A stretch of DNA of 46,772 nt from Acidimicrobiia bacterium (GTDB lineage Bacteria > Actinomycetota > Acidimicrobiia > Spongiisociales > UBA11373). Of the stretch, positions 1 to 46,772 are shown one piece after another. The notes under the pieces were generated by a model. The model did no database searches and was not told where the DNA came from. It saw only the letters and a program-made list of their open reading frames with translations. How positions within the stretch are numbered: the first letter of the stretch is position 1; each line of letters opens with the position of its first letter. The stretch lies in assembly GCA_016932695.1 (NCBI GenBank), contig JAFGCH010000024.1:1-46772 (forward strand), given 5' to 3'. The position numbers were made by a program, and so were the translations under genes.

Positions 1-830
1 GAGTCCTTCATCCCCACCAGGTGCTGCATGGCCCCGCTCACCCCGGCGGCGATGTAGACGCTGGGCCGTACGGTCTTGCCGGTCTGGCCCACCTGGAGTG
101 AGTAGGCCAGCCACCCGGCATCGACCACGGCTCGCGTACCACCCATGGCGGCGCCGAGCAGGGAAGCAAGTTCGGTCAGGGGGTCCATCTTCTCGGCGCT
201 GCCCACACCGCGCCCGGCGGTGACCACGATGGCCGCCTCCTCTAGATCTGGGCCCTCGGACACCTCGGCATGGCGTTCCAGCACCACGGGGGAGCCGGCA
301 TGGCCCACGTCGGGCAGGCTCACCGGGATCACCTCGGGGGTGAGGGCGGCGCCGGCTTCGGCGGCGAAGGACTTGGGCCGCACGATGGCGATCCAGGGCT
401 TCGGCCCGCGATAAGCGGTCTCCACCAGGGTGGTGCCGCCCAGGATCTCGTTGACGACCCGCACCTCATCGTCGCCGGCGCGTAGGTCCACGGCGTTGGC
501 CAGCACCGGGCGGTCGAGGCGGGCGCTGAGGCGCCCGGCCACGTCGCGGTCGGTGAACGCCAGGGCGAAGAGCAGCAGGTCGGGCTGGTACTGCTCGACG
601 AGTCCGGCCAGGGCGGCGGCCGCCGCGGCGGCGGGCAGGCCCTCTCCGGGCGCCAGGTGGAACACCCGGGTCGCCCCGTGGGCCCCCAGGGTGGCGAAAG
701 CGGCCTCGGATCCGGCGCCGAGGTACACCGCGGCCAGATCGCCGCCGAAGGTACGCGCCTTGCTGAGCATCTCCAGGGTGAGGCTCGTGGGGGCGCCGTC
801 GATCTCTTCTGCGAACACCCAGGTCTGCAT
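1..830 (-). CDS. etfA: Electron transfer flavoprotein subunit alpha (3' end outside window)
   Basis: This is the FAD-binding alpha subunit of ETF, which carries electrons from acyl-CoA and related dehydrogenases to the membrane quinone pool. Translating the minus strand from the ATG at 830 gives a protein starting MQTWVFAEEIDG. It runs through the family's C-terminal flavin-binding region: a VTAGRGVGSAEKM segment, then SLQVGQTGKTVRPSVYIA and GVSGAMQHLVGMKD. About 276 codons are present; the last part of the gene lies beyond base 1. The start lies 1 nt after the etfB stop, so the two are cotranscribed and probably translationally coupled, as expected for subunits of one heterodimer. No partner ETF-quinone oxidoreductase is visible in the window. 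Confidence 0.93.
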   Translation of the reverse strand, partial: MQTWVFAEEIDGAPTSLTLEMLSKARTFGGDLAAVYLGAGSEAAFATLGAHGATRVFHLAPGEGLPAAAAAAALAGLVEQYQPDLLLFALAFTDRDVAGRLSARLDRPVLANAVDLRAGDDEVRVVNEILGGTTLVETAYRGPKPWIAIVRPKSFAAEAGAALTPEVIPVSLPDVGHAGSPVVLERHAEVSEGPDLEEAAIVVTAGRGVGSAEKMDPLTELASLLGAAMGGTRAVVDAGWLAYSLQVGQTGKTVRPSVYIAAGVSGAMQHLVGMKD

Positions 831-831
831 G

Positions 832-1608
832 TCAGATCACCTTCACCTGTTCGAGGAGCCGCACGATGTCCAGATGGGCTTCTCCCTCATCGACCACCTT
901 GCGGCCGGCGCCCCGCTCGGGGGCGGCACGGACGCCGACGATCTCCTGGGCCGAGCCGGCGGGCCCCACATCGGCGGGGCCGAAGCCCAGGTCGGCGATG
1001 GTGGGCTGCTCGATGGGCTTGGTCTTGGCCGCCATGATCCCCTTGAAGGTGGGGTAGCGGGGCTCCACTGCGCCCGAGGTGACCGACAACAACGCCGGCA
1101 GGGCCGCCTCGACCACCTCGTAGCCGGTGGCGGTGAGGCGCTCGATGTGGATCTTGCCGTCGGCCTGGCTCACCTTGCGGGCGAAGGTGAGCGAGGGCAG
1201 ACCGAGCAGCTCCGCCAGCTCCTGGGGCACCACCCCGGTGTAGCCGTCGGTGGACTCGGTCCCGGCGATGACCAGGTCCGGTTCCTCCTTGCGGAGCACG
1301 GCCGCCAGCACCTTGGCGGTGACCAGTGCTCCGGAGCCGCGCAAGGCCGGGTCGTTGACGACCACCGCCTTGTGGGCCCCCATGGCCAGGGCCTGCCGGA
1401 TGCCCTGCAGGTTCCCGGCGGGGCCCATCGATACCAGGGTTACGGTCCCCCCGGTGGCTTCGGCGAGCTGCAGGCCTACCTCGACCCCATAACGGTCGGT
1501 GTCGTCGAGGACCTGGTCCTGCGGCCGCTGCACAAAATGGGTCTCCGGATCCAACGCGTAGGGCGTGTTGGGATCCGGTATCTGCTTGACGCAGACCGCG
1601 ATCTTCAT
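832..1608 (-). CDS. etfB: Electron transfer flavoprotein subunit beta
   Basis: This is the AMP-binding beta subunit of the ETF heterodimer. The protein of about 258 residues begins MKIAVCVKQIPDPNTPYAL, the characteristic EtfB N-terminus, and contains the DLVIAGTESTDGYTGVVPQ segment typical of the family. The ATG at 1608 was chosen because the family N-terminus starts exactly there and a GGGAGTG Shine-Dalgarno sits just upstream. A longer frame reaching 1638 would add ten residues with no family similarity. The stop is 1 nt from the etfA start. A TAGGAT -10-like element about 30 nt upstream suggests its own promoter, separate from the nucleoside-salvage operon that ends at 1706. Confidence 0.95.
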   Translation of the reverse strand: MKIAVCVKQIPDPNTPYALDPETHFVQRPQDQVLDDTDRYGVEVGLQLAEATGGTVTLVSMGPAGNLQGIRQALAMGAHKAVVVNDPALRGSGALVTAKVLAAVLRKEEPDLVIAGTESTDGYTGVVPQELAELLGLPSLTFARKVSQADGKIHIERLTATGYEVVEAALPALLSVTSGAVEPRYPTFKGIMAAKTKPIEQPTIADLGFGPADVGPAGSAQEIVGVRAAPERGAGRKVVDEGEAHLDIVRLLEQVKVI

Positions 1609-1636
1609 GGCACTCCCTGTGTGCGACAGCGGCTCC

Positions 1637-1642
1637 ATCCTA
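1637..1642 (-). promoter_or_regulatory. Putative -10 of the etfBA operon
   Basis: TAGGAT on the minus strand, with a leader of about 22-28 nt that holds the GGGAGTG ribosome site before the etfB ATG at 1608. It lies downstream of the punA terminator-like hairpin, consistent with a separate transcription unit. No clear -35 was recognised. Confidence 0.45.
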
Positions 1643-1686
1643 GGGGACCCACGAGGCCCTGTGTTAGTCGCCGTTTATTCCGCGTT

Positions 1687-1703
1687 CCGCCGAAGGCCGG
1701 CGG
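1687..1703 (-). terminator. Hairpin after punA
   Basis: A perfect 6-bp stem CCGCCG/CGGCGG with a 5-nt loop lies immediately after the punA stop codon, in the 97-nt gap before etfB. There is no long T-run. It is positioned to end the upp-deoA-punA transcript. Confidence 0.5.
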
Positions 1704-1705
1704 TA

Positions 1706-2530
1706 TCAGGCGGCGAGTTCGGGGAGCAAGGCGTCGAGCAGGGCGGTGAAGCGGGAGCGAGCCTCCTGGGCCGTCTGCTGGACTTCCTCGTGGCTGAGGG
1801 GCACCGGCGAGATCCCGGCCGCCAGGTTGGTGACCAGCGAGATGCCCAGCACCCGGGCCCCCATGTGCCGGGCGGCGATGGCCTCGGGCACGGTCGACAT
1901 CCCCACCAGGTCGGCCCCCAAGCGGCGCGCCATCTGCACCTCGGCCGGGGTCTCGTAGGACGGTCCGAGGAACCAGGCGTAGATGCCCTCCTTCAAGGGC
2001 ACTCCGGCGCGCTCGCCGGCCCGGTGAGCCATCTGCCGCAGGTCGGCGGGGTACACCGCCGACATGTCGGGGAAGCGGGGGCCCAGGCGATCGTCGTTGG
2101 CCCCGACGAGGGGGTTGCGGGTAGTGAGGTTGATGTGGTCGCGGATCAGCACCAGGTCGCCGGCGGCCAGGCCGTCGCCGGCACCGCCGGCGGCGTTGGT
2201 GAGCACCACGATGCCGCACCCGCAGAGGACGGCGGTCCGCACGGCGAACACCACCTTGTCCAGGGGCCAGCCTTCGTAGGTGTGCACCCGGCCCGACAGC
2301 ACCAGGATGGGCCGGTCCTGCGGGGCGACCGAGTACAGGGTGCCGCCGTGGCCCTCCACTCGGGGCACGGGGAAGCCGGGAAGGTCGGCATAGGGCACGG
2401 CGATGGCTCCCGGCAGGATGGCGGCATAGTCGCCGAGGCCCGAGCCCAGCACCACCGCCACGGTGTGCGTTGGGCGCCCGGTGCGTTCCCGCACCGCGGC
2501 GGCGGCAGCGGCGAGTTCGTCGTGGCTCAT
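1706..2530 (-). CDS. punA: Purine-nucleoside phosphorylase (trimeric, class I)
   Basis: This enzyme phosphorolyses purine (deoxy)nucleosides to the free base and (deoxy)ribose-1-phosphate in the cytoplasm. The 274-residue length suits the trimeric PNP family. Visible family motifs are VVLGSGLGDYAAIL near the N-terminus (phosphate binding), PGFPVPRVEGHGGTLY, LSGRVHTYEG, VLTNAAGGAG, LGPSYETPAEV and GADLVGMSTVPE with the downstream VTNLAAG. The start at 2530 has a GGGAGGG ribosome site. It lies 13 nt after deoA, so punA is the last gene of the operon upp - alkyltransferase-like - deoA - punA, which together salvages pyrimidine and purine nucleosides. A hairpin follows the stop. Confidence 0.95.
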   Translation of the reverse strand: MSHDELAAAAAAVRERTGRPTHTVAVVLGSGLGDYAAILPGAIAVPYADLPGFPVPRVEGHGGTLYSVAPQDRPILVLSGRVHTYEGWPLDKVVFAVRTAVLCGCGIVVLTNAAGGAGDGLAAGDLVLIRDHINLTTRNPLVGANDDRLGPRFPDMSAVYPADLRQMAHRAGERAGVPLKEGIYAWFLGPSYETPAEVQMARRLGADLVGMSTVPEAIAARHMGARVLGISLVTNLAAGISPVPLSHEEVQQTAQEARSRFTALLDALLPELAA

Positions 2531-2543
2531 GACAATCCCTCCC

Positions 2544-3884
2544 TCAGGAGACTTCCCCGTGGATCAGGGGCGGCGGCGCCACCCGTTCCTCGCCGATCTC
2601 CAGGGCCCGCTCCACCAGGGGCAGGGCCTGGTCCAGACGGGCCCGGTCGGCCCAGGCGAGACGGATCAGCGGCTGGCCGGCCTCCACGGCATCGCCCACC
2701 TTGGCGAGGATCCGCAGGCCCACGCCGGGGTCGATGGAATCCTCCTTGCGCTCCCGGCCCGCGCCGAGGCGCATGGCGGCCACGCCCAGGTCCAGGGCGT
2801 CGCAGCGCGTCAAGTAGCCGGACCGGGCGGCGGCGACCTCATGGTGATGAGGAGCGGCGGGGAGGAGTGTCGGGTCGTGGATGACCGCCGGGTCTCCGCC
2901 CTGCGCCTCGACCACCTCGACCAGCTTCTCGAAGGCGGCTCCGGAGCTCACCGCCCGCTCCAGGCGGGTTCGGGCCTCCCGGCGGTCGGCAGCGGTCCCG
3001 CCGAGCAGCAGCATCTCCTCCCCGAGCCGGTAGGTGACCTCGAGCAGGTCGGCCGGGCCGCCGCCGCGGAGGACCTCTATGGACTCGGCCACCTCGCAGG
3101 CGTTGCCCACCTCACAACCCAGGGGCTGGTTCATGTCGGTGAGCACGGCGCGCACCGGGGTGCCGTAGGAGCGGCCGATGCCCACCATGGTCTCGGCCAG
3201 GGTGCGGGACTCCTCGGGGCGCTTCATGAAAGCCCCGCGGCCCACCTTCACGTCGAGCACCAGGCCATCGAGGCCCTCCGCCATCTTCTTGGACATGATC
3301 GAGGAGGAGATCAAGGGGATCGACTCCACCGTGCCGGTGGCGTCGCGCAGCGCGTACAAGCGGCGGTCCGCGGGCACCAGGGTCTCCGATTGCCCGGCGA
3401 GCACCAGGCCGGTCTGGGCTAGGAGCGCCCGGAACTCGGGCGGGTCGAGGGCGGTGCGGAACCCGGGAATGGCCTCGAGCTTGTCCAGGGTGCCGCCGGT
3501 GTGGCCGAGGCCGCGGCCGCTCATCATCGGCACCGCCACCCCGCAGGCGGCCACCATGGGGCCGAGCGGCAGGCTCACCTTGTCTCCCACGCCGCCGGTG
3601 GAGTGCTTGTCGATCTTGGGGGCGGCCACGTGGGAGAAATCGAGGACGTCGCCGGAGCGCAGCATGGCATCGACCCAGGCGGCCAACTCGTCGGCGTTGA
3701 GGCCCTCCTTGAACACCGCCATCACCAGGGCCGACATCTGGTAGTCGGGGATGTCGTCGGCGGCGTACCGGCCGATGACCCAGCGGATCTGCTCGGGGGT
3801 CAGAGTGCCCCCGTCACGCTTGCACTGGATTATCTCGATCACGTTGAGGGCCGGGTTCATGGCGGGGTTCATCGCCGGGCTCAT
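2544..3884 (-). CDS. deoA: Thymidine / pyrimidine-nucleoside phosphorylase
   Basis: This enzyme cleaves thymidine or other pyrimidine nucleosides with phosphate. The protein of about 446 residues carries the family signature SGRGLGHTGGTLDKLEAIPG, the phosphate-site stretch KHSTGGVGDKVSL, and the C-terminal PYNP domain ending near LDQALPLVERALEI. The start at 3884 is supported by a strong GGGGAGGA site 6 nt upstream and by an ATGA overlap with the preceding gene. ATG codons recur at 3884, 3872 and 3860 inside a short repeat (MSPAMNPAMNPAL), so the exact start is not fully certain. Whether it prefers thymidine (deoA) or is broad (pdp) cannot be told from sequence alone. Confidence 0.93.
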   Translation of the reverse strand: MSPAMNPAMNPALNVIEIIQCKRDGGTLTPEQIRWVIGRYAADDIPDYQMSALVMAVFKEGLNADELAAWVDAMLRSGDVLDFSHVAAPKIDKHSTGGVGDKVSLPLGPMVAACGVAVPMMSGRGLGHTGGTLDKLEAIPGFRTALDPPEFRALLAQTGLVLAGQSETLVPADRRLYALRDATGTVESIPLISSSIMSKKMAEGLDGLVLDVKVGRGAFMKRPEESRTLAETMVGIGRSYGTPVRAVLTDMNQPLGCEVGNACEVAESIEVLRGGGPADLLEVTYRLGEEMLLLGGTAADRREARTRLERAVSSGAAFEKLVEVVEAQGGDPAVIHDPTLLPAAPHHHEVAAARSGYLTRCDALDLGVAAMRLGAGRERKEDSIDPGVGLRILAKVGDAVEAGQPLIRLAWADRARLDQALPLVERALEIGEERVAPPPLIHGEVS

Positions 3885-4177
3885 GGCGTCCTCCCCAGAG
3901 CGGATGGGGCCACCTTGCCGGCGGGGGTGAACCGAACCCCCTCGGCCCGTAGGCGCTGCGTTTGCTCTTCCTCGGCCCCCGGTACCAGCCGCCCCCCGGC
4001 GGCCACAACCCGCCACCAGGGCAGCCCGGTAGAGCGGCGGAGCAGGTTGCCCACCGCCCGGGCCGCTCCGGGGAAACCGGCCTCGGCGGCCACCTCTCCA
4101 TACGTGGCCACCGCCCCGGGAGGCAACGCCCGAACCACGTCGTGGACGGCCGCCTCGAAGTCGGGCGGCGCCATCAC
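3881..4177 (-). CDS. Alkyltransferase-like (MGMT-family, Cys-less) DNA-binding protein
   Basis: This protein of about 98 residues matches the DNA-binding C-terminal domain of O6-alkylguanine-DNA alkyltransferase: AVATYGEVAAEAGFPGAARAVGNLL followed by LPWWRVVAAGGRL. In true MGMT the motif is PCHRV with the acceptor Cys. Here the Cys is replaced by Trp, as in the alkyltransferase-like (ATL) family, which binds alkylated guanine and hands it to excision repair without transferring the alkyl group. It begins at GTG 4177 (or ATG 4174), overlapping the upp stop, and its TGA overlaps the deoA ATG. It therefore sits translationally coupled in the middle of a nucleoside-salvage operon. The role in that operon is unknown. 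Confidence 0.88.
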   Translation of the reverse strand: MMAPPDFEAAVHDVVRALPPGAVATYGEVAAEAGFPGAARAVGNLLRRSTGLPWWRVVAAGGRLVPGAEEEQTQRLRAEGVRFTPAGKVAPSALGRTP

Positions 4178-4791
4178 AGCGTCCCGAAGAGGCGGTCGCC
4201 CATGTCGCCGAGGCCGGGCTGGATGTAGAACTGAGAGTTGAGCTCCCGGTCGAGCGCGGCGGCGACGATGCGGACGTCGGGGTGATCCTGGTACATGCGG
4301 CGCACGCCTTCGGGGGCGGCTACCACGCAGAGGGTGGTGATCTCGCGCGCTCCGTTGCTCTTGGCCTTCGCCACCGCCCAGGACAGCGAGCCGCCGGTGG
4401 CCAGCATGGGCTCGAGGATGAGCACCACCGACCCGGACAGGTCGGGCAGGCGGAAGTAGTACTCCATGGGCAGAGCGGTTTCCTCGTCCCGTTGCAGGCC
4501 GGCGAAGCCCACCTTCACGTTGGGGATCAAGTCGATGACCGCATCGAGCATGCCCAGTCCGGCCCGCAGCACGGCGATGGCCACCACCCCGGGCATGCGG
4601 TAGCCGACGGCGGGTTCGAGCGGGGTCTCGATGTCGATCTGGTGCAGGGGGGCGCGTGCCGTGGCCTCGTGGATGAGGGTGTAGGTGAGGCGGCGCGACG
4701 CCGCCCGAAATTGCTCCGAGGTAGTGCGCCGGTCGCGCAGGACGGTCAGGTAGTGGCGAGTGAGGGGATGGTCGATGACGGTGAGGTTCAA
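4174..4791 (-). CDS. upp: Uracil phosphoribosyltransferase
   Basis: This enzyme converts uracil and PRPP to UMP. The 205-residue length fits the family. The uracil and PRPP sites are visible: VLRAGLGMLDAV, EETALPMEYYFRLP, the PRPP loop LILEPMLATGGSLSWAV (usually DPMLATGGS, here E for D), and the C-terminal YIQPGLGDMGDRLFGT. The start is a TTG at 4791 preceded by AGGAG at 5 nt spacing; no ATG or GTG fits the conserved N-terminus. It is the first gene of the minus-strand salvage operon and is divergent from ffh. Confidence 0.95.
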   Translation of the reverse strand: MNLTVIDHPLTRHYLTVLRDRRTTSEQFRAASRRLTYTLIHEATARAPLHQIDIETPLEPAVGYRMPGVVAIAVLRAGLGMLDAVIDLIPNVKVGFAGLQRDEETALPMEYYFRLPDLSGSVVLILEPMLATGGSLSWAVAKAKSNGAREITTLCVVAAPEGVRRMYQDHPDVRIVAAALDRELNSQFYIQPGLGDMGDRLFGTL

Positions 4792-4816
4792 ACCGGCTCC
4801 TCTTGCGCTCCCGGGG

Positions 4817-4822
4817 AGGCTA
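4817..4822 (-). promoter_or_regulatory. Putative -10 for the upp operon
   Basis: TAGCCT on the minus strand, followed by a leader of about 25 nt carrying AGGAG before the upp TTG. It shares the 89-nt divergent region with the ffh promoter. Confidence 0.4.
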
Positions 4823-4865
4823 CTCGCCCTCCCGGGCCGAGCGGGGCCTGATTGCCGCCCCGGGC

Positions 4866-4871
4866 TACCCT
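4866..4871 (+). promoter_or_regulatory. Leaderless -10 of ffh
   Basis: TACCCT ends 9 nt before the ffh GTG at 4881. No Shine-Dalgarno lies between them, so transcription probably starts at or next to the start codon. Confidence 0.55.
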
Positions 4872-4880
4872 GCCCCCGTC

Positions 4881-6278
4881 GTGTTCGAGTCTCTCACTTC
4901 CCGCCTGGGCGCCGTCTTCGAGCGCCTGCGCGGCCGGGGACGCCTCAGCGAGGCCGATGTGGAGGCCGCGCTGCGCGAGGTGCGCCTCGCCCTGCTCGAG
5001 GCGGACGTCAACGTGGGGGTCACCCGATCCTTCCTGGAGCGAGTGCGGGCGCGCGCCGTGGGAGCCGAGGTGGCGGGCAGCCTGACCCCGGGCCAGCAGG
5101 TGGTGAAGATCGTCCACGACGAGTTGGTCACCACCCTCGGCCGCGAAACGGCCCCGCTGGCCCCGGCGCGAGTGCTGCCGCAGCGCATCCTGATGGTCGG
5201 CCTGCAGGGCTCCGGGAAGACCACCACTGCCGCCAAGCTGGCTTGGCGCTTGAAGTCGGCAGGCAAGCATCCCCTGTTGGTGGCCGCCGACCTGCAGCGG
5301 CCGGCCGCGGTGGACCAGCTGGAGGCTCTCGGGGCCCGGGCCGGGGTGCCGGTGCACGCCGACCGGGCGACCACCCCGCCCAGGCTGGCTAAGGCCGCGG
5401 TGAAACGGGCGGGGGAACTGGGCTGCGATGTGGTCATCGTGGATACCGCCGGGCGCCTGCAGATCGACGAAGTGCTCATGGCGGAGCTGGCGGCGGTGCG
5501 TCGGGCGGTGGAGCCCGACGAAGTGCTGCTGGTGGTGGACGCCATGACCGGCCAGGACGCGGTCAACGTGGCCCGCGGGTTCCTGGAGCGCACCGACCTC
5601 ACCGGCCTCATCTTCTCCAAGCTCGACGGCGATGCCCGGGGCGGAGCGGCCATCTCCGCCCGGGAGGTGACCGGGCGCCCCATCAAGTTCGTCGGGGTGG
5701 GGGAGGGCCTCGACGGGCTGGAGGTGTTCCACCCCGAGCGCATGGCCTCTCGCCTGCTGGGCATGGGAGACGTGCTCACCCTGATCGAGAAGGCGGAGGC
5801 GGCCTGGGATCGGGAGCAGGCCGAGGCGGCGGCGGAGAAGATGCTCCGGGCCGCCTTCACCTTCGAGGACTTCCTCGATCAGCTGCAACAGGTGCGCCGG
5901 ATGGGGTCTCTGGGGCAATTGCTTGGTATGCTCCCCGGCGCCGCGTCGGCGCTGGGAACTGCCGAGCCGTCCGACGAGGCCCTGTCGCGGGCGGAGGCCA
6001 TCATCCGCTCCATGACTCCCTCGGAGCGGCGGGCCCCGAAGCTCATCGACGGGAGCCGCCGCCGGCGGATCGCCGCCGGGTCGGGCACCAGCCCGCAACA
6101 GGTGAACGAGTTGCTGCGTCAGTTCGGCGAGTCGCAGCGGATGATGAAGGCTTTCGCCGAGGGCCGAAGCCCCCTTCCCGGGCTGGCTCTGCCGGGGCGG
6201 AGGGCGCAGAAGATGACGCCGAAGGTGACGCCGAGGGTGGCGTCCAAGGCGGCGCCGAAGGTCAAGAAGAAGAGGTGA
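4881..6278 (+). CDS. ffh: Signal recognition particle GTPase Ffh
   Basis: This is the protein subunit of SRP, which binds signal sequences of nascent chains and targets them to FtsY and SecYEG. It has about 465 residues. The N domain (ESLTSRLGAVFERLRGRGRLSEADV) is followed by the G domain with P-loop GLQGSGKTTTAAKLA, AADLQRPAAVDQL, DTAGRL and SKLDGDARGGAA, then the M domain (MRRMGSLGQLLGMLPG) and a Lys-rich tail. The GTG at 4881 matches the family N-terminus; a longer frame from 4803 would run into the promoter region. It starts the ffh-rpsP-khpA-rimM operon and is only 3 nt from rpsP. Confidence 0.96.
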   Translation: MFESLTSRLGAVFERLRGRGRLSEADVEAALREVRLALLEADVNVGVTRSFLERVRARAVGAEVAGSLTPGQQVVKIVHDELVTTLGRETAPLAPARVLPQRILMVGLQGSGKTTTAAKLAWRLKSAGKHPLLVAADLQRPAAVDQLEALGARAGVPVHADRATTPPRLAKAAVKRAGELGCDVVIVDTAGRLQIDEVLMAELAAVRRAVEPDEVLLVVDAMTGQDAVNVARGFLERTDLTGLIFSKLDGDARGGAAISAREVTGRPIKFVGVGEGLDGLEVFHPERMASRLLGMGDVLTLIEKAEAAWDREQAEAAAEKMLRAAFTFEDFLDQLQQVRRMGSLGQLLGMLPGAASALGTAEPSDEALSRAEAIIRSMTPSERRAPKLIDGSRRRRIAAGSGTSPQQVNELLRQFGESQRMMKAFAEGRSPLPGLALPGRRAQKMTPKVTPRVASKAAPKVKKKR

Positions 6279-6281
6279 CGC

Positions 6282-6713
6282 ATGGCGGTGAGGATCCGCC
6301 TGACCAGGACGGGCAAGAAGAAGCAGCCGAGCTACCGCGTGGTGGTCGCCGACGGGCGCGCCCCCCGGGACGGCCGCTACATCGAACAGATCGGCCGCTA
6401 CGACCCCCGCCAGGAGCCCTCGGTCGTCGAGATCAACCAGGAGCGGGCGTCGTACTGGCTGCAGCAGGGTGCCCAGCCTTCGGACCCGGTGCGCCGCCTG
6501 CTGCAAATCGCCGGAGTGCTGGCCGCTCCGGAAGCGCCGGCCCCTCCCACCACCATTCGCGTCAAGGACGCCCGCATCCACGTTGTCGGCGAGGAGGCCC
6601 AGCTCGAGGCCGAGGCCGAGGAAGCGACCCGACTGGCTGCCGCCGACGAAGCCGAGGACGAAGCCGAGGCTGATCACGAAGGAGCAGAAGAGGCTCCCGA
6701 GGAGGGGTCGTGA
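6282..6713 (+). CDS. rpsP: 30S ribosomal protein S16 with acidic tail
   Basis: S16 is a small-subunit assembly protein that binds 16S rRNA. The first 80 or so residues are canonical: [20 protein letters not shown], then [20 protein letters not shown]. The protein then continues to 143 residues with a long Glu/Ala-rich tail ([20 protein letters not shown]), a common actinobacterial extension. The start lies 3 nt after ffh with an AGAGG site. Its stop overlaps the khpA GTG in a GTGA overlap. Confidence 0.96.
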
Positions 6714-6958
6714 AAGGCGAAATCGTCGAACGGGTGGTCACCTACGTCGCCAAGGCCATTGCCGAGGAGCCGGAGGCGGTTCGGGTCGAGATGATCGACG
6801 AGGGCCCCGATCGGGTCCTGGCCGAGGTGCGCACCGCCAAGCGCGACATGGGCCGGGTAATCGGGCGCCGGGGCCGGGTGGCCAACGCCTTCCGCACCCT
6901 GGCCCAGGCCGCCGGGGACGAAGAGGGCATTCAGGCGAGCGTTGAGTTCGTCGACTGA
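6710..6958 (+). CDS. khpA: KH-domain RNA-binding protein KhpA
   Basis: This is an 82-residue single KH domain with the GxxG-type RNA-binding loop seen as [16 protein letters not shown]. KhpA proteins between rpsP and rimM are conserved in Gram-positive bacteria and act, with KhpB, in post-transcriptional control. The GTG start overlaps the rpsP stop. Whether a KhpB partner exists elsewhere cannot be seen here. Confidence 0.92.
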
Positions 6959-7451
6959 CGACCGGGTGATCGTGGGCCGGGTGGGGCGGCCACACGGGGT
7001 GCGGGGGGAAGTCACCGTGGTCCCCGAGGGCGATGACCCGGAGGACTTCGCCCCGGGCGCGACGCTGCACGCCGGCCACTACGACCTCCAAGTGCACGCG
7101 GCGCGTCCCTATCGCGATCGAGGCCTGATCGTGGCCTTCGCCGGCATCGACGATCGCAACACCGCCGAGACGCTGCGCGGGCTGCTGTTGACCCGCCCGG
7201 CCGGCGAGAGGCGCGCCCCGGAGGAGGGCGAGTTCCGGTCGCCGGCGCTGGTGGGCTTGGAGGCGGTGGCTCCCGACGGCACGGTGCTCGGCCGGGTGGT
7301 GGACGTGGTAACCGGCGGCTTCCAGGATCGCCTGGTGGTGGCCACCCCACGAGGCGACGAGGTCCAGGTGCCGTTCGTGGGCCAGATCGTGAGCGACCCG
7401 GCCGACGGCCGCATCGTGATCGATGCCCCGGAGGGCCTGTTCCCGGATTAG
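6942..7451 (+). CDS. rimM: Ribosome maturation factor RimM
   Basis: RimM assists 30S head assembly around S19. The protein of about 169 residues has the N-terminal RimM barrel (VIVGRVGRPHGVRGEVTVV) and the PRC-like C-terminal part ending LVVATPRGDEVQVPFVGQIV and GRIVIDAPEGLF. The listed start is a TTG at 6942 inside khpA. The GTG at 6966, 7 nt after the khpA stop, would begin exactly at the conserved VIVGR motif and may be the true start; neither has a clear ribosome site. The gene ends convergently with the MFS gene, sharing 4 nt. trmD, its usual next neighbour, is 15 kb away. Confidence 0.93.
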   Translation: MSSSTDDRVIVGRVGRPHGVRGEVTVVPEGDDPEDFAPGATLHAGHYDLQVHAARPYRDRGLIVAFAGIDDRNTAETLRGLLLTRPAGERRAPEEGEFRSPALVGLEAVAPDGTVLGRVVDVVTGGFQDRLVVATPRGDEVQVPFVGQIVSDPADGRIVIDAPEGLFPD

Positions 7452-8701
7452 GGGTGGGTGCGCTTGGTGTCGGTGAGGCGAGCCGGTCGGCCCGCGGTGG
7501 CCGCCCGTTCTCCCTGCCTCGGCAGCAACAGGACCAGCGGAGCGCTTAGGAAGGCGACTAGGGCGCTGATCACAAAGGCCCAGCGCAGGCCGGCGGCGTC
7601 CCCGAGCGCTCCGACGGCCACCGCGGCGGAAGAGGAGATCACGAACACCATCGATAGGTAGAGGGCGTTGGCCAGGCCCCGGCTCTCAGGGAAGGCCTCT
7701 TGCACCAGGGCCATGCACACCGGGTGGAGCGACACCAGGCTGGCCCCCGCCAGGGCGAGGAAGGGGAAGCGAGCCCAGCCGTCCAGGGCGACGAAGAGCA
7801 GCACCCCCACCGGCCCGGCCAGGATCCCAAAGAGCAGGACGGCTCGCCGGCCTAGGCGGTCGCTGAGCCACCCCGCTGCCAGGGTGCCCGCCATGCCGGC
7901 GGCCAGGAAAACCGTCACCGCTGCCCCTGCCACGAAGCCGCTGCTGCCTTCCTCCTCGAGCAGCAGAGGAGCGAAGACCCAGGGGGCGCTCACCGCCATG
8001 CCGCGCAGGACGGCGAGGGCGCCCATCAGGAGCATGATGCGACGCATCCTCCCCACGGAGTTGCGCCAGTGGGGCCGGGCGGTGCCGGTGTGGGGCTGTA
8101 GCGGGGCCCGCCGGATCTGCCGGTAGAGCAACCAGGAGGCTCCCCAGCCCAGGAACATGAGGAGGCCGAGCTCCTTCATCGTGAAGACGGTGAGAGCGGC
8201 CGCAGCCAGTATGGGGCCGAGAGCCGCCCCCAGCTCCCCGCCCACCATCCACAAGCTCAGGCCCCGTCCCAGATGCCGCCGCGAGAGGCGCCCGGCGGCG
8301 GCGGATCCGACGGCGTGGAACGCCGCGCTCGATACCCCGGCGGCGGCGAAGAGCACAGCCAGGACGGCGTAGGAGGGGGCCCACCCGGCGAGGCTCATCA
8401 GCGTGGCCGTGATGGCCGGAGTGAGGATCACCGCCCAGCGCAGCACCAGGCGGTCGGCCAGGTGCCCGAAGACCGGCTGCAGGATCGAAGGAAGCTGGGT
8501 GAACGCCGAAAGCCATCCCGCCATGGTGTTGTTGAGGGCGAAGCGCTCCACGAAGTGGGGCAGCAGCACCGGGAGGAAGCCGATGTAGGTGTCGTGGGCG
8601 GCGTGGCCCGAGGCGAGGGTGAGAACCTCACCGGTGGAAAACGGGGCCTCGGCCGCATCGGATGCGGCCGAGGCGGCGGGGATCTCGTCGGCGAGGCTCA
8701 C
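7448..8701 (-). CDS. MFS transporter (fosmidomycin-resistance-like)
   Basis: This 417-residue inner-membrane protein of the major facilitator superfamily has about 12 predicted helices. The first half contains HAAHDTYIGFLPVLLPHFVER and GHLADRLVLRW (an A-like loop motif); the second half contains AAGWLSDRLGRRAVLLFG, the repeated loop motif. The N-terminal HxxHD...LP.F pattern resembles the Fsr/YfnC-type efflux group, so drug or small-molecule export is possible. The substrate cannot be assigned. It starts at GTG 8701 behind a leaderless-type promoter. Its TAA overlaps the rimM TAG on the other strand. Confidence 0.85.
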   Translation of the reverse strand: MSLADEIPAASAASDAAEAPFSTGEVLTLASGHAAHDTYIGFLPVLLPHFVERFALNNTMAGWLSAFTQLPSILQPVFGHLADRLVLRWAVILTPAITATLMSLAGWAPSYAVLAVLFAAAGVSSAAFHAVGSAAAGRLSRRHLGRGLSLWMVGGELGAALGPILAAAALTVFTMKELGLLMFLGWGASWLLYRQIRRAPLQPHTGTARPHWRNSVGRMRRIMLLMGALAVLRGMAVSAPWVFAPLLLEEEGSSGFVAGAAVTVFLAAGMAGTLAAGWLSDRLGRRAVLLFGILAGPVGVLLFVALDGWARFPFLALAGASLVSLHPVCMALVQEAFPESRGLANALYLSMVFVISSSAAVAVGALGDAAGLRWAFVISALVAFLSAPLVLLLPRQGERAATAGRPARLTDTKRTHP

Positions 8702-8710
8702 GAGAGCGGG

Positions 8711-8716
8711 AACATA
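8711..8716 (-). promoter_or_regulatory. Leaderless -10 of the MFS gene
   Basis: TATGTT on the minus strand ends 9 nt before the GTG at 8701, with no ribosome site between. Confidence 0.5.
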
Positions 8717-8817
8717 GAGCGATTGCGCCAGCGGGCGAAACCCGAGGCCCGGATGGCTCTCCGAACGACGGTTAGGGCGGCTTGCATTAGGGCGGGCCGC
8801 CGCCCCACACTTAGGGC

Positions 8818-9249
8818 ATGATCACCATTCAGGAGACCGTCACCACCCCGCGTCCGCGCCCGGAGGTCTTCGCCTACGTGGCCGACTTCACCAAGGTTGC
8901 CGAATGGGACCCCGGCATTCGCTCGTCGGTGTGCCTGGCCGGCGACGGGGGAGTGGGCACCCGCTACGAAGTCGGCGCCACCTTTGCCGGGCGCGTCGTC
9001 CCTATGACCTACGAAGTGATCGAGCACGCCGTCCCGTCCCGCATCGTGCTGCGCGGCCTGGCGGCCACGGTCGAGGCGATCGACACCATCGACTTCGCCG
9101 ATCTGCCCGGCGGCGGCACCCGGGTGGCCTACCGGGCCGACTTCACCCTCAAGGGGGGTCTGCGCTACTTCTCCTTCTTGATGAAGCCCCTATTCGGCCG
9201 CTTGGGCCGCAAGGCGATCGGGGGCCTGGAGGTCGCACTCAACTCCTGA
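8818..9249 (+). CDS. SRPBCC family protein (polyketide cyclase/dehydrase-like)
   Basis: This 143-residue single-domain protein of the START/Bet v1-like SRPBCC fold has the typical opening IQETVTTPRPRPEVFAYVADF and the KVAEWDPGI motif, followed by a beta-rich stretch and a long C-terminal helix. Such proteins bind a hydrophobic ligand; the ligand here is unknown. The ATG at 8818 has no Shine-Dalgarno. A CACACT hexamer 6 nt upstream may serve as a weak leaderless -10. TTAGGG occurs three times in the 50 nt upstream, of unclear meaning. Confidence 0.82.
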   Translation: MITIQETVTTPRPRPEVFAYVADFTKVAEWDPGIRSSVCLAGDGGVGTRYEVGATFAGRVVPMTYEVIEHAVPSRIVLRGLAATVEAIDTIDFADLPGGGTRVAYRADFTLKGGLRYFSFLMKPLFGRLGRKAIGGLEVALNS

Positions 9250-9250
9250 G

Positions 9251-9277
9251 CCACCCGGCAACGTGTCCCGCGGGTGG
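9251..9277. terminator. Hairpin between convergent genes
   Basis: A 7-bp perfect stem CCACCCG/CGGGTGG with a 13-nt loop lies in the 50-nt gap between the convergent stops at 9249 and 9300. It has no T-run. It could end transcription from either side. Confidence 0.4.
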
Positions 9278-9299
9278 GACGACCCCGGCCCGAGTGGGA

Positions 9300-10265
9300 T
9301 CAGGGGGAAAGGGCGGCGGCCCGGGCGATGATGTCGCCCGCCAGCGACGAGGCATCGAGGGCGCTCCCCGGCCCTTCCAGCCTCCAGAAGAGGCCTCCCT
9401 GATCCCACAGCGCCCAGGCACGCCCGCGTTCGCGGGACTCGCCGATTACCACGGGCCGGCCGTCGAAATGCTCCAGCCGGGGACGGGAGACGGTGGTCGC
9501 AAGCGCCGGCAACAGGTGGCGATCGGTCCAGGAGAGGCTCAGCCACCACGAACCGGCGTAGACCCCCGCCTCGCCCCAGCCTCCCCGGCGCGACACCCGG
9601 ACGTCCCCGGCGGCCCCGGCCATGAGGCCGGCGAGGGCGGCGTCGTCGAGTCCCTCGAGGTCGATCTGCGGCTCGTAGGCGCCGTACAGGGCGGCGCGCT
9701 CGACGACGAGAGGTATCGACTGGGTCACCGCCAGCAGGGGGCTGGCTTCGATTCCGCGTCCCGAGATCACCAGGATCGCCGAGGCGCTCAGCGGCACCGC
9801 GATCTCCAGCGGGTCGCCGGCGGCGGTGAGCCACACCGCTCCGTGAGAGCTGGGGATGGGGACCCCTCGCGACATGGGGAGCACGGCGGGGTCTTTCACC
9901 GCTACCTGGACCCATGGGGTGGAGGAGGGTTGGGGGCAGAAGCGGTCAACGGCGGCGAGGTCGTCGGTCTGGCTGCAGAGGTCGAAGCCCTCGGGCAGGA
10001 GCGTGGGCCAGTGCAGCAGGGGAGGATCCAGCGCGACGGGCACCAGGGTCAGGGTGGTGGTGGTCTCCTCGGGGGTGGGAACCGCCCCGGGGGAAGTCGC
10101 TGCCGGTGAGCCTTCGGCCTCCTCGGGGCCCGCTTGCGGCCGCAGCAGCCACCAGGCTCCGAAGCCGATCCCGGCCAGGGCGAGGACGGCGAGGGCCGTC
10201 GCCCACCACGGCATGAGGTCGGGCGTTGGGGGGTGGAGGAGTTCGGGGTCTAGGGGTTCGACCAC
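9300..10265 (-). CDS. Membrane-anchored protein of unknown function
   Basis: About 321 residues. A short cytoplasmic N-terminus (EPLDPELLHPPTPDL) is followed by one transmembrane helix (WWATALAVLALAGIGFGAWWLL), a Pro/Thr-rich linker (TSPGAVPTPEETTTTL), and a globular extracytoplasmic region of about 240 residues. I recognise no family. The segment ending ISRERGRAWALWDQGG-like text (residues near the C-terminus read ESRERGRAWALWDQGG) may be a sensor or anti-sigma-type outer domain, but that is a guess. The GTG at 10265 is chosen because a TACCCT -10 lies 8 nt upstream; an ATG at 10214 would begin directly at the membrane helix. Confidence 0.65.
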   Translation of the reverse strand: MVEPLDPELLHPPTPDLMPWWATALAVLALAGIGFGAWWLLRPQAGPEEAEGSPAATSPGAVPTPEETTTTLTLVPVALDPPLLHWPTLLPEGFDLCSQTDDLAAVDRFCPQPSSTPWVQVAVKDPAVLPMSRGVPIPSSHGAVWLTAAGDPLEIAVPLSASAILVISGRGIEASPLLAVTQSIPLVVERAALYGAYEPQIDLEGLDDAALAGLMAGAAGDVRVSRRGGWGEAGVYAGSWWLSLSWTDRHLLPALATTVSRPRLEHFDGRPVVIGESRERGRAWALWDQGGLFWRLEGPGSALDASSLAGDIIARAAALSP

Positions 10266-10273
10266 GACGAGGC

Positions 10274-10279
10274 AGGGTA
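10274..10279 (-). promoter_or_regulatory. Leaderless -10 of the membrane-anchored gene
   Basis: TACCCT on the minus strand ends 8 nt before the GTG at 10265. Confidence 0.5.
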
Positions 10280-10303
10280 CCCGGGGGTGCCGTTTCGCGC
10301 TTC

Positions 10304-10746
10304 CTAGAGAACCTGCTGGAAGATGCGCCGGCCGGAGTCGGTGAAGCCGAGGCTGAGATACCAGGCGCCCAGGCTGTGCCGGGCTTCGCCCTCCGGGGTG
10401 ATCACGATCTCGACGTCGGCGCACTCCCGCTCCCGGCACCAGGCAAGGGCGGCCGCAACGAGGCTCCGGGCCCCTCCCCGGCGCCGGTGATCGGGGAGCA
10501 CGAAGATGTCCTCCATCTCGGCCTGGCGCCCGGTCTCGAAGCCGAAGCTCGTGGTGACGGTGGCGGCGCCGACGGCGGCGCCGCCCTCCCAAGCGAGGAA
10601 GGCGGCGTTGGCTTCCTCGGCGAGGAACGCCCTGCCCGCTCCCGGATCTCCTCGGCAGAGGTGGCGAAGCCTTCCTCGGCGTAGAACCGGGCGAGCAGGG
10701 CGGCGAGGGCTGCGGCGTCGGTGGGAGCGGCCGGTCGGATCTCCAC
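10304..10746 (-). pseudogene. GNAT acetyltransferase, frameshifted
   Basis: Two reading frames together make one GNAT N-acetyltransferase. The first, from GTG 10746, reads VEIRPAAPTDAAALAALLARF and on to TSAEEIRERAG. Near 10628-10638 the family sequence moves to another frame (AFLAEEANAAFLAWEGGAAV, then MEDIFVLPDHRRRGGARSLV, the acetyl-CoA loop, and WYLSLGFTDSGRRIF). The total of 443 nt is one short of a multiple of three plus a full length, consistent with loss of one base at GCAGGGCG. The gene has its own leaderless promoter. It may be a true pseudogene or an assembly/read error in a G-run; substrate unknown. Confidence 0.75.
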
Positions 10747-10754
10747 GAGGCGCG

Positions 10755-10760
10755 ACGGTA
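10755..10760 (-). promoter_or_regulatory. Leaderless -10 of the GNAT gene
   Basis: TACCGT on the minus strand ends 8 nt before the GTG at 10746. Confidence 0.5.
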
Positions 10761-10777
10761 GTGAGTCCGGCGGTGCC

Positions 10778-11479
10778 TCACCCGCCACGGAGGACGATGA
10801 GGGCGTCGGCCACCACCGGGCGGGGACCGGCGAGGATCACGGGGTTGAGGTCGATCTCGGCGACGGCCCGGTGGTCGAGGCCGATCTGCCCGAGGCTCAT
10901 CAGCATCTCGGCCAAGGTGCCGCGGTCGGCGGGGGGCATTCCCCGCACCGCCTCCAGGATGCGCCGACTCCGGCTCTCTTCCATCATGTCGTGGGCATCG
11001 GCGGGCTCCAGGGGAGCGCGGCGGAAGACGGCATCGGCCAGGATCTCGGTGAAGATGCCGCCCAGGCCGAACATGACACAGGGCCCGAAGTCCGGGTCGC
11101 GCACCAGGCCCATCGCCAGTTCCCGTCGGCCGGTGATCATCTCCTGCACCAGCACTCCTCCGCTGCGCCCGGCCAGGGCGGGGGCCACGGCGGCGTAAGC
11201 CTCCAGGGCGGCGGGCTCGTCGGTCAGGCCGAGGCGCACCAGTCCCTGTTCGCTCTTGTGGGGGATGTCCGGTGAAGAGGCCTTGAGCGCCACGGGGTAG
11301 CCGATGGCGGCGGCTGCCGGGCCGACATCCTCCCGGGAGGTGACGAGGATCTCCCGGGTGAGCGGGAAACCGTAGGCGGCGAGAACCTGCTTGGCCTCGT
11401 GCTCGGCCAGGTTCTCCTGGCCGCGGGCCGCAACCTGCGCGAGGAGGCCGGCTACCGCGGCAACCCGGTCGGCCGTCAC
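10778..11479 (-). CDS. ADP-forming acyl-CoA synthetase, beta (ATP-grasp) subunit
   Basis: This 233-residue ATP-grasp protein is the nucleotide-binding subunit of an acetate--CoA ligase (ADP-forming) type enzyme, which interconverts acyl-CoA + ADP + phosphate with acid + CoA + ATP. Visible features are EHEAKQVLAAYGFPLTRE, the YPVALKASSPDIPHKSEQGLV stretch containing the conserved HK of the phosphohistidine relay, VLVQEMITGRRELAMGLVRD, FGPCVMFGLGGIFTE and AEIDLNPVI. Its GTG overlaps the alpha-subunit TGA in a GTGA overlap. The acyl substrate is not predictable. Confidence 0.9.
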   Translation of the reverse strand: MTADRVAAVAGLLAQVAARGQENLAEHEAKQVLAAYGFPLTREILVTSREDVGPAAAAIGYPVALKASSPDIPHKSEQGLVRLGLTDEPAALEAYAAVAPALAGRSGGVLVQEMITGRRELAMGLVRDPDFGPCVMFGLGGIFTEILADAVFRRAPLEPADAHDMMEESRSRRILEAVRGMPPADRGTLAEMLMSLGQIGLDHRAVAEIDLNPVILAGPRPVVADALIVLRGG

Positions 11480-12942
11480 GACTCCTCCCCTAGCAGGCGT
11501 CTCCCGTAGTAGGCGCTGACGTGGCCGATCGCCCGCAACGCCTCCCCGATGGCCCCGAACACGGGGATGCCCCGGCCGGTGAATTCCTCTCGGGCCCGGG
11601 CCATCATCTCGGCCAGGTCGAGGTCTTCGGGGCCGCGCTTGAGGTCGGGGAGCACCATCACCACCGGCTTCCCGGAATCGGCCGCGGCGGTCGCCACCGT
11701 CTCGGCCAGCTCGGCGTGAGGGGTGATATCGGCGACGCCGACTCCCATGGCTCGCGCCTGGGATTTGTAGTGGTAGAGCAGCGAGATCAGCACCTGCAGG
11801 TCTACGCGGCCGTCCTCGGCCGCCAGTCGCAGCACTCGTCCCAGCAGCGCGGGGGGCACGAAGGGGTTGGCCACGTCGATGGGGTTGGCCGCGCTCGACC
11901 CCGGCTGGGGCAGGATGGCCTCGATGCGGGTGCGGAGGTCTGCGGAGAACTCCGGCACCCTGATGCCGTAGGCCTCGGCGGCGTCGCTCGCCGCAGCCCC
12001 CAGAGCACCACCTCCGCCCACGGCAGAGATGCCGCGAAAGACCCGTGCCGGCAAGTACGAGAAGGCCAGGCAGGCCTGGGCCAACTCCTCCAGGCTTTCA
12101 ACCCGGGCGGCGTTCACCTGGCGCAGCACTCCCGACCAGATGGCCCGGCTGCCGCCCATGGAGGCAGTGTGGCCCACCACCGCCCGTCCTCCCGCCTCCG
12201 AGAGGCCGCCCTTGAGCACCACTACCGGCTTGCGACGGGCAGCCTCCCGGATGGCCTGGAAGAAGTCGCCGCCGTCGGCCACGCCTTCCACATACATGGC
12301 GATCACCCCGGTTTCCGGGTCGTCGGTCAGGTAGCGCAGCAACTCGGCTTCGCGCAGGTCGGCCCCGTTGCCGAAGGAGATGACCTTGCTGAAGCGCAGG
12401 CCCATCCATCCCCCTAGGTGGGCCAGATCGATCGACATGCCGCCGCTTTGGGAGAGGAAGGCCACCGGGCCGGGTTCCCGCGACAGGTCGGGCCCCGGGA
12501 GCAAGGTGAGGCCGGAGGCGGGGCAGTAGATGCCGAAGCAGTTGGGCCCGACCACCCGGATGCCCCGGGCAGCGATTTCCCGGATCTCCTGCTCGAGGCC
12601 TCGGCCTTCCGGGGTGCCGGTCTCCCCGAAACCGGCGGTGAGCACCTCGGCCCCCGCCGCTCCCTTGCGGCGGCAAGCCTCCAAGGCTTCCGGCACGGCG
12701 GGGGCGGGAACGGCGATGACGGCGAAGTCGATGTCACCGGGGATCTCCTCGAGGCTGCGGAAGATCGTCTGCCCGGCGAAGCTCCCACCCTTCGGGTTCA
12801 CCGGGAGGATCTCCCCGGCGAAGCCCATAGCCCGGCAGGCGAGCAGCATGCCGTTGGCGAAGCCGTAGCCGCCTTCGGAGGAGACCCCGACGATGGCCAT
12901 GCGTCGGGGATGGAAGATTCGCTCGAAGTCGGTTTCCGCCAC
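11476..12942 (-). CDS. ADP-forming acyl-CoA synthetase, alpha (CoA-binding) subunit
   Basis: About 488 residues. The N-terminal CoA-binding Rossmann domain reads IFHPRRMAIVGVSSEGGYGF, PVNPKGG and RVVGPNCFGIY. The succinyl-CoA-synthetase-like flavodoxin domains follow, with FLSQSGGMSIDLAH and the KGGLSEAGGRAVVGHTASM segment whose His is the expected phosphorylated residue. The ATP-grasp part is the separate downstream gene, so the enzyme is a two-subunit type rather than a fusion. The start GTG at 12942 lies 7 nt after TAGTTT; longer upstream frames are low-complexity and unsupported. It is cotranscribed with the beta gene. Confidence 0.9.
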   Translation of the reverse strand: MAETDFERIFHPRRMAIVGVSSEGGYGFANGMLLACRAMGFAGEILPVNPKGGSFAGQTIFRSLEEIPGDIDFAVIAVPAPAVPEALEACRRKGAAGAEVLTAGFGETGTPEGRGLEQEIREIAARGIRVVGPNCFGIYCPASGLTLLPGPDLSREPGPVAFLSQSGGMSIDLAHLGGWMGLRFSKVISFGNGADLREAELLRYLTDDPETGVIAMYVEGVADGGDFFQAIREAARRKPVVVLKGGLSEAGGRAVVGHTASMGGSRAIWSGVLRQVNAARVESLEELAQACLAFSYLPARVFRGISAVGGGGALGAAASDAAEAYGIRVPEFSADLRTRIEAILPQPGSSAANPIDVANPFVPPALLGRVLRLAAEDGRVDLQVLISLLYHYKSQARAMGVGVADITPHAELAETVATAAADSGKPVVMVLPDLKRGPEDLDLAEMMARAREEFTGRGIPVFGAIGEALRAIGHVSAYYGRRLLGEES

Positions 12943-12949
12943 GGGCCCG

Positions 12950-12955
12950 AAACTA
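12950..12955 (-). promoter_or_regulatory. Leaderless -10 of the acyl-CoA synthetase operon
   Basis: TAGTTT on the minus strand ends 7 nt before the GTG at 12942. Confidence 0.5.
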
Positions 12956-13500
12956 GCCGCTGCAGGGGGAGGGCAACTCGCCGCGCTCCGTTCCTGCGTG
13001 GGGACCGGGATCGGCGCGGGGCGGCTTTGTGAGAGGCGAGGAGGCCGATGCCCGAGCCGGGGGCTGCCTGCCAGGTCTTCCCTTGTGCGTGACTGGGGGT
13101 CGGCTGCCGCCTCCGCGGCGGACCCGAGTTGAGGAGGGCGCCGATGACCTCGTGGACGCAGAACCGCCCCGCCATTCCACGCTGGTGCTGAGAGACTGCG
13201 CAGGCAGTGTCGTCGGGTTGCCGTGCTGTAGTGTCTCGCTCTTGCCGGTGGTGCTCTGCCGGCAGTCGGTGGGGAGGGCAGCTCGGCATCGACGCTATTC
13301 CGGGACGTCATGAGAACGGCTGGCTTCGCTGAACCGGGAGCCACCTCATCGGGCGTGCCGGGAACGGCCGGAATGGTGCTGGCTGCAAGCGGGACGGCGA
13401 CCCTGGATGGTGGCACCTTCACTACCCCACCTACGGCTTTGTGGTATCCGTGGCTTCTTGGCTGGCAGTTCCATCCTGGGCAGAGTCTTCTGGCCCCAGT
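12956..13500. other. Gene-poor stretch without a convincing gene
   Basis: Between the acyl-CoA synthetase promoter and the strong promoter at 13502 I find no recognisable gene or RNA. An open frame of 103 codons from ATG 13310 to 13621 (plus) follows a TATTCC hexamer at 8 nt, so a leaderless small protein is possible. Its sequence (TLDGGTFTTPPTALWYPWLL) matches nothing I know and its end overlaps the next gene. Base composition appears less GC-rich than the neighbouring genes. Confidence 0.4.
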
Positions 13501-13501
13501 C

Positions 13502-13530
13502 TTGACACCCAGGCGGGGGAGGGATAATTT
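13502..13530 (+). promoter_or_regulatory. Consensus-like sigma-70 promoter
   Basis: TTGACA at 13502-13507, a 17-nt spacer and TAATTT at 13525-13530 (GATAAT at 13523 is an alternative with 15-nt spacing). It is the only perfect TTGACA -35 paired with a good -10 that I noticed in this window. It drives the small exported protein at 13561, leaving a leader of about 24 nt with a GGGGGGAAGG ribosome site. Confidence 0.6.
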
Positions 13531-13560
13531 GGCAGTAGCTGCTGACTTGGGGGGAAGGCG

Positions 13561-13794
13561 ATGGCACTCGAGGGCCTGCCTACGGGCTCTGGCGGGACGC
13601 GCGGGCGCTGTTGCTGTCTGAGTCAGGCACGTGTTGTTTCCGTACTAAGCCTCGTTGTCGCCCTCTTGGTCCTTGTGGCCGCGCCGGCGTCGGCCGACGG
13701 GTATGTCTTCTGCTCTTTGGGTGGCTCAAGGATCACGACAGAAGGGTGGTCGCAAGTGGCGTTCCCACACACCCATCGGGTCGACGCGTGGTAG
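13561..13794 (+). CDS. Small exported protein, probably interrupted by an in-frame TAG
   Basis: The 77-residue frame has a clear signal peptide: a hydrophobic core VVSVLSLVVALLVLVA, then an APASA cleavage site before DGYVFCSLGG. It has a good ribosome site and a near-consensus promoter. It ends at TAG 13792-13794, but the same frame stays open for 41 more codons to a second TAG at 13918-13920. That tail is Trp/Tyr/His-rich (SIGYWSPMSYGWHWWYVN, then RAYCAYVT) and 35 of its 41 third positions are G or C, against about 58% at second positions by my hand count. This suggests the original protein ran to 13920. No family recognised. It is either a decaying gene or one needing readthrough. Confidence 0.5.
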   Translation: MALEGLPTGSGGTRGRCCCLSQARVVSVLSLVVALLVLVAAPASADGYVFCSLGGSRITTEGWSQVAFPHTHRVDAW

Positions 13795-13951
13795 TGCGTG
13801 ACCCTCGCGACGACCCACTCGATCGGATACTGGAGCCCAATGTCGTATGGCTGGCATTGGTGGTACGTGAACGCCCCGACCATCCAGTCGGAGCGCGCTT
13901 ACTGCGCCTATGTCACCTAGTCGCCTGAGACCGTAGAACGGGGAGGGGGAG

Positions 13952-14693
13952 ATGTTGCTGCGTTCCCGTCCGAGAACGGAGGTCCCCCGGACCCCTCTCC
14001 GGTACGCGACGGCGGCGGTCCTGGCGGTTGCCCTGCTGTCGGCTGGGTCGTGTTCCTCGGGTGACACCGGCGATTCCGGGAGACTCCGTCCGGGACGGTG
14101 CTGTGGCCTCAGCACTCGGCGACGCCTTAGCAGGGTTCCCGGCGGCGGAGGGAACCGGACTGGGCGAAATGACGGTCGTTGGCGCTGAGGAGCAAGCTGC
14201 CGCCTTCTTCGGTGGACTCCAGGCCAGTGTCGTCGAGCCGGTGCCGCTGGACTTCGCGGCGGCCCGGTCGACGGTGGTGGCTTGTGTGCAAACGTTCGGG
14301 TTTGAAGTCGAGCCTCTCTCACGGACACCCGGGTCTGCGGGCATCCTCGTGGGGGGCATCGACACGGACCGCGAGTCGGCGGAGTTGTCCGCTGCGGTGA
14401 TGGCCTGCCAGGACTCAGCCGTCGCCGCGGGCCTTGCCCTCTCCTGGGATGACCCACGAAGCTGGGACCAGCGGTACGAGGCCCTGCTTGAGGTCCATGA
14501 GTGCCTGTTGGCGAATGGGTTCGAGTCACCCTCACCGCCCGCACGCGCTGCCTTCGATGCGGCGTCCGCCTGAAATCCCTATGCCTTGCTGCTCGGTGGG
14601 GCGACGGCTTTCGTGGTCAACCTCGATAACGCCGTGTCGGGGGCGGCGCTGGAGAGGCTAACGGCCGCGGTCTCGGTCTGCCCGCGTCCCTGA
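13952..14693 (+). pseudogene. Small actinobacterial-type lipoprotein, frameshifted and with an in-frame TGA
   Basis: From ATG 13952, behind a GGGGAGGGGGAG ribosome site, the frame encodes a lipoprotein signal (TPLRYATAAVLAVALLSAGSC, lipobox LSAGSC). Between about 14060 and 14095 coding moves to another frame, which continues GAVASALGDALAGFP, VACVQTFGFEVEP and EVHECLLANGFESPSP to a TGA at 14571-14573. Beyond it the same frame continues NPYALLLGGATAFVV to VSVCPRP and stops at 14691. In related secreted proteins as I remember them, a W-x-PY motif follows the CL..G helix and a CPxP ends the protein, so the TGA may replace a Trp codon. Two lesions in one gene point to pseudogenisation. Confidence 0.6.
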
Positions 14694-14732
14694 GTGCGCC
14701 TCCGCCCGGGCACGCCGTCTGGGCGCAGCACT
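14693..14732 (+). terminator. Imperfect hairpin after the lipoprotein pseudogene
   Basis: AGTGC/GCACT and CGCCC/GGGCG arms fold into an interrupted hairpin just after the final stop. This segment, with the CGCGTCCCT ahead of it, is clearly similar to the hairpin at 15192-15240. Confidence 0.4.
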
Positions 14733-14870
14733 GGTTGACTGGGTCGTGCCGGCGGGGGGGACGACTGCGCGGGGTGGTCCTGGCTGGCATCTTCAGCAGT
14801 TCCTGTCTAGGTAGGGGCTCTCGGCCCTAGGGGGTGCTCCGGGGGGCATGGTGGCAGTTCAACAGGGGGA

Positions 14871-15125
14871 TTGGCCCGAAGGCGGTTTCTGGCAGGGGCT
14901 GTGCTGGCGGTGGTGTGCGTTGTGGTGGGGGTCGGCGTCGCTTCACCAGCTGCCGCGGAGCAGGGGTTGCGTCGGGTTGACGAGGGCTCGGCGATCCTTG
15001 ATGGGTTCAGGGGCAGCCAAGCCATCAGGACCGATCCGGCAACGGTCGCTGGCATCGGCTACATCCCTCCCGTACAGATGGACACGGGGGCCCCTGGGCG
15101 CGACTTCCTCTCCGGGACTTCGTAG
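14871..15125 (+). CDS. Possible small exported protein
   Basis: An 84-codon frame from TTG 14871 encodes a basic start (ARRRF), a hydrophobic core (LAGAVLAVVCVVVGVGV) and an ASPAAA cleavage site before EQGLRRVDEG, so it looks like a Sec signal peptide. The AGGGGGA preceding the TTG is too close to be an ideal ribosome site, so the start is unsure. It stops at TAG 15123-15125, and the frame continues for 19 codons (DPWGDLAFGSLPLKAEAEG) to TGA 15183. No family recognised. It may be a remnant like its two upstream neighbours. Confidence 0.35.
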   Translation: MARRRFLAGAVLAVVCVVVGVGVASPAAAEQGLRRVDEGSAILDGFRGSQAIRTDPATVAGIGYIPPVQMDTGAPGRDFLSGTS

Positions 15126-15205
15126 GATCCTTGGGGGGACCTGGCATTCGGCAGCCTGCCGCTCAAGGCCGAAGCCGAAGGCTGACCGACCGCGTCCCTA
15201 GCGCG

Positions 15206-15240
15206 CCTGCGCCCGGGCACCCACCGGGCCCGGGCGCAGG
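15206..15240. terminator. Strong GC hairpin between convergent units
   Basis: A perfect 12-bp stem CCTGCGCCCGGG/CCCGGGCGCAGG encloses an 11-nt loop, between the exported-protein islet (plus) and the gap stop at 15253 (minus). There is no T-run. It is well placed to end transcription from both sides. Confidence 0.65.
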
Positions 15241-15252
15241 GGATTGGGCCGG

Positions 15253-18539
<3,287 letters not shown>

Positions 18540-18543
<4 letters not shown>

Positions 18544-20417
18544 TCACCTACTGCCGGGTGCGCCCGGCCACCGATGCGAACTCGGCCCGAGCCGAGACCT
18601 GGCGTCGGGAGGGGACCACCACGGTGGAGCTGGGCGGGAGCGGTGAGGCTGCCGCCTCGGCCGTGCTGGGTGCCGGGCTGCTGCCGGTGGGGGGGGCCGG
18701 GTGGCGCGCCGGGACCGGCGGCGTGGCCGCTTGGGTGGTGGCTCCGGGCGAGGCGGCCGCACTGGCCGCGGCGAGCGTGCCCGGGTGGCGTCTCACCGTG
18801 CTGGACCGGGGTGGGAGAAACGGAGTGGCCGAGGCCCTCCGCCGTACCGGGGCGGCCTACTTGCGCACCGGCCGTAGCCGTGTGGCCGGCGCGGCCGCGA
18901 CAGCGCGCGGGACCGTCGCCGCGGTTTCGGTGTTCGCGGACACTGTGGAACAGGCGGTGATTGCGGTAGCGGCCGGCGCCGGCGACCTGTTGTTGCGCGA
19001 CTGGGACACCGAGCGCCTGGGGGAGCTGCGCGCCGCCCTGGCGGGTCATCTCCTGGTGGAGCGGGGGGCCCTGCCGCCCGGGGCGCCGTACGAAGCGGTG
19101 ACGGCGATGCTGGATCCGGCTTTGGTGCGGGCCTACCTGGGTCAGGTGGACGGCTCGGGGGCGGTGCGCCCCCGCACCTCCTGGGCTGCGGGGCGGGACC
19201 TGCCCATCCCCCCGCCGGCGGGCCGCCTGTCGGCCGAATGGGCCGACCCGGTCTGGGCGGCCGGGCCGCCGGGGGCGGGGGCGATTCGCCCCGAACTGGC
19301 AGCGGTGCTGGAGAGGTCGCGGGCCGGCCGGCGGCCGACGACGACGGAGATCGGCCTGCTGCTCACCGGCCGCGGCGCCGAGGTAGAGGCGGTGGCGGAG
19401 GCAGCCGATGAGCTCCGCCGCCGGGCGAAAGGGGAGGCGGTCACTTACGTCCTGAACCGCAACATCAACTACACCAACCGCTGCCGCTACCGCTGCGGCT
19501 TCTGCGCTTTCTCCCGCGGAGGGCGGGAGGCGAGCGGAAGGGAGGCTCCCTTCCTGATGTCCCTGGAGGAGGTGGCCGCCCAGGCCGCCGCCGCGGTTGC
19601 GGCGGGCGCCACGGAGATCTGCCTCCAGGGGGGGATCCACCCGGCGTTCACCGGCGATTCCTACCTGGCACTGCTCGGTGCGGTGAGAGAGGCCGCTCCG
19701 GGCCTGCACCTCCACGCTTTCAGCCCGCTGGAGGTGTGGCACGGGGCGGAGACTCTGGGAATGGGCGTGGGGGAGTTCCTGGGGCGCCTGCGCGAAGTCG
19801 GCCTGGGGAGCCTTCCCGGCACGGCGGCTGAGATCCTCGACGACGGGGTGCGTCGGGTGCTCTGCCCCGACAAGATCCCCACGGCCCGGTGGGTCGAGGT
19901 GGTGGCGGCGGCGCACCGCCTGGGCATCCCGACCACGGCCACCATCATGTTCGGGCACGTAGACGGCCCGGCCTCCTGGGCGCGCCACCTAGAGGTCGTG
20001 CGGCGCCTGCAGGGGCAAACGGGTGGATTCACCGAGTTCGTCCCTCTGCCTTTCGTGCATATGGAGGCGCCGCTCTACCGGCAGGGCCGGGCTCGTCCCG
20101 GCCCCACCTGGGACGAGGTGGTGCTGCTGCACGGCGTCTCCCGCTTGGCCCTCGACGGCCTGGTGGACAACATCCAGGCGTCCTGGGTGAAGCTCGGCCT
20201 CGATGGGGCCGCGGCCCTCCTGGCCGCCGGAGTCAACGACCTCGGGGGCACCCTGATGGAGGAGAGCATCTCCCGGGCCGCCGGGGCCGCCCACGGCGCC
20301 GCGGTCACCGCGCCGGACCTGGAACGGGCCATCCGGGCCGTCGGCCGGGTGCCGAGGCGCCGCACCACTCTCTATGAGGCGGCGGCGGAGGAGCCGGCCC
20401 GGAGCGGCGGCGGTTAG
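18540..20417 (+). CDS. cofH: 5-amino-6-uracil/tyrosine FO synthase subunit CofH with long N-terminal extension
   Basis: About 625 residues from the GTG at 18540 (GTGA overlap with cofG). The C-terminal 370 or so residues are CofH: VTYVLNRNINYTNRCRYRCG, with cluster Cys at 315, 319 and 322, then CAFSRG, ATEICLQGGIHP, HAFSPLEVWHG and LPGTAAEILDDGVR. CofH couples a tyrosine radical product to the diaminouracil before CofG closes the ring. Standalone CofH usually has its cluster near residue 70, so about 245 residues are extra. That part is Ala/Gly-rich, with segments such as VFADTVEQAVIAVAAGAGDL and LLLRDWDTERLGELRAAL. I cannot assign it to a family. The stop overlaps the lipoprotein TAA on the other strand. 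Confidence 0.93.
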
Positions 20418-21202
20418 GTGGGTGGGGAGATCGGCTCGTCGGCGGCCGTGGCGCCGAGGCGATGGCGGGCCACCAACCGGAGCGGCCCGTTCGGAGCGGG
20501 GAGGGGCCCGAGGAGCGGAAGCAGGTCTCCGCCGGCCCCCGACACGGTGAAGGCCACTTCGACCACCCAGCCGGTATCGGCCGCCACCCAGAAGTGGAAG
20601 GCCTCCACCAAGGCGGATCCCAGGCCGGTTCCGATGGCGGCTTCCAAGCCGGCGGCGCCGGCTTGGAAGCCCAGCGCCTCGCCCCCGGCCAGGGTGTACC
20701 GGGCCGGCTCTCCCACCATGAGCCCGGAGAGCCCGGCGGCGGCGGGGCCGGGCGGCCAGGCCGGGCAGTAGGCCAGCAGGGCGCGGTCGGCCGGGTTGCC
20801 GCCTCCTACCGGGAGGTAGTCGCCGGCCTCGTGGTGGCGTGCCCAGAGCCGGCCGTCCGCCACGATCAGGTCGCGGTCCAGGGCCGTTCCCGGCCCCTCC
20901 ACCCGCACCCGGCAGATGAGATCGCCGTGCACGGCCCGGCCGGTGGCGGTGAGCTGCCAGGTGTCGCCGTCGGCCGTCAGGGTCTCCTCAAAGGTGAAGG
21001 CGTAGGCCTCCGGGGCTCCGTCGGCCGGCGGTACCGGCCCGGTACCGAGGTCGGTGGCGGTCGTCGGCGGGGGCTCGCCGGCGACGGCGGGTGATTCCGG
21101 CCGCACCCCGGCGCCGCCGAGACTGCAACCGGCGCTGGGGCAGGCCACCAGCGCCGCCAGGACCAGGATCACGGCCGTCGGTGGCTTCTGCAGGCACCTC
21201 AC
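20414..21202 (-). CDS. Lipoprotein, possibly LppX/LprG-like
   Basis: About 262 residues. The N-terminus is a lipoprotein signal (TAVILVLAALVACPSAGC, with the lipid Cys in PSAGCSLG), then a Pro/Thr linker, then a beta-rich domain (AFTFEETLTADGDTWQLTAT, VRVEGPGTALDRDLIVADG, ARHHEAGDYLPV). The run of antiparallel strands and the position of a conserved W resemble the LppX/LprAFG/LolA-type lipid-binding fold; this is an impression, not a match I can prove. The start is GTG 21202, with no ribosome site. The gene ends convergently with cofH, sharing 4 nt. Confidence 0.65.
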   Translation of the reverse strand: MRCLQKPPTAVILVLAALVACPSAGCSLGGAGVRPESPAVAGEPPPTTATDLGTGPVPPADGAPEAYAFTFEETLTADGDTWQLTATGRAVHGDLICRVRVEGPGTALDRDLIVADGRLWARHHEAGDYLPVGGGNPADRALLAYCPAWPPGPAAAGLSGLMVGEPARYTLAGGEALGFQAGAAGLEAAIGTGLGSALVEAFHFWVAADTGWVVEVAFTVSGAGGDLLPLLGPLPAPNGPLRLVARHRLGATAADEPISPPT

Positions 21203-21264
21203 CGGGCTGGATTCGCCCGGCCCGCACCGCTCCTTGAGGGTTTCGCGGCCCGGGAGGGCGCGGC

Positions 21265-22332
21265 TCAGCCTTCGCGGTGCAGGGCCTGACCGGGCACCCA
21301 GCCTTCGGTGCCCTCGGCGGCCACCACCTGCGCCCAGCCGCTGATCTCCCGCTTGGCCAGGTACCAGGTGCCCGGCCGCAAGGTGGCCACCACCCGGGTG
21401 TAGTCGTCCAGGTGCAGCACCTCGACTTCTGCCATCACGTAGCACCAGAACGGCCCGCCGGGAGTCGGGCTCGTTGCCGATCGGGGAGCCGCCTCCGGCT
21501 CCGGGGCCGGGGAGGCCGTCGGTTGGCTCTCGGGGCGAGCAGGTGTCTCCGTCCCCTCGAACCGGGGCGGCTGGGAGTGTCCCAACGTCGCCTCGGACGC
21601 GGGAGCGAGCACGGAGCGTCGCGGCGCGCCGGGGGACGGTTCGGCGCCCCGGCCGCGCCCGGGTCGGCGGAGCAACGCCAAGCCGGCGCCGGCGGCCACT
21701 GCCAGGCCCACCGCCGCGCCCAGCGAGGGATAGGACAGCTGCAGGCGCCCGAACTCCTGGCCCAGCATGGCCCCGCCGGCTCCGGTGGCCACACCGGCGG
21801 CTGCGGCCAGCGGCAGCGACCAGCGCCGTCGCAGCACCACGGCGATGAGCTGGGCAACCAAGCCGGCCAGGGCCAACACGGCCCCGGTGAGGCCGACCAG
21901 GGTGGCCACGGGCAGGCGGCCTCCCAAACGGAGCCAGGCCTCGACGAGGCAGTTGTCGGTGGTGGCTCTCACCCGCAGCAGGCCTACCCCATAGGGGGCC
22001 ACGTCGGCCAGGTCGAGGGAGACGAGGAACTCCCCCGCGGCGACGCTCTGGGAGGAGGCGGCCTGCCCCAGCCCGGCCGGGCCGAGCAGGACCTGTACCC
22101 GGGCGTTCTGCGTCCCGGCCGAGTCGATGCCCGAGAACACCAGGGCCTCGTCGTCGGCGAGAAGTAAGGGAGAGGAGAGCGAGGCGATGCGTTCCGCCTC
22201 GACCCCGTTGAACCAGGCGGTGCACGGCCCCTGCACCTGGGCGGCGGCCCGGCCGGCGCCGCCGGCGAGGAGGGCCAGCCCGCCGCAGAGCAAGACGGAG
22301 AGCAAAGCGAAACGCCGCCTGCCGGGCATCAC
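21265..22332 (-). CDS. Membrane protein with C-terminal SH3-like domain
   Basis: About 355 residues. A Sec signal peptide (RRRFALLSVLLCGGLALLAG) leads to an extracytoplasmic region of about 110 residues containing two Cys (GPCTAWF and TDNCLVEAW). Three or four membrane helices follow (VATLVGLTGAVLALAGLVAQ onward), then a Pro/Ser/Glu-rich cytoplasmic linker and a C-terminal SH3b-like module (VVATLRPGTWYLAKREISGW, then TEGWVPGQAL). No family name can be given. Start GTG 22332 follows TATCGT by 6 nt; an ATG lies one codon later. Divergent from trmD. Confidence 0.7.
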   Translation of the reverse strand: MMPGRRRFALLSVLLCGGLALLAGGAGRAAAQVQGPCTAWFNGVEAERIASLSSPLLLADDEALVFSGIDSAGTQNARVQVLLGPAGLGQAASSQSVAAGEFLVSLDLADVAPYGVGLLRVRATTDNCLVEAWLRLGGRLPVATLVGLTGAVLALAGLVAQLIAVVLRRRWSLPLAAAAGVATGAGGAMLGQEFGRLQLSYPSLGAAVGLAVAAGAGLALLRRPGRGRGAEPSPGAPRRSVLAPASEATLGHSQPPRFEGTETPARPESQPTASPAPEPEAAPRSATSPTPGGPFWCYVMAEVEVLHLDDYTRVVATLRPGTWYLAKREISGWAQVVAAEGTEGWVPGQALHREG

Positions 22333-22338
22333 GGGGCG

Positions 22339-22344
22339 ACGATA
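22339..22344 (-). promoter_or_regulatory. Leaderless -10 of the SH3 membrane protein gene
   Basis: TATCGT on the minus strand ends 6 nt before the GTG at 22332. Confidence 0.5.
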
Positions 22345-22392
22345 CCAACGGCGGCGGCCCCCACCGGGGAGGCCGCCCGGCCGGGGAGCCGA

Positions 22393-22398
22393 TACGCT
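22393..22398 (+). promoter_or_regulatory. Leaderless -10 of trmD
   Basis: TACGCT ends 7 nt before the trmD ATG at 22406. This promoter replaces the usual readthrough from rimM, which is 15 kb away. Confidence 0.55.
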
Positions 22399-22405
22399 GG
22401 CTCCG

Positions 22406-23098
22406 ATGCGGCTCCACCTGGTCACGATCTTCCCCGACTACTTCGCCTCACCCCTGGCCGCCGGGGTGGTCGGCCGGGCCATCGAGGCCAGCATCCTGCA
22501 GGTGGAGGTGGTGGACCTGAGAGGCTACGGCCTCGGCCGTCATCGACAGCTGGACGATGCTCCCTTCGGCGGCGGGCCGGGGATGGTGATGATGGTGGAG
22601 CCGCTGGCCGCAGCCCTGGAGCCGCTGGCCGGGACGCACCGCGTCCTGCTCACTCCGTCGGGGGTACCTCTGACCCAGGGGACCCTGGACCGCTGGGCCG
22701 GGGTCGAGGCGCTCACCCTCGTCTGTGGGCGCTACGAGGGGGTGGACGAGAGGGTGGCGGAGCACTTCATTGAGGAGGAGTCTTCCCTGGGCGACTTCGT
22801 GCTGGCCGGGGGAGAGGCGCCGGCGCTGGCCATCGTCGAGGGGGTGGCCCGGCTGCTTCCGGGGGCGCTGGGAAACCCCGAATCCGCCGGGGCGGAGAGC
22901 TTCCGCGATGGGCTGCTCGAAGAACCGCTCTATACGCGTCCGGCGGAGTTCCGGGGGTGGCGGGTGCCTGAGGTCCTCCTCTCCGGCGACCACGCCCGCA
23001 TTGCCGCCTGGCGGCGCGAGCAGCGCTTGCAGCGAACCCGCCGGCGCCGTCCCGACTTGCTGCCCTCCGGTTTCGCAGAGGACGAGGACCGGGGCTAG
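22406..23098 (+). CDS. trmD: tRNA (guanine-N1)-methyltransferase
   Basis: TrmD makes m1G37 in tRNAs, preventing +1 frameshifting. The 230-residue protein begins MRLHLVTIFPDYFASPL. It contains the knotted SAM site (VVDLRGYGLGRHRQLDDAPF, GGGPGMVM, LTPSGVPL, LVCGRYEGVDERV, EESSLGDFVLAGGE) and the C-terminal PRPAEFRGWRVPEVLLSGDH-type region (here TRPAEFRGWRVPEV). ATG 22406 is supported by the family N-terminus and the TACGCT -10. rplS follows with its own promoter. Confidence 0.96.
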   Translation: MRLHLVTIFPDYFASPLAAGVVGRAIEASILQVEVVDLRGYGLGRHRQLDDAPFGGGPGMVMMVEPLAAALEPLAGTHRVLLTPSGVPLTQGTLDRWAGVEALTLVCGRYEGVDERVAEHFIEEESSLGDFVLAGGEAPALAIVEGVARLLPGALGNPESAGAESFRDGLLEEPLYTRPAEFRGWRVPEVLLSGDHARIAAWRREQRLQRTRRRRPDLLPSGFAEDEDRG

Positions 23099-23101
23099 AC
23101 T
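23096..23101 (+). promoter_or_regulatory. Putative -10 of rplS
   Basis: TAGACT overlaps the trmD stop codon. The predicted start near 23108 would place the perfect hairpin at 23111-23129 at the very 5' end of the rplS transcript. Confidence 0.45.
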
Positions 23102-23110
23102 CCCGCCGCC

Positions 23111-23129
23111 GGACGGCGCCCCGCCGTCC
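23111..23129 (+). terminator. Perfect hairpin between trmD and rplS
   Basis: An 8-bp perfect stem GGACGGCG/CGCCGTCC with a 3-nt loop is followed by CGGTTTTGG. It could be a weak terminator for trmD or a 5' structure in the rplS leader. Confidence 0.5.
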
Positions 23130-23155
23130 CGGTTTTGGCGCGAAGGGGTTCCCCG

Positions 23156-23500
23156 ATGAACACGCTGGATCAGGTCGAGGCCGCCTACCTGCGCTCCGAC
23201 CTCCCCGTTTTTGGGCCGGGAGACACGGTGCGGGTGCATGTGCGCGTGGTCGAGGGCGGCCGGGAGCGGGTCCAGGCCTACGAGGGCGTGGTCATCGCCC
23301 GCAGCGGCGGCGGCCTGCGGGAGACGGCCACGGTGCGCAAGGTAAGCTTCGGGGTGGGGGTGGAGCGCATCTTCCCCATCCACGCTCCCATCGTGCAGCG
23401 CATCGAGGTGATCCGCCGGGGCGATGTGCGCCGCGCCAAGCTCTACTTCTTGCGGGGCCGGGTGGGCAAGGCCACCCGTATCAAGGAGAAGCGCGACTGA
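23156..23500 (+). CDS. rplS: 50S ribosomal protein L19
   Basis: L19 sits at the interface of the ribosomal subunits. The 114-residue protein opens [17 protein letters not shown] and shows the family core [52 protein letters not shown] and the basic tail [18 protein letters not shown] 23156 has an AAGGGG site about 10 nt upstream; a GTG-type start seven codons earlier is less consistent with the family. Confidence 0.96.
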
Positions 23501-23530
23501 GGGCGGCGTCCCGCATCTCGCTGCCCGCAG

Positions 23531-23536
23531 TAACGT
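23531..23536 (+). promoter_or_regulatory. Leaderless -10 of lepB
   Basis: TAACGT ends 7 nt before the lepB GTG at 23544. Confidence 0.55.
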
Positions 23537-23543
23537 CGCTCCC

Positions 23544-24359
23544 GTGACTTCGTCCCTTCCCCCCGGCTCTTCCGACGACCCGCCGGGGCCTTCTTCTCCG
23601 GCATCCTCCCCTTCCGAGCGGGCGGACGCTGCCGCCGGGGGGCATCTGCAGGCGGATCCCTTCGACCGTCCCCCGGCCCCCGACGTGGCGCCGGTAGACC
23701 CCGAGAAGGCGGCGGAGCGGGACGAGTCGCTCCACCGGCTGCGTCGGGAGGCGCGCAAGAGCGGCGACAAGAAGGCAGCCGGCCGGGCGTTCTGGAAAGA
23801 GCTGCCGATCCTCATCCTGATCGCCCTGGTGGTCGCGGTCCTGATCAAGACCTTCCTGGTGCAGGCCTTCTTCATCCCGTCGGGCTCGATGCACGACACG
23901 CTGCTCGAAGGCGACCGGGTGATGGTCAACAAGCTGGCCTATCGCTTCGGCGACCCGGCCCGGGGTGACGTCATCGTGTTCGACAACCCGCAGAACGCGG
24001 GGGACGATGGGGAGACGATCTTCGGGGCCCTGGTGCGCCACGTCGCGGAATCGCTGGGCCTCTCCTCGCCCGACTCCGCCCTGATCAAGCGGGTCATCGC
24101 CGTGGGGGGCGAGACCATCGAGATCCGCCAGAACCAGGTCTTCGTGGACGGCGTCGCCCTCGACGAGCCGTACGTGAAGGAGGGCTCCCGCATGCCGCGG
24201 TATGGCCCCCTCACCATCCCCGAGAGCCACGTGTTCGTCATGGGCGACAACCGGTCGCAGAGCACCGACAGCCGGGTGTTCGGGCCCATCCCGGAAGACT
24301 CGATCGTCGGCAAGGCCTTCATCCGGGTGTGGCCGCCGAGCCGCTGGGGCGGGCTGTAG
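23544..24359 (+). CDS. lepB: Type I signal peptidase
   Basis: LepB cleaves Sec and Tat signal peptides on the outer face of the membrane. About 271 residues. A cytoplasmic Pro/Ser/Asp-rich N-terminus of about 90 residues leads to one membrane helix (LPILILIALVVAVLIKTFLV). The catalytic Ser motif is FFIPSGSMHDTL, followed by GDRVMVNKLAYRFG, the catalytic Lys in ALIKRVIAVGGETIEI, and the box E signature VMGDNRSQSTDSRVFGPIP. GTG 23544 is chosen for the TAACGT -10 at 7 nt; the frame extends upstream into rplS without support. Confidence 0.95.
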   Translation: MTSSLPPGSSDDPPGPSSPASSPSERADAAAGGHLQADPFDRPPAPDVAPVDPEKAAERDESLHRLRREARKSGDKKAAGRAFWKELPILILIALVVAVLIKTFLVQAFFIPSGSMHDTLLEGDRVMVNKLAYRFGDPARGDVIVFDNPQNAGDDGETIFGALVRHVAESLGLSSPDSALIKRVIAVGGETIEIRQNQVFVDGVALDEPYVKEGSRMPRYGPLTIPESHVFVMGDNRSQSTDSRVFGPIPEDSIVGKAFIRVWPPSRWGGL

Positions 24360-24434
24360 GCGGTAGCGGGAACCGTCACACCCCCCTGGTATGTAGACGG
24401 AAGCGGGACCCGGTGGGCTGATGCGGGGGGCGGG

Positions 24435-24440
24435 TATCAT
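24435..24440 (+). promoter_or_regulatory. Putative -10 of the DUF2469 gene
   Basis: TATCAT, followed by a leader of about 50 nt that holds a GC-rich inverted repeat and AGGAG before the ATG at 24498. Confidence 0.45.
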
Positions 24441-24497
24441 CGCCGGAGTCCCGACCGCCGGCCGCCCGTGCCGGCCGGGGGCAATCAGGAGACCGAG

Positions 24498-24815
24498 ATG
24501 AGCGAAGAGGATCTCGAGCGCTACGAGACCGACGTAGAGCTGCAGATCTACCAGGAGTACCGCGACGTCCTCCCCATGTTCCGCTACGTGGTGGAGACCG
24601 AGCGCCGCTTCTACCTGGCGAACAAGGTCGACCTGCACACCCGCGACACCGGCGCCGGCGTGTTCTTCGAGATCGACATGGAAGACGCCTGGGTATGGGA
24701 CATGTACCGCCCCGCCCGCTTCCTCAAGAAGGTGCGCGTCCTCACTTTCCGCGACGTGAACCTGGAGGAAGTCGAGCATCCCGAGCTGCGGCCGCCCGAC
24801 ACCGAGCGCGATTAG
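24498..24815 (+). CDS. DUF2469 family protein
   Basis: This is a 105-residue actinobacteria-restricted protein of unknown function. It begins MSEEDLERYETDVELQIYQE, continues YRDVLPMFRYVVETERRFYL and DMEDAWVWDMYRPARF, and ends in an acidic VNLEEVEHPEL stretch. AGGAG lies 7 nt before the ATG. The gene typically sits between lepB/rnhB and yraN, as here (rnhB is missing). No catalytic motif is visible. Confidence 0.92.
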   Translation: MSEEDLERYETDVELQIYQEYRDVLPMFRYVVETERRFYLANKVDLHTRDTGAGVFFEIDMEDAWVWDMYRPARFLKKVRVLTFRDVNLEEVEHPELRPPDTERD

Positions 24816-25120
24816 GAGAGTCCGGCGAAGACCTCGCCGCCGCCTTCCTGCGCCGTCGTGGGGCTCGAATAGTGGCCCGCCGGGTAGCGGTGGGCCGCGA
24901 TGAAATCGATCTGCTGGTGGCCTGGGGGAGCCGGCTGGTGGCGGTGGAGGTCAAGACTCGCCTCGGCGGCGAGCCCGTGGAGGAATTCACCGCCGCCAAG
25001 GCGGCCCGGTTGCGCCGCGCCGGGCGAGGGCTGCGTCCTTCGCCGCACCGGTACGACCTGGTGACGGTGTGCGCCCGGCGCGATGGCGTCGAGGTCCGCT
25101 GGTTGCCGGGGGTGTGCTGA
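24695..25120 (+). CDS. yraN: YraN/UPF0102 endonuclease-like protein
   Basis: This protein belongs to the YraN family, a restriction-endonuclease-like fold predicted to act on nucleic acid. The core reads LGESGEDLAAAFLRRRGARI, then the active-site pattern VGRDEIDLLVAW and VAVEVKTRLGG. The core begins at 24815, overlapping the DUF2469 stop, yet the only ATG/GTG/TTG available upstream in frame is ATG 24695, deep inside DUF2469. The real start is therefore uncertain: a 121-nt overlap, a non-standard codon, or a sequence error. The first 40 residues of this call resemble nothing. Confidence 0.8.
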   Translation: MGHVPPRPLPQEGARPHFPRREPGGSRASRAAAARHRARLGESGEDLAAAFLRRRGARIVARRVAVGRDEIDLLVAWGSRLVAVEVKTRLGGEPVEEFTAAKAARLRRAGRGLRPSPHRYDLVTVCARRDGVEVRWLPGVC

Positions 25121-25166
25121 GCGGGCGAGGCTACCCGGTGTGACTAGGTCGCCGCGCCCGGCGGGC

Positions 25167-25454
25167 TCAGGCCTCCCGCCCGTGGCGCCGCCGCCGCTCT
25201 CGGTGCCAACACGCGCGGTGCCAGTGCCGGCGAAGGTCGGGGTTGTGCTCGGGCACGACTACTAGGTGGCCCTCCCCGGCTTCGATCACCCCATGGCAGC
25301 CGGGGCAAACGTAACGCTTGCGTGCCTGGTAGGGCTGCACTAGGCCCACCGTCTCCATCGCGTGTGCATCCCCCGGCGGCAGCTGCAGGGCGGCAGGAAG
25401 AGCCGAGGCGGCGAGGTCCGGGTCGGAGGCAGAGGTCGGGGGCACGGGCGGCAT
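25167..25454 (-). CDS. Small zinc-binding protein, actinobacterial
   Basis: About 95 residues. The C-terminal half reads YQARKRYVCPGCHGVIEAGE, then GHLVVVPEHNPDLRRHWH and RACWHRE. The CxxC, paired with a later HWHxxCW, suggests a zinc ribbon. This family is frequent in actinobacteria, often annotated as an ATP/GTP-binding protein without evidence. The N-terminal 35 residues are Pro/Ala-rich. Start ATG 25454 is the best in the available frame; a second ATG (METVGLVQPY) would give a shorter protein. Divergent from the enoyl-CoA hydratase. Confidence 0.72.
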   Translation of the reverse strand: MPPVPPTSASDPDLAASALPAALQLPPGDAHAMETVGLVQPYQARKRYVCPGCHGVIEAGEGHLVVVPEHNPDLRRHWHRACWHRERRRRHGREA

Positions 25455-25469
25455 GGTAGGAACCCGGGG

Positions 25470-25475
25470 TAGATT
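25470..25475 (+). promoter_or_regulatory. Leaderless -10 of the enoyl-CoA hydratase gene
   Basis: TAGATT ends 7 nt before the ATG at 25483. Confidence 0.55.
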
Positions 25476-25482
25476 TGCCGGC

Positions 25483-26253
25483 ATGTTCTCCATCAGCGAC
25501 GAAGGCCCCATCCGTTGGCTCATCATGGACAACCCCTCCCGGCGCAATGCCGTGGCTCCCGGCGACTGGGGAGTGCTGGCAGACCATCTGCAGGATTTCG
25601 GCACTTCGGAGCAGCGCGCCCTGGTGATCACCGGGGCCGGCGAGGATTTCTGCTCGGGCGCCGACCTGGTGGCGGGCTTCGCTCTACACGGCGGCCCCAC
25701 CATGTTCTATGAGGCGCTGCGACCCCTCAACCGCGCCGCCCGCACCCTGTACGAACTCAGCAAGCCGACGGTGGCGGCGGTCGACGGGGTGGCGATAGGG
25801 GCGGGGATGAACCTGGCTCTGGGCTGCGACGTGGTCATCGCCAGCACCCGGGCCCGTTTCTCGGAGATCTTCGTGCGGCGCGGCCTCTCGGTGGACTTCG
25901 GAGGGCTCTGGCTGCTGCCCCGGCGCATCGGCCTGGCCCGGGCCAAGGAGCTGGCCTTGACCGGCCGGATGGTGGAGGGCGAGGAGGCGGTGCACTACGG
26001 CCTGGCCGCCGAAGTGGTAGCCCCCGAAGACCTCAAGCGCCGGGCCGGCGAGGTGGCCGCCGAACTGGCCGCCGCCGCGCCGCAGGCCCAGCGCTTCGTG
26101 AAGCTGGGCCTGGACCACTCCCTCGAGATGTCCTTCGACGAGGCCCTGGAGTTTGAGGCGCAATCCCAGGCGCAGTGCCTGAGCTCGGAAGACGTCATCG
26201 AGGGGGTGACGGCCTTTCTGGAGAAGCGCCCGCCGCGGTTCACCGGGCGTTGA
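25483..26253 (+). CDS. Enoyl-CoA hydratase/isomerase family protein
   Basis: A crotonase-fold protein of about 256 residues. The oxyanion-hole segments are visible as ALVITGAGEDFCSGADL and TVAAVDGVAIGAGMNLALGCD, followed by ARFSEIFVRRGLSVDFGGLW with the glutamate-side region, and a C-terminal helix of the usual length. It probably hydrates or isomerises an acyl-CoA in fatty-acid or amino-acid breakdown; the exact substrate is unknown. ATG 25483 is fixed by the TAGATT -10 and the family N-terminus. Confidence 0.9.
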   Translation: MFSISDEGPIRWLIMDNPSRRNAVAPGDWGVLADHLQDFGTSEQRALVITGAGEDFCSGADLVAGFALHGGPTMFYEALRPLNRAARTLYELSKPTVAAVDGVAIGAGMNLALGCDVVIASTRARFSEIFVRRGLSVDFGGLWLLPRRIGLARAKELALTGRMVEGEEAVHYGLAAEVVAPEDLKRRAGEVAAELAAAAPQAQRFVKLGLDHSLEMSFDEALEFEAQSQAQCLSSEDVIEGVTAFLEKRPPRFTGR

Positions 26254-26308
26254 GCGGCCGCCGGGTGAGGCGCTCCCGGGCCCCCTTCCCGGTGTCACTC
26301 CCGTTCCC

Positions 26309-26314
26309 TACCTT
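26309..26314 (+). promoter_or_regulatory. Leaderless -10 of comM
   Basis: TACCTT ends 6 nt before the comM GTG at 26321. It would drive comM-dprA and perhaps xerC-whiG. Confidence 0.55.
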
Positions 26315-26320
26315 GAAGGT

Positions 26321-27793
26321 GTGTTCGCGTCCGTCACCTCGGTAGCCCTGGTGGGCATCGACCCCTGCCCCGTCCGGGTCGAGGTGCATGTGGGCGGGGG
26401 CAAGGAGGCCTTTCACGTGGTCGGCCTTCCCGACACCGCGGTGCGGGAGGCCAAGGAGCGGGTGCGGGCGGCGGTGTTGTCATCGGGCTACCGGTTCCCC
26501 TTCCGGCGGCTGACGGTCAACCTGGCCCCGGCGGAGATCCCCAAGGCCGGCTCGGCCTACGACCTCCCCATTGCCCTGGGAGTGCTGGCGGCGGCCGGCC
26601 TGGTGCCCCCGGCGGTCACCGGGGTGGTGGCCCTGGGCGAGTTGGCGCTCGACGGGGGGGTGCGCCCGGCCCGCGGCGGCCTGGGAGCAGGGATCGTGGC
26701 CGCCGGCTTGGGCCGGCCCTGCCTGCTGCCGCCCGGCTCGGCGGCCGAGGCGGCGGTGGTGGGCGAGGCCCAGGTGCGCGTGGTGCGCACCCTGGCGGAG
26801 GCGGTTGCCGTGGCCCTCGGCGAAGCGGTGCCGGAGGAGCCCCCGGCGCCGCCGCCGGCAGCGGCGGGCCCGGCGGTCGACCTGGCGTGGGTGCGGGGAC
26901 AGCCGTTGGCGCGTCGCGCCCTCGAGGTGGCCGCCGCCGGCGGCCACCACCTGCTGCTCGTGGGCCCGCCCGGGGCGGGCAAGACCATGCTCGCCCGGTG
27001 CCTTCCCGGGATACTCCCCTCGCTCACCCCTGCGGAGGCCCTCGAGGTGGCCCGAGCCTGGGCGGCGGCCGGTCGGCCCCGGCCGCCGGGTGATGAGCCG
27101 CCCTTCCGCAGTCCGCACCACACGGCCACCACAGCGGCGGTGGTCGGGGGAGGCAGCGGCGTCCCCGTCCCCGGGGAGCTCACGTTGGCCCATCGCGGCG
27201 TCCTCTTCCTCGACGAGCTCGGGGAGTTCCCGCCCTATCTGCTCGACGCGTTGCGCCAGCCCATCGAGGAGGGCTGGGTGCACGTGGCCCGCAAGGGCGT
27301 CTCGGTTCGCTTCCCTTGCGAGGTGCAGGTGGTGGCGGCCACCAACCCATGCCCTTGCGGCTATGCGGGGGATCGGCTGGTTGCCTGCACCTGCAGCCCT
27401 GCCGGGGTGGCCCGCTACCGGCGGCGCTTCTCCGGGCCGCTCCTCGACCGCTTCGACCTGCAGGTGGTGGTGTCCCGGCTCGACCCGGCGGAGCTGGCCG
27501 GGCCCGAGGGAGAGCCCAGCGGCGCGGTGCAGGCCCGAGTGGCGGCCGCCCGCCGCCGGCAGGATGCCCGCGCCGGCCTCAACCGCAGCCTTTCTCGCCG
27601 CGACCTGGATGCCCTCTCCTTCACCACCGCCGCCGATGCGCTGCTGCGGGCGGCGGCGGGGAGGCTGGCGCTCACCGCCCGCGGCTGGGACCGGGTGCGG
27701 CGGGTGGCTCGTACGCTGGCCGATCTGGCCGGCAGCGCCACCGTCGAGGAAGGCCACCTGGCGGAGGCCCTCACCCTGCGGGTGGCGGCATGA
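26321..27793 (+). CDS. comM: ComM/YifB AAA+ Mg-chelatase-like helicase
   Basis: A 490-residue protein. The N-terminal Lon-protease-like S5 domain (FHVVGLPDTAVREAKERVRA, NLAPAEIPKAGSAYDLPIAL) is followed by the AAA+ module with Walker A LLLVGPPGAGKTMLARCLPG, the FRSPHHTATTAA motif, Walker B HRGVLFLDELGEFP, and a zinc-like AATNPCPCGYAGD region. ComM aids branch migration during integration of transformed DNA. The GTG start follows TACCTT. Its TGA overlaps the dprA ATG, so these two recombination genes are coupled. Confidence 0.95.
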   Translation: MFASVTSVALVGIDPCPVRVEVHVGGGKEAFHVVGLPDTAVREAKERVRAAVLSSGYRFPFRRLTVNLAPAEIPKAGSAYDLPIALGVLAAAGLVPPAVTGVVALGELALDGGVRPARGGLGAGIVAAGLGRPCLLPPGSAAEAAVVGEAQVRVVRTLAEAVAVALGEAVPEEPPAPPPAAAGPAVDLAWVRGQPLARRALEVAAAGGHHLLLVGPPGAGKTMLARCLPGILPSLTPAEALEVARAWAAAGRPRPPGDEPPFRSPHHTATTAAVVGGGSGVPVPGELTLAHRGVLFLDELGEFPPYLLDALRQPIEEGWVHVARKGVSVRFPCEVQVVAATNPCPCGYAGDRLVACTCSPAGVARYRRRFSGPLLDRFDLQVVVSRLDPAELAGPEGEPSGAVQARVAAARRRQDARAGLNRSLSRRDLDALSFTTAADALLRAAAGRLALTARGWDRVRRVARTLADLAGSATVEEGHLAEALTLRVAA

Positions 27794-28842
27794 GCCGGGA
27801 GGCGCGGCTGCGACTGGCCTTCTGCGGGCTGCACCCGGAGCGGGCGAGGCGGCTGGTGGGCGATCTGGGCTCACCCGGGGCTGTGGTGGCGGCGCTGGCG
27901 GCAGGGCGGGTTCGGGTGCCCGAGGCGGTACGAGCCACCGCCTCCCTCGACGCGGCCGTGTGCCGGCGGCGCCTGGCGGCCCTCGAGGTCGGCTGCCTGC
28001 TCCGGGGCGACCCGGGCTACCCCCCTCACCTGAGCGAGCTTCCCGACGCTCCCGACGTGCTCTTCGTGAAGGGTCGGCTGCCGGCGGTCCCCGGGGTCGC
28101 CATTGTGGGGACGCGTCGTTGCACCCGCTACGGCCTGGGCCTGGCCCGGGTCTACGGGCAGGCCTGTGCTGCCGCCGGCTGGCCGGTGGTCAGCGGGTTG
28201 GCGCGCGGCGCCGACGCCGCCGCGCACCACGGCGTGACCGATGCCGGGGGAGTGGGGATCGCCGTCCTGGGCAGCGGGCCCGACGTCGTCTACCCGGGGG
28301 AGCACCGCTCCCTGTTGGCCGGCCTGATCGCGGCCGGCGGGGCGCTGGTGACCGAGTACCCGCCGGGCACGCGTCCCGAGCCTTGGAGATTTCCCCCTCG
28401 GAATCGCATCATTGCCGGCCTGGCCGCGGCAGTCGTGGTGGTCGAGGCCGCCGAGACGGGCGGGGCACTCATCACCGCGGCAGCCGCCCTCGAGCAGGGG
28501 CGCCACGTGTTCGCCGTCCCCGGAGACGTGGGCCGGGAGACCTCCCGGGGTTGCAACCTGCTGATCCGCGACGGCGCTACCCCCGTGCTCGACCCGGCGG
28601 ATCTGGTGGCTTCTCTGTCTCTCCTGCTGGGGCCGCCGGCTTGCCCGGGCGAGGCACCCGCCGCGCCTCCCGATGCAGCCGGCCGGGCCCTGCTGGCCGC
28701 CATCCCGGCGTCGGGGAGCACTCTCGAGGCGGCCGCGGCCGCGTCCGGGCTGGGCTTGGGACCGGCCCTGGCCGCCGCCGCCCGGCTCGAGGTGGTCGGC
28801 CTGATCCGTCGCGTTGGAGGTGTAGTGCTCCCCGGTCGTTGA
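27790..28842 (+). CDS. dprA: DNA-processing protein DprA
   Basis: DprA loads RecA on incoming single-stranded DNA. About 350 residues. The extended Rossmann fold shows [108 protein letters not shown] and the [14 protein letters not shown] end. A C-terminal winged-helix-like tail ([20 protein letters not shown]) completes it. ATG 27790 overlaps the comM stop. Confidence 0.95.
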
Positions 28843-28873
28843 CCGGCGGCGGCGGTCGGGCCACGATGAGAGG

Positions 28874-29767
28874 GTGAGCCCTCTTCCCGACTGCCCCGAG
28901 TGGGCCGGCGGCCCCGTGGCCGCCTACCTGGAGCGCCTCGCCGCCGAACGCGCCCTGTCCCCGCACACTCTGGCGGCCTATCGCCGCGATCTAGGGCAGT
29001 TCTTCGATTTCTGCCACCGGCGGGGGCATCGGTCCTTGGGCGAAGTGGATCGCATGGCGGTGCGCCGCTTCCTGTCCCACCTCGCCACTCGCGGCTATGC
29101 GCGGAGATCGGCCGCTCGCAAGGCTTCGGCCGTGAGGGCCTTCTTCGCCGACGCCACTCGCCGGGGGCTGGCTGCGGCCAACCCGGCCGACGGGGTGCCG
29201 GCGCCCAAGCGACCGCAGCACCTGCCGCGAGCCCTGCCGGCGGCGACCCTGGGGCGGTGGCTCGACGCCCTCGACGGTGCCGACCCGCTCACCCGCCGCG
29301 ACCGGGCCCTGCTCGAGGTGCTGTACGGCACCGGCCTGCGTGTCGCCGAGGCCGCCTCGCTCAGCGTGGCGGCGGTCCGGGACGCCCAACTGCTGCGGGT
29401 GCAGGGCAAGGGGGGTAAGGAGAGGGTGGTGCCTGTCGCCGGCCAGGCGCGGGCAGCCGTGCAGCGCTATCTGGAGGAGGGACGGCCCGCCCTGGCCCGA
29501 GAAGCTGCGGGCGACGCCCTGTGGGTGGGGGAGCGGGGCGCGCCCCTGGGAGTCAGGGGGATCAGGCGGGTGGTGCGAGCACGCCTGGGCACTTTCCCCC
29601 ATGCCCTGCGCCACTCCTTCGCCACCCACTTGCTGGAAGGAGGCGCCGATCTGCGCACCGTCCAGGAGCTGCTGGGACATCGCGAACTGGCCACTACCCA
29701 GGTCTACACTGCCGTGACCCGCCAGCACCTCAGGTCTACGTATGACCGTTCCCACCCCCGCGCCTAA
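28874..29767 (+). CDS. xerC: Tyrosine recombinase, XerC type
   Basis: This 297-residue site-specific recombinase resolves chromosome dimers. The N-terminal SAM-like domain reads [20 protein letters not shown]. The catalytic residues are in [13 protein letters not shown] (Arg), [10 protein letters not shown] (Lys), [13 protein letters not shown] (His, Arg), [15 protein letters not shown] (His and the nucleophile Tyr). Its position between dprA and whiG is the conserved housekeeping site, so it is not evidence of a mobile element. The GTG start lacks a ribosome site and may be leaderless (CACGAT 6 nt upstream). Its end overlaps whiG by 26 nt. XerD cannot be strictly excluded. Confidence 0.9.
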
Positions 29768-30536
29768 CCCGCTCGATCGCATCGAGGAGGCCTGGCGACG
29801 CTTCAAGGAGGAAGGTGACGAGCGGTCGCGCGGAGCGCTGATCCTGCACTACTCGCCGCTGGTGAAGTTCGTCGCCGGCCGGGTAGGGGTCGGTTTGCCG
29901 CGCAACGTGGAGCAGTCGGACTTGATCTCCTACGGGATGTTCGGGCTGATCGACGCCATCGACAAGTTCGAGCCGGCGCGGGGCATCAAGTTCGAGACTT
30001 ACGCGGTCAACCGCATCAAGGGAGCCATCCTCGACGAGCTGCGCGCCCTCGACTGGGTGCCGCGCTCGGTGCGTGCTCGGGCCCGCGAGATCCAGCGCTC
30101 CCTCAGCGAGCTCGAGCACCAGCTGCATCGCTCCGCCACCGACGAGGAGCTGGCCGAGCACATGGGCCTGTCCGTCTCCACCCTCCAGGACCAGTTGGGT
30201 GAGATCGCCACGCTCGGTTTCGTAGCCCTCGACGAGCTCGTCGATCCCGGAGAGCGGGGTTCGGCCGCCATCGGCGACCTGGTGGCGGATCCCCGGGCGG
30301 TGGACCCGGGGGGTTCCTTCGAGCAGCAGGAGAGCCGCTACGTCCTCATCGACGCCATCAACCGCCTCGCCGAGCGAGAGCGGTTGGTGATCACCCTCTA
30401 CTACTACGAGGGCCTGACCCTGGCGGAGATCGGGGCGGTCTTGGGGGTGACTGAGTCCCGCATCTGCCAGATCCACACCAAGGCGGTGATGAGCCTGCGC
30501 AACCGCCTCATGGAGCCGGGGCAGCGGCCCGGCTGA
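29742..30536 (+). CDS. whiG: RNA polymerase sigma factor, FliA/WhiG family
   Basis: A 264-residue group 3 sigma factor. Region 2 reads [20 protein letters not shown] and [20 protein letters not shown]; region 3 follows [18 protein letters not shown]; region 4 contains [20 protein letters not shown] and the helix [12 protein letters not shown]. In streptomycetes WhiG controls sporulation, elsewhere FliA controls motility; its targets here are unknown and no flagellar gene is present. The dprA-xerC-whiG-rpsB order matches the streptomycete arrangement. Confidence 0.9.
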
Positions 30537-30579
30537 GCGGCGCCGCCCCGGGCGCAGGCTCCAGCAGCCGGCTGCCGCC

Positions 30580-30585
30580 TATACT
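30580..30585 (+). promoter_or_regulatory. Putative -10 of the rpsB-tsf operon
   Basis: TATACT, a near-consensus -10, gives a leader of about 105 nt before the rpsB GTG. The length allows for a regulatory RNA structure, such as S2 autoregulation, though I could not confirm a fold. Confidence 0.5.
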
Positions 30586-30696
30586 CTCGCCGATTCCACA
30601 CGTCCGCCGCAACCTCCCGCGGTCGGGATGCCTCCGGGCTCCCGGGGAGGCCGAGGGCGGGCGGAGGCCCAACCGAAAGAACAGGAGGCAGCAACG

Positions 30697-31455
30697 GTGG
30701 CCAACGTCACCATGCGAGAGCTGCTGGAGGCTGGAGTCCACTTTGGGCACCAGACCCGGCGCTGGGATCCCAAGATGCGCCCGTACATCTTCTCGGAGCG
30801 CAACGGGATCCACATCATCGACCTGCGGCAGACCCTGGAGGCTTGCGAGCGCGCCCACAGCCTGGTGCGCGACGTCACCGCCGGCGGAGGCACGGTCCTT
30901 TTCATCGGCACCAAGAAGCAGGCTCAGGCGGTCATTTCTGAGGCGGCCACCGAAGCCGGGATGCCCTATGTGAACCATCGTTGGCTGGGCGGCATGCTCA
31001 CCAACTTCACCACGATCCACAAGCGGATCCTCTACATGCGCGAGCTGCAGCGCATGCAGGCTTCGGGGGAGATGGAGGGCCTGCCCAAGAAGGAACGCCT
31101 CCACCTGCATCGCGAACTGGAGAAGCTCCAGACGGTGCTCGGCGGGGTCGCCGACCTCCATCGCCCCCCCGACGCGGTGTTCATCATCGACGTTCGGACC
31201 GAGGCGATTGCCGTCAAGGAAGCCAAGCGGATGGGCATTCCCATCATCGCCGTGGTCGACACCAACTGCGACCCGGACCTGGTGGACCTGGTGATCCCGG
31301 GCAACGACGACGCCATTCGGTCGGCCCAGCTCATGGCCGACCTCATCGCTTCGGCCGCCGCCGAAGGGCGTCAGCTGACCGAGGCTCGGGGCAAGGATGC
31401 CGGGCGGCGCCCCGAGGCGCCGGCGCAGAGCAGAGAGGTGGCACAGGATGCCTGA
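30697..31455 (+). CDS. rpsB: 30S ribosomal protein S2
   Basis: S2 binds late to the small subunit. About 252 residues, starting [20 protein letters not shown] and continuing [56 protein letters not shown] 30697 has AGGAGG about 10 nt upstream; the frame extends further up but only through low-complexity sequence. The end overlaps the tsf start by 8 nt. Confidence 0.95.
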
Positions 31456-32068
31456 GATCTCCACCAACGACGTCGTGGCACTGCGCAAGGCCACGGGCGC
31501 CGGGATGATGGACGCCAAGCGCGCCCTGGCCGACGCCGGCGGTGATCTGGAGAAAGCCAAGGACCTGCTGCGCGAGCGCGGCCTGGCCGACGCGCGTAAG
31601 CGCTCCGCTCGCGTGACCACCCAGGGGGCCATCGGGCACTACCTGCACTACCAGGCCGACCGCCCCGTCATCGGGGTCCTGGTGGAGCTGGCCGCCGAGA
31701 CCGACTTCGTGGCCAAGAGCCCCGATTTCCAGCAGGCGGCCCGCGACCTGGCGATGCACGTGGCCGCGGCGCGGCCCCGCTGGGTGCGCCGTGAAGACGT
31801 CCCCGAGGACATCCTCGCCCACGAGAAGGAGCTCATCGCCGCCCAGGCCCGCAACGAGGGCAAGCCGGACAAGGTGGTCGACAAGATCGTCGAAGGCCGC
31901 CTGCGGGTGTTCTACGAGGAGCACGTCCTTTACGACCAGCCCTTCGTCAACCCCGAGAAGTTCCAGGGCACCGTCGGTGAGATGGTCAACGGCCTGGCCG
32001 GCTCCATGGGGGAGAACATCTTGGTGCGGCGTTTCTCCCGCATCGGGGTAGGGGAGCCCATCACCTAG
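31448..32068 (+). CDS. tsf: Elongation factor Ts
   Basis: EF-Ts exchanges GDP for GTP on EF-Tu. The 206-residue protein is the short form: [20 protein letters not shown] (UBA-like domain), then a single dimerisation-type core with [16 protein letters not shown]-like text (here [17 protein letters not shown]) and [17 protein letters not shown] 31448 lies inside the rpsB end and its stop touches pyrH. Confidence 0.95.
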
Positions 32069-32773
32069 ATGGGCCGGCGTGTCGCCCTCAAGCTCTCCGG
32101 CGAGGCCTTTGCCGACCCCGCATTGCAGTACGGCATCGACCCGGCCACGGTGCGGCGCCTGGCCGGGGAGATCGCCGAGGTCGCGGCCGAAGGGCATCAG
32201 GTCGCCGTAGTGGTAGGGGCGGGCAACATCTTCCGAGGGCTGTCGTCGGCGGCGGCGGGCATGGATCGGGCCAACGCCGACTACATGGGGATGCTGGCCA
32301 CCGTGCTCAACGCGATGGCCCTGCGCGACGCCATCGAGGCGGCCGGGGGGGTAGCGCGCGTACAGACGGCCATCCGCATCGAGCAGGTGGCCGAGCCCTA
32401 CATCCGGCTGCGCGCCATCCGCCATCTGGAGAAGGGGCGCGTGGTGGTCTTCGCCGGGGGTACGGGCAACCCCTACTTCACCACCGACACCGCGGCCGCG
32501 CTGCGGGCCGCGGAGATCGGGGCCGAGGCCGTGCTCAAGGCCACCAAGGTGGACGGGGTCTACGACGCCGACCCGGTGCATCACCCCGGCGCGCGGCTCT
32601 TCCAGGAGCTGCGCTACCGCGAGGTGCTCGAGCGAGATCTCCGGGTGATGGATGCCACCGCCATTACGATGTGCCTGGAGAACAGACTGCCCATCAGGGT
32701 CTTCAACATCTCCGTACCGGGCAACATCGCTCGGGCGGTCCGGGGGGAGGCAGTGGGGACCCTGGTCCATTGA
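32069..32773 (+). CDS. pyrH: Uridylate kinase
   Basis: PyrH phosphorylates UMP to UDP. The 234-residue amino-acid-kinase-fold protein reads [73 protein letters not shown] and [18 protein letters not shown]. The ATG starts directly after the tsf stop. It links to upp upstream in the window only by pathway (UMP), not by operon. Confidence 0.96.
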
Positions 32774-32786
32774 GGAGGAGGCACCG

Positions 32787-33338
32787 GTGATCGAGGAGAC
32801 CCTCCTGGACGGCGAGGTCAAGATGGATCACGCGGTGACCCATCTCCAGTCGGAGTTCACCACCGTGCGGACCGGGCGGGCCAATCCGGCGATCATGCAT
32901 CGGGTGATGGTGGACTACTACGGGAGCCCTACTCCGCTGCAGCAGCTGGCCTCGTTCTCCGTTCCGGAAGCCCGCTTGCTGCTGGTACACCCTTACGACC
33001 GATCCACCATCGGCACCATCGAGCGCGCCATCCTCGCTTCCGAGCTGGGCCTGAACCCGAGCAACGACGGCACCGTGATTCGCCTGGCCTTCCCGCCTCT
33101 CACCGAGGAGCGGCGCCGCGAGCTCATCCGGCTGGTGCGGCACATGGCCGAGGAGGCCCGAGTGGCGGTGCGCAACGTGCGGCGCCACGTCAAGAAGGAA
33201 CTGGAAGCTCTCTCCGGGGAGGTGTCGGACAACGACATCGAACGCGCCGAGAAGGAACTGGAGGACGTCACCCACCGCCACGTGGCCCGGATCGACGAGC
33301 TGCTCGCCCACAAAGAGGCCGAGCTGCTCGAGGTCTAG
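32787..33338 (+). CDS. frr: Ribosome recycling factor
   Basis: RRF, with EF-G, splits the post-termination ribosome. The 183-residue protein shows TVRTGRANPAIMHRVMVDYY, GSPTPLQQLASFSVPEARLL, NDGTVIRLAFPPLTEERR and the KKELEALSGEVSDNDIERAE helix. GTG 32787 follows a strong GAGGAGGAGG site. Confidence 0.96.
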   Translation: MIEETLLDGEVKMDHAVTHLQSEFTTVRTGRANPAIMHRVMVDYYGSPTPLQQLASFSVPEARLLLVHPYDRSTIGTIERAILASELGLNPSNDGTVIRLAFPPLTEERRRELIRLVRHMAEEARVAVRNVRRHVKKELEALSGEVSDNDIERAEKELEDVTHRHVARIDELLAHKEAELLEV

Positions 33339-33365
33339 CTGCGTGGACGGCGGCGAGGAGGAGCG

Positions 33366-36300
33366 GTGAGCCGCAAGGGAGATGACGACGGGTTCCATCC
33401 CCACCCGGGAGACCCCTGGCACCCGGGGTGGAGCTCGGAGGACGAGGCTGCTCCCGGCTCTGCCCCCGCCGGGGAGGAACGCGAGGTCCCTTCACCCGCG
33501 GGCGAGCCGGTCGCCCGACGTCGGTCGCGGCGCGAACGCGGGCGCAAAGGGCGTAAGGCGGAGCCGGAGCCGGTGCCGGGGATGGAGCCGCCGCCTCCGG
33601 CAGAGGTGGTAGAGCCGACTGAGGACGAGGTGCTGCCTCCCGGCTGGTGGGCGGCACCCCCAGCGGAGAGCCCCCCAGGCGTTCGGGTCGAAGCGGGTGA
33701 AGAAGCCGTCGAAGAGGCGGAGGTGGGGGAGGCCGCCGGAGGAGCCGCCGAGGCGGCCGTCCCGCTGTTCCCCTGGTGGCCTTCCGCCCCCGCAGAGCCG
33801 CCGGCGGTGGCGTCTCAGCCGCCCGCCGAGCCGCCGGCAGAGGTCGAGCCCGAGACCCCGGGGTACGAACGTGGGGCGGCTTCTGCGGTGCCGCTCGACC
33901 TGGGGCCGGGGGGAGGCCTTCCGGCGGCGGTTGAGCCGGAGCGGTCCTGGGAGGAGCCTGAGGAGACCTCGGCGCCGGCGCCCGACGTGCCCGGCGCGGT
34001 GAGTGCAGCCGACGAGACGGAAGCCCCGGTTGGAGTCGACGCCGGGGAAGCGGTGGGCGTGGCCGAAGAACTGGAGCGGGTCGCCGCCGCGCTGCTGGCC
34101 GAGATCGGTGAGGAACCCGATGTCGCCCTGTTGCCGGGTTCCGTCGGGAAGGTCGAGGGGGAGGATCTCGAGGGGACCGAAGTGGCGTTTGCCGGGGAGG
34201 AAGCCTCCCGGGAGGAAGTCGCCGAGGAGGGACCCGCCGGGGATCAAATCGCTGCGGAAGAGATCGCCGAGGTAGAGGCGGTGGAGGGCCCGGCGGAGCC
34301 GCCGTGGTCCGTGCCCCGAGGTCCCGGGGCGCTGGTGCCGTTCCCCGAGGTAGAGGGCCATGGGGAATGGCCCGCAGGCGAGAGGCTCCCCGTGTCCGAG
34401 GGCCGAGAGGCCCTCGAGGGGGAGTCTTTCGTGGAGGGCGAGCCTCTCGAACGGCAGGGGCTCCTCGAGAGGCAGGAAGGGGAGCCGCTCCTCTCTCTGG
34501 AGGAGCCGTCTTTGTGGGCGGAGGGGGAGCCTCCGGCCGGCGTAGGGGAGGCCTTGGGCGGCGAGGAGCCGACGATGGTTGGAGACGAGACGCTGCTCCC
34601 GCCCGCGGAGGATCTGGGCCTGGAGGCTCCCGGCCTCGTCCTGGCCTCGTGGGAAGTGCCGGAAGATGAGGGCCGTGCCGGGGAGGCGGGCGCCCGCGGC
34701 GAGACGGGGGGGCTGGGCACTGAGGCTGCCGGGGCAGAGGAGGCGGCCTCGGTCGCCGAGGTGGAGATCGACGAGTGGTTGGCCTTCGTGGAAGGGGTGC
34801 CCGCGGGAGGGCCGCCTCCGGGCCGCTTCCCCCCGATACCCGCCGTAGTCCCTGCGCCCGAGGCGGAGGCGCTTCCGGCTCCCGGTGAGGAGGCGGTTCC
34901 GGCCGACGAGGCCCGGCCGGCGAGCCCCCGTGAGCGGCGCCGCGGCTGGTTCCGCCGAGGGCGGAAGCCGGTCGAGGAAGAGGAAGAGGAAGAGGAAGAG
35001 GTCGCCGCGCTTGTCGAGGCTGCGGCGGGACCGGCCCGGGAACCGGCCGAGGAAGGACCCGGGCCACAGCCCCCACCCTGGGCTCCCGACATGACGGGGA
35101 CCGCGCTGGAGGTCGAGGCAACACAGGCGGGAGAGGCGGCGGAAGAGGGGACGCTCCTTTCGGCCGAGGAGGAAGAGGTCGGGGCCGAGGCCGCCTGGGC
35201 CGCCTGGGAGGCCGGGGACGAGGGGGCCCGGCCGGGCACCGAAGAAGCCGGCCGGTTGCTGCCGGAAGAGCCCGCGCCCGCCCGGTCCTGGCCGGCGGCG
35301 CCGCAGCCGCCGGCGGGAAGGGCCCCGGTTGGCTACCAGGAACCCGCCGCGGAGGATGCCGAGCCTTGGCAAAGCGCCGAGTGGGCCGGGGAACCCGCGG
35401 CGGCGGCCGCCGCCTGGTACGCCGAGGTGGATGAGGACGAGGTCGATGTGCCTGCGGCGTCGCTGCCCGAGGACGACTGGGAGTCGGCCGACGAGGGCTG
35501 GGCTCCAGCAGCGGAGGCCGTTCCCGGGAGTGGGGCGGCCCGGCCGCAAGGGCCGGGAGGTGCCCGAGCCGGCGCACCCATCCTGGGGGTGGACGGTGGG
35601 GGAGCCGGGGGGCCCGCGGCGGGTTGGGCCGCGGCGGAGGATCTAGAGGAAGCACTGGAGGAGACAGAAGAGGACTGGGGGGCGGAGTCGGTCGCCGCCG
35701 AACTAGACGAGGCGGAGGAGGGGGTGGGGGTTCCCTCGGCGGAGGAACTGGAAGCAGAGGGCTGGGAGAGGTTCCCCGAGCCCGGCGAGCAACCGGCTTT
35801 GCACCCCGAAGGCCCTTTCCCGGCGGCCGGGCCGGCCGTCGTGGAGCGGGTGGAGAGCCCGAGCCTCGAGGCAGCCGGGTGGGAGACCTTCCCGGAGCCC
35901 GGGGTACGAGCCCCCCGGTGGCCTGAGGAACCGGTGGCGGCCGGGCCGGCGCGCCTCCCGGGGCCGGAGCCCGTCTTCCCCGAGGACCGGGGTGGGGAGG
36001 CTCCCGGAGCCGAGGCGGAGCCGTGGCTGCCCGATGAAGAGGATGAAGAGGACGGTGAGGAGGAGCCCTATCCGCAGCGGCCGGCGGCCGCGGCCTTCCC
36101 CGGCGCGGCTCGAGCCTCCCGTGTGGACGAGCCGACCATGGAGATCCCGCCCCCGGACGTCTACGACTTCGAGGGCCCGAAGCCCCGTCATGGGGGCTTC
36201 GGAGAAGGCGCTCTGGGTGGCGCGCCGACCATGGAGCACCGCGGTCTGGCGGAGGAGATGGCTGCGGCCGACACCGCCGAGACCGAGTTGCAGGCGTTGT

Positions 36301-37193
36301 CGGCCCCGATGGCGGGGCTCGAATCCGGGGTGGTGGGCTTCGAGGACGTCGCCCACCTCGGCGGTGAGGAAGGAGTGGGCCTCCCCGCACGGTCCGACCT
36401 TGCGATGCGGGTGGCGACGGGGATGGTGCTCGCCGCCCTGCTGCTCGGCTCGCTTTGGGTGGGCGGGGAGTTCCTGGCCGGGTTCGTAGGGCTCATGGCC
36501 TTCCTCGGCCTGACCGAGTTCTTCGGGGCGCTGCGCCGCCACGGGTACCAGCCGCTGGCCCTCTTCGGCTTGCCGGCGGGCATCGGGATCCTCGTCGGCA
36601 CCTGGTTCTACGGCCTGGTGGCCATTCCTGTAGCCACCGTGGCGGCCACCATCCTGGCTTTCTTCTACTACGCCTTCGCCCCCCAGCGCCGCGATGCCCT
36701 GACCAACGGGGGGCTCACCATCCTGGGGGCGCTGTGGGTCACCGGCACCGCTGCTTTCGCCTTTCCCATCGCGGCTTCAACCGACTTTCGGCTGCTCATC
36801 CTGGCCGTCGCCGCCACGGTGATCGCCACCGACGTCGGGGCCTTCTTCGCCGGCCGGGCCTGGGGGTCGCGCCCAATGGCCCCGGTGCTCTCCCCCCATA
36901 AGACCTGGGAAGGCCTGGCCGGAGGGGTGGTGCTCGGCATCGGCGCCGCGGTGGCCATGGGCCACTTCTTCGACGAGATCGGCATCCGGGCCGGCGTGAT
37001 CCTGGGGCTGGTGGTGGCGGTGATGGCCCCGCTCGGCGACTTGGCCGAGTCGATGGTCAAGCGCAGCCTGGGGGTGAAGGACATGGGCTCGATCCTGCCC
37101 GGCCACGGCGGCATCCTCGACCGCGTCGATGCTTTCCTCTTCGTCCTCCCCGCGGCCTGGGTGCTGTTCGAGACGATGGGACTGCTGCGCTGA
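33366..37193 (+). CDS. cdsA: Phosphatidate cytidylyltransferase with giant acidic N-terminal region
   Basis: CdsA makes CDP-diacylglycerol from phosphatidate and CTP, the entry to phospholipid synthesis. The last 267 residues (from about 1009) are a normal polytopic CdsA with about eight helices, LSPHKTWEGLAGGVVLG, and the signature VKRSLGVKDMGSILPGHGG plus DRVDAF. The first 1,008 residues are low complexity: mainly Glu, Ala, Pro, Gly and Val, almost no Lys. There are two basic patches, near residues 50-68 (RRRSRRERGRKGRK) and 521-540 (RRRGWFRRGRK, before a run of nine Glu), and two similar LEAxGWExFPEPG units near 795 and 834. Three xPTM motifs have Thr at 403, 924 and 955. GTG 33366 has GAGGAGGAG. 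There is no internal stop or recognisable second gene. Acidimicrobial CdsA proteins often have N-terminal tails, but I know of none this long. Confidence 0.9.
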   Translation: MSRKGDDDGFHPHPGDPWHPGWSSEDEAAPGSAPAGEEREVPSPAGEPVARRRSRRERGRKGRKAEPEPVPGMEPPPPAEVVEPTEDEVLPPGWWAAPPAESPPGVRVEAGEEAVEEAEVGEAAGGAAEAAVPLFPWWPSAPAEPPAVASQPPAEPPAEVEPETPGYERGAASAVPLDLGPGGGLPAAVEPERSWEEPEETSAPAPDVPGAVSAADETEAPVGVDAGEAVGVAEELERVAAALLAEIGEEPDVALLPGSVGKVEGEDLEGTEVAFAGEEASREEVAEEGPAGDQIAAEEIAEVEAVEGPAEPPWSVPRGPGALVPFPEVEGHGEWPAGERLPVSEGREALEGESFVEGEPLERQGLLERQEGEPLLSLEEPSLWAEGEPPAGVGEALGGEEPTMVGDETLLPPAEDLGLEAPGLVLASWEVPEDEGRAGEAGARGETGGLGTEAAGAEEAASVAEVEIDEWLAFVEGVPAGGPPPGRFPPIPAVVPAPEAEALPAPGEEAVPADEARPASPRERRRGWFRRGRKPVEEEEEEEEEVAALVEAAAGPAREPAEEGPGPQPPPWAPDMTGTALEVEATQAGEAAEEGTLLSAEEEEVGAEAAWAAWEAGDEGARPGTEEAGRLLPEEPAPARSWPAAPQPPAGRAPVGYQEPAAEDAEPWQSAEWAGEPAAAAAAWYAEVDEDEVDVPAASLPEDDWESADEGWAPAAEAVPGSGAARPQGPGGARAGAPILGVDGGGAGGPAAGWAAAEDLEEALEETEEDWGAESVAAELDEAEEGVGVPSAEELEAEGWERFPEPGEQPALHPEGPFPAAGPAVVERVESPSLEAAGWETFPEPGVRAPRWPEEPVAAGPARLPGPEPVFPEDRGGEAPGAEAEPWLPDEEDEEDGEEEPYPQRPAAAAFPGAARASRVDEPTMEIPPPDVYDFEGPKPRHGGFGEGALGGAPTMEHRGLAEEMAAADTAETELQALSAPMAGLESGVVGFEDVAHLGGEEGVGLPARSDLAMRVATGMVLAALLLGSLWVGGEFLAGFVGLMAFLGLTEFFGALRRHGYQPLALFGLPAGIGILVGTWFYGLVAIPVATVAATILAFFYYAFAPQRRDALTNGGLTILGALWVTGTAAFAFPIAASTDFRLLILAVAATVIATDVGAFFAGRAWGSRPMAPVLSPHKTWEGLAGGVVLGIGAAVAMGHFFDEIGIRAGVILGLVVAVMAPLGDLAESMVKRSLGVKDMGSILPGHGGILDRVDAFLFVLPAAWVLFETMGLLR
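34974..35000 (+). repeat. (GAGGAA) tandem hexamer in cdsA
   Basis: Four and a half copies of GAGGAA encode nine consecutive Glu in the acidic region. It could change length by slippage without breaking the frame. Confidence 0.8.
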
Positions 37194-38332
37194 GGCCGCT
37201 GATCGTCCTGGGGGCCACGGGCTCCATCGGGCGCCAGGCCCTCGAGGTGGCGGCGGCCCTCGGGATGGAAGTGCGGGGCCTGGCCGCCGCCCGGGGATCG
37301 GAGGCGTTGCTCTCACTGGCCAGGGAGCACCCGGCGGCGCAGGTGGCGGTCGCCGCCCCCGCCGGATCGGAGCGGGCTCAGGTCTCCGCCGAGGTGGGGG
37401 AGCGGGCTCGCTTTGGGCCGGAAGCCCTCGTCGAACTGGCCTCCGCTCCGGGGAGCATCGTGCTCAACGGCGTGGTCGGGGCGGCCGGCCTGGCGGCGTC
37501 GGTGGCCGCCCTGGAGGCGGGGAACCGGCTCGCCCTGGCCAACAAGGAGAGCCTGGTGGCCGGAGGGCCGGTGCTGGAAGCAGCACAACGGCGGGGCAGA
37601 GCCGAGCTTCTACCGGTGGACTCGGAGCACTCGGCGCTGGCCCAGTGCCTGGCGGGCGAGGACCCGGCCTCGATTCGGCGCCTCCTGCTCTCTGCGTCGG
37701 GAGGCCCCTTCCGCGGCCGTGCCCGGGCCGATCTGGCGACGGTGACCGTGGCCGAAGCGCTGGCTCACCCCACATGGCGCATGGGCCGGCGCATCACCGT
37801 CGACTCCGCCACGCTGATGAACAAGGCCTTCGAGGTGATCGAAGCCCATTGCCTGTTCGGAGTGCCCTACGAGGCGATCGAGGTGGTCGTCCATCCCCAG
37901 AGCGTCGTGCACAGCCTGGTGGAGTTCGTCGATGGTTCCATCAAAGCCCAGCTGGGCCCCCCCGACATGCGAATCCCCATCCAATATGCTCTCACCTACC
38001 CGCAGCGGCTGCCGGCGGTGGCTCCCGCTTTCGACCTGGTGGGAATGGGCCTCACTTTCGAAGCGCCGGATCTCGAGGCCTTCCCTTGCTTGCGGCTCGG
38101 CTACGAAGCGGGACGGGCGGGAGGGTCGGCGCCGGCTGTGCTGAACGCCGCCGATGAGATCGCGGTGCGGGCTTTCCTCGACGGGCGCATCGGCTTCGGC
38201 TCGATTCCCCTGGTGGTCGAGCAGGCCCTGCAGGCGGTGCCGTGGCGCCCGGTGGCGACTGTGGAGGAGGTGCTGGCGGTTGATGCCGAGGGTCGGGCGG
38301 CGGCCTTGGCCGCGCTGGGCGCCTCCTGCTAG
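37190..38332 (+). CDS. dxr: 1-deoxy-D-xylulose-5-phosphate reductoisomerase
   Basis: Dxr converts DXP to MEP, the committed step of the MEP isoprenoid pathway, using NADPH. About 380 residues. The NADPH motif LIVLGATGSIGRQALEV at the N-terminus is followed by NGVVGAAGLAA, ANKESLVAGG, PVDSEHSALAQCL, SASGGPFRG, AHPTWRMGRRITVDSATLMN and NAADEIAVRAFL. No ATG, GTG or TTG precedes the NADPH motif in frame; the first is GTG 37247, after it. The most likely start is CTG 37190, which overlaps the cdsA TGA (CTGA); CTG 37199 is an alternative. ispG, two genes on, acts in the same pathway. Confidence 0.9.
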   Translation: MRPLIVLGATGSIGRQALEVAAALGMEVRGLAAARGSEALLSLAREHPAAQVAVAAPAGSERAQVSAEVGERARFGPEALVELASAPGSIVLNGVVGAAGLAASVAALEAGNRLALANKESLVAGGPVLEAAQRRGRAELLPVDSEHSALAQCLAGEDPASIRRLLLSASGGPFRGRARADLATVTVAEALAHPTWRMGRRITVDSATLMNKAFEVIEAHCLFGVPYEAIEVVVHPQSVVHSLVEFVDGSIKAQLGPPDMRIPIQYALTYPQRLPAVAPAFDLVGMGLTFEAPDLEAFPCLRLGYEAGRAGGSAPAVLNAADEIAVRAFLDGRIGFGSIPLVVEQALQAVPWRPVATVEEVLAVDAEGRAAALAALGASC

Positions 38333-38346
38333 GCGGCCTCGACGGG

Positions 38347-38352
38347 TAACTT
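38347..38352 (+). promoter_or_regulatory. Putative -10 of rseP
   Basis: TAACTT, followed by a leader of about 40 nt with GGGAGA before the ATG at 38399. Confidence 0.4.
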
Positions 38353-38398
38353 GAGGGGCCGCAGTGCGGCTTGCAGTCGATCGGCAGGACGGGAGAGC

Positions 38399-39499
38399 AT
38401 GAGCGGCGGCATCCTCGTGATCGTCGGGATCATCGTGATCGTGATGGTCCACGAGACGGGCCACTACCTTGCGGCGCGCTCCGTGGGCATGAAGGTCACG
38501 GAGTTCTTCTTCGGTTTCGGCCCCCGCCTGTGGTCCACCCGCCGGGGCGAGACCGAATACGGGGTCAAGGCCCTGCCCCTGGGCGGCTACGTGCGCATCA
38601 TCGGCATGAACCCCCTGGAAGAAGTGCCGCCGGAGGACGAAGGCCGCACCTATCGCGACAAGCCCTTCTGGGCAAAGTCGCTGGTGGTGCTGGCCGGCTC
38701 CGCCACCCACTTCCCCCTGGCCTTCCTGCTGTTCTACCTGGTGGTGTCGGGCATCGGCCTCCCGGTGCGCACCACCACCGTGGACAGCGTGCAGGCGACC
38801 CTCGACAGCGGCCTCCCTACGCCCGCGGCCCAGGCCGGACTCCTGCCCGGCGACACGGTTGTGTCCCTGGACGGCGTGCCCACCCCGGAGTGGGAGGACC
38901 TGGTGGACGCCATCACCGCCCGGCCCGGCAGGGAGGTGGTTGTTGGGGTGGATCGGGGCGGGCAGTTGCTCGATTTCGAGGTGACCTTGGCGTCGGTGGA
39001 CGACGAGGCCGGCGGCCAACGGGGCTATCTCGGAGTGGCGCCCGGGGCTCGCACCGAAAGGGCCGGCCCGGTGGAGGGGTTGGGCGAGGCGGGCAAGTCG
39101 CTGGGCAACGCGGTGGTGGCCAGCGGGCGCGGACTGTGGGACCTGGTGGTGGGAGTACCCCGCCTGGTGGGGGCGGTCTTCGGGGGCGACGCCGATGAAC
39201 TGGGGCCCAACCGCCCGGTGAGCCCGATCGGGTTGGTGGGCTTCGCCGGCGACCTGGGCGCGGGCTACGCCCTGCAACTGGTGGCCTACGTGGCGGTCTT
39301 CGTCGGCGTGCTCAACGTGATACCGCTGTACCCCCTAGACGGCGGCCACTTCGCCGTGGCTCTCTACGAGAGGGTGCGGGGACGGCCCGCCGACTGGCGC
39401 AAGCTGATGCCGGTGGCGGCAGCGGTTGTTGCCTTCCTGGTGATCATCGGCCTGCTCGCCATCTACCTGGACATCGCCCACCCCTTCAACCTGGGATGA
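38399..39499 (+). CDS. rseP: RseP-type site-2 intramembrane metalloprotease
   Basis: This zinc protease cleaves membrane-spanning regulators such as anti-sigma factors. About 366 residues. The first helix contains the zinc motif MVHETGHYLAARSVGMKV. Then come FFGFGPRLWSTRRGETEYGV and LPLGGYVRIIGMNP, a second helix, one PDZ domain (AAQAGLLPGDTVVSLDGVP), and the C-terminal helices with VLNVIPLYPLDGGHFAVAL, whose LDG supplies the third ligand. ATG 38399 has GGGAGA close by. It ends in an ATGA overlap with ispG. Confidence 0.94.
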   Translation: MSGGILVIVGIIVIVMVHETGHYLAARSVGMKVTEFFFGFGPRLWSTRRGETEYGVKALPLGGYVRIIGMNPLEEVPPEDEGRTYRDKPFWAKSLVVLAGSATHFPLAFLLFYLVVSGIGLPVRTTTVDSVQATLDSGLPTPAAQAGLLPGDTVVSLDGVPTPEWEDLVDAITARPGREVVVGVDRGGQLLDFEVTLASVDDEAGGQRGYLGVAPGARTERAGPVEGLGEAGKSLGNAVVASGRGLWDLVVGVPRLVGAVFGGDADELGPNRPVSPIGLVGFAGDLGAGYALQLVAYVAVFVGVLNVIPLYPLDGGHFAVALYERVRGRPADWRKLMPVAAAVVAFLVIIGLLAIYLDIAHPFNLG

Positions 39500-40734
39500 C
39501 CTTGCCGACCTCGCCACCCGAGATGACCTTTGCCCGGCGCCCCACCCGGCGCCTATCGCTCGGCGGAATCCCCGTAGGGGGCGGGGCCCCGGTGACGGTG
39601 CAGTCGATGACCACCACTCGCACCGCCGACGTGGAGGCCACCCTGGCGCAGGTCTATGCCCTGAAGGGGGCGGGAGCCGACATCGTGCGGATCACCTGCA
39701 ACGACGTGGAAGCCGCCCAGGGGCTCGCCGAGATCGTGCCCCGCTCCCCGGTGCCCATCGTGGCCGACATCCATTTCCAGTACCGGCTGGCCCTGGCGGC
39801 GCTGGAGGCGGGGGTGGCCGGCCTGCGCCTCAACCCGGGCAACATCCGCAACCCGGCGCACGTGCGGGCCGTTGCCGCCGCTGCGGCGGAGCGCGGGGTG
39901 CCCATCCGCGTCGGGGTGAACGCCGGGTCGCTCGACCCTGAGCTGCTGGCTCGCTACGGCGGCCCGGTCCCCGAGGCGCTGGTCGAGTCGGCTCTGTACG
40001 AGATCGGCCTCCTCGAGGAGGCGGGCTGCACGGACGTCAAGGTGTCGGTGAAGCACGCCCACGTGCCCTCGATGGTGGCGGCCTACCGCCTGCTGGCAGA
40101 GCGCACCGACCGGCCCTTGCACCTGGGGGTCACCGAAGCGGGTCCGCCGCCCGGGGGGCTGATCAAGTCGGTAGCCGGGATCGCCACCCTCCTCATGGAG
40201 GGCATCGGCGACACCATCCGCTTCTCGCTCACCGCCGATCCGGTGGAGGAGGCGGAGGCGGGGCGGCGGTTACTCGAGGTGCTGGGCTTGCGGGAGCGGC
40301 GCGGGCTGGACCTCATCGCCTGCCCCTCGTGCGGTCGGGCCGAAGTGGACGTCATCGCCATCACCCGCGAGGTGGAGCGTCGCCTGCAGGCCGAGGGGCT
40401 CTCGCTGCAAGTGGCCGTCATGGGCTGCGTGGTGAACGGGCCGGGAGAGGCCCGCCAGGCCGACCTCGGCATTGCCGCCGGCAAGGGGAAGGGCCACCTG
40501 TTCGTCAAAGGTCGGGTGGTGCGGGTGGTTCCCGAGGCGGAGATGGTGGACGCCCTGGTCGAAGAGGGTCGGCGCCTGGCCGCTGAAGGGGTCGAGGCCC
40601 GCCTGGCGGCGGCCGACGCCGGGGTCGCCGACCTGGCGGCGCAGGCGGCCGCCGACTTGCGGGAGGCCCAGGGGGACGCCAACCGCACCGCAGAGCGACG
40701 GGCCCGGGTCGCCGACGCGGCCTCGGGCGACTGA
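39496..40734 (+). CDS. ispG: (E)-4-hydroxy-3-methylbut-2-enyl-diphosphate synthase
   Basis: IspG (GcpE) is a 4Fe-4S enzyme making HMBPP in the MEP pathway. 412 residues. The TIM-barrel part reads VTVQSMTTTRTADVEATLAQ, VRITCNDVEAAQGL, VADIHFQYRLALAA, RLNPGNIR and RVGVNAGSLDPELL. The cluster region has CPSCGRAEVDV and later MGCVVNGPGEARQADLGIA. The C-terminal 50 residues are an Ala-rich extension beyond the usual end. ATG 39496 overlaps the rseP stop. Confidence 0.95.
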   Translation: MTLPTSPPEMTFARRPTRRLSLGGIPVGGGAPVTVQSMTTTRTADVEATLAQVYALKGAGADIVRITCNDVEAAQGLAEIVPRSPVPIVADIHFQYRLALAALEAGVAGLRLNPGNIRNPAHVRAVAAAAAERGVPIRVGVNAGSLDPELLARYGGPVPEALVESALYEIGLLEEAGCTDVKVSVKHAHVPSMVAAYRLLAERTDRPLHLGVTEAGPPPGGLIKSVAGIATLLMEGIGDTIRFSLTADPVEEAEAGRRLLEVLGLRERRGLDLIACPSCGRAEVDVIAITREVERRLQAEGLSLQVAVMGCVVNGPGEARQADLGIAAGKGKGHLFVKGRVVRVVPEAEMVDALVEEGRRLAAEGVEARLAAADAGVADLAAQAAADLREAQGDANRTAERRARVADAASGD

Positions 40735-40742
40735 GCCCGGGC

Positions 40743-40748
40743 TATCCT
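40743..40748 (+). promoter_or_regulatory. Putative -10 of proS
   Basis: TATCCT just after ispG, giving a leader of about 22 nt with GAGGAG before the GTG at 40777. Confidence 0.45.
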
Positions 40749-40776
40749 CCGGCGCCGACTCTCGGCGAGGAGCCCC

Positions 40777-42483
40777 GTGCGCTGGTCCCAGGCTTTCATC
40801 CCTACCCTGCGGCAGGATCCGGCCGATGCCGAAGCCGCCAGCCACCGGCTGCTGGTGCGCGGCGGTTTCATCCGCCAGCTGATGAGCGGTTCCTACTCGC
40901 TGCTGCCGCTGGGGAGGCGGGTCGCCGCCAAGGTGGAGGCCATCGTCCGCGCCGAGATGAACGCCATCGGGGGCCAGGAGTTCTTGCTCCCGGTGGTCCA
41001 TCCGGGAGAAGTCTGGAAGCGCACCGGGCGCTGGGACACCGTGGACGAGATCATGGTGAAGTTCCGTGACCGGCGGGGCGTGGACCTGCTGTTGGCCATT
41101 ACCCACGAGGAGATCTTCACCCTGCTCGCCGCCGAACTGTCCTCCTACCGCCAACTGCCCCAGCTCTGGTACCACCTGCAGACCAAGTTCCGCGACGAGC
41201 CGCGTCCCAAGGCCGGACTGCTGCGGGTGCGGGAGTTCACCATGAAGGATTCCTACTCCTTCGATGTGGATCAGGCCGGCCTCGACCGCCAGTTCGACAA
41301 CCACTATGCCGCTTACACCCGGATCTTCCGGCGCACCGGTCTGGAGCCCCTCGCGGTGCAGGCCTCCTCCGGGGTCATGGGTGGCTCGGAATCGGTGGAG
41401 TTCATGGTGCCCAGCGAGGCCGGCGAGGACCTCATCGCCGTGTGCCGGTCCTGCGGCTACGCCGGGAACGTGGAGAGGGCCGCTTCGGTTCCCGCCCCGG
41501 TGGAGGACGCCCCCTGGGATGGCCCGCCGGAGCGGTTCCCCACTCCCGGGGTGCGAACCATCGCCGCCCTCGAGGCGCACGGGGACTTCGCCGCCGCGGG
41601 GCGGCAGATCAAGACCATGGCCTACGTGGTGGACGGGCGCCTCACGCTGGTCCTGCTGCGCGGGGACCACGAGGTCATGGAGCAGAAGCTCATCGACGGC
41701 CTGGGGACCCAGAACATTCGACCCGGCCATCCCGACGAGATTCGTGAAGCGCTGGGCGCGCTGCCGGGCAGCCTGGGCGCGGTGGGCGTCACCGGGTTCC
41801 CCGTCATCGTCGACCCGGCGCTGCGGGGACGGCGCAACATGGTGACCGGCGCCAACCAGGATGACTGGCACCTGCGAGGGGTCACCGTGGAGCGGGACAT
41901 CGCGGTCGACCGCTGGCTCGATGTGCGCCGCGTCGAGGCGGGGGAGGGCTGCTCCGCCTGCGGGGCGCCGCTGGAGGTCTTCAAGGCCATCGAGGTGGGC
42001 CACATCTTCAAGCTGGGCACCAAATACAGCGAGGCCCTGGGGGCCCGGGTGCTCGACGAGGAGGGCCGGGAGTGTCCCATCATCATGGGCTCCTACGGCA
42101 TCGGGGTGGGTCGCCAGGTGGCGGCCGTGGTCGAGGCCCACCACGACGAGGCGGGGATCGTGTGGCCGGTGAGCGTGGCTCCCTTCGAGGTGGTGGTGAC
42201 CAGCGTGGCGGCCGATGCCGGTACGACGGCCGCCGCCGAGGAGGTCTATCGCGGCCTGCTGGAGCGGGGGATCGAGGCGCTCATCGACGATCGCGAGGAG
42301 CGGCCCGGGGTGAAGTTCGCCGACGCTGAGTTGATCGGCATCCCCTTCCGGATCACCGTGGGGCCGCGGCGCCTGGCCGAGGGCAAGGCCGAGGTGATGC
42401 GGCGGCAGGGGAGGGTCACCGAGGAGATGGCCCTGGAGGAGGCCGCTGCCCGGGTGGCCGCCGCCGTCATCGCCGAGCGCTGA
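40777..42483 (+). CDS. proS: Prolyl-tRNA synthetase (bacterial type)
   Basis: This class II synthetase charges tRNA-Pro. The 568-residue length and the editing INS domain between motifs 2 and 3 mark the bacterial form. Visible motifs are RGGFIRQLMSGSYSLLPLGR, TKFRDEPRPKAGLLRVREFT with MKDSYSFD (motif 2), SGVMGGSESVEFMVPS, and the motif 3 region IMGSYGIGVGRQVAAVVE, then the anticodon-binding C-terminus (EAAARVAAAVIAER). GTG 40777 has GAGGAG at 5 nt spacing. A perfect hairpin follows the stop. Confidence 0.96.
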   Translation: MRWSQAFIPTLRQDPADAEAASHRLLVRGGFIRQLMSGSYSLLPLGRRVAAKVEAIVRAEMNAIGGQEFLLPVVHPGEVWKRTGRWDTVDEIMVKFRDRRGVDLLLAITHEEIFTLLAAELSSYRQLPQLWYHLQTKFRDEPRPKAGLLRVREFTMKDSYSFDVDQAGLDRQFDNHYAAYTRIFRRTGLEPLAVQASSGVMGGSESVEFMVPSEAGEDLIAVCRSCGYAGNVERAASVPAPVEDAPWDGPPERFPTPGVRTIAALEAHGDFAAAGRQIKTMAYVVDGRLTLVLLRGDHEVMEQKLIDGLGTQNIRPGHPDEIREALGALPGSLGAVGVTGFPVIVDPALRGRRNMVTGANQDDWHLRGVTVERDIAVDRWLDVRRVEAGEGCSACGAPLEVFKAIEVGHIFKLGTKYSEALGARVLDEEGRECPIIMGSYGIGVGRQVAAVVEAHHDEAGIVWPVSVAPFEVVVTSVAADAGTTAAAEEVYRGLLERGIEALIDDREERPGVKFADAELIGIPFRITVGPRRLAEGKAEVMRRQGRVTEEMALEEAAARVAAAVIAER

Positions 42484-42495
42484 CAGACGCCGCTA

Positions 42496-42515
42496 TGGGC
42501 CGCGGGGGCGGCCCA
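42496..42515 (+). terminator. Hairpin after proS
   Basis: A perfect 8-bp stem TGGGCCGC/GCGGCCCA with a 4-nt G loop lies 13 nt after the proS stop and ahead of the rimP promoter. No T-run. Confidence 0.55.
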
Positions 42516-42536
42516 ATGTCGGCGCGTCCCCTCTGG

Positions 42537-42542
42537 TACAAT
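42537..42542 (+). promoter_or_regulatory. -10 of the rimP-nusA-infB operon
   Basis: TACAAT, close to consensus. Transcription would start near 42549, upstream of the hairpin at 42567. Confidence 0.6.
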
Positions 42543-42566
42543 GTGATGTAACCGAACGCACGCGAC

Positions 42567-42597
42567 GAGTGGGCGCCCTGGTGCCCACTCTTTCTTT
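42567..42597 (+). terminator. Leader attenuator-like hairpin ahead of rimP
   Basis: The arms GAGTGGGCGCC and GGTGCCCACTC (11 pairs including one G-U) with a 2-nt loop are directly followed by TTTCTTT, then the ribosome site of rimP. This is an intrinsic-terminator shape inside the leader, the arrangement expected for control by NusA or transcription attenuation. Similar GTGGGC hairpins stand before rimP in many Gram-positive bacteria as I recall. Confidence 0.65.
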
Positions 42598-42609
42598 GAG
42601 GAAGGACCG

Positions 42610-43098
42610 ATGGACGACCTGGAGGCGCGACTCTGGGACCTGTTCGGGCCGTATCTCGCCGCGGAAGGCATCGAGCTGGATGATCTCGAGGTCCGCGGCG
42701 GGGGAGGGGCCCGGCTGGTGCGCGTCAGCCTCGACGCTCCCGGCGGGATGGATGTGGAAGCCATCGCCCGGGCGTCGCAGGGCCTGTCGCGCCTACTGGA
42801 CCAGGCCGACGCCTTGGCGGGGGCCTACACCCTGGAAGTGGGGTCCCCCGGCCTGGAGCGTGACTTGCGCCGTCCGGCACAGTTCGCCAAGGCGGTGGGC
42901 CGCGAAGTCGTGCTCACCACCCGCGACCCGCTGGCCGGGAGCCGCCGGCACCGGGGCGTGCTCGACGAGGTCACCGACGAGACGGTGACGCTGCGTCTCG
43001 CCGAAGGGACGCGACACATACCCTTCGGCCAAGTGGCGCAAGCCCGGACGGTGTTCCGGTGGGAGAAGGCCCCCAAGCCGGGGCACAAGCGAGGTTGA
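42610..43098 (+). CDS. rimP: Ribosome maturation factor RimP
   Basis: RimP supports early 30S assembly. 162 residues: an N-terminal domain (IELDDLEVRGGGGARLVRVS, LDAPGGMDVEAIARASQGLS) and the hallmark YTLEVGSPGLERDLRRPAQF, then an SH3-like C-terminus. A GAGGAAGGA site precedes the ATG. nusA starts 2 nt later. Confidence 0.94.
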   Translation: MDDLEARLWDLFGPYLAAEGIELDDLEVRGGGGARLVRVSLDAPGGMDVEAIARASQGLSRLLDQADALAGAYTLEVGSPGLERDLRRPAQFAKAVGREVVLTTRDPLAGSRRHRGVLDEVTDETVTLRLAEGTRHIPFGQVAQARTVFRWEKAPKPGHKRG

Positions 43099-43100
43099 CG

Positions 43101-44318
43101 ATGGACTTCATGGACGAACTGCAGGCTCTGGAGCGGGAGAAGGGCGTCCCCGCCGACGCCATCCTCGACGCCCTGGCCAATGCTCTGGTGTCCGCCTACA
43201 AGCGCACCCCCGGGGCGGCCGAGGAGGCGAGGGTCACCATCGACCCCGACACCGGGGAGATCACGGTCTACGGCCAGGAGCTCGACGAAGACGGCAACGT
43301 GACCCGGGAGTGGGTGGACACCCCCGAGGACTTCGGCCGTATTGCCGCCCAAACGGCCAAGCAGGTGATCGTGCAGCGCCTGCGCGACGCCAAACGGGCG
43401 CAGGTGTTCGACACGTACGAGGGCCGGGAAGGCGATCTGGTGACCGGCATCGTGCAGCAGTCCGATCACCGCTCGGTGATCCTGGACCTGGGCAACGCCG
43501 ACGCGGTGATGCCCTCAGGCGAGCGGATCCCCTACGAGCGGCTGGAGCGCGGAGCCCGGGTGAAGGCCCTCATCCTCGAGGTGCGCGGCGAGGCCAAGGG
43601 CCCGCAGATCGTGGTGAGCCGCAGCCATCCCGACTTCATTCGCCGCCTCTTCGAACTCGAGGTTCCCGAACTGGCCGACGGCACCATCGAGATCCGGGCC
43701 ATCGCCCGCGACGCCGGGCACCGCACCAAGATCGCGGTGGCCTCCAGCGACGCCAACGTCGATCCCGTGGGCGCTTGCGTGGGGGCGCGAGGCTCGCGGG
43801 TGCGCCAGGTGGTCAACGAGTTGCGCGGCGAGAAGGTCGATATCGTGGAGTGGCGGGACGACGTCCGCCAGTTCATCGCCGAGGCCCTCAGCCCCGCCAA
43901 GGTGCGCCAGGTGATCCTCGACGAGGAGTCGCGCACCGCCACCGTGGTGGTGCCCGATCACCAACTGTCTCTGGCCATCGGCAAGGAAGGGCAGAACGCC
44001 CGCCTGGCCGCTCGGCTGAGCGGCTACCGCGTCGACATCCGTTCGGAGACCGAGCAGGCTGGGGGCGCTGCTCCCGGAGGCGAGGGTGTGCCCGCCCCAC
44101 CCCCGGAGGCGGAGGCGCCGGTGGAGGAGGCGGCAGCCGCGGTCGGCGAGGCGGCGGGGGAAGCCCCGGCCCTCTCGGCCGAAGAGCCGGCTTCTGAGCC
44201 TGCGGCCGGCGCGCCTTTCGACGAAGCGGGCGAAGTGGGCGACGACGGGGTCGACGACGAGGGCGAGGGTGAGGGCGAAGAGGACGACGACGAGGGTGAG
44301 GGCGAAGAGGATCGCTAG
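43101..44318 (+). CDS. nusA: Transcription termination/antitermination protein NusA
   Basis: NusA binds RNA polymerase and nascent RNA, modulating pausing and termination. About 405 residues: NTD (MDFMDELQALEREKGVPADA), S1 domain (GDLVTGIVQQSDHRSVILDL), KH1 (IVVSRSHPDFIRRLFELEVP, DPVGACVGARGSRVRQVVNE) and KH2 (LSLAIGKEGQNARLAARLSG). A long acidic tail follows, ending in Glu/Asp/Gly repeats (DEGEGEGEEDDDEGEGEEDR). ATG 43101 was preferred over an upstream start inside rimP because it matches the family N-terminus. ylxR, usual between nusA and infB in Gram-positives, is absent. Confidence 0.95.
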   Translation: MDFMDELQALEREKGVPADAILDALANALVSAYKRTPGAAEEARVTIDPDTGEITVYGQELDEDGNVTREWVDTPEDFGRIAAQTAKQVIVQRLRDAKRAQVFDTYEGREGDLVTGIVQQSDHRSVILDLGNADAVMPSGERIPYERLERGARVKALILEVRGEAKGPQIVVSRSHPDFIRRLFELEVPELADGTIEIRAIARDAGHRTKIAVASSDANVDPVGACVGARGSRVRQVVNELRGEKVDIVEWRDDVRQFIAEALSPAKVRQVILDEESRTATVVVPDHQLSLAIGKEGQNARLAARLSGYRVDIRSETEQAGGAAPGGEGVPAPPPEAEAPVEEAAAAVGEAAGEAPALSAEEPASEPAAGAPFDEAGEVGDDGVDDEGEGEGEEDDDEGEGEEDR

Positions 44319-44347
44319 CCGCGGCCGGAGCCCTGCTTCCGCCGTGG

Positions 44348-44353
44348 CACAAT
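44348..44353 (+). promoter_or_regulatory. Possible internal -10 before infB
   Basis: CACAAT in the 64-nt nusA-infB gap, with GAGGA before the ATG at 44383. It may give infB additional transcription. Confidence 0.3.
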
Positions 44354-44382
44354 GAACCGACCAGCAGACCGAGGACGCCGCG

Positions 44383-46392
44383 ATGCGCGCATACGAACTA
44401 GCCCGGGAATTGGGCGTTGAGTCCAAGGATGTCCTGGCGCGCGCCGCCGAACTGGGCATCACCATCTCCTCGGCCTCTTCCGGCCTCGACGGTGACACCG
44501 CCGCCCTCCTGCGTCTGGCTTTCGAGGAAGAGGCCGCCGCCGCGCCGGAGGCTTCGCCGGCGGCTCCCGCCGCCCGCCCTGCGCCTCCGCCTGCGGCGCC
44601 GCCTCCGGCACCGCCGGTGCCCGCGATCCCCACGCTGGCCGTGCGCGCCGGGGTGACGGTGGCCGGCCTGGCCGAGGCTGCCGGGAGGCCCGTAGGCGAC
44701 GTGGTGAAGATCCTGCTGGCTCGCGGCCAGATGGCCGGGGCCGCCCAGCCGGTCCCGGCGGACCACCTGGAAGCCGTGGCTGCCGCTCTGGGGTTCGCCG
44801 TCCGGATCGAGGAAGCTCCGGCCGCCCCGGCTGCGGCGGCTCCTTCGCGTCCGGCAGCGGCAGCGTCCCGGCCCACCGGGACGGTGCACCGTCCTCCGGT
44901 GGTCACCGTCATGGGCCACGTGGACCACGGCAAGACCAAGCTGCTCGACCGTATCCGCACCGCCAACGTGGTGGCCGAGGAAGCCGGGGGTATCACTCAG
45001 CACATCGGGGCCTATCAGGTCCGCCTCGGCGACCGGCGGATCACCTTCATCGACACCCCGGGCCATGAGGCCTTCACCAGCCTGCGGGCACGCGGGGCCG
45101 AGGTCACCGACATCGTGGTGCTGGTGGTGGCCGCCGACGACGGGGTCATGCCCCAGACGGCGGAGGCCATCAGCCACGCCAAGGCCGCCGGCGTCCCCAT
45201 CGTGGTCGCCATCAACAAGATGGATCTGCCGGGGGCGGACCCTTACGGGGTGCGCGCCCAACTCACCGAGCACGGCCTATTGGTGGAGCAGTTGGGGGGC
45301 GACGTGGTCAGCGCCGAGGTGTCGGCCCTCACCGGAGACGGCATCGAGCAGCTGCTGGAGTACCTCGACCTCATCGCCGAACTGGAGGAGTTCTCCGCCG
45401 ATCCCACCGCCCCGGCCTCGGGCACGGTGATCGAGTCCGAGCTCGACCGGGGGCGCGGGCCCCTGGGGACGGTGATCGTGCAGCAGGGCACCCTGCGGCG
45501 CGGCGACGCCATCGTGGCGGGTGCCGTGGCCGGCAGGGTGCGCGCCATGTTCGATCACACGGGGGCCCAGGTCGACGCCGCCCCGCCGAGCACCCCGGTC
45601 CTCATCATGGGATGGGACGATGTGCCCCGCGCCGGGGACCGCTTCGAGGTGGTGCGCGACGAGCGGGCCGCCCGGTCGACCGCCGCCGAGCGGGCCGGGA
45701 CCTTGCGCAGCAAGGAGTTGGTGGTGCCCACCGCCGCCGAGCGCCTGCAGTCGCTCCTCGATGAACTGCGCAGCGGCGAGGAAGCCGAGCTGCGCATCAT
45801 CGTGAAGGCCGATACCCAGGGGTCACAGGAGGCCATCCGCGAAGCGGTGGGAAAGATCGGCCGCACCGGCGGGCGGATCACCATCGTGCACGCTGCGGTC
45901 GGGGGTATCAACGAGAACGACGTGCTGCTCGCCGATGCCACCCGGTCGGTCATCTTCGGCTTCGACGTGCGCCCCGACGCCAAGTCGCGGCGGGCCGCCG
46001 AGGAGGCCGGCATCGAGATCCGCACCTACCGGATCATCTACGAGTTGCTCGACGACGTCGAGGCGATGCTGGTGGGCCGCCTCGCTCCCGAATCGGTGGA
46101 GCGCCTGTTGGGGGCGGCTGAGGTGCGGGCGGTGTTCCGTTCCCCGCGCTTCGGCAGCATCGCCGGGTGCTACGTGACCGAGGGGGAGCTGACCCGCGGA
46201 GGCCGGGTGCGCCTGGTGCGCAACGGCGTGGTTACCTACGACGGGGCCATCGCCTCACTCCGCCGCTTCAAGGACGACGCCCGCTCTGTGGCGGCGGGCT
46301 TCGAGTGCGGGGTCGGCCTGGAGAACTTCAAGGACGTCAAGGAGGGCGACGTGCTGGAGGCCTACGAGGTGCAAGAAGTCGCTCGCACCTGA
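44383..46392 (+). CDS. infB: Translation initiation factor IF-2
   Basis: IF-2 places initiator tRNA on the 30S subunit and hydrolyses GTP on 50S joining. 669 residues, relatively short because the N-terminal linker is reduced. The IF2N module ([20 protein letters not shown]) and a Pro/Ala linker lead to the G domain: [20 protein letters not shown] (G1), [12 protein letters not shown] (G2), [15 protein letters not shown] (G3), INKMDLP (G4). The C-terminal domains include [20 protein letters not shown] and [20 protein letters not shown]. Confidence 0.96.
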
Positions 46393-46405
46393 CGGGGAGG
46401 GAGCC

Positions 46406-46696
46406 GTGCACGCTGCCGCTCTCCGCCTGGAGATTCGCCTTCCCGCCGTCCGCTCGCTCAAGGCCAAGCGGCGCGTCGTCAAGGGCCTCATGGGAGCGCT
46501 CACGGCCGCTTTCCCGGTGGCGGTCAGCGAGGTCGGCTTCCAGGACCAGTGGCAGCGAGCCACGTTGGGAGTGGCGCTGGTCGCGCCTCAGGCGAGCCAA
46601 CTGGACCGCTTGATCCACGCCGTGCCCCGCCTGCTGCGCGAGCATCCTGAGGTGGAACTGCTCGAGGTGGGCGTGTCCTATCTGGAGGAGCGATGA
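46406..46696 (+). CDS. ylxP: YlxP-like DUF503 family protein
   Basis: A 96-residue protein of the DUF503 family, conserved between infB and rbfA in Gram-positives. It has LEIRLPAVRSLKAKRRVVKG, then VAVSEVGFQDQWQRATLGVA and the end HPEVELLEVGVSYLEER. GGGGAGGGAG precedes the GTG. The family's role is probably linked to ribosome assembly by context only. Its stop overlaps the rbfA ATG. Confidence 0.92.
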   Translation: MHAAALRLEIRLPAVRSLKAKRRVVKGLMGALTAAFPVAVSEVGFQDQWQRATLGVALVAPQASQLDRLIHAVPRLLREHPEVELLEVGVSYLEER

Positions 46697-46772
46697 GCCG
46701 CAGCCCGTACCTGCGCAAGGTGAACGAGGCGCTGCATCAGACGATCGCCGAGGAGGTGGAGCGCCTCAAGGA
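46693..46772 (+). CDS. rbfA: Ribosome-binding factor A (5' end only)
   Basis: Only 26 codons lie in the window: the sequence reads SRSPYLRKVNEALHQTIAEE and VERLK, the usual RbfA opening (basic start, then R/K-VNEAL, AEE-ERLKD). The ATG overlaps the ylxP stop (ATGA). RbfA matures the 16S rRNA 5' region. Confidence 0.85.
   Translation, partial: MSRSPYLRKVNEALHQTIAEEVERLK

Follow-up and report, generated by a model that had tools for sequence, protein, structure and literature searches.

The cdsA gene in the 46,772-nucleotide window (the whole stretch of DNA that was analysed) encodes a phosphatidate cytidylyltransferase of 1275 aa, in which a complete catalytic membrane core is preceded by an acidic, predicted-disordered N-terminal tail of 1008 aa, about four times the size of the core. 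Just before the first membrane helix (TM1) the tail carries a 41-residue module, conserved more strongly than the enzyme itself and specific to the CdsA of one order. Bacterial phospholipid synthesis branches at CDP-diacylglycerol (CDP-DAG), the product of CdsA, which is usually pictured as a bare membrane enzyme. The observation behind the original prediction, a CdsA with a very long tail, is confirmed, and its interpretation is partly supported. The module lies within the span then described (33366-36390), where it went unnoticed, and is the most valuable part of it.

The gene occupies 33366-37193 on the plus strand, stop included, as a stop-free frame of 1275 codons beginning with GTG. The Shine-Dalgarno sequence AGGAGG (33356-33361, plus strand) is 4 bases 5' of the GTG, and the single continuous frame with a strong ribosome site noted at the outset is borne out. 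The start lies 27 bases 3' of the frr stop, and the gene order is the usual one, rpsB-tsf-pyrH-frr-cdsA-dxr-rseP-ispG. An in-frame GTG at 36378, with the Shine-Dalgarno-like GAGGAAGGA just 5' of it, would yield a tail-less CdsA of 271 aa. None of the other family members examined has a similar site; a conserved internal start was therefore rejected, and the site is probably a product of chance. A tail-less isoform in this species alone is possible. An open frame of 1040 aa lies antisense to the tail (33268-36390, minus strand). It is Pro/Arg-rich and conservation tracks the plus frame, so it was rejected as coding and is a by-product of GC-rich codons in that frame.

The core (aa 1009-1275, 36390-37190, plus strand) has nine predicted membrane helices and an intact signature, S-x-V-K-R...K-D...H-G-G...D-R-V-D. 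It matches Pfam CTP_transf_1 (PF01148) over aa 1014-1269 (E 3e-52, a score of 178 bits where the cut-off is 24, profile positions 2-262 of 264), and the gathering score is thus exceeded across the domain, placing the protein in the CdsA family. This was the only PF01148 match found in the genome, which is 95.5% complete, so the gene is the CdsA of its genome. A second, divergent PF01148 protein was seen beside the tailed CdsA elsewhere in the order (L016 and G029, G033, G052, G086, G097 and G103). The core also matches the regular expression that we take to be the PROSITE signature of CdsA. The SPHKTWEG motif and the KR, KD, HGG and DR columns are invariant in alignment A3. The only solved sequence relatives of the core are the Thermotoga maritima CdsA (TmCdsA) entries 4q2e and 4q2g. 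In an AlphaFold model of aa 898-1275 most of the core has pLDDT above 95, and its best PDB matches are again 4q2g and 4q2e, with TM-scores of 0.80-0.85 by target length. The modelled core reproduces the nine-helix intramembrane fold of TmCdsA when its 40-residue third element is taken as two helices. Catalytic activity is predicted. The SPHKTWEG loop follows helix six of the model and the signature loop helix eight. In the TmCdsA structure, which has nine helices, both active-site loops are cytoplasmic, and the N-domain is a single helix adjoining the proposed CDP-DAG exit (PMC7018664). Because both loops are cytoplasmic, the N-terminus, and hence the tail, would be cytoplasmic as well.

Several observations support translation of the tail in the plus frame. 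GC codon periodicity favours this frame, indels relative to a sister species are in frame, and the dN/dS of aligned tail codons is 0.36, compared with 0.17 for the core. Together with the conserved N-terminal box described below, these features support translation in this frame. Three further pairs with long alignable tails gave dN/dS values of 0.24-0.33. Identity of aligned residues with the sister species is 47% in the tail versus 85% in the core, and ranges over 47-55% versus 79-85% across all pairs. The sister species belongs to the same genus (metagenome-assembled contig VGBK01000004.1, core 85% identical) and has a tail of 848 aa; its conserved start lies nine residues further in. Misassembly is unlikely, because this species and every uncut member of the family have long tails, including one genome assembled as a single contig. 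A misassembly or one-off oddity was accordingly rejected. Several other assemblies break within the tail; in those cases a separate contig carried the missing N-terminal part. In one copy (L153, genome G063) the CdsA frame seems to be shifted inside the tail, with the N-terminal box located upstream on that contig in a different frame.

The tail (aa 1-1008, 33366-36389, plus strand) is, as originally described, rich in Glu, Ala, Pro and Gly (19, 18, 14 and 13%, respectively) and strongly negative, with 23% acidic and 5.5% basic residues and a net charge of -180. Base composition predicts the reverse (acidic about 6%, basic about 19%), and an origin of the acidity as a GC by-product was accordingly rejected. 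All 80 tails examined in relatives are net negative where base composition predicts net positive. The middle of the tail is free to vary in sequence among relatives and keeps its acidity. Disorder and charge-pattern predictions, which had been suggested as checks, place the charge-hydropathy value on the negative, disordered side and show uneven charge patterning (z about 5 versus shuffles). The mean AlphaFold pLDDT over the tail is 37, and 932 of its 1008 residues score under 50; these values are supportive rather than decisive, because the alignment there holds only two sequences. The tail is thus predicted to be an intrinsically disordered region. Of the disordered cytoplasmic tail first proposed, the disorder agrees with these predictions and the cytoplasmic side is predicted from topology. 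The label 'low-complexity' fits the composition but not the conserved islands within it, the module and the N-terminal box. The tail contains 28 Trp and only minor tandem repeats, so simple repeat expansion was rejected as the whole explanation. Two related repeats, GWERFPEPG (aa 799-807, 35760-35786, plus strand) and GWETFPEPG (aa 838-846, 35877-35903, plus strand), also occur in the sister species. None of the library families covers the tail, and a piece of it searched against its own genome matched only itself. Three CDP-alcohol phosphatidyltransferase matches in the same genome (frames of 215, 291 and 416 aa) have no comparable tails.

The membrane-proximal module, TMEHRGLAEEMAAADTAETELQALSAPMAGLESGVVGFEDV (aa 955-995, 36228-36350, plus strand; HMM match 36213-36362), has the consensus T-x-E-x-x-G-L-A-E ... 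A-V-A-A-x-M-P-G-x-E-S-G-V-V-G-F-E-D-V. Across 75 orthologues its mean pairwise identity is 52.6%, while the core reaches 44.8% and the module flanks 15-20%; the module figure is slightly favoured by selection, because the search expression missed six fetched copies in which the module is visible. Module identity equals or exceeds core identity in 85% of orthologue pairs. Each of the 14 family genomes has a single HMM match to the module, in CdsA, with the next best matches at E 0.01 or worse. Across the class it occurs once in each of 49 genomes of the order, always in the CdsA frame, and in none of 101 genomes of other orders. In the family genomes no protein other than CdsA was found to contain the module or the N-terminal box; shared motifs therefore do not point to a partner, and partner identification by this route was rejected. 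In the AlphaFold model the module forms a helix of low confidence (pLDDT about 55) that makes no confident contact with the core; the alignment in that part comprised only two sequences. Families with tails of about 100 aa keep the module, indicating that its role does not depend on a very long spacer. Its conservation and its restriction to this order suggest that the module is a putative site of docking or control at a key step in lipid synthesis.

The N-terminal box, FHPHPGDPWHPGW (aa 10-22, 33393-33431, plus strand), is conserved across three families within the order; its consensus is F-x-P-H-P-G-D-P-W-H-P-x-W (HPGDPWHPxW), with eight residues invariant in 16 chosen alignment rows. All 26 order genomes with matches at E <1e-4 have the box in a CdsA frame or on a piece that would fit a split CdsA, and it is confined to CdsA or such contig-split fragments. 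Short-tail copies of family f8 (L175-L192) often begin with F-x-RPWE, perhaps a counterpart of the box. Basic patch 1, EPVARRRSRRERGRKGRKAEP (aa 47-67, 33504-33566, plus strand), follows the N-terminal box, and a basic-aromatic patch 2, RPASPRERRRGWFRRGRKPVE (aa 517-537, 34914-34976, plus strand), lies in mid-tail. Uncut family tails have two such patches, near aa 40-65 and in mid-tail and often with aromatic residues, against about 0.01 expected from shuffles; in the f1 member L125, whose start is mis-called, the mid patch alone is clear. The uneven charge and the basic patches are compatible with condensates without demonstrating them; no result of the analysis supports the condensate formation, or the role in the division or envelope machinery, that the original prediction put forward.

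The suggested comparison of N-termini found tails where their absence from relatives would have counted against the original prediction. A tail is present in 14/14 family genomes, at 480-1008 aa in the nine uncut ones, and the comparison also brought out the conserved islands. In the order, 130 of 138 genomes have a CdsA match. Uncut tails there (80 fetched copies) span 102-1013 aa, a tenfold range in which the tail studied here is the second longest. Long tails occur in families f1, f4 and f7, and short ones (mostly 102-197 aa, one of 232) in f2, f3, f5, f6 and f8. In the core tree, which is midpoint-rooted with several forks open, f4 clusters with the short-tail families yet shares the N-terminal box with f1 and f7. 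For this reason the long tail with its box may be ancestral and may have been shortened more than once. Among the matches listed, CdsA frames in other orders of the class are mostly long too. In another family of the class, with genomes of roughly 1 Mb, the frames are 307 aa and the tail is nearly lost. Beyond the class, the majority of frames span 256-390 aa and about one in four is longer than 450 aa; these lengths were measured stop to stop and are upper bounds. Since long frames occur in other orders and outside the class, a CdsA tail as such is not unique; the novel part is the extreme length and the motifs. Searches of an open-access library (as distinct from subscription papers and most preprints) gave no description of a bacterial CdsA tail of this kind.

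The reading we favour, to which we give about an even chance, is a disordered acidic tether through which conserved motifs for docking or regulation are joined to the synthesis of CDP-DAG. A putatively working CdsA would convert CTP and phosphatidate to CDP-diacylglycerol, while the tail, flexible and negatively charged, extends into the cytoplasm as a tether. The module sits just before TM1, beside the site at which TmCdsA presumably releases CDP-DAG, and would most likely dock a partner, such as an upstream or downstream enzyme of lipid synthesis, or control CdsA itself. At the far tip, the Pro/Trp box and the basic patch behind it could capture a second partner or the membrane, with the linker setting the reach. 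The middle of the tail would be selected for charge, flexibility and a range of lengths rather than for exact sequence. A specific contact is argued by the extreme conservation of the module beside TM1. Because the module out-conserves the enzyme and is order-specific, specific docking or regulation is indicated rather than an electrostatic brush only.

The same conservation could reflect self-regulation in cis, in which the module and basic patches touch the core, the dimer partner or anionic lipids of the membrane (phosphatidate, PG, cardiolipin) and thereby adjust activity or the product gate, with no other protein involved. The module always lies just before TM1, which corresponds to the N-domain proposed as the CDP-DAG exit gate in TmCdsA (PMC7018664), and basic-aromatic patches in several relatives, such as GFLRRIFGNR and GWLGRVFARR, resemble short membrane-binding helices. 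The model, however, shows no confident docking of the module, patch 2 of the CdsA studied here is basic but not clearly amphipathic (mean hydrophobicity -1.25), and the CdsA of other orders lack the module entirely; on balance, regulation in cis is unlikely, though worth keeping in view. The bulk of the tail could instead act as a generic charged brush or condensate-forming membrane region, in line with the original prediction, with sequence-specific partners secondary. That the conservation peaks at two short elements and not in the bulk, and that tail length varies tenfold among relatives, make this quite improbable, even though the net charge of -180, the uneven charge, the 28 Trp and the two strong basic patches have the look of stickers and spacers. 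We consider it more doubtful still that most of the linker arose by neutral expansion of GC-rich codons, tolerated on a flexible terminus, with only the module mattering. Huge length variation, indels and fast divergence of the linker (47% versus 85% identity) would be expected of such expansion, but the acidity opposes mutational expectation in 80/80 tails, dN/dS is well below 1, the box and patches are kept at the far end, and tandem repeats are few. The near-loss of the tail in the genomes of roughly 1 Mb fits a neutral and a selected linker alike.

Under the favoured reading, a tether bearing docking or regulatory motifs, a conserved CdsA-specific element outside TM1 on a very long disordered arm suggests that across the whole order this step is tethered to some further factor or controlled by it. 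The module is a defined 41-residue target for testing. A broader proposal, which we put forward only tentatively, is that an order-specific, CdsA-only docking module, more highly conserved than the enzyme and borne on a tunable acidic tether, organises phospholipid synthesis as a membrane hub, and that tails of sister orders do the same job with different motifs.

Tails of roughly 240-575 aa are present on the CdsA of other Acidimicrobiia orders (L018-L030), in which no match to the module or N-terminal box was found. Recurrent boxes in those tails (for example L019, L022, L024, L026, L027 and L030) are VRIxGAEPA near the start, PHWTxPPTGxVPAVL, a WREE/WREG stretch and RRPWEFDL. Conserved tail motifs seem to be particular to each order. 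The core resembles that of bacterial CdsA (TmCdsA 4q2e/4q2g, PF01148) in sequence, fold (TM up to 0.85) and active-site signature; unlike TmCdsA, the protein studied here adds a 1008-aa tail with order-specific motifs. The CdsA of E. coli, cyanobacteria and Thermotoga have no hydrophilic N-terminal tail of such a kind, and Plasmodium CDS has a long, poorly conserved N-terminal extension that is reported to be needed for rescue, while the catalytic part is enough for activity (PMC7018664). The Plasmodium enzyme is a precedent only, as a CDP-DAG synthase with a long N-terminal extension; it comes from a eukaryotic parasite, its protein product is cleaved, and no sequence relation is claimed. The C-terminal linker of FtsZ is disordered, variable in length and sequence, and joins a folded domain to a short conserved peptide that binds partners (PMC9939409). 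By analogy, the CdsA tail may follow the same principle, a variable disordered linker between a folded domain and a conserved short motif. The two proteins are unrelated, however, the partners of FtsZ are known, and the best-conserved module of this CdsA adjoins the core rather than the tip.
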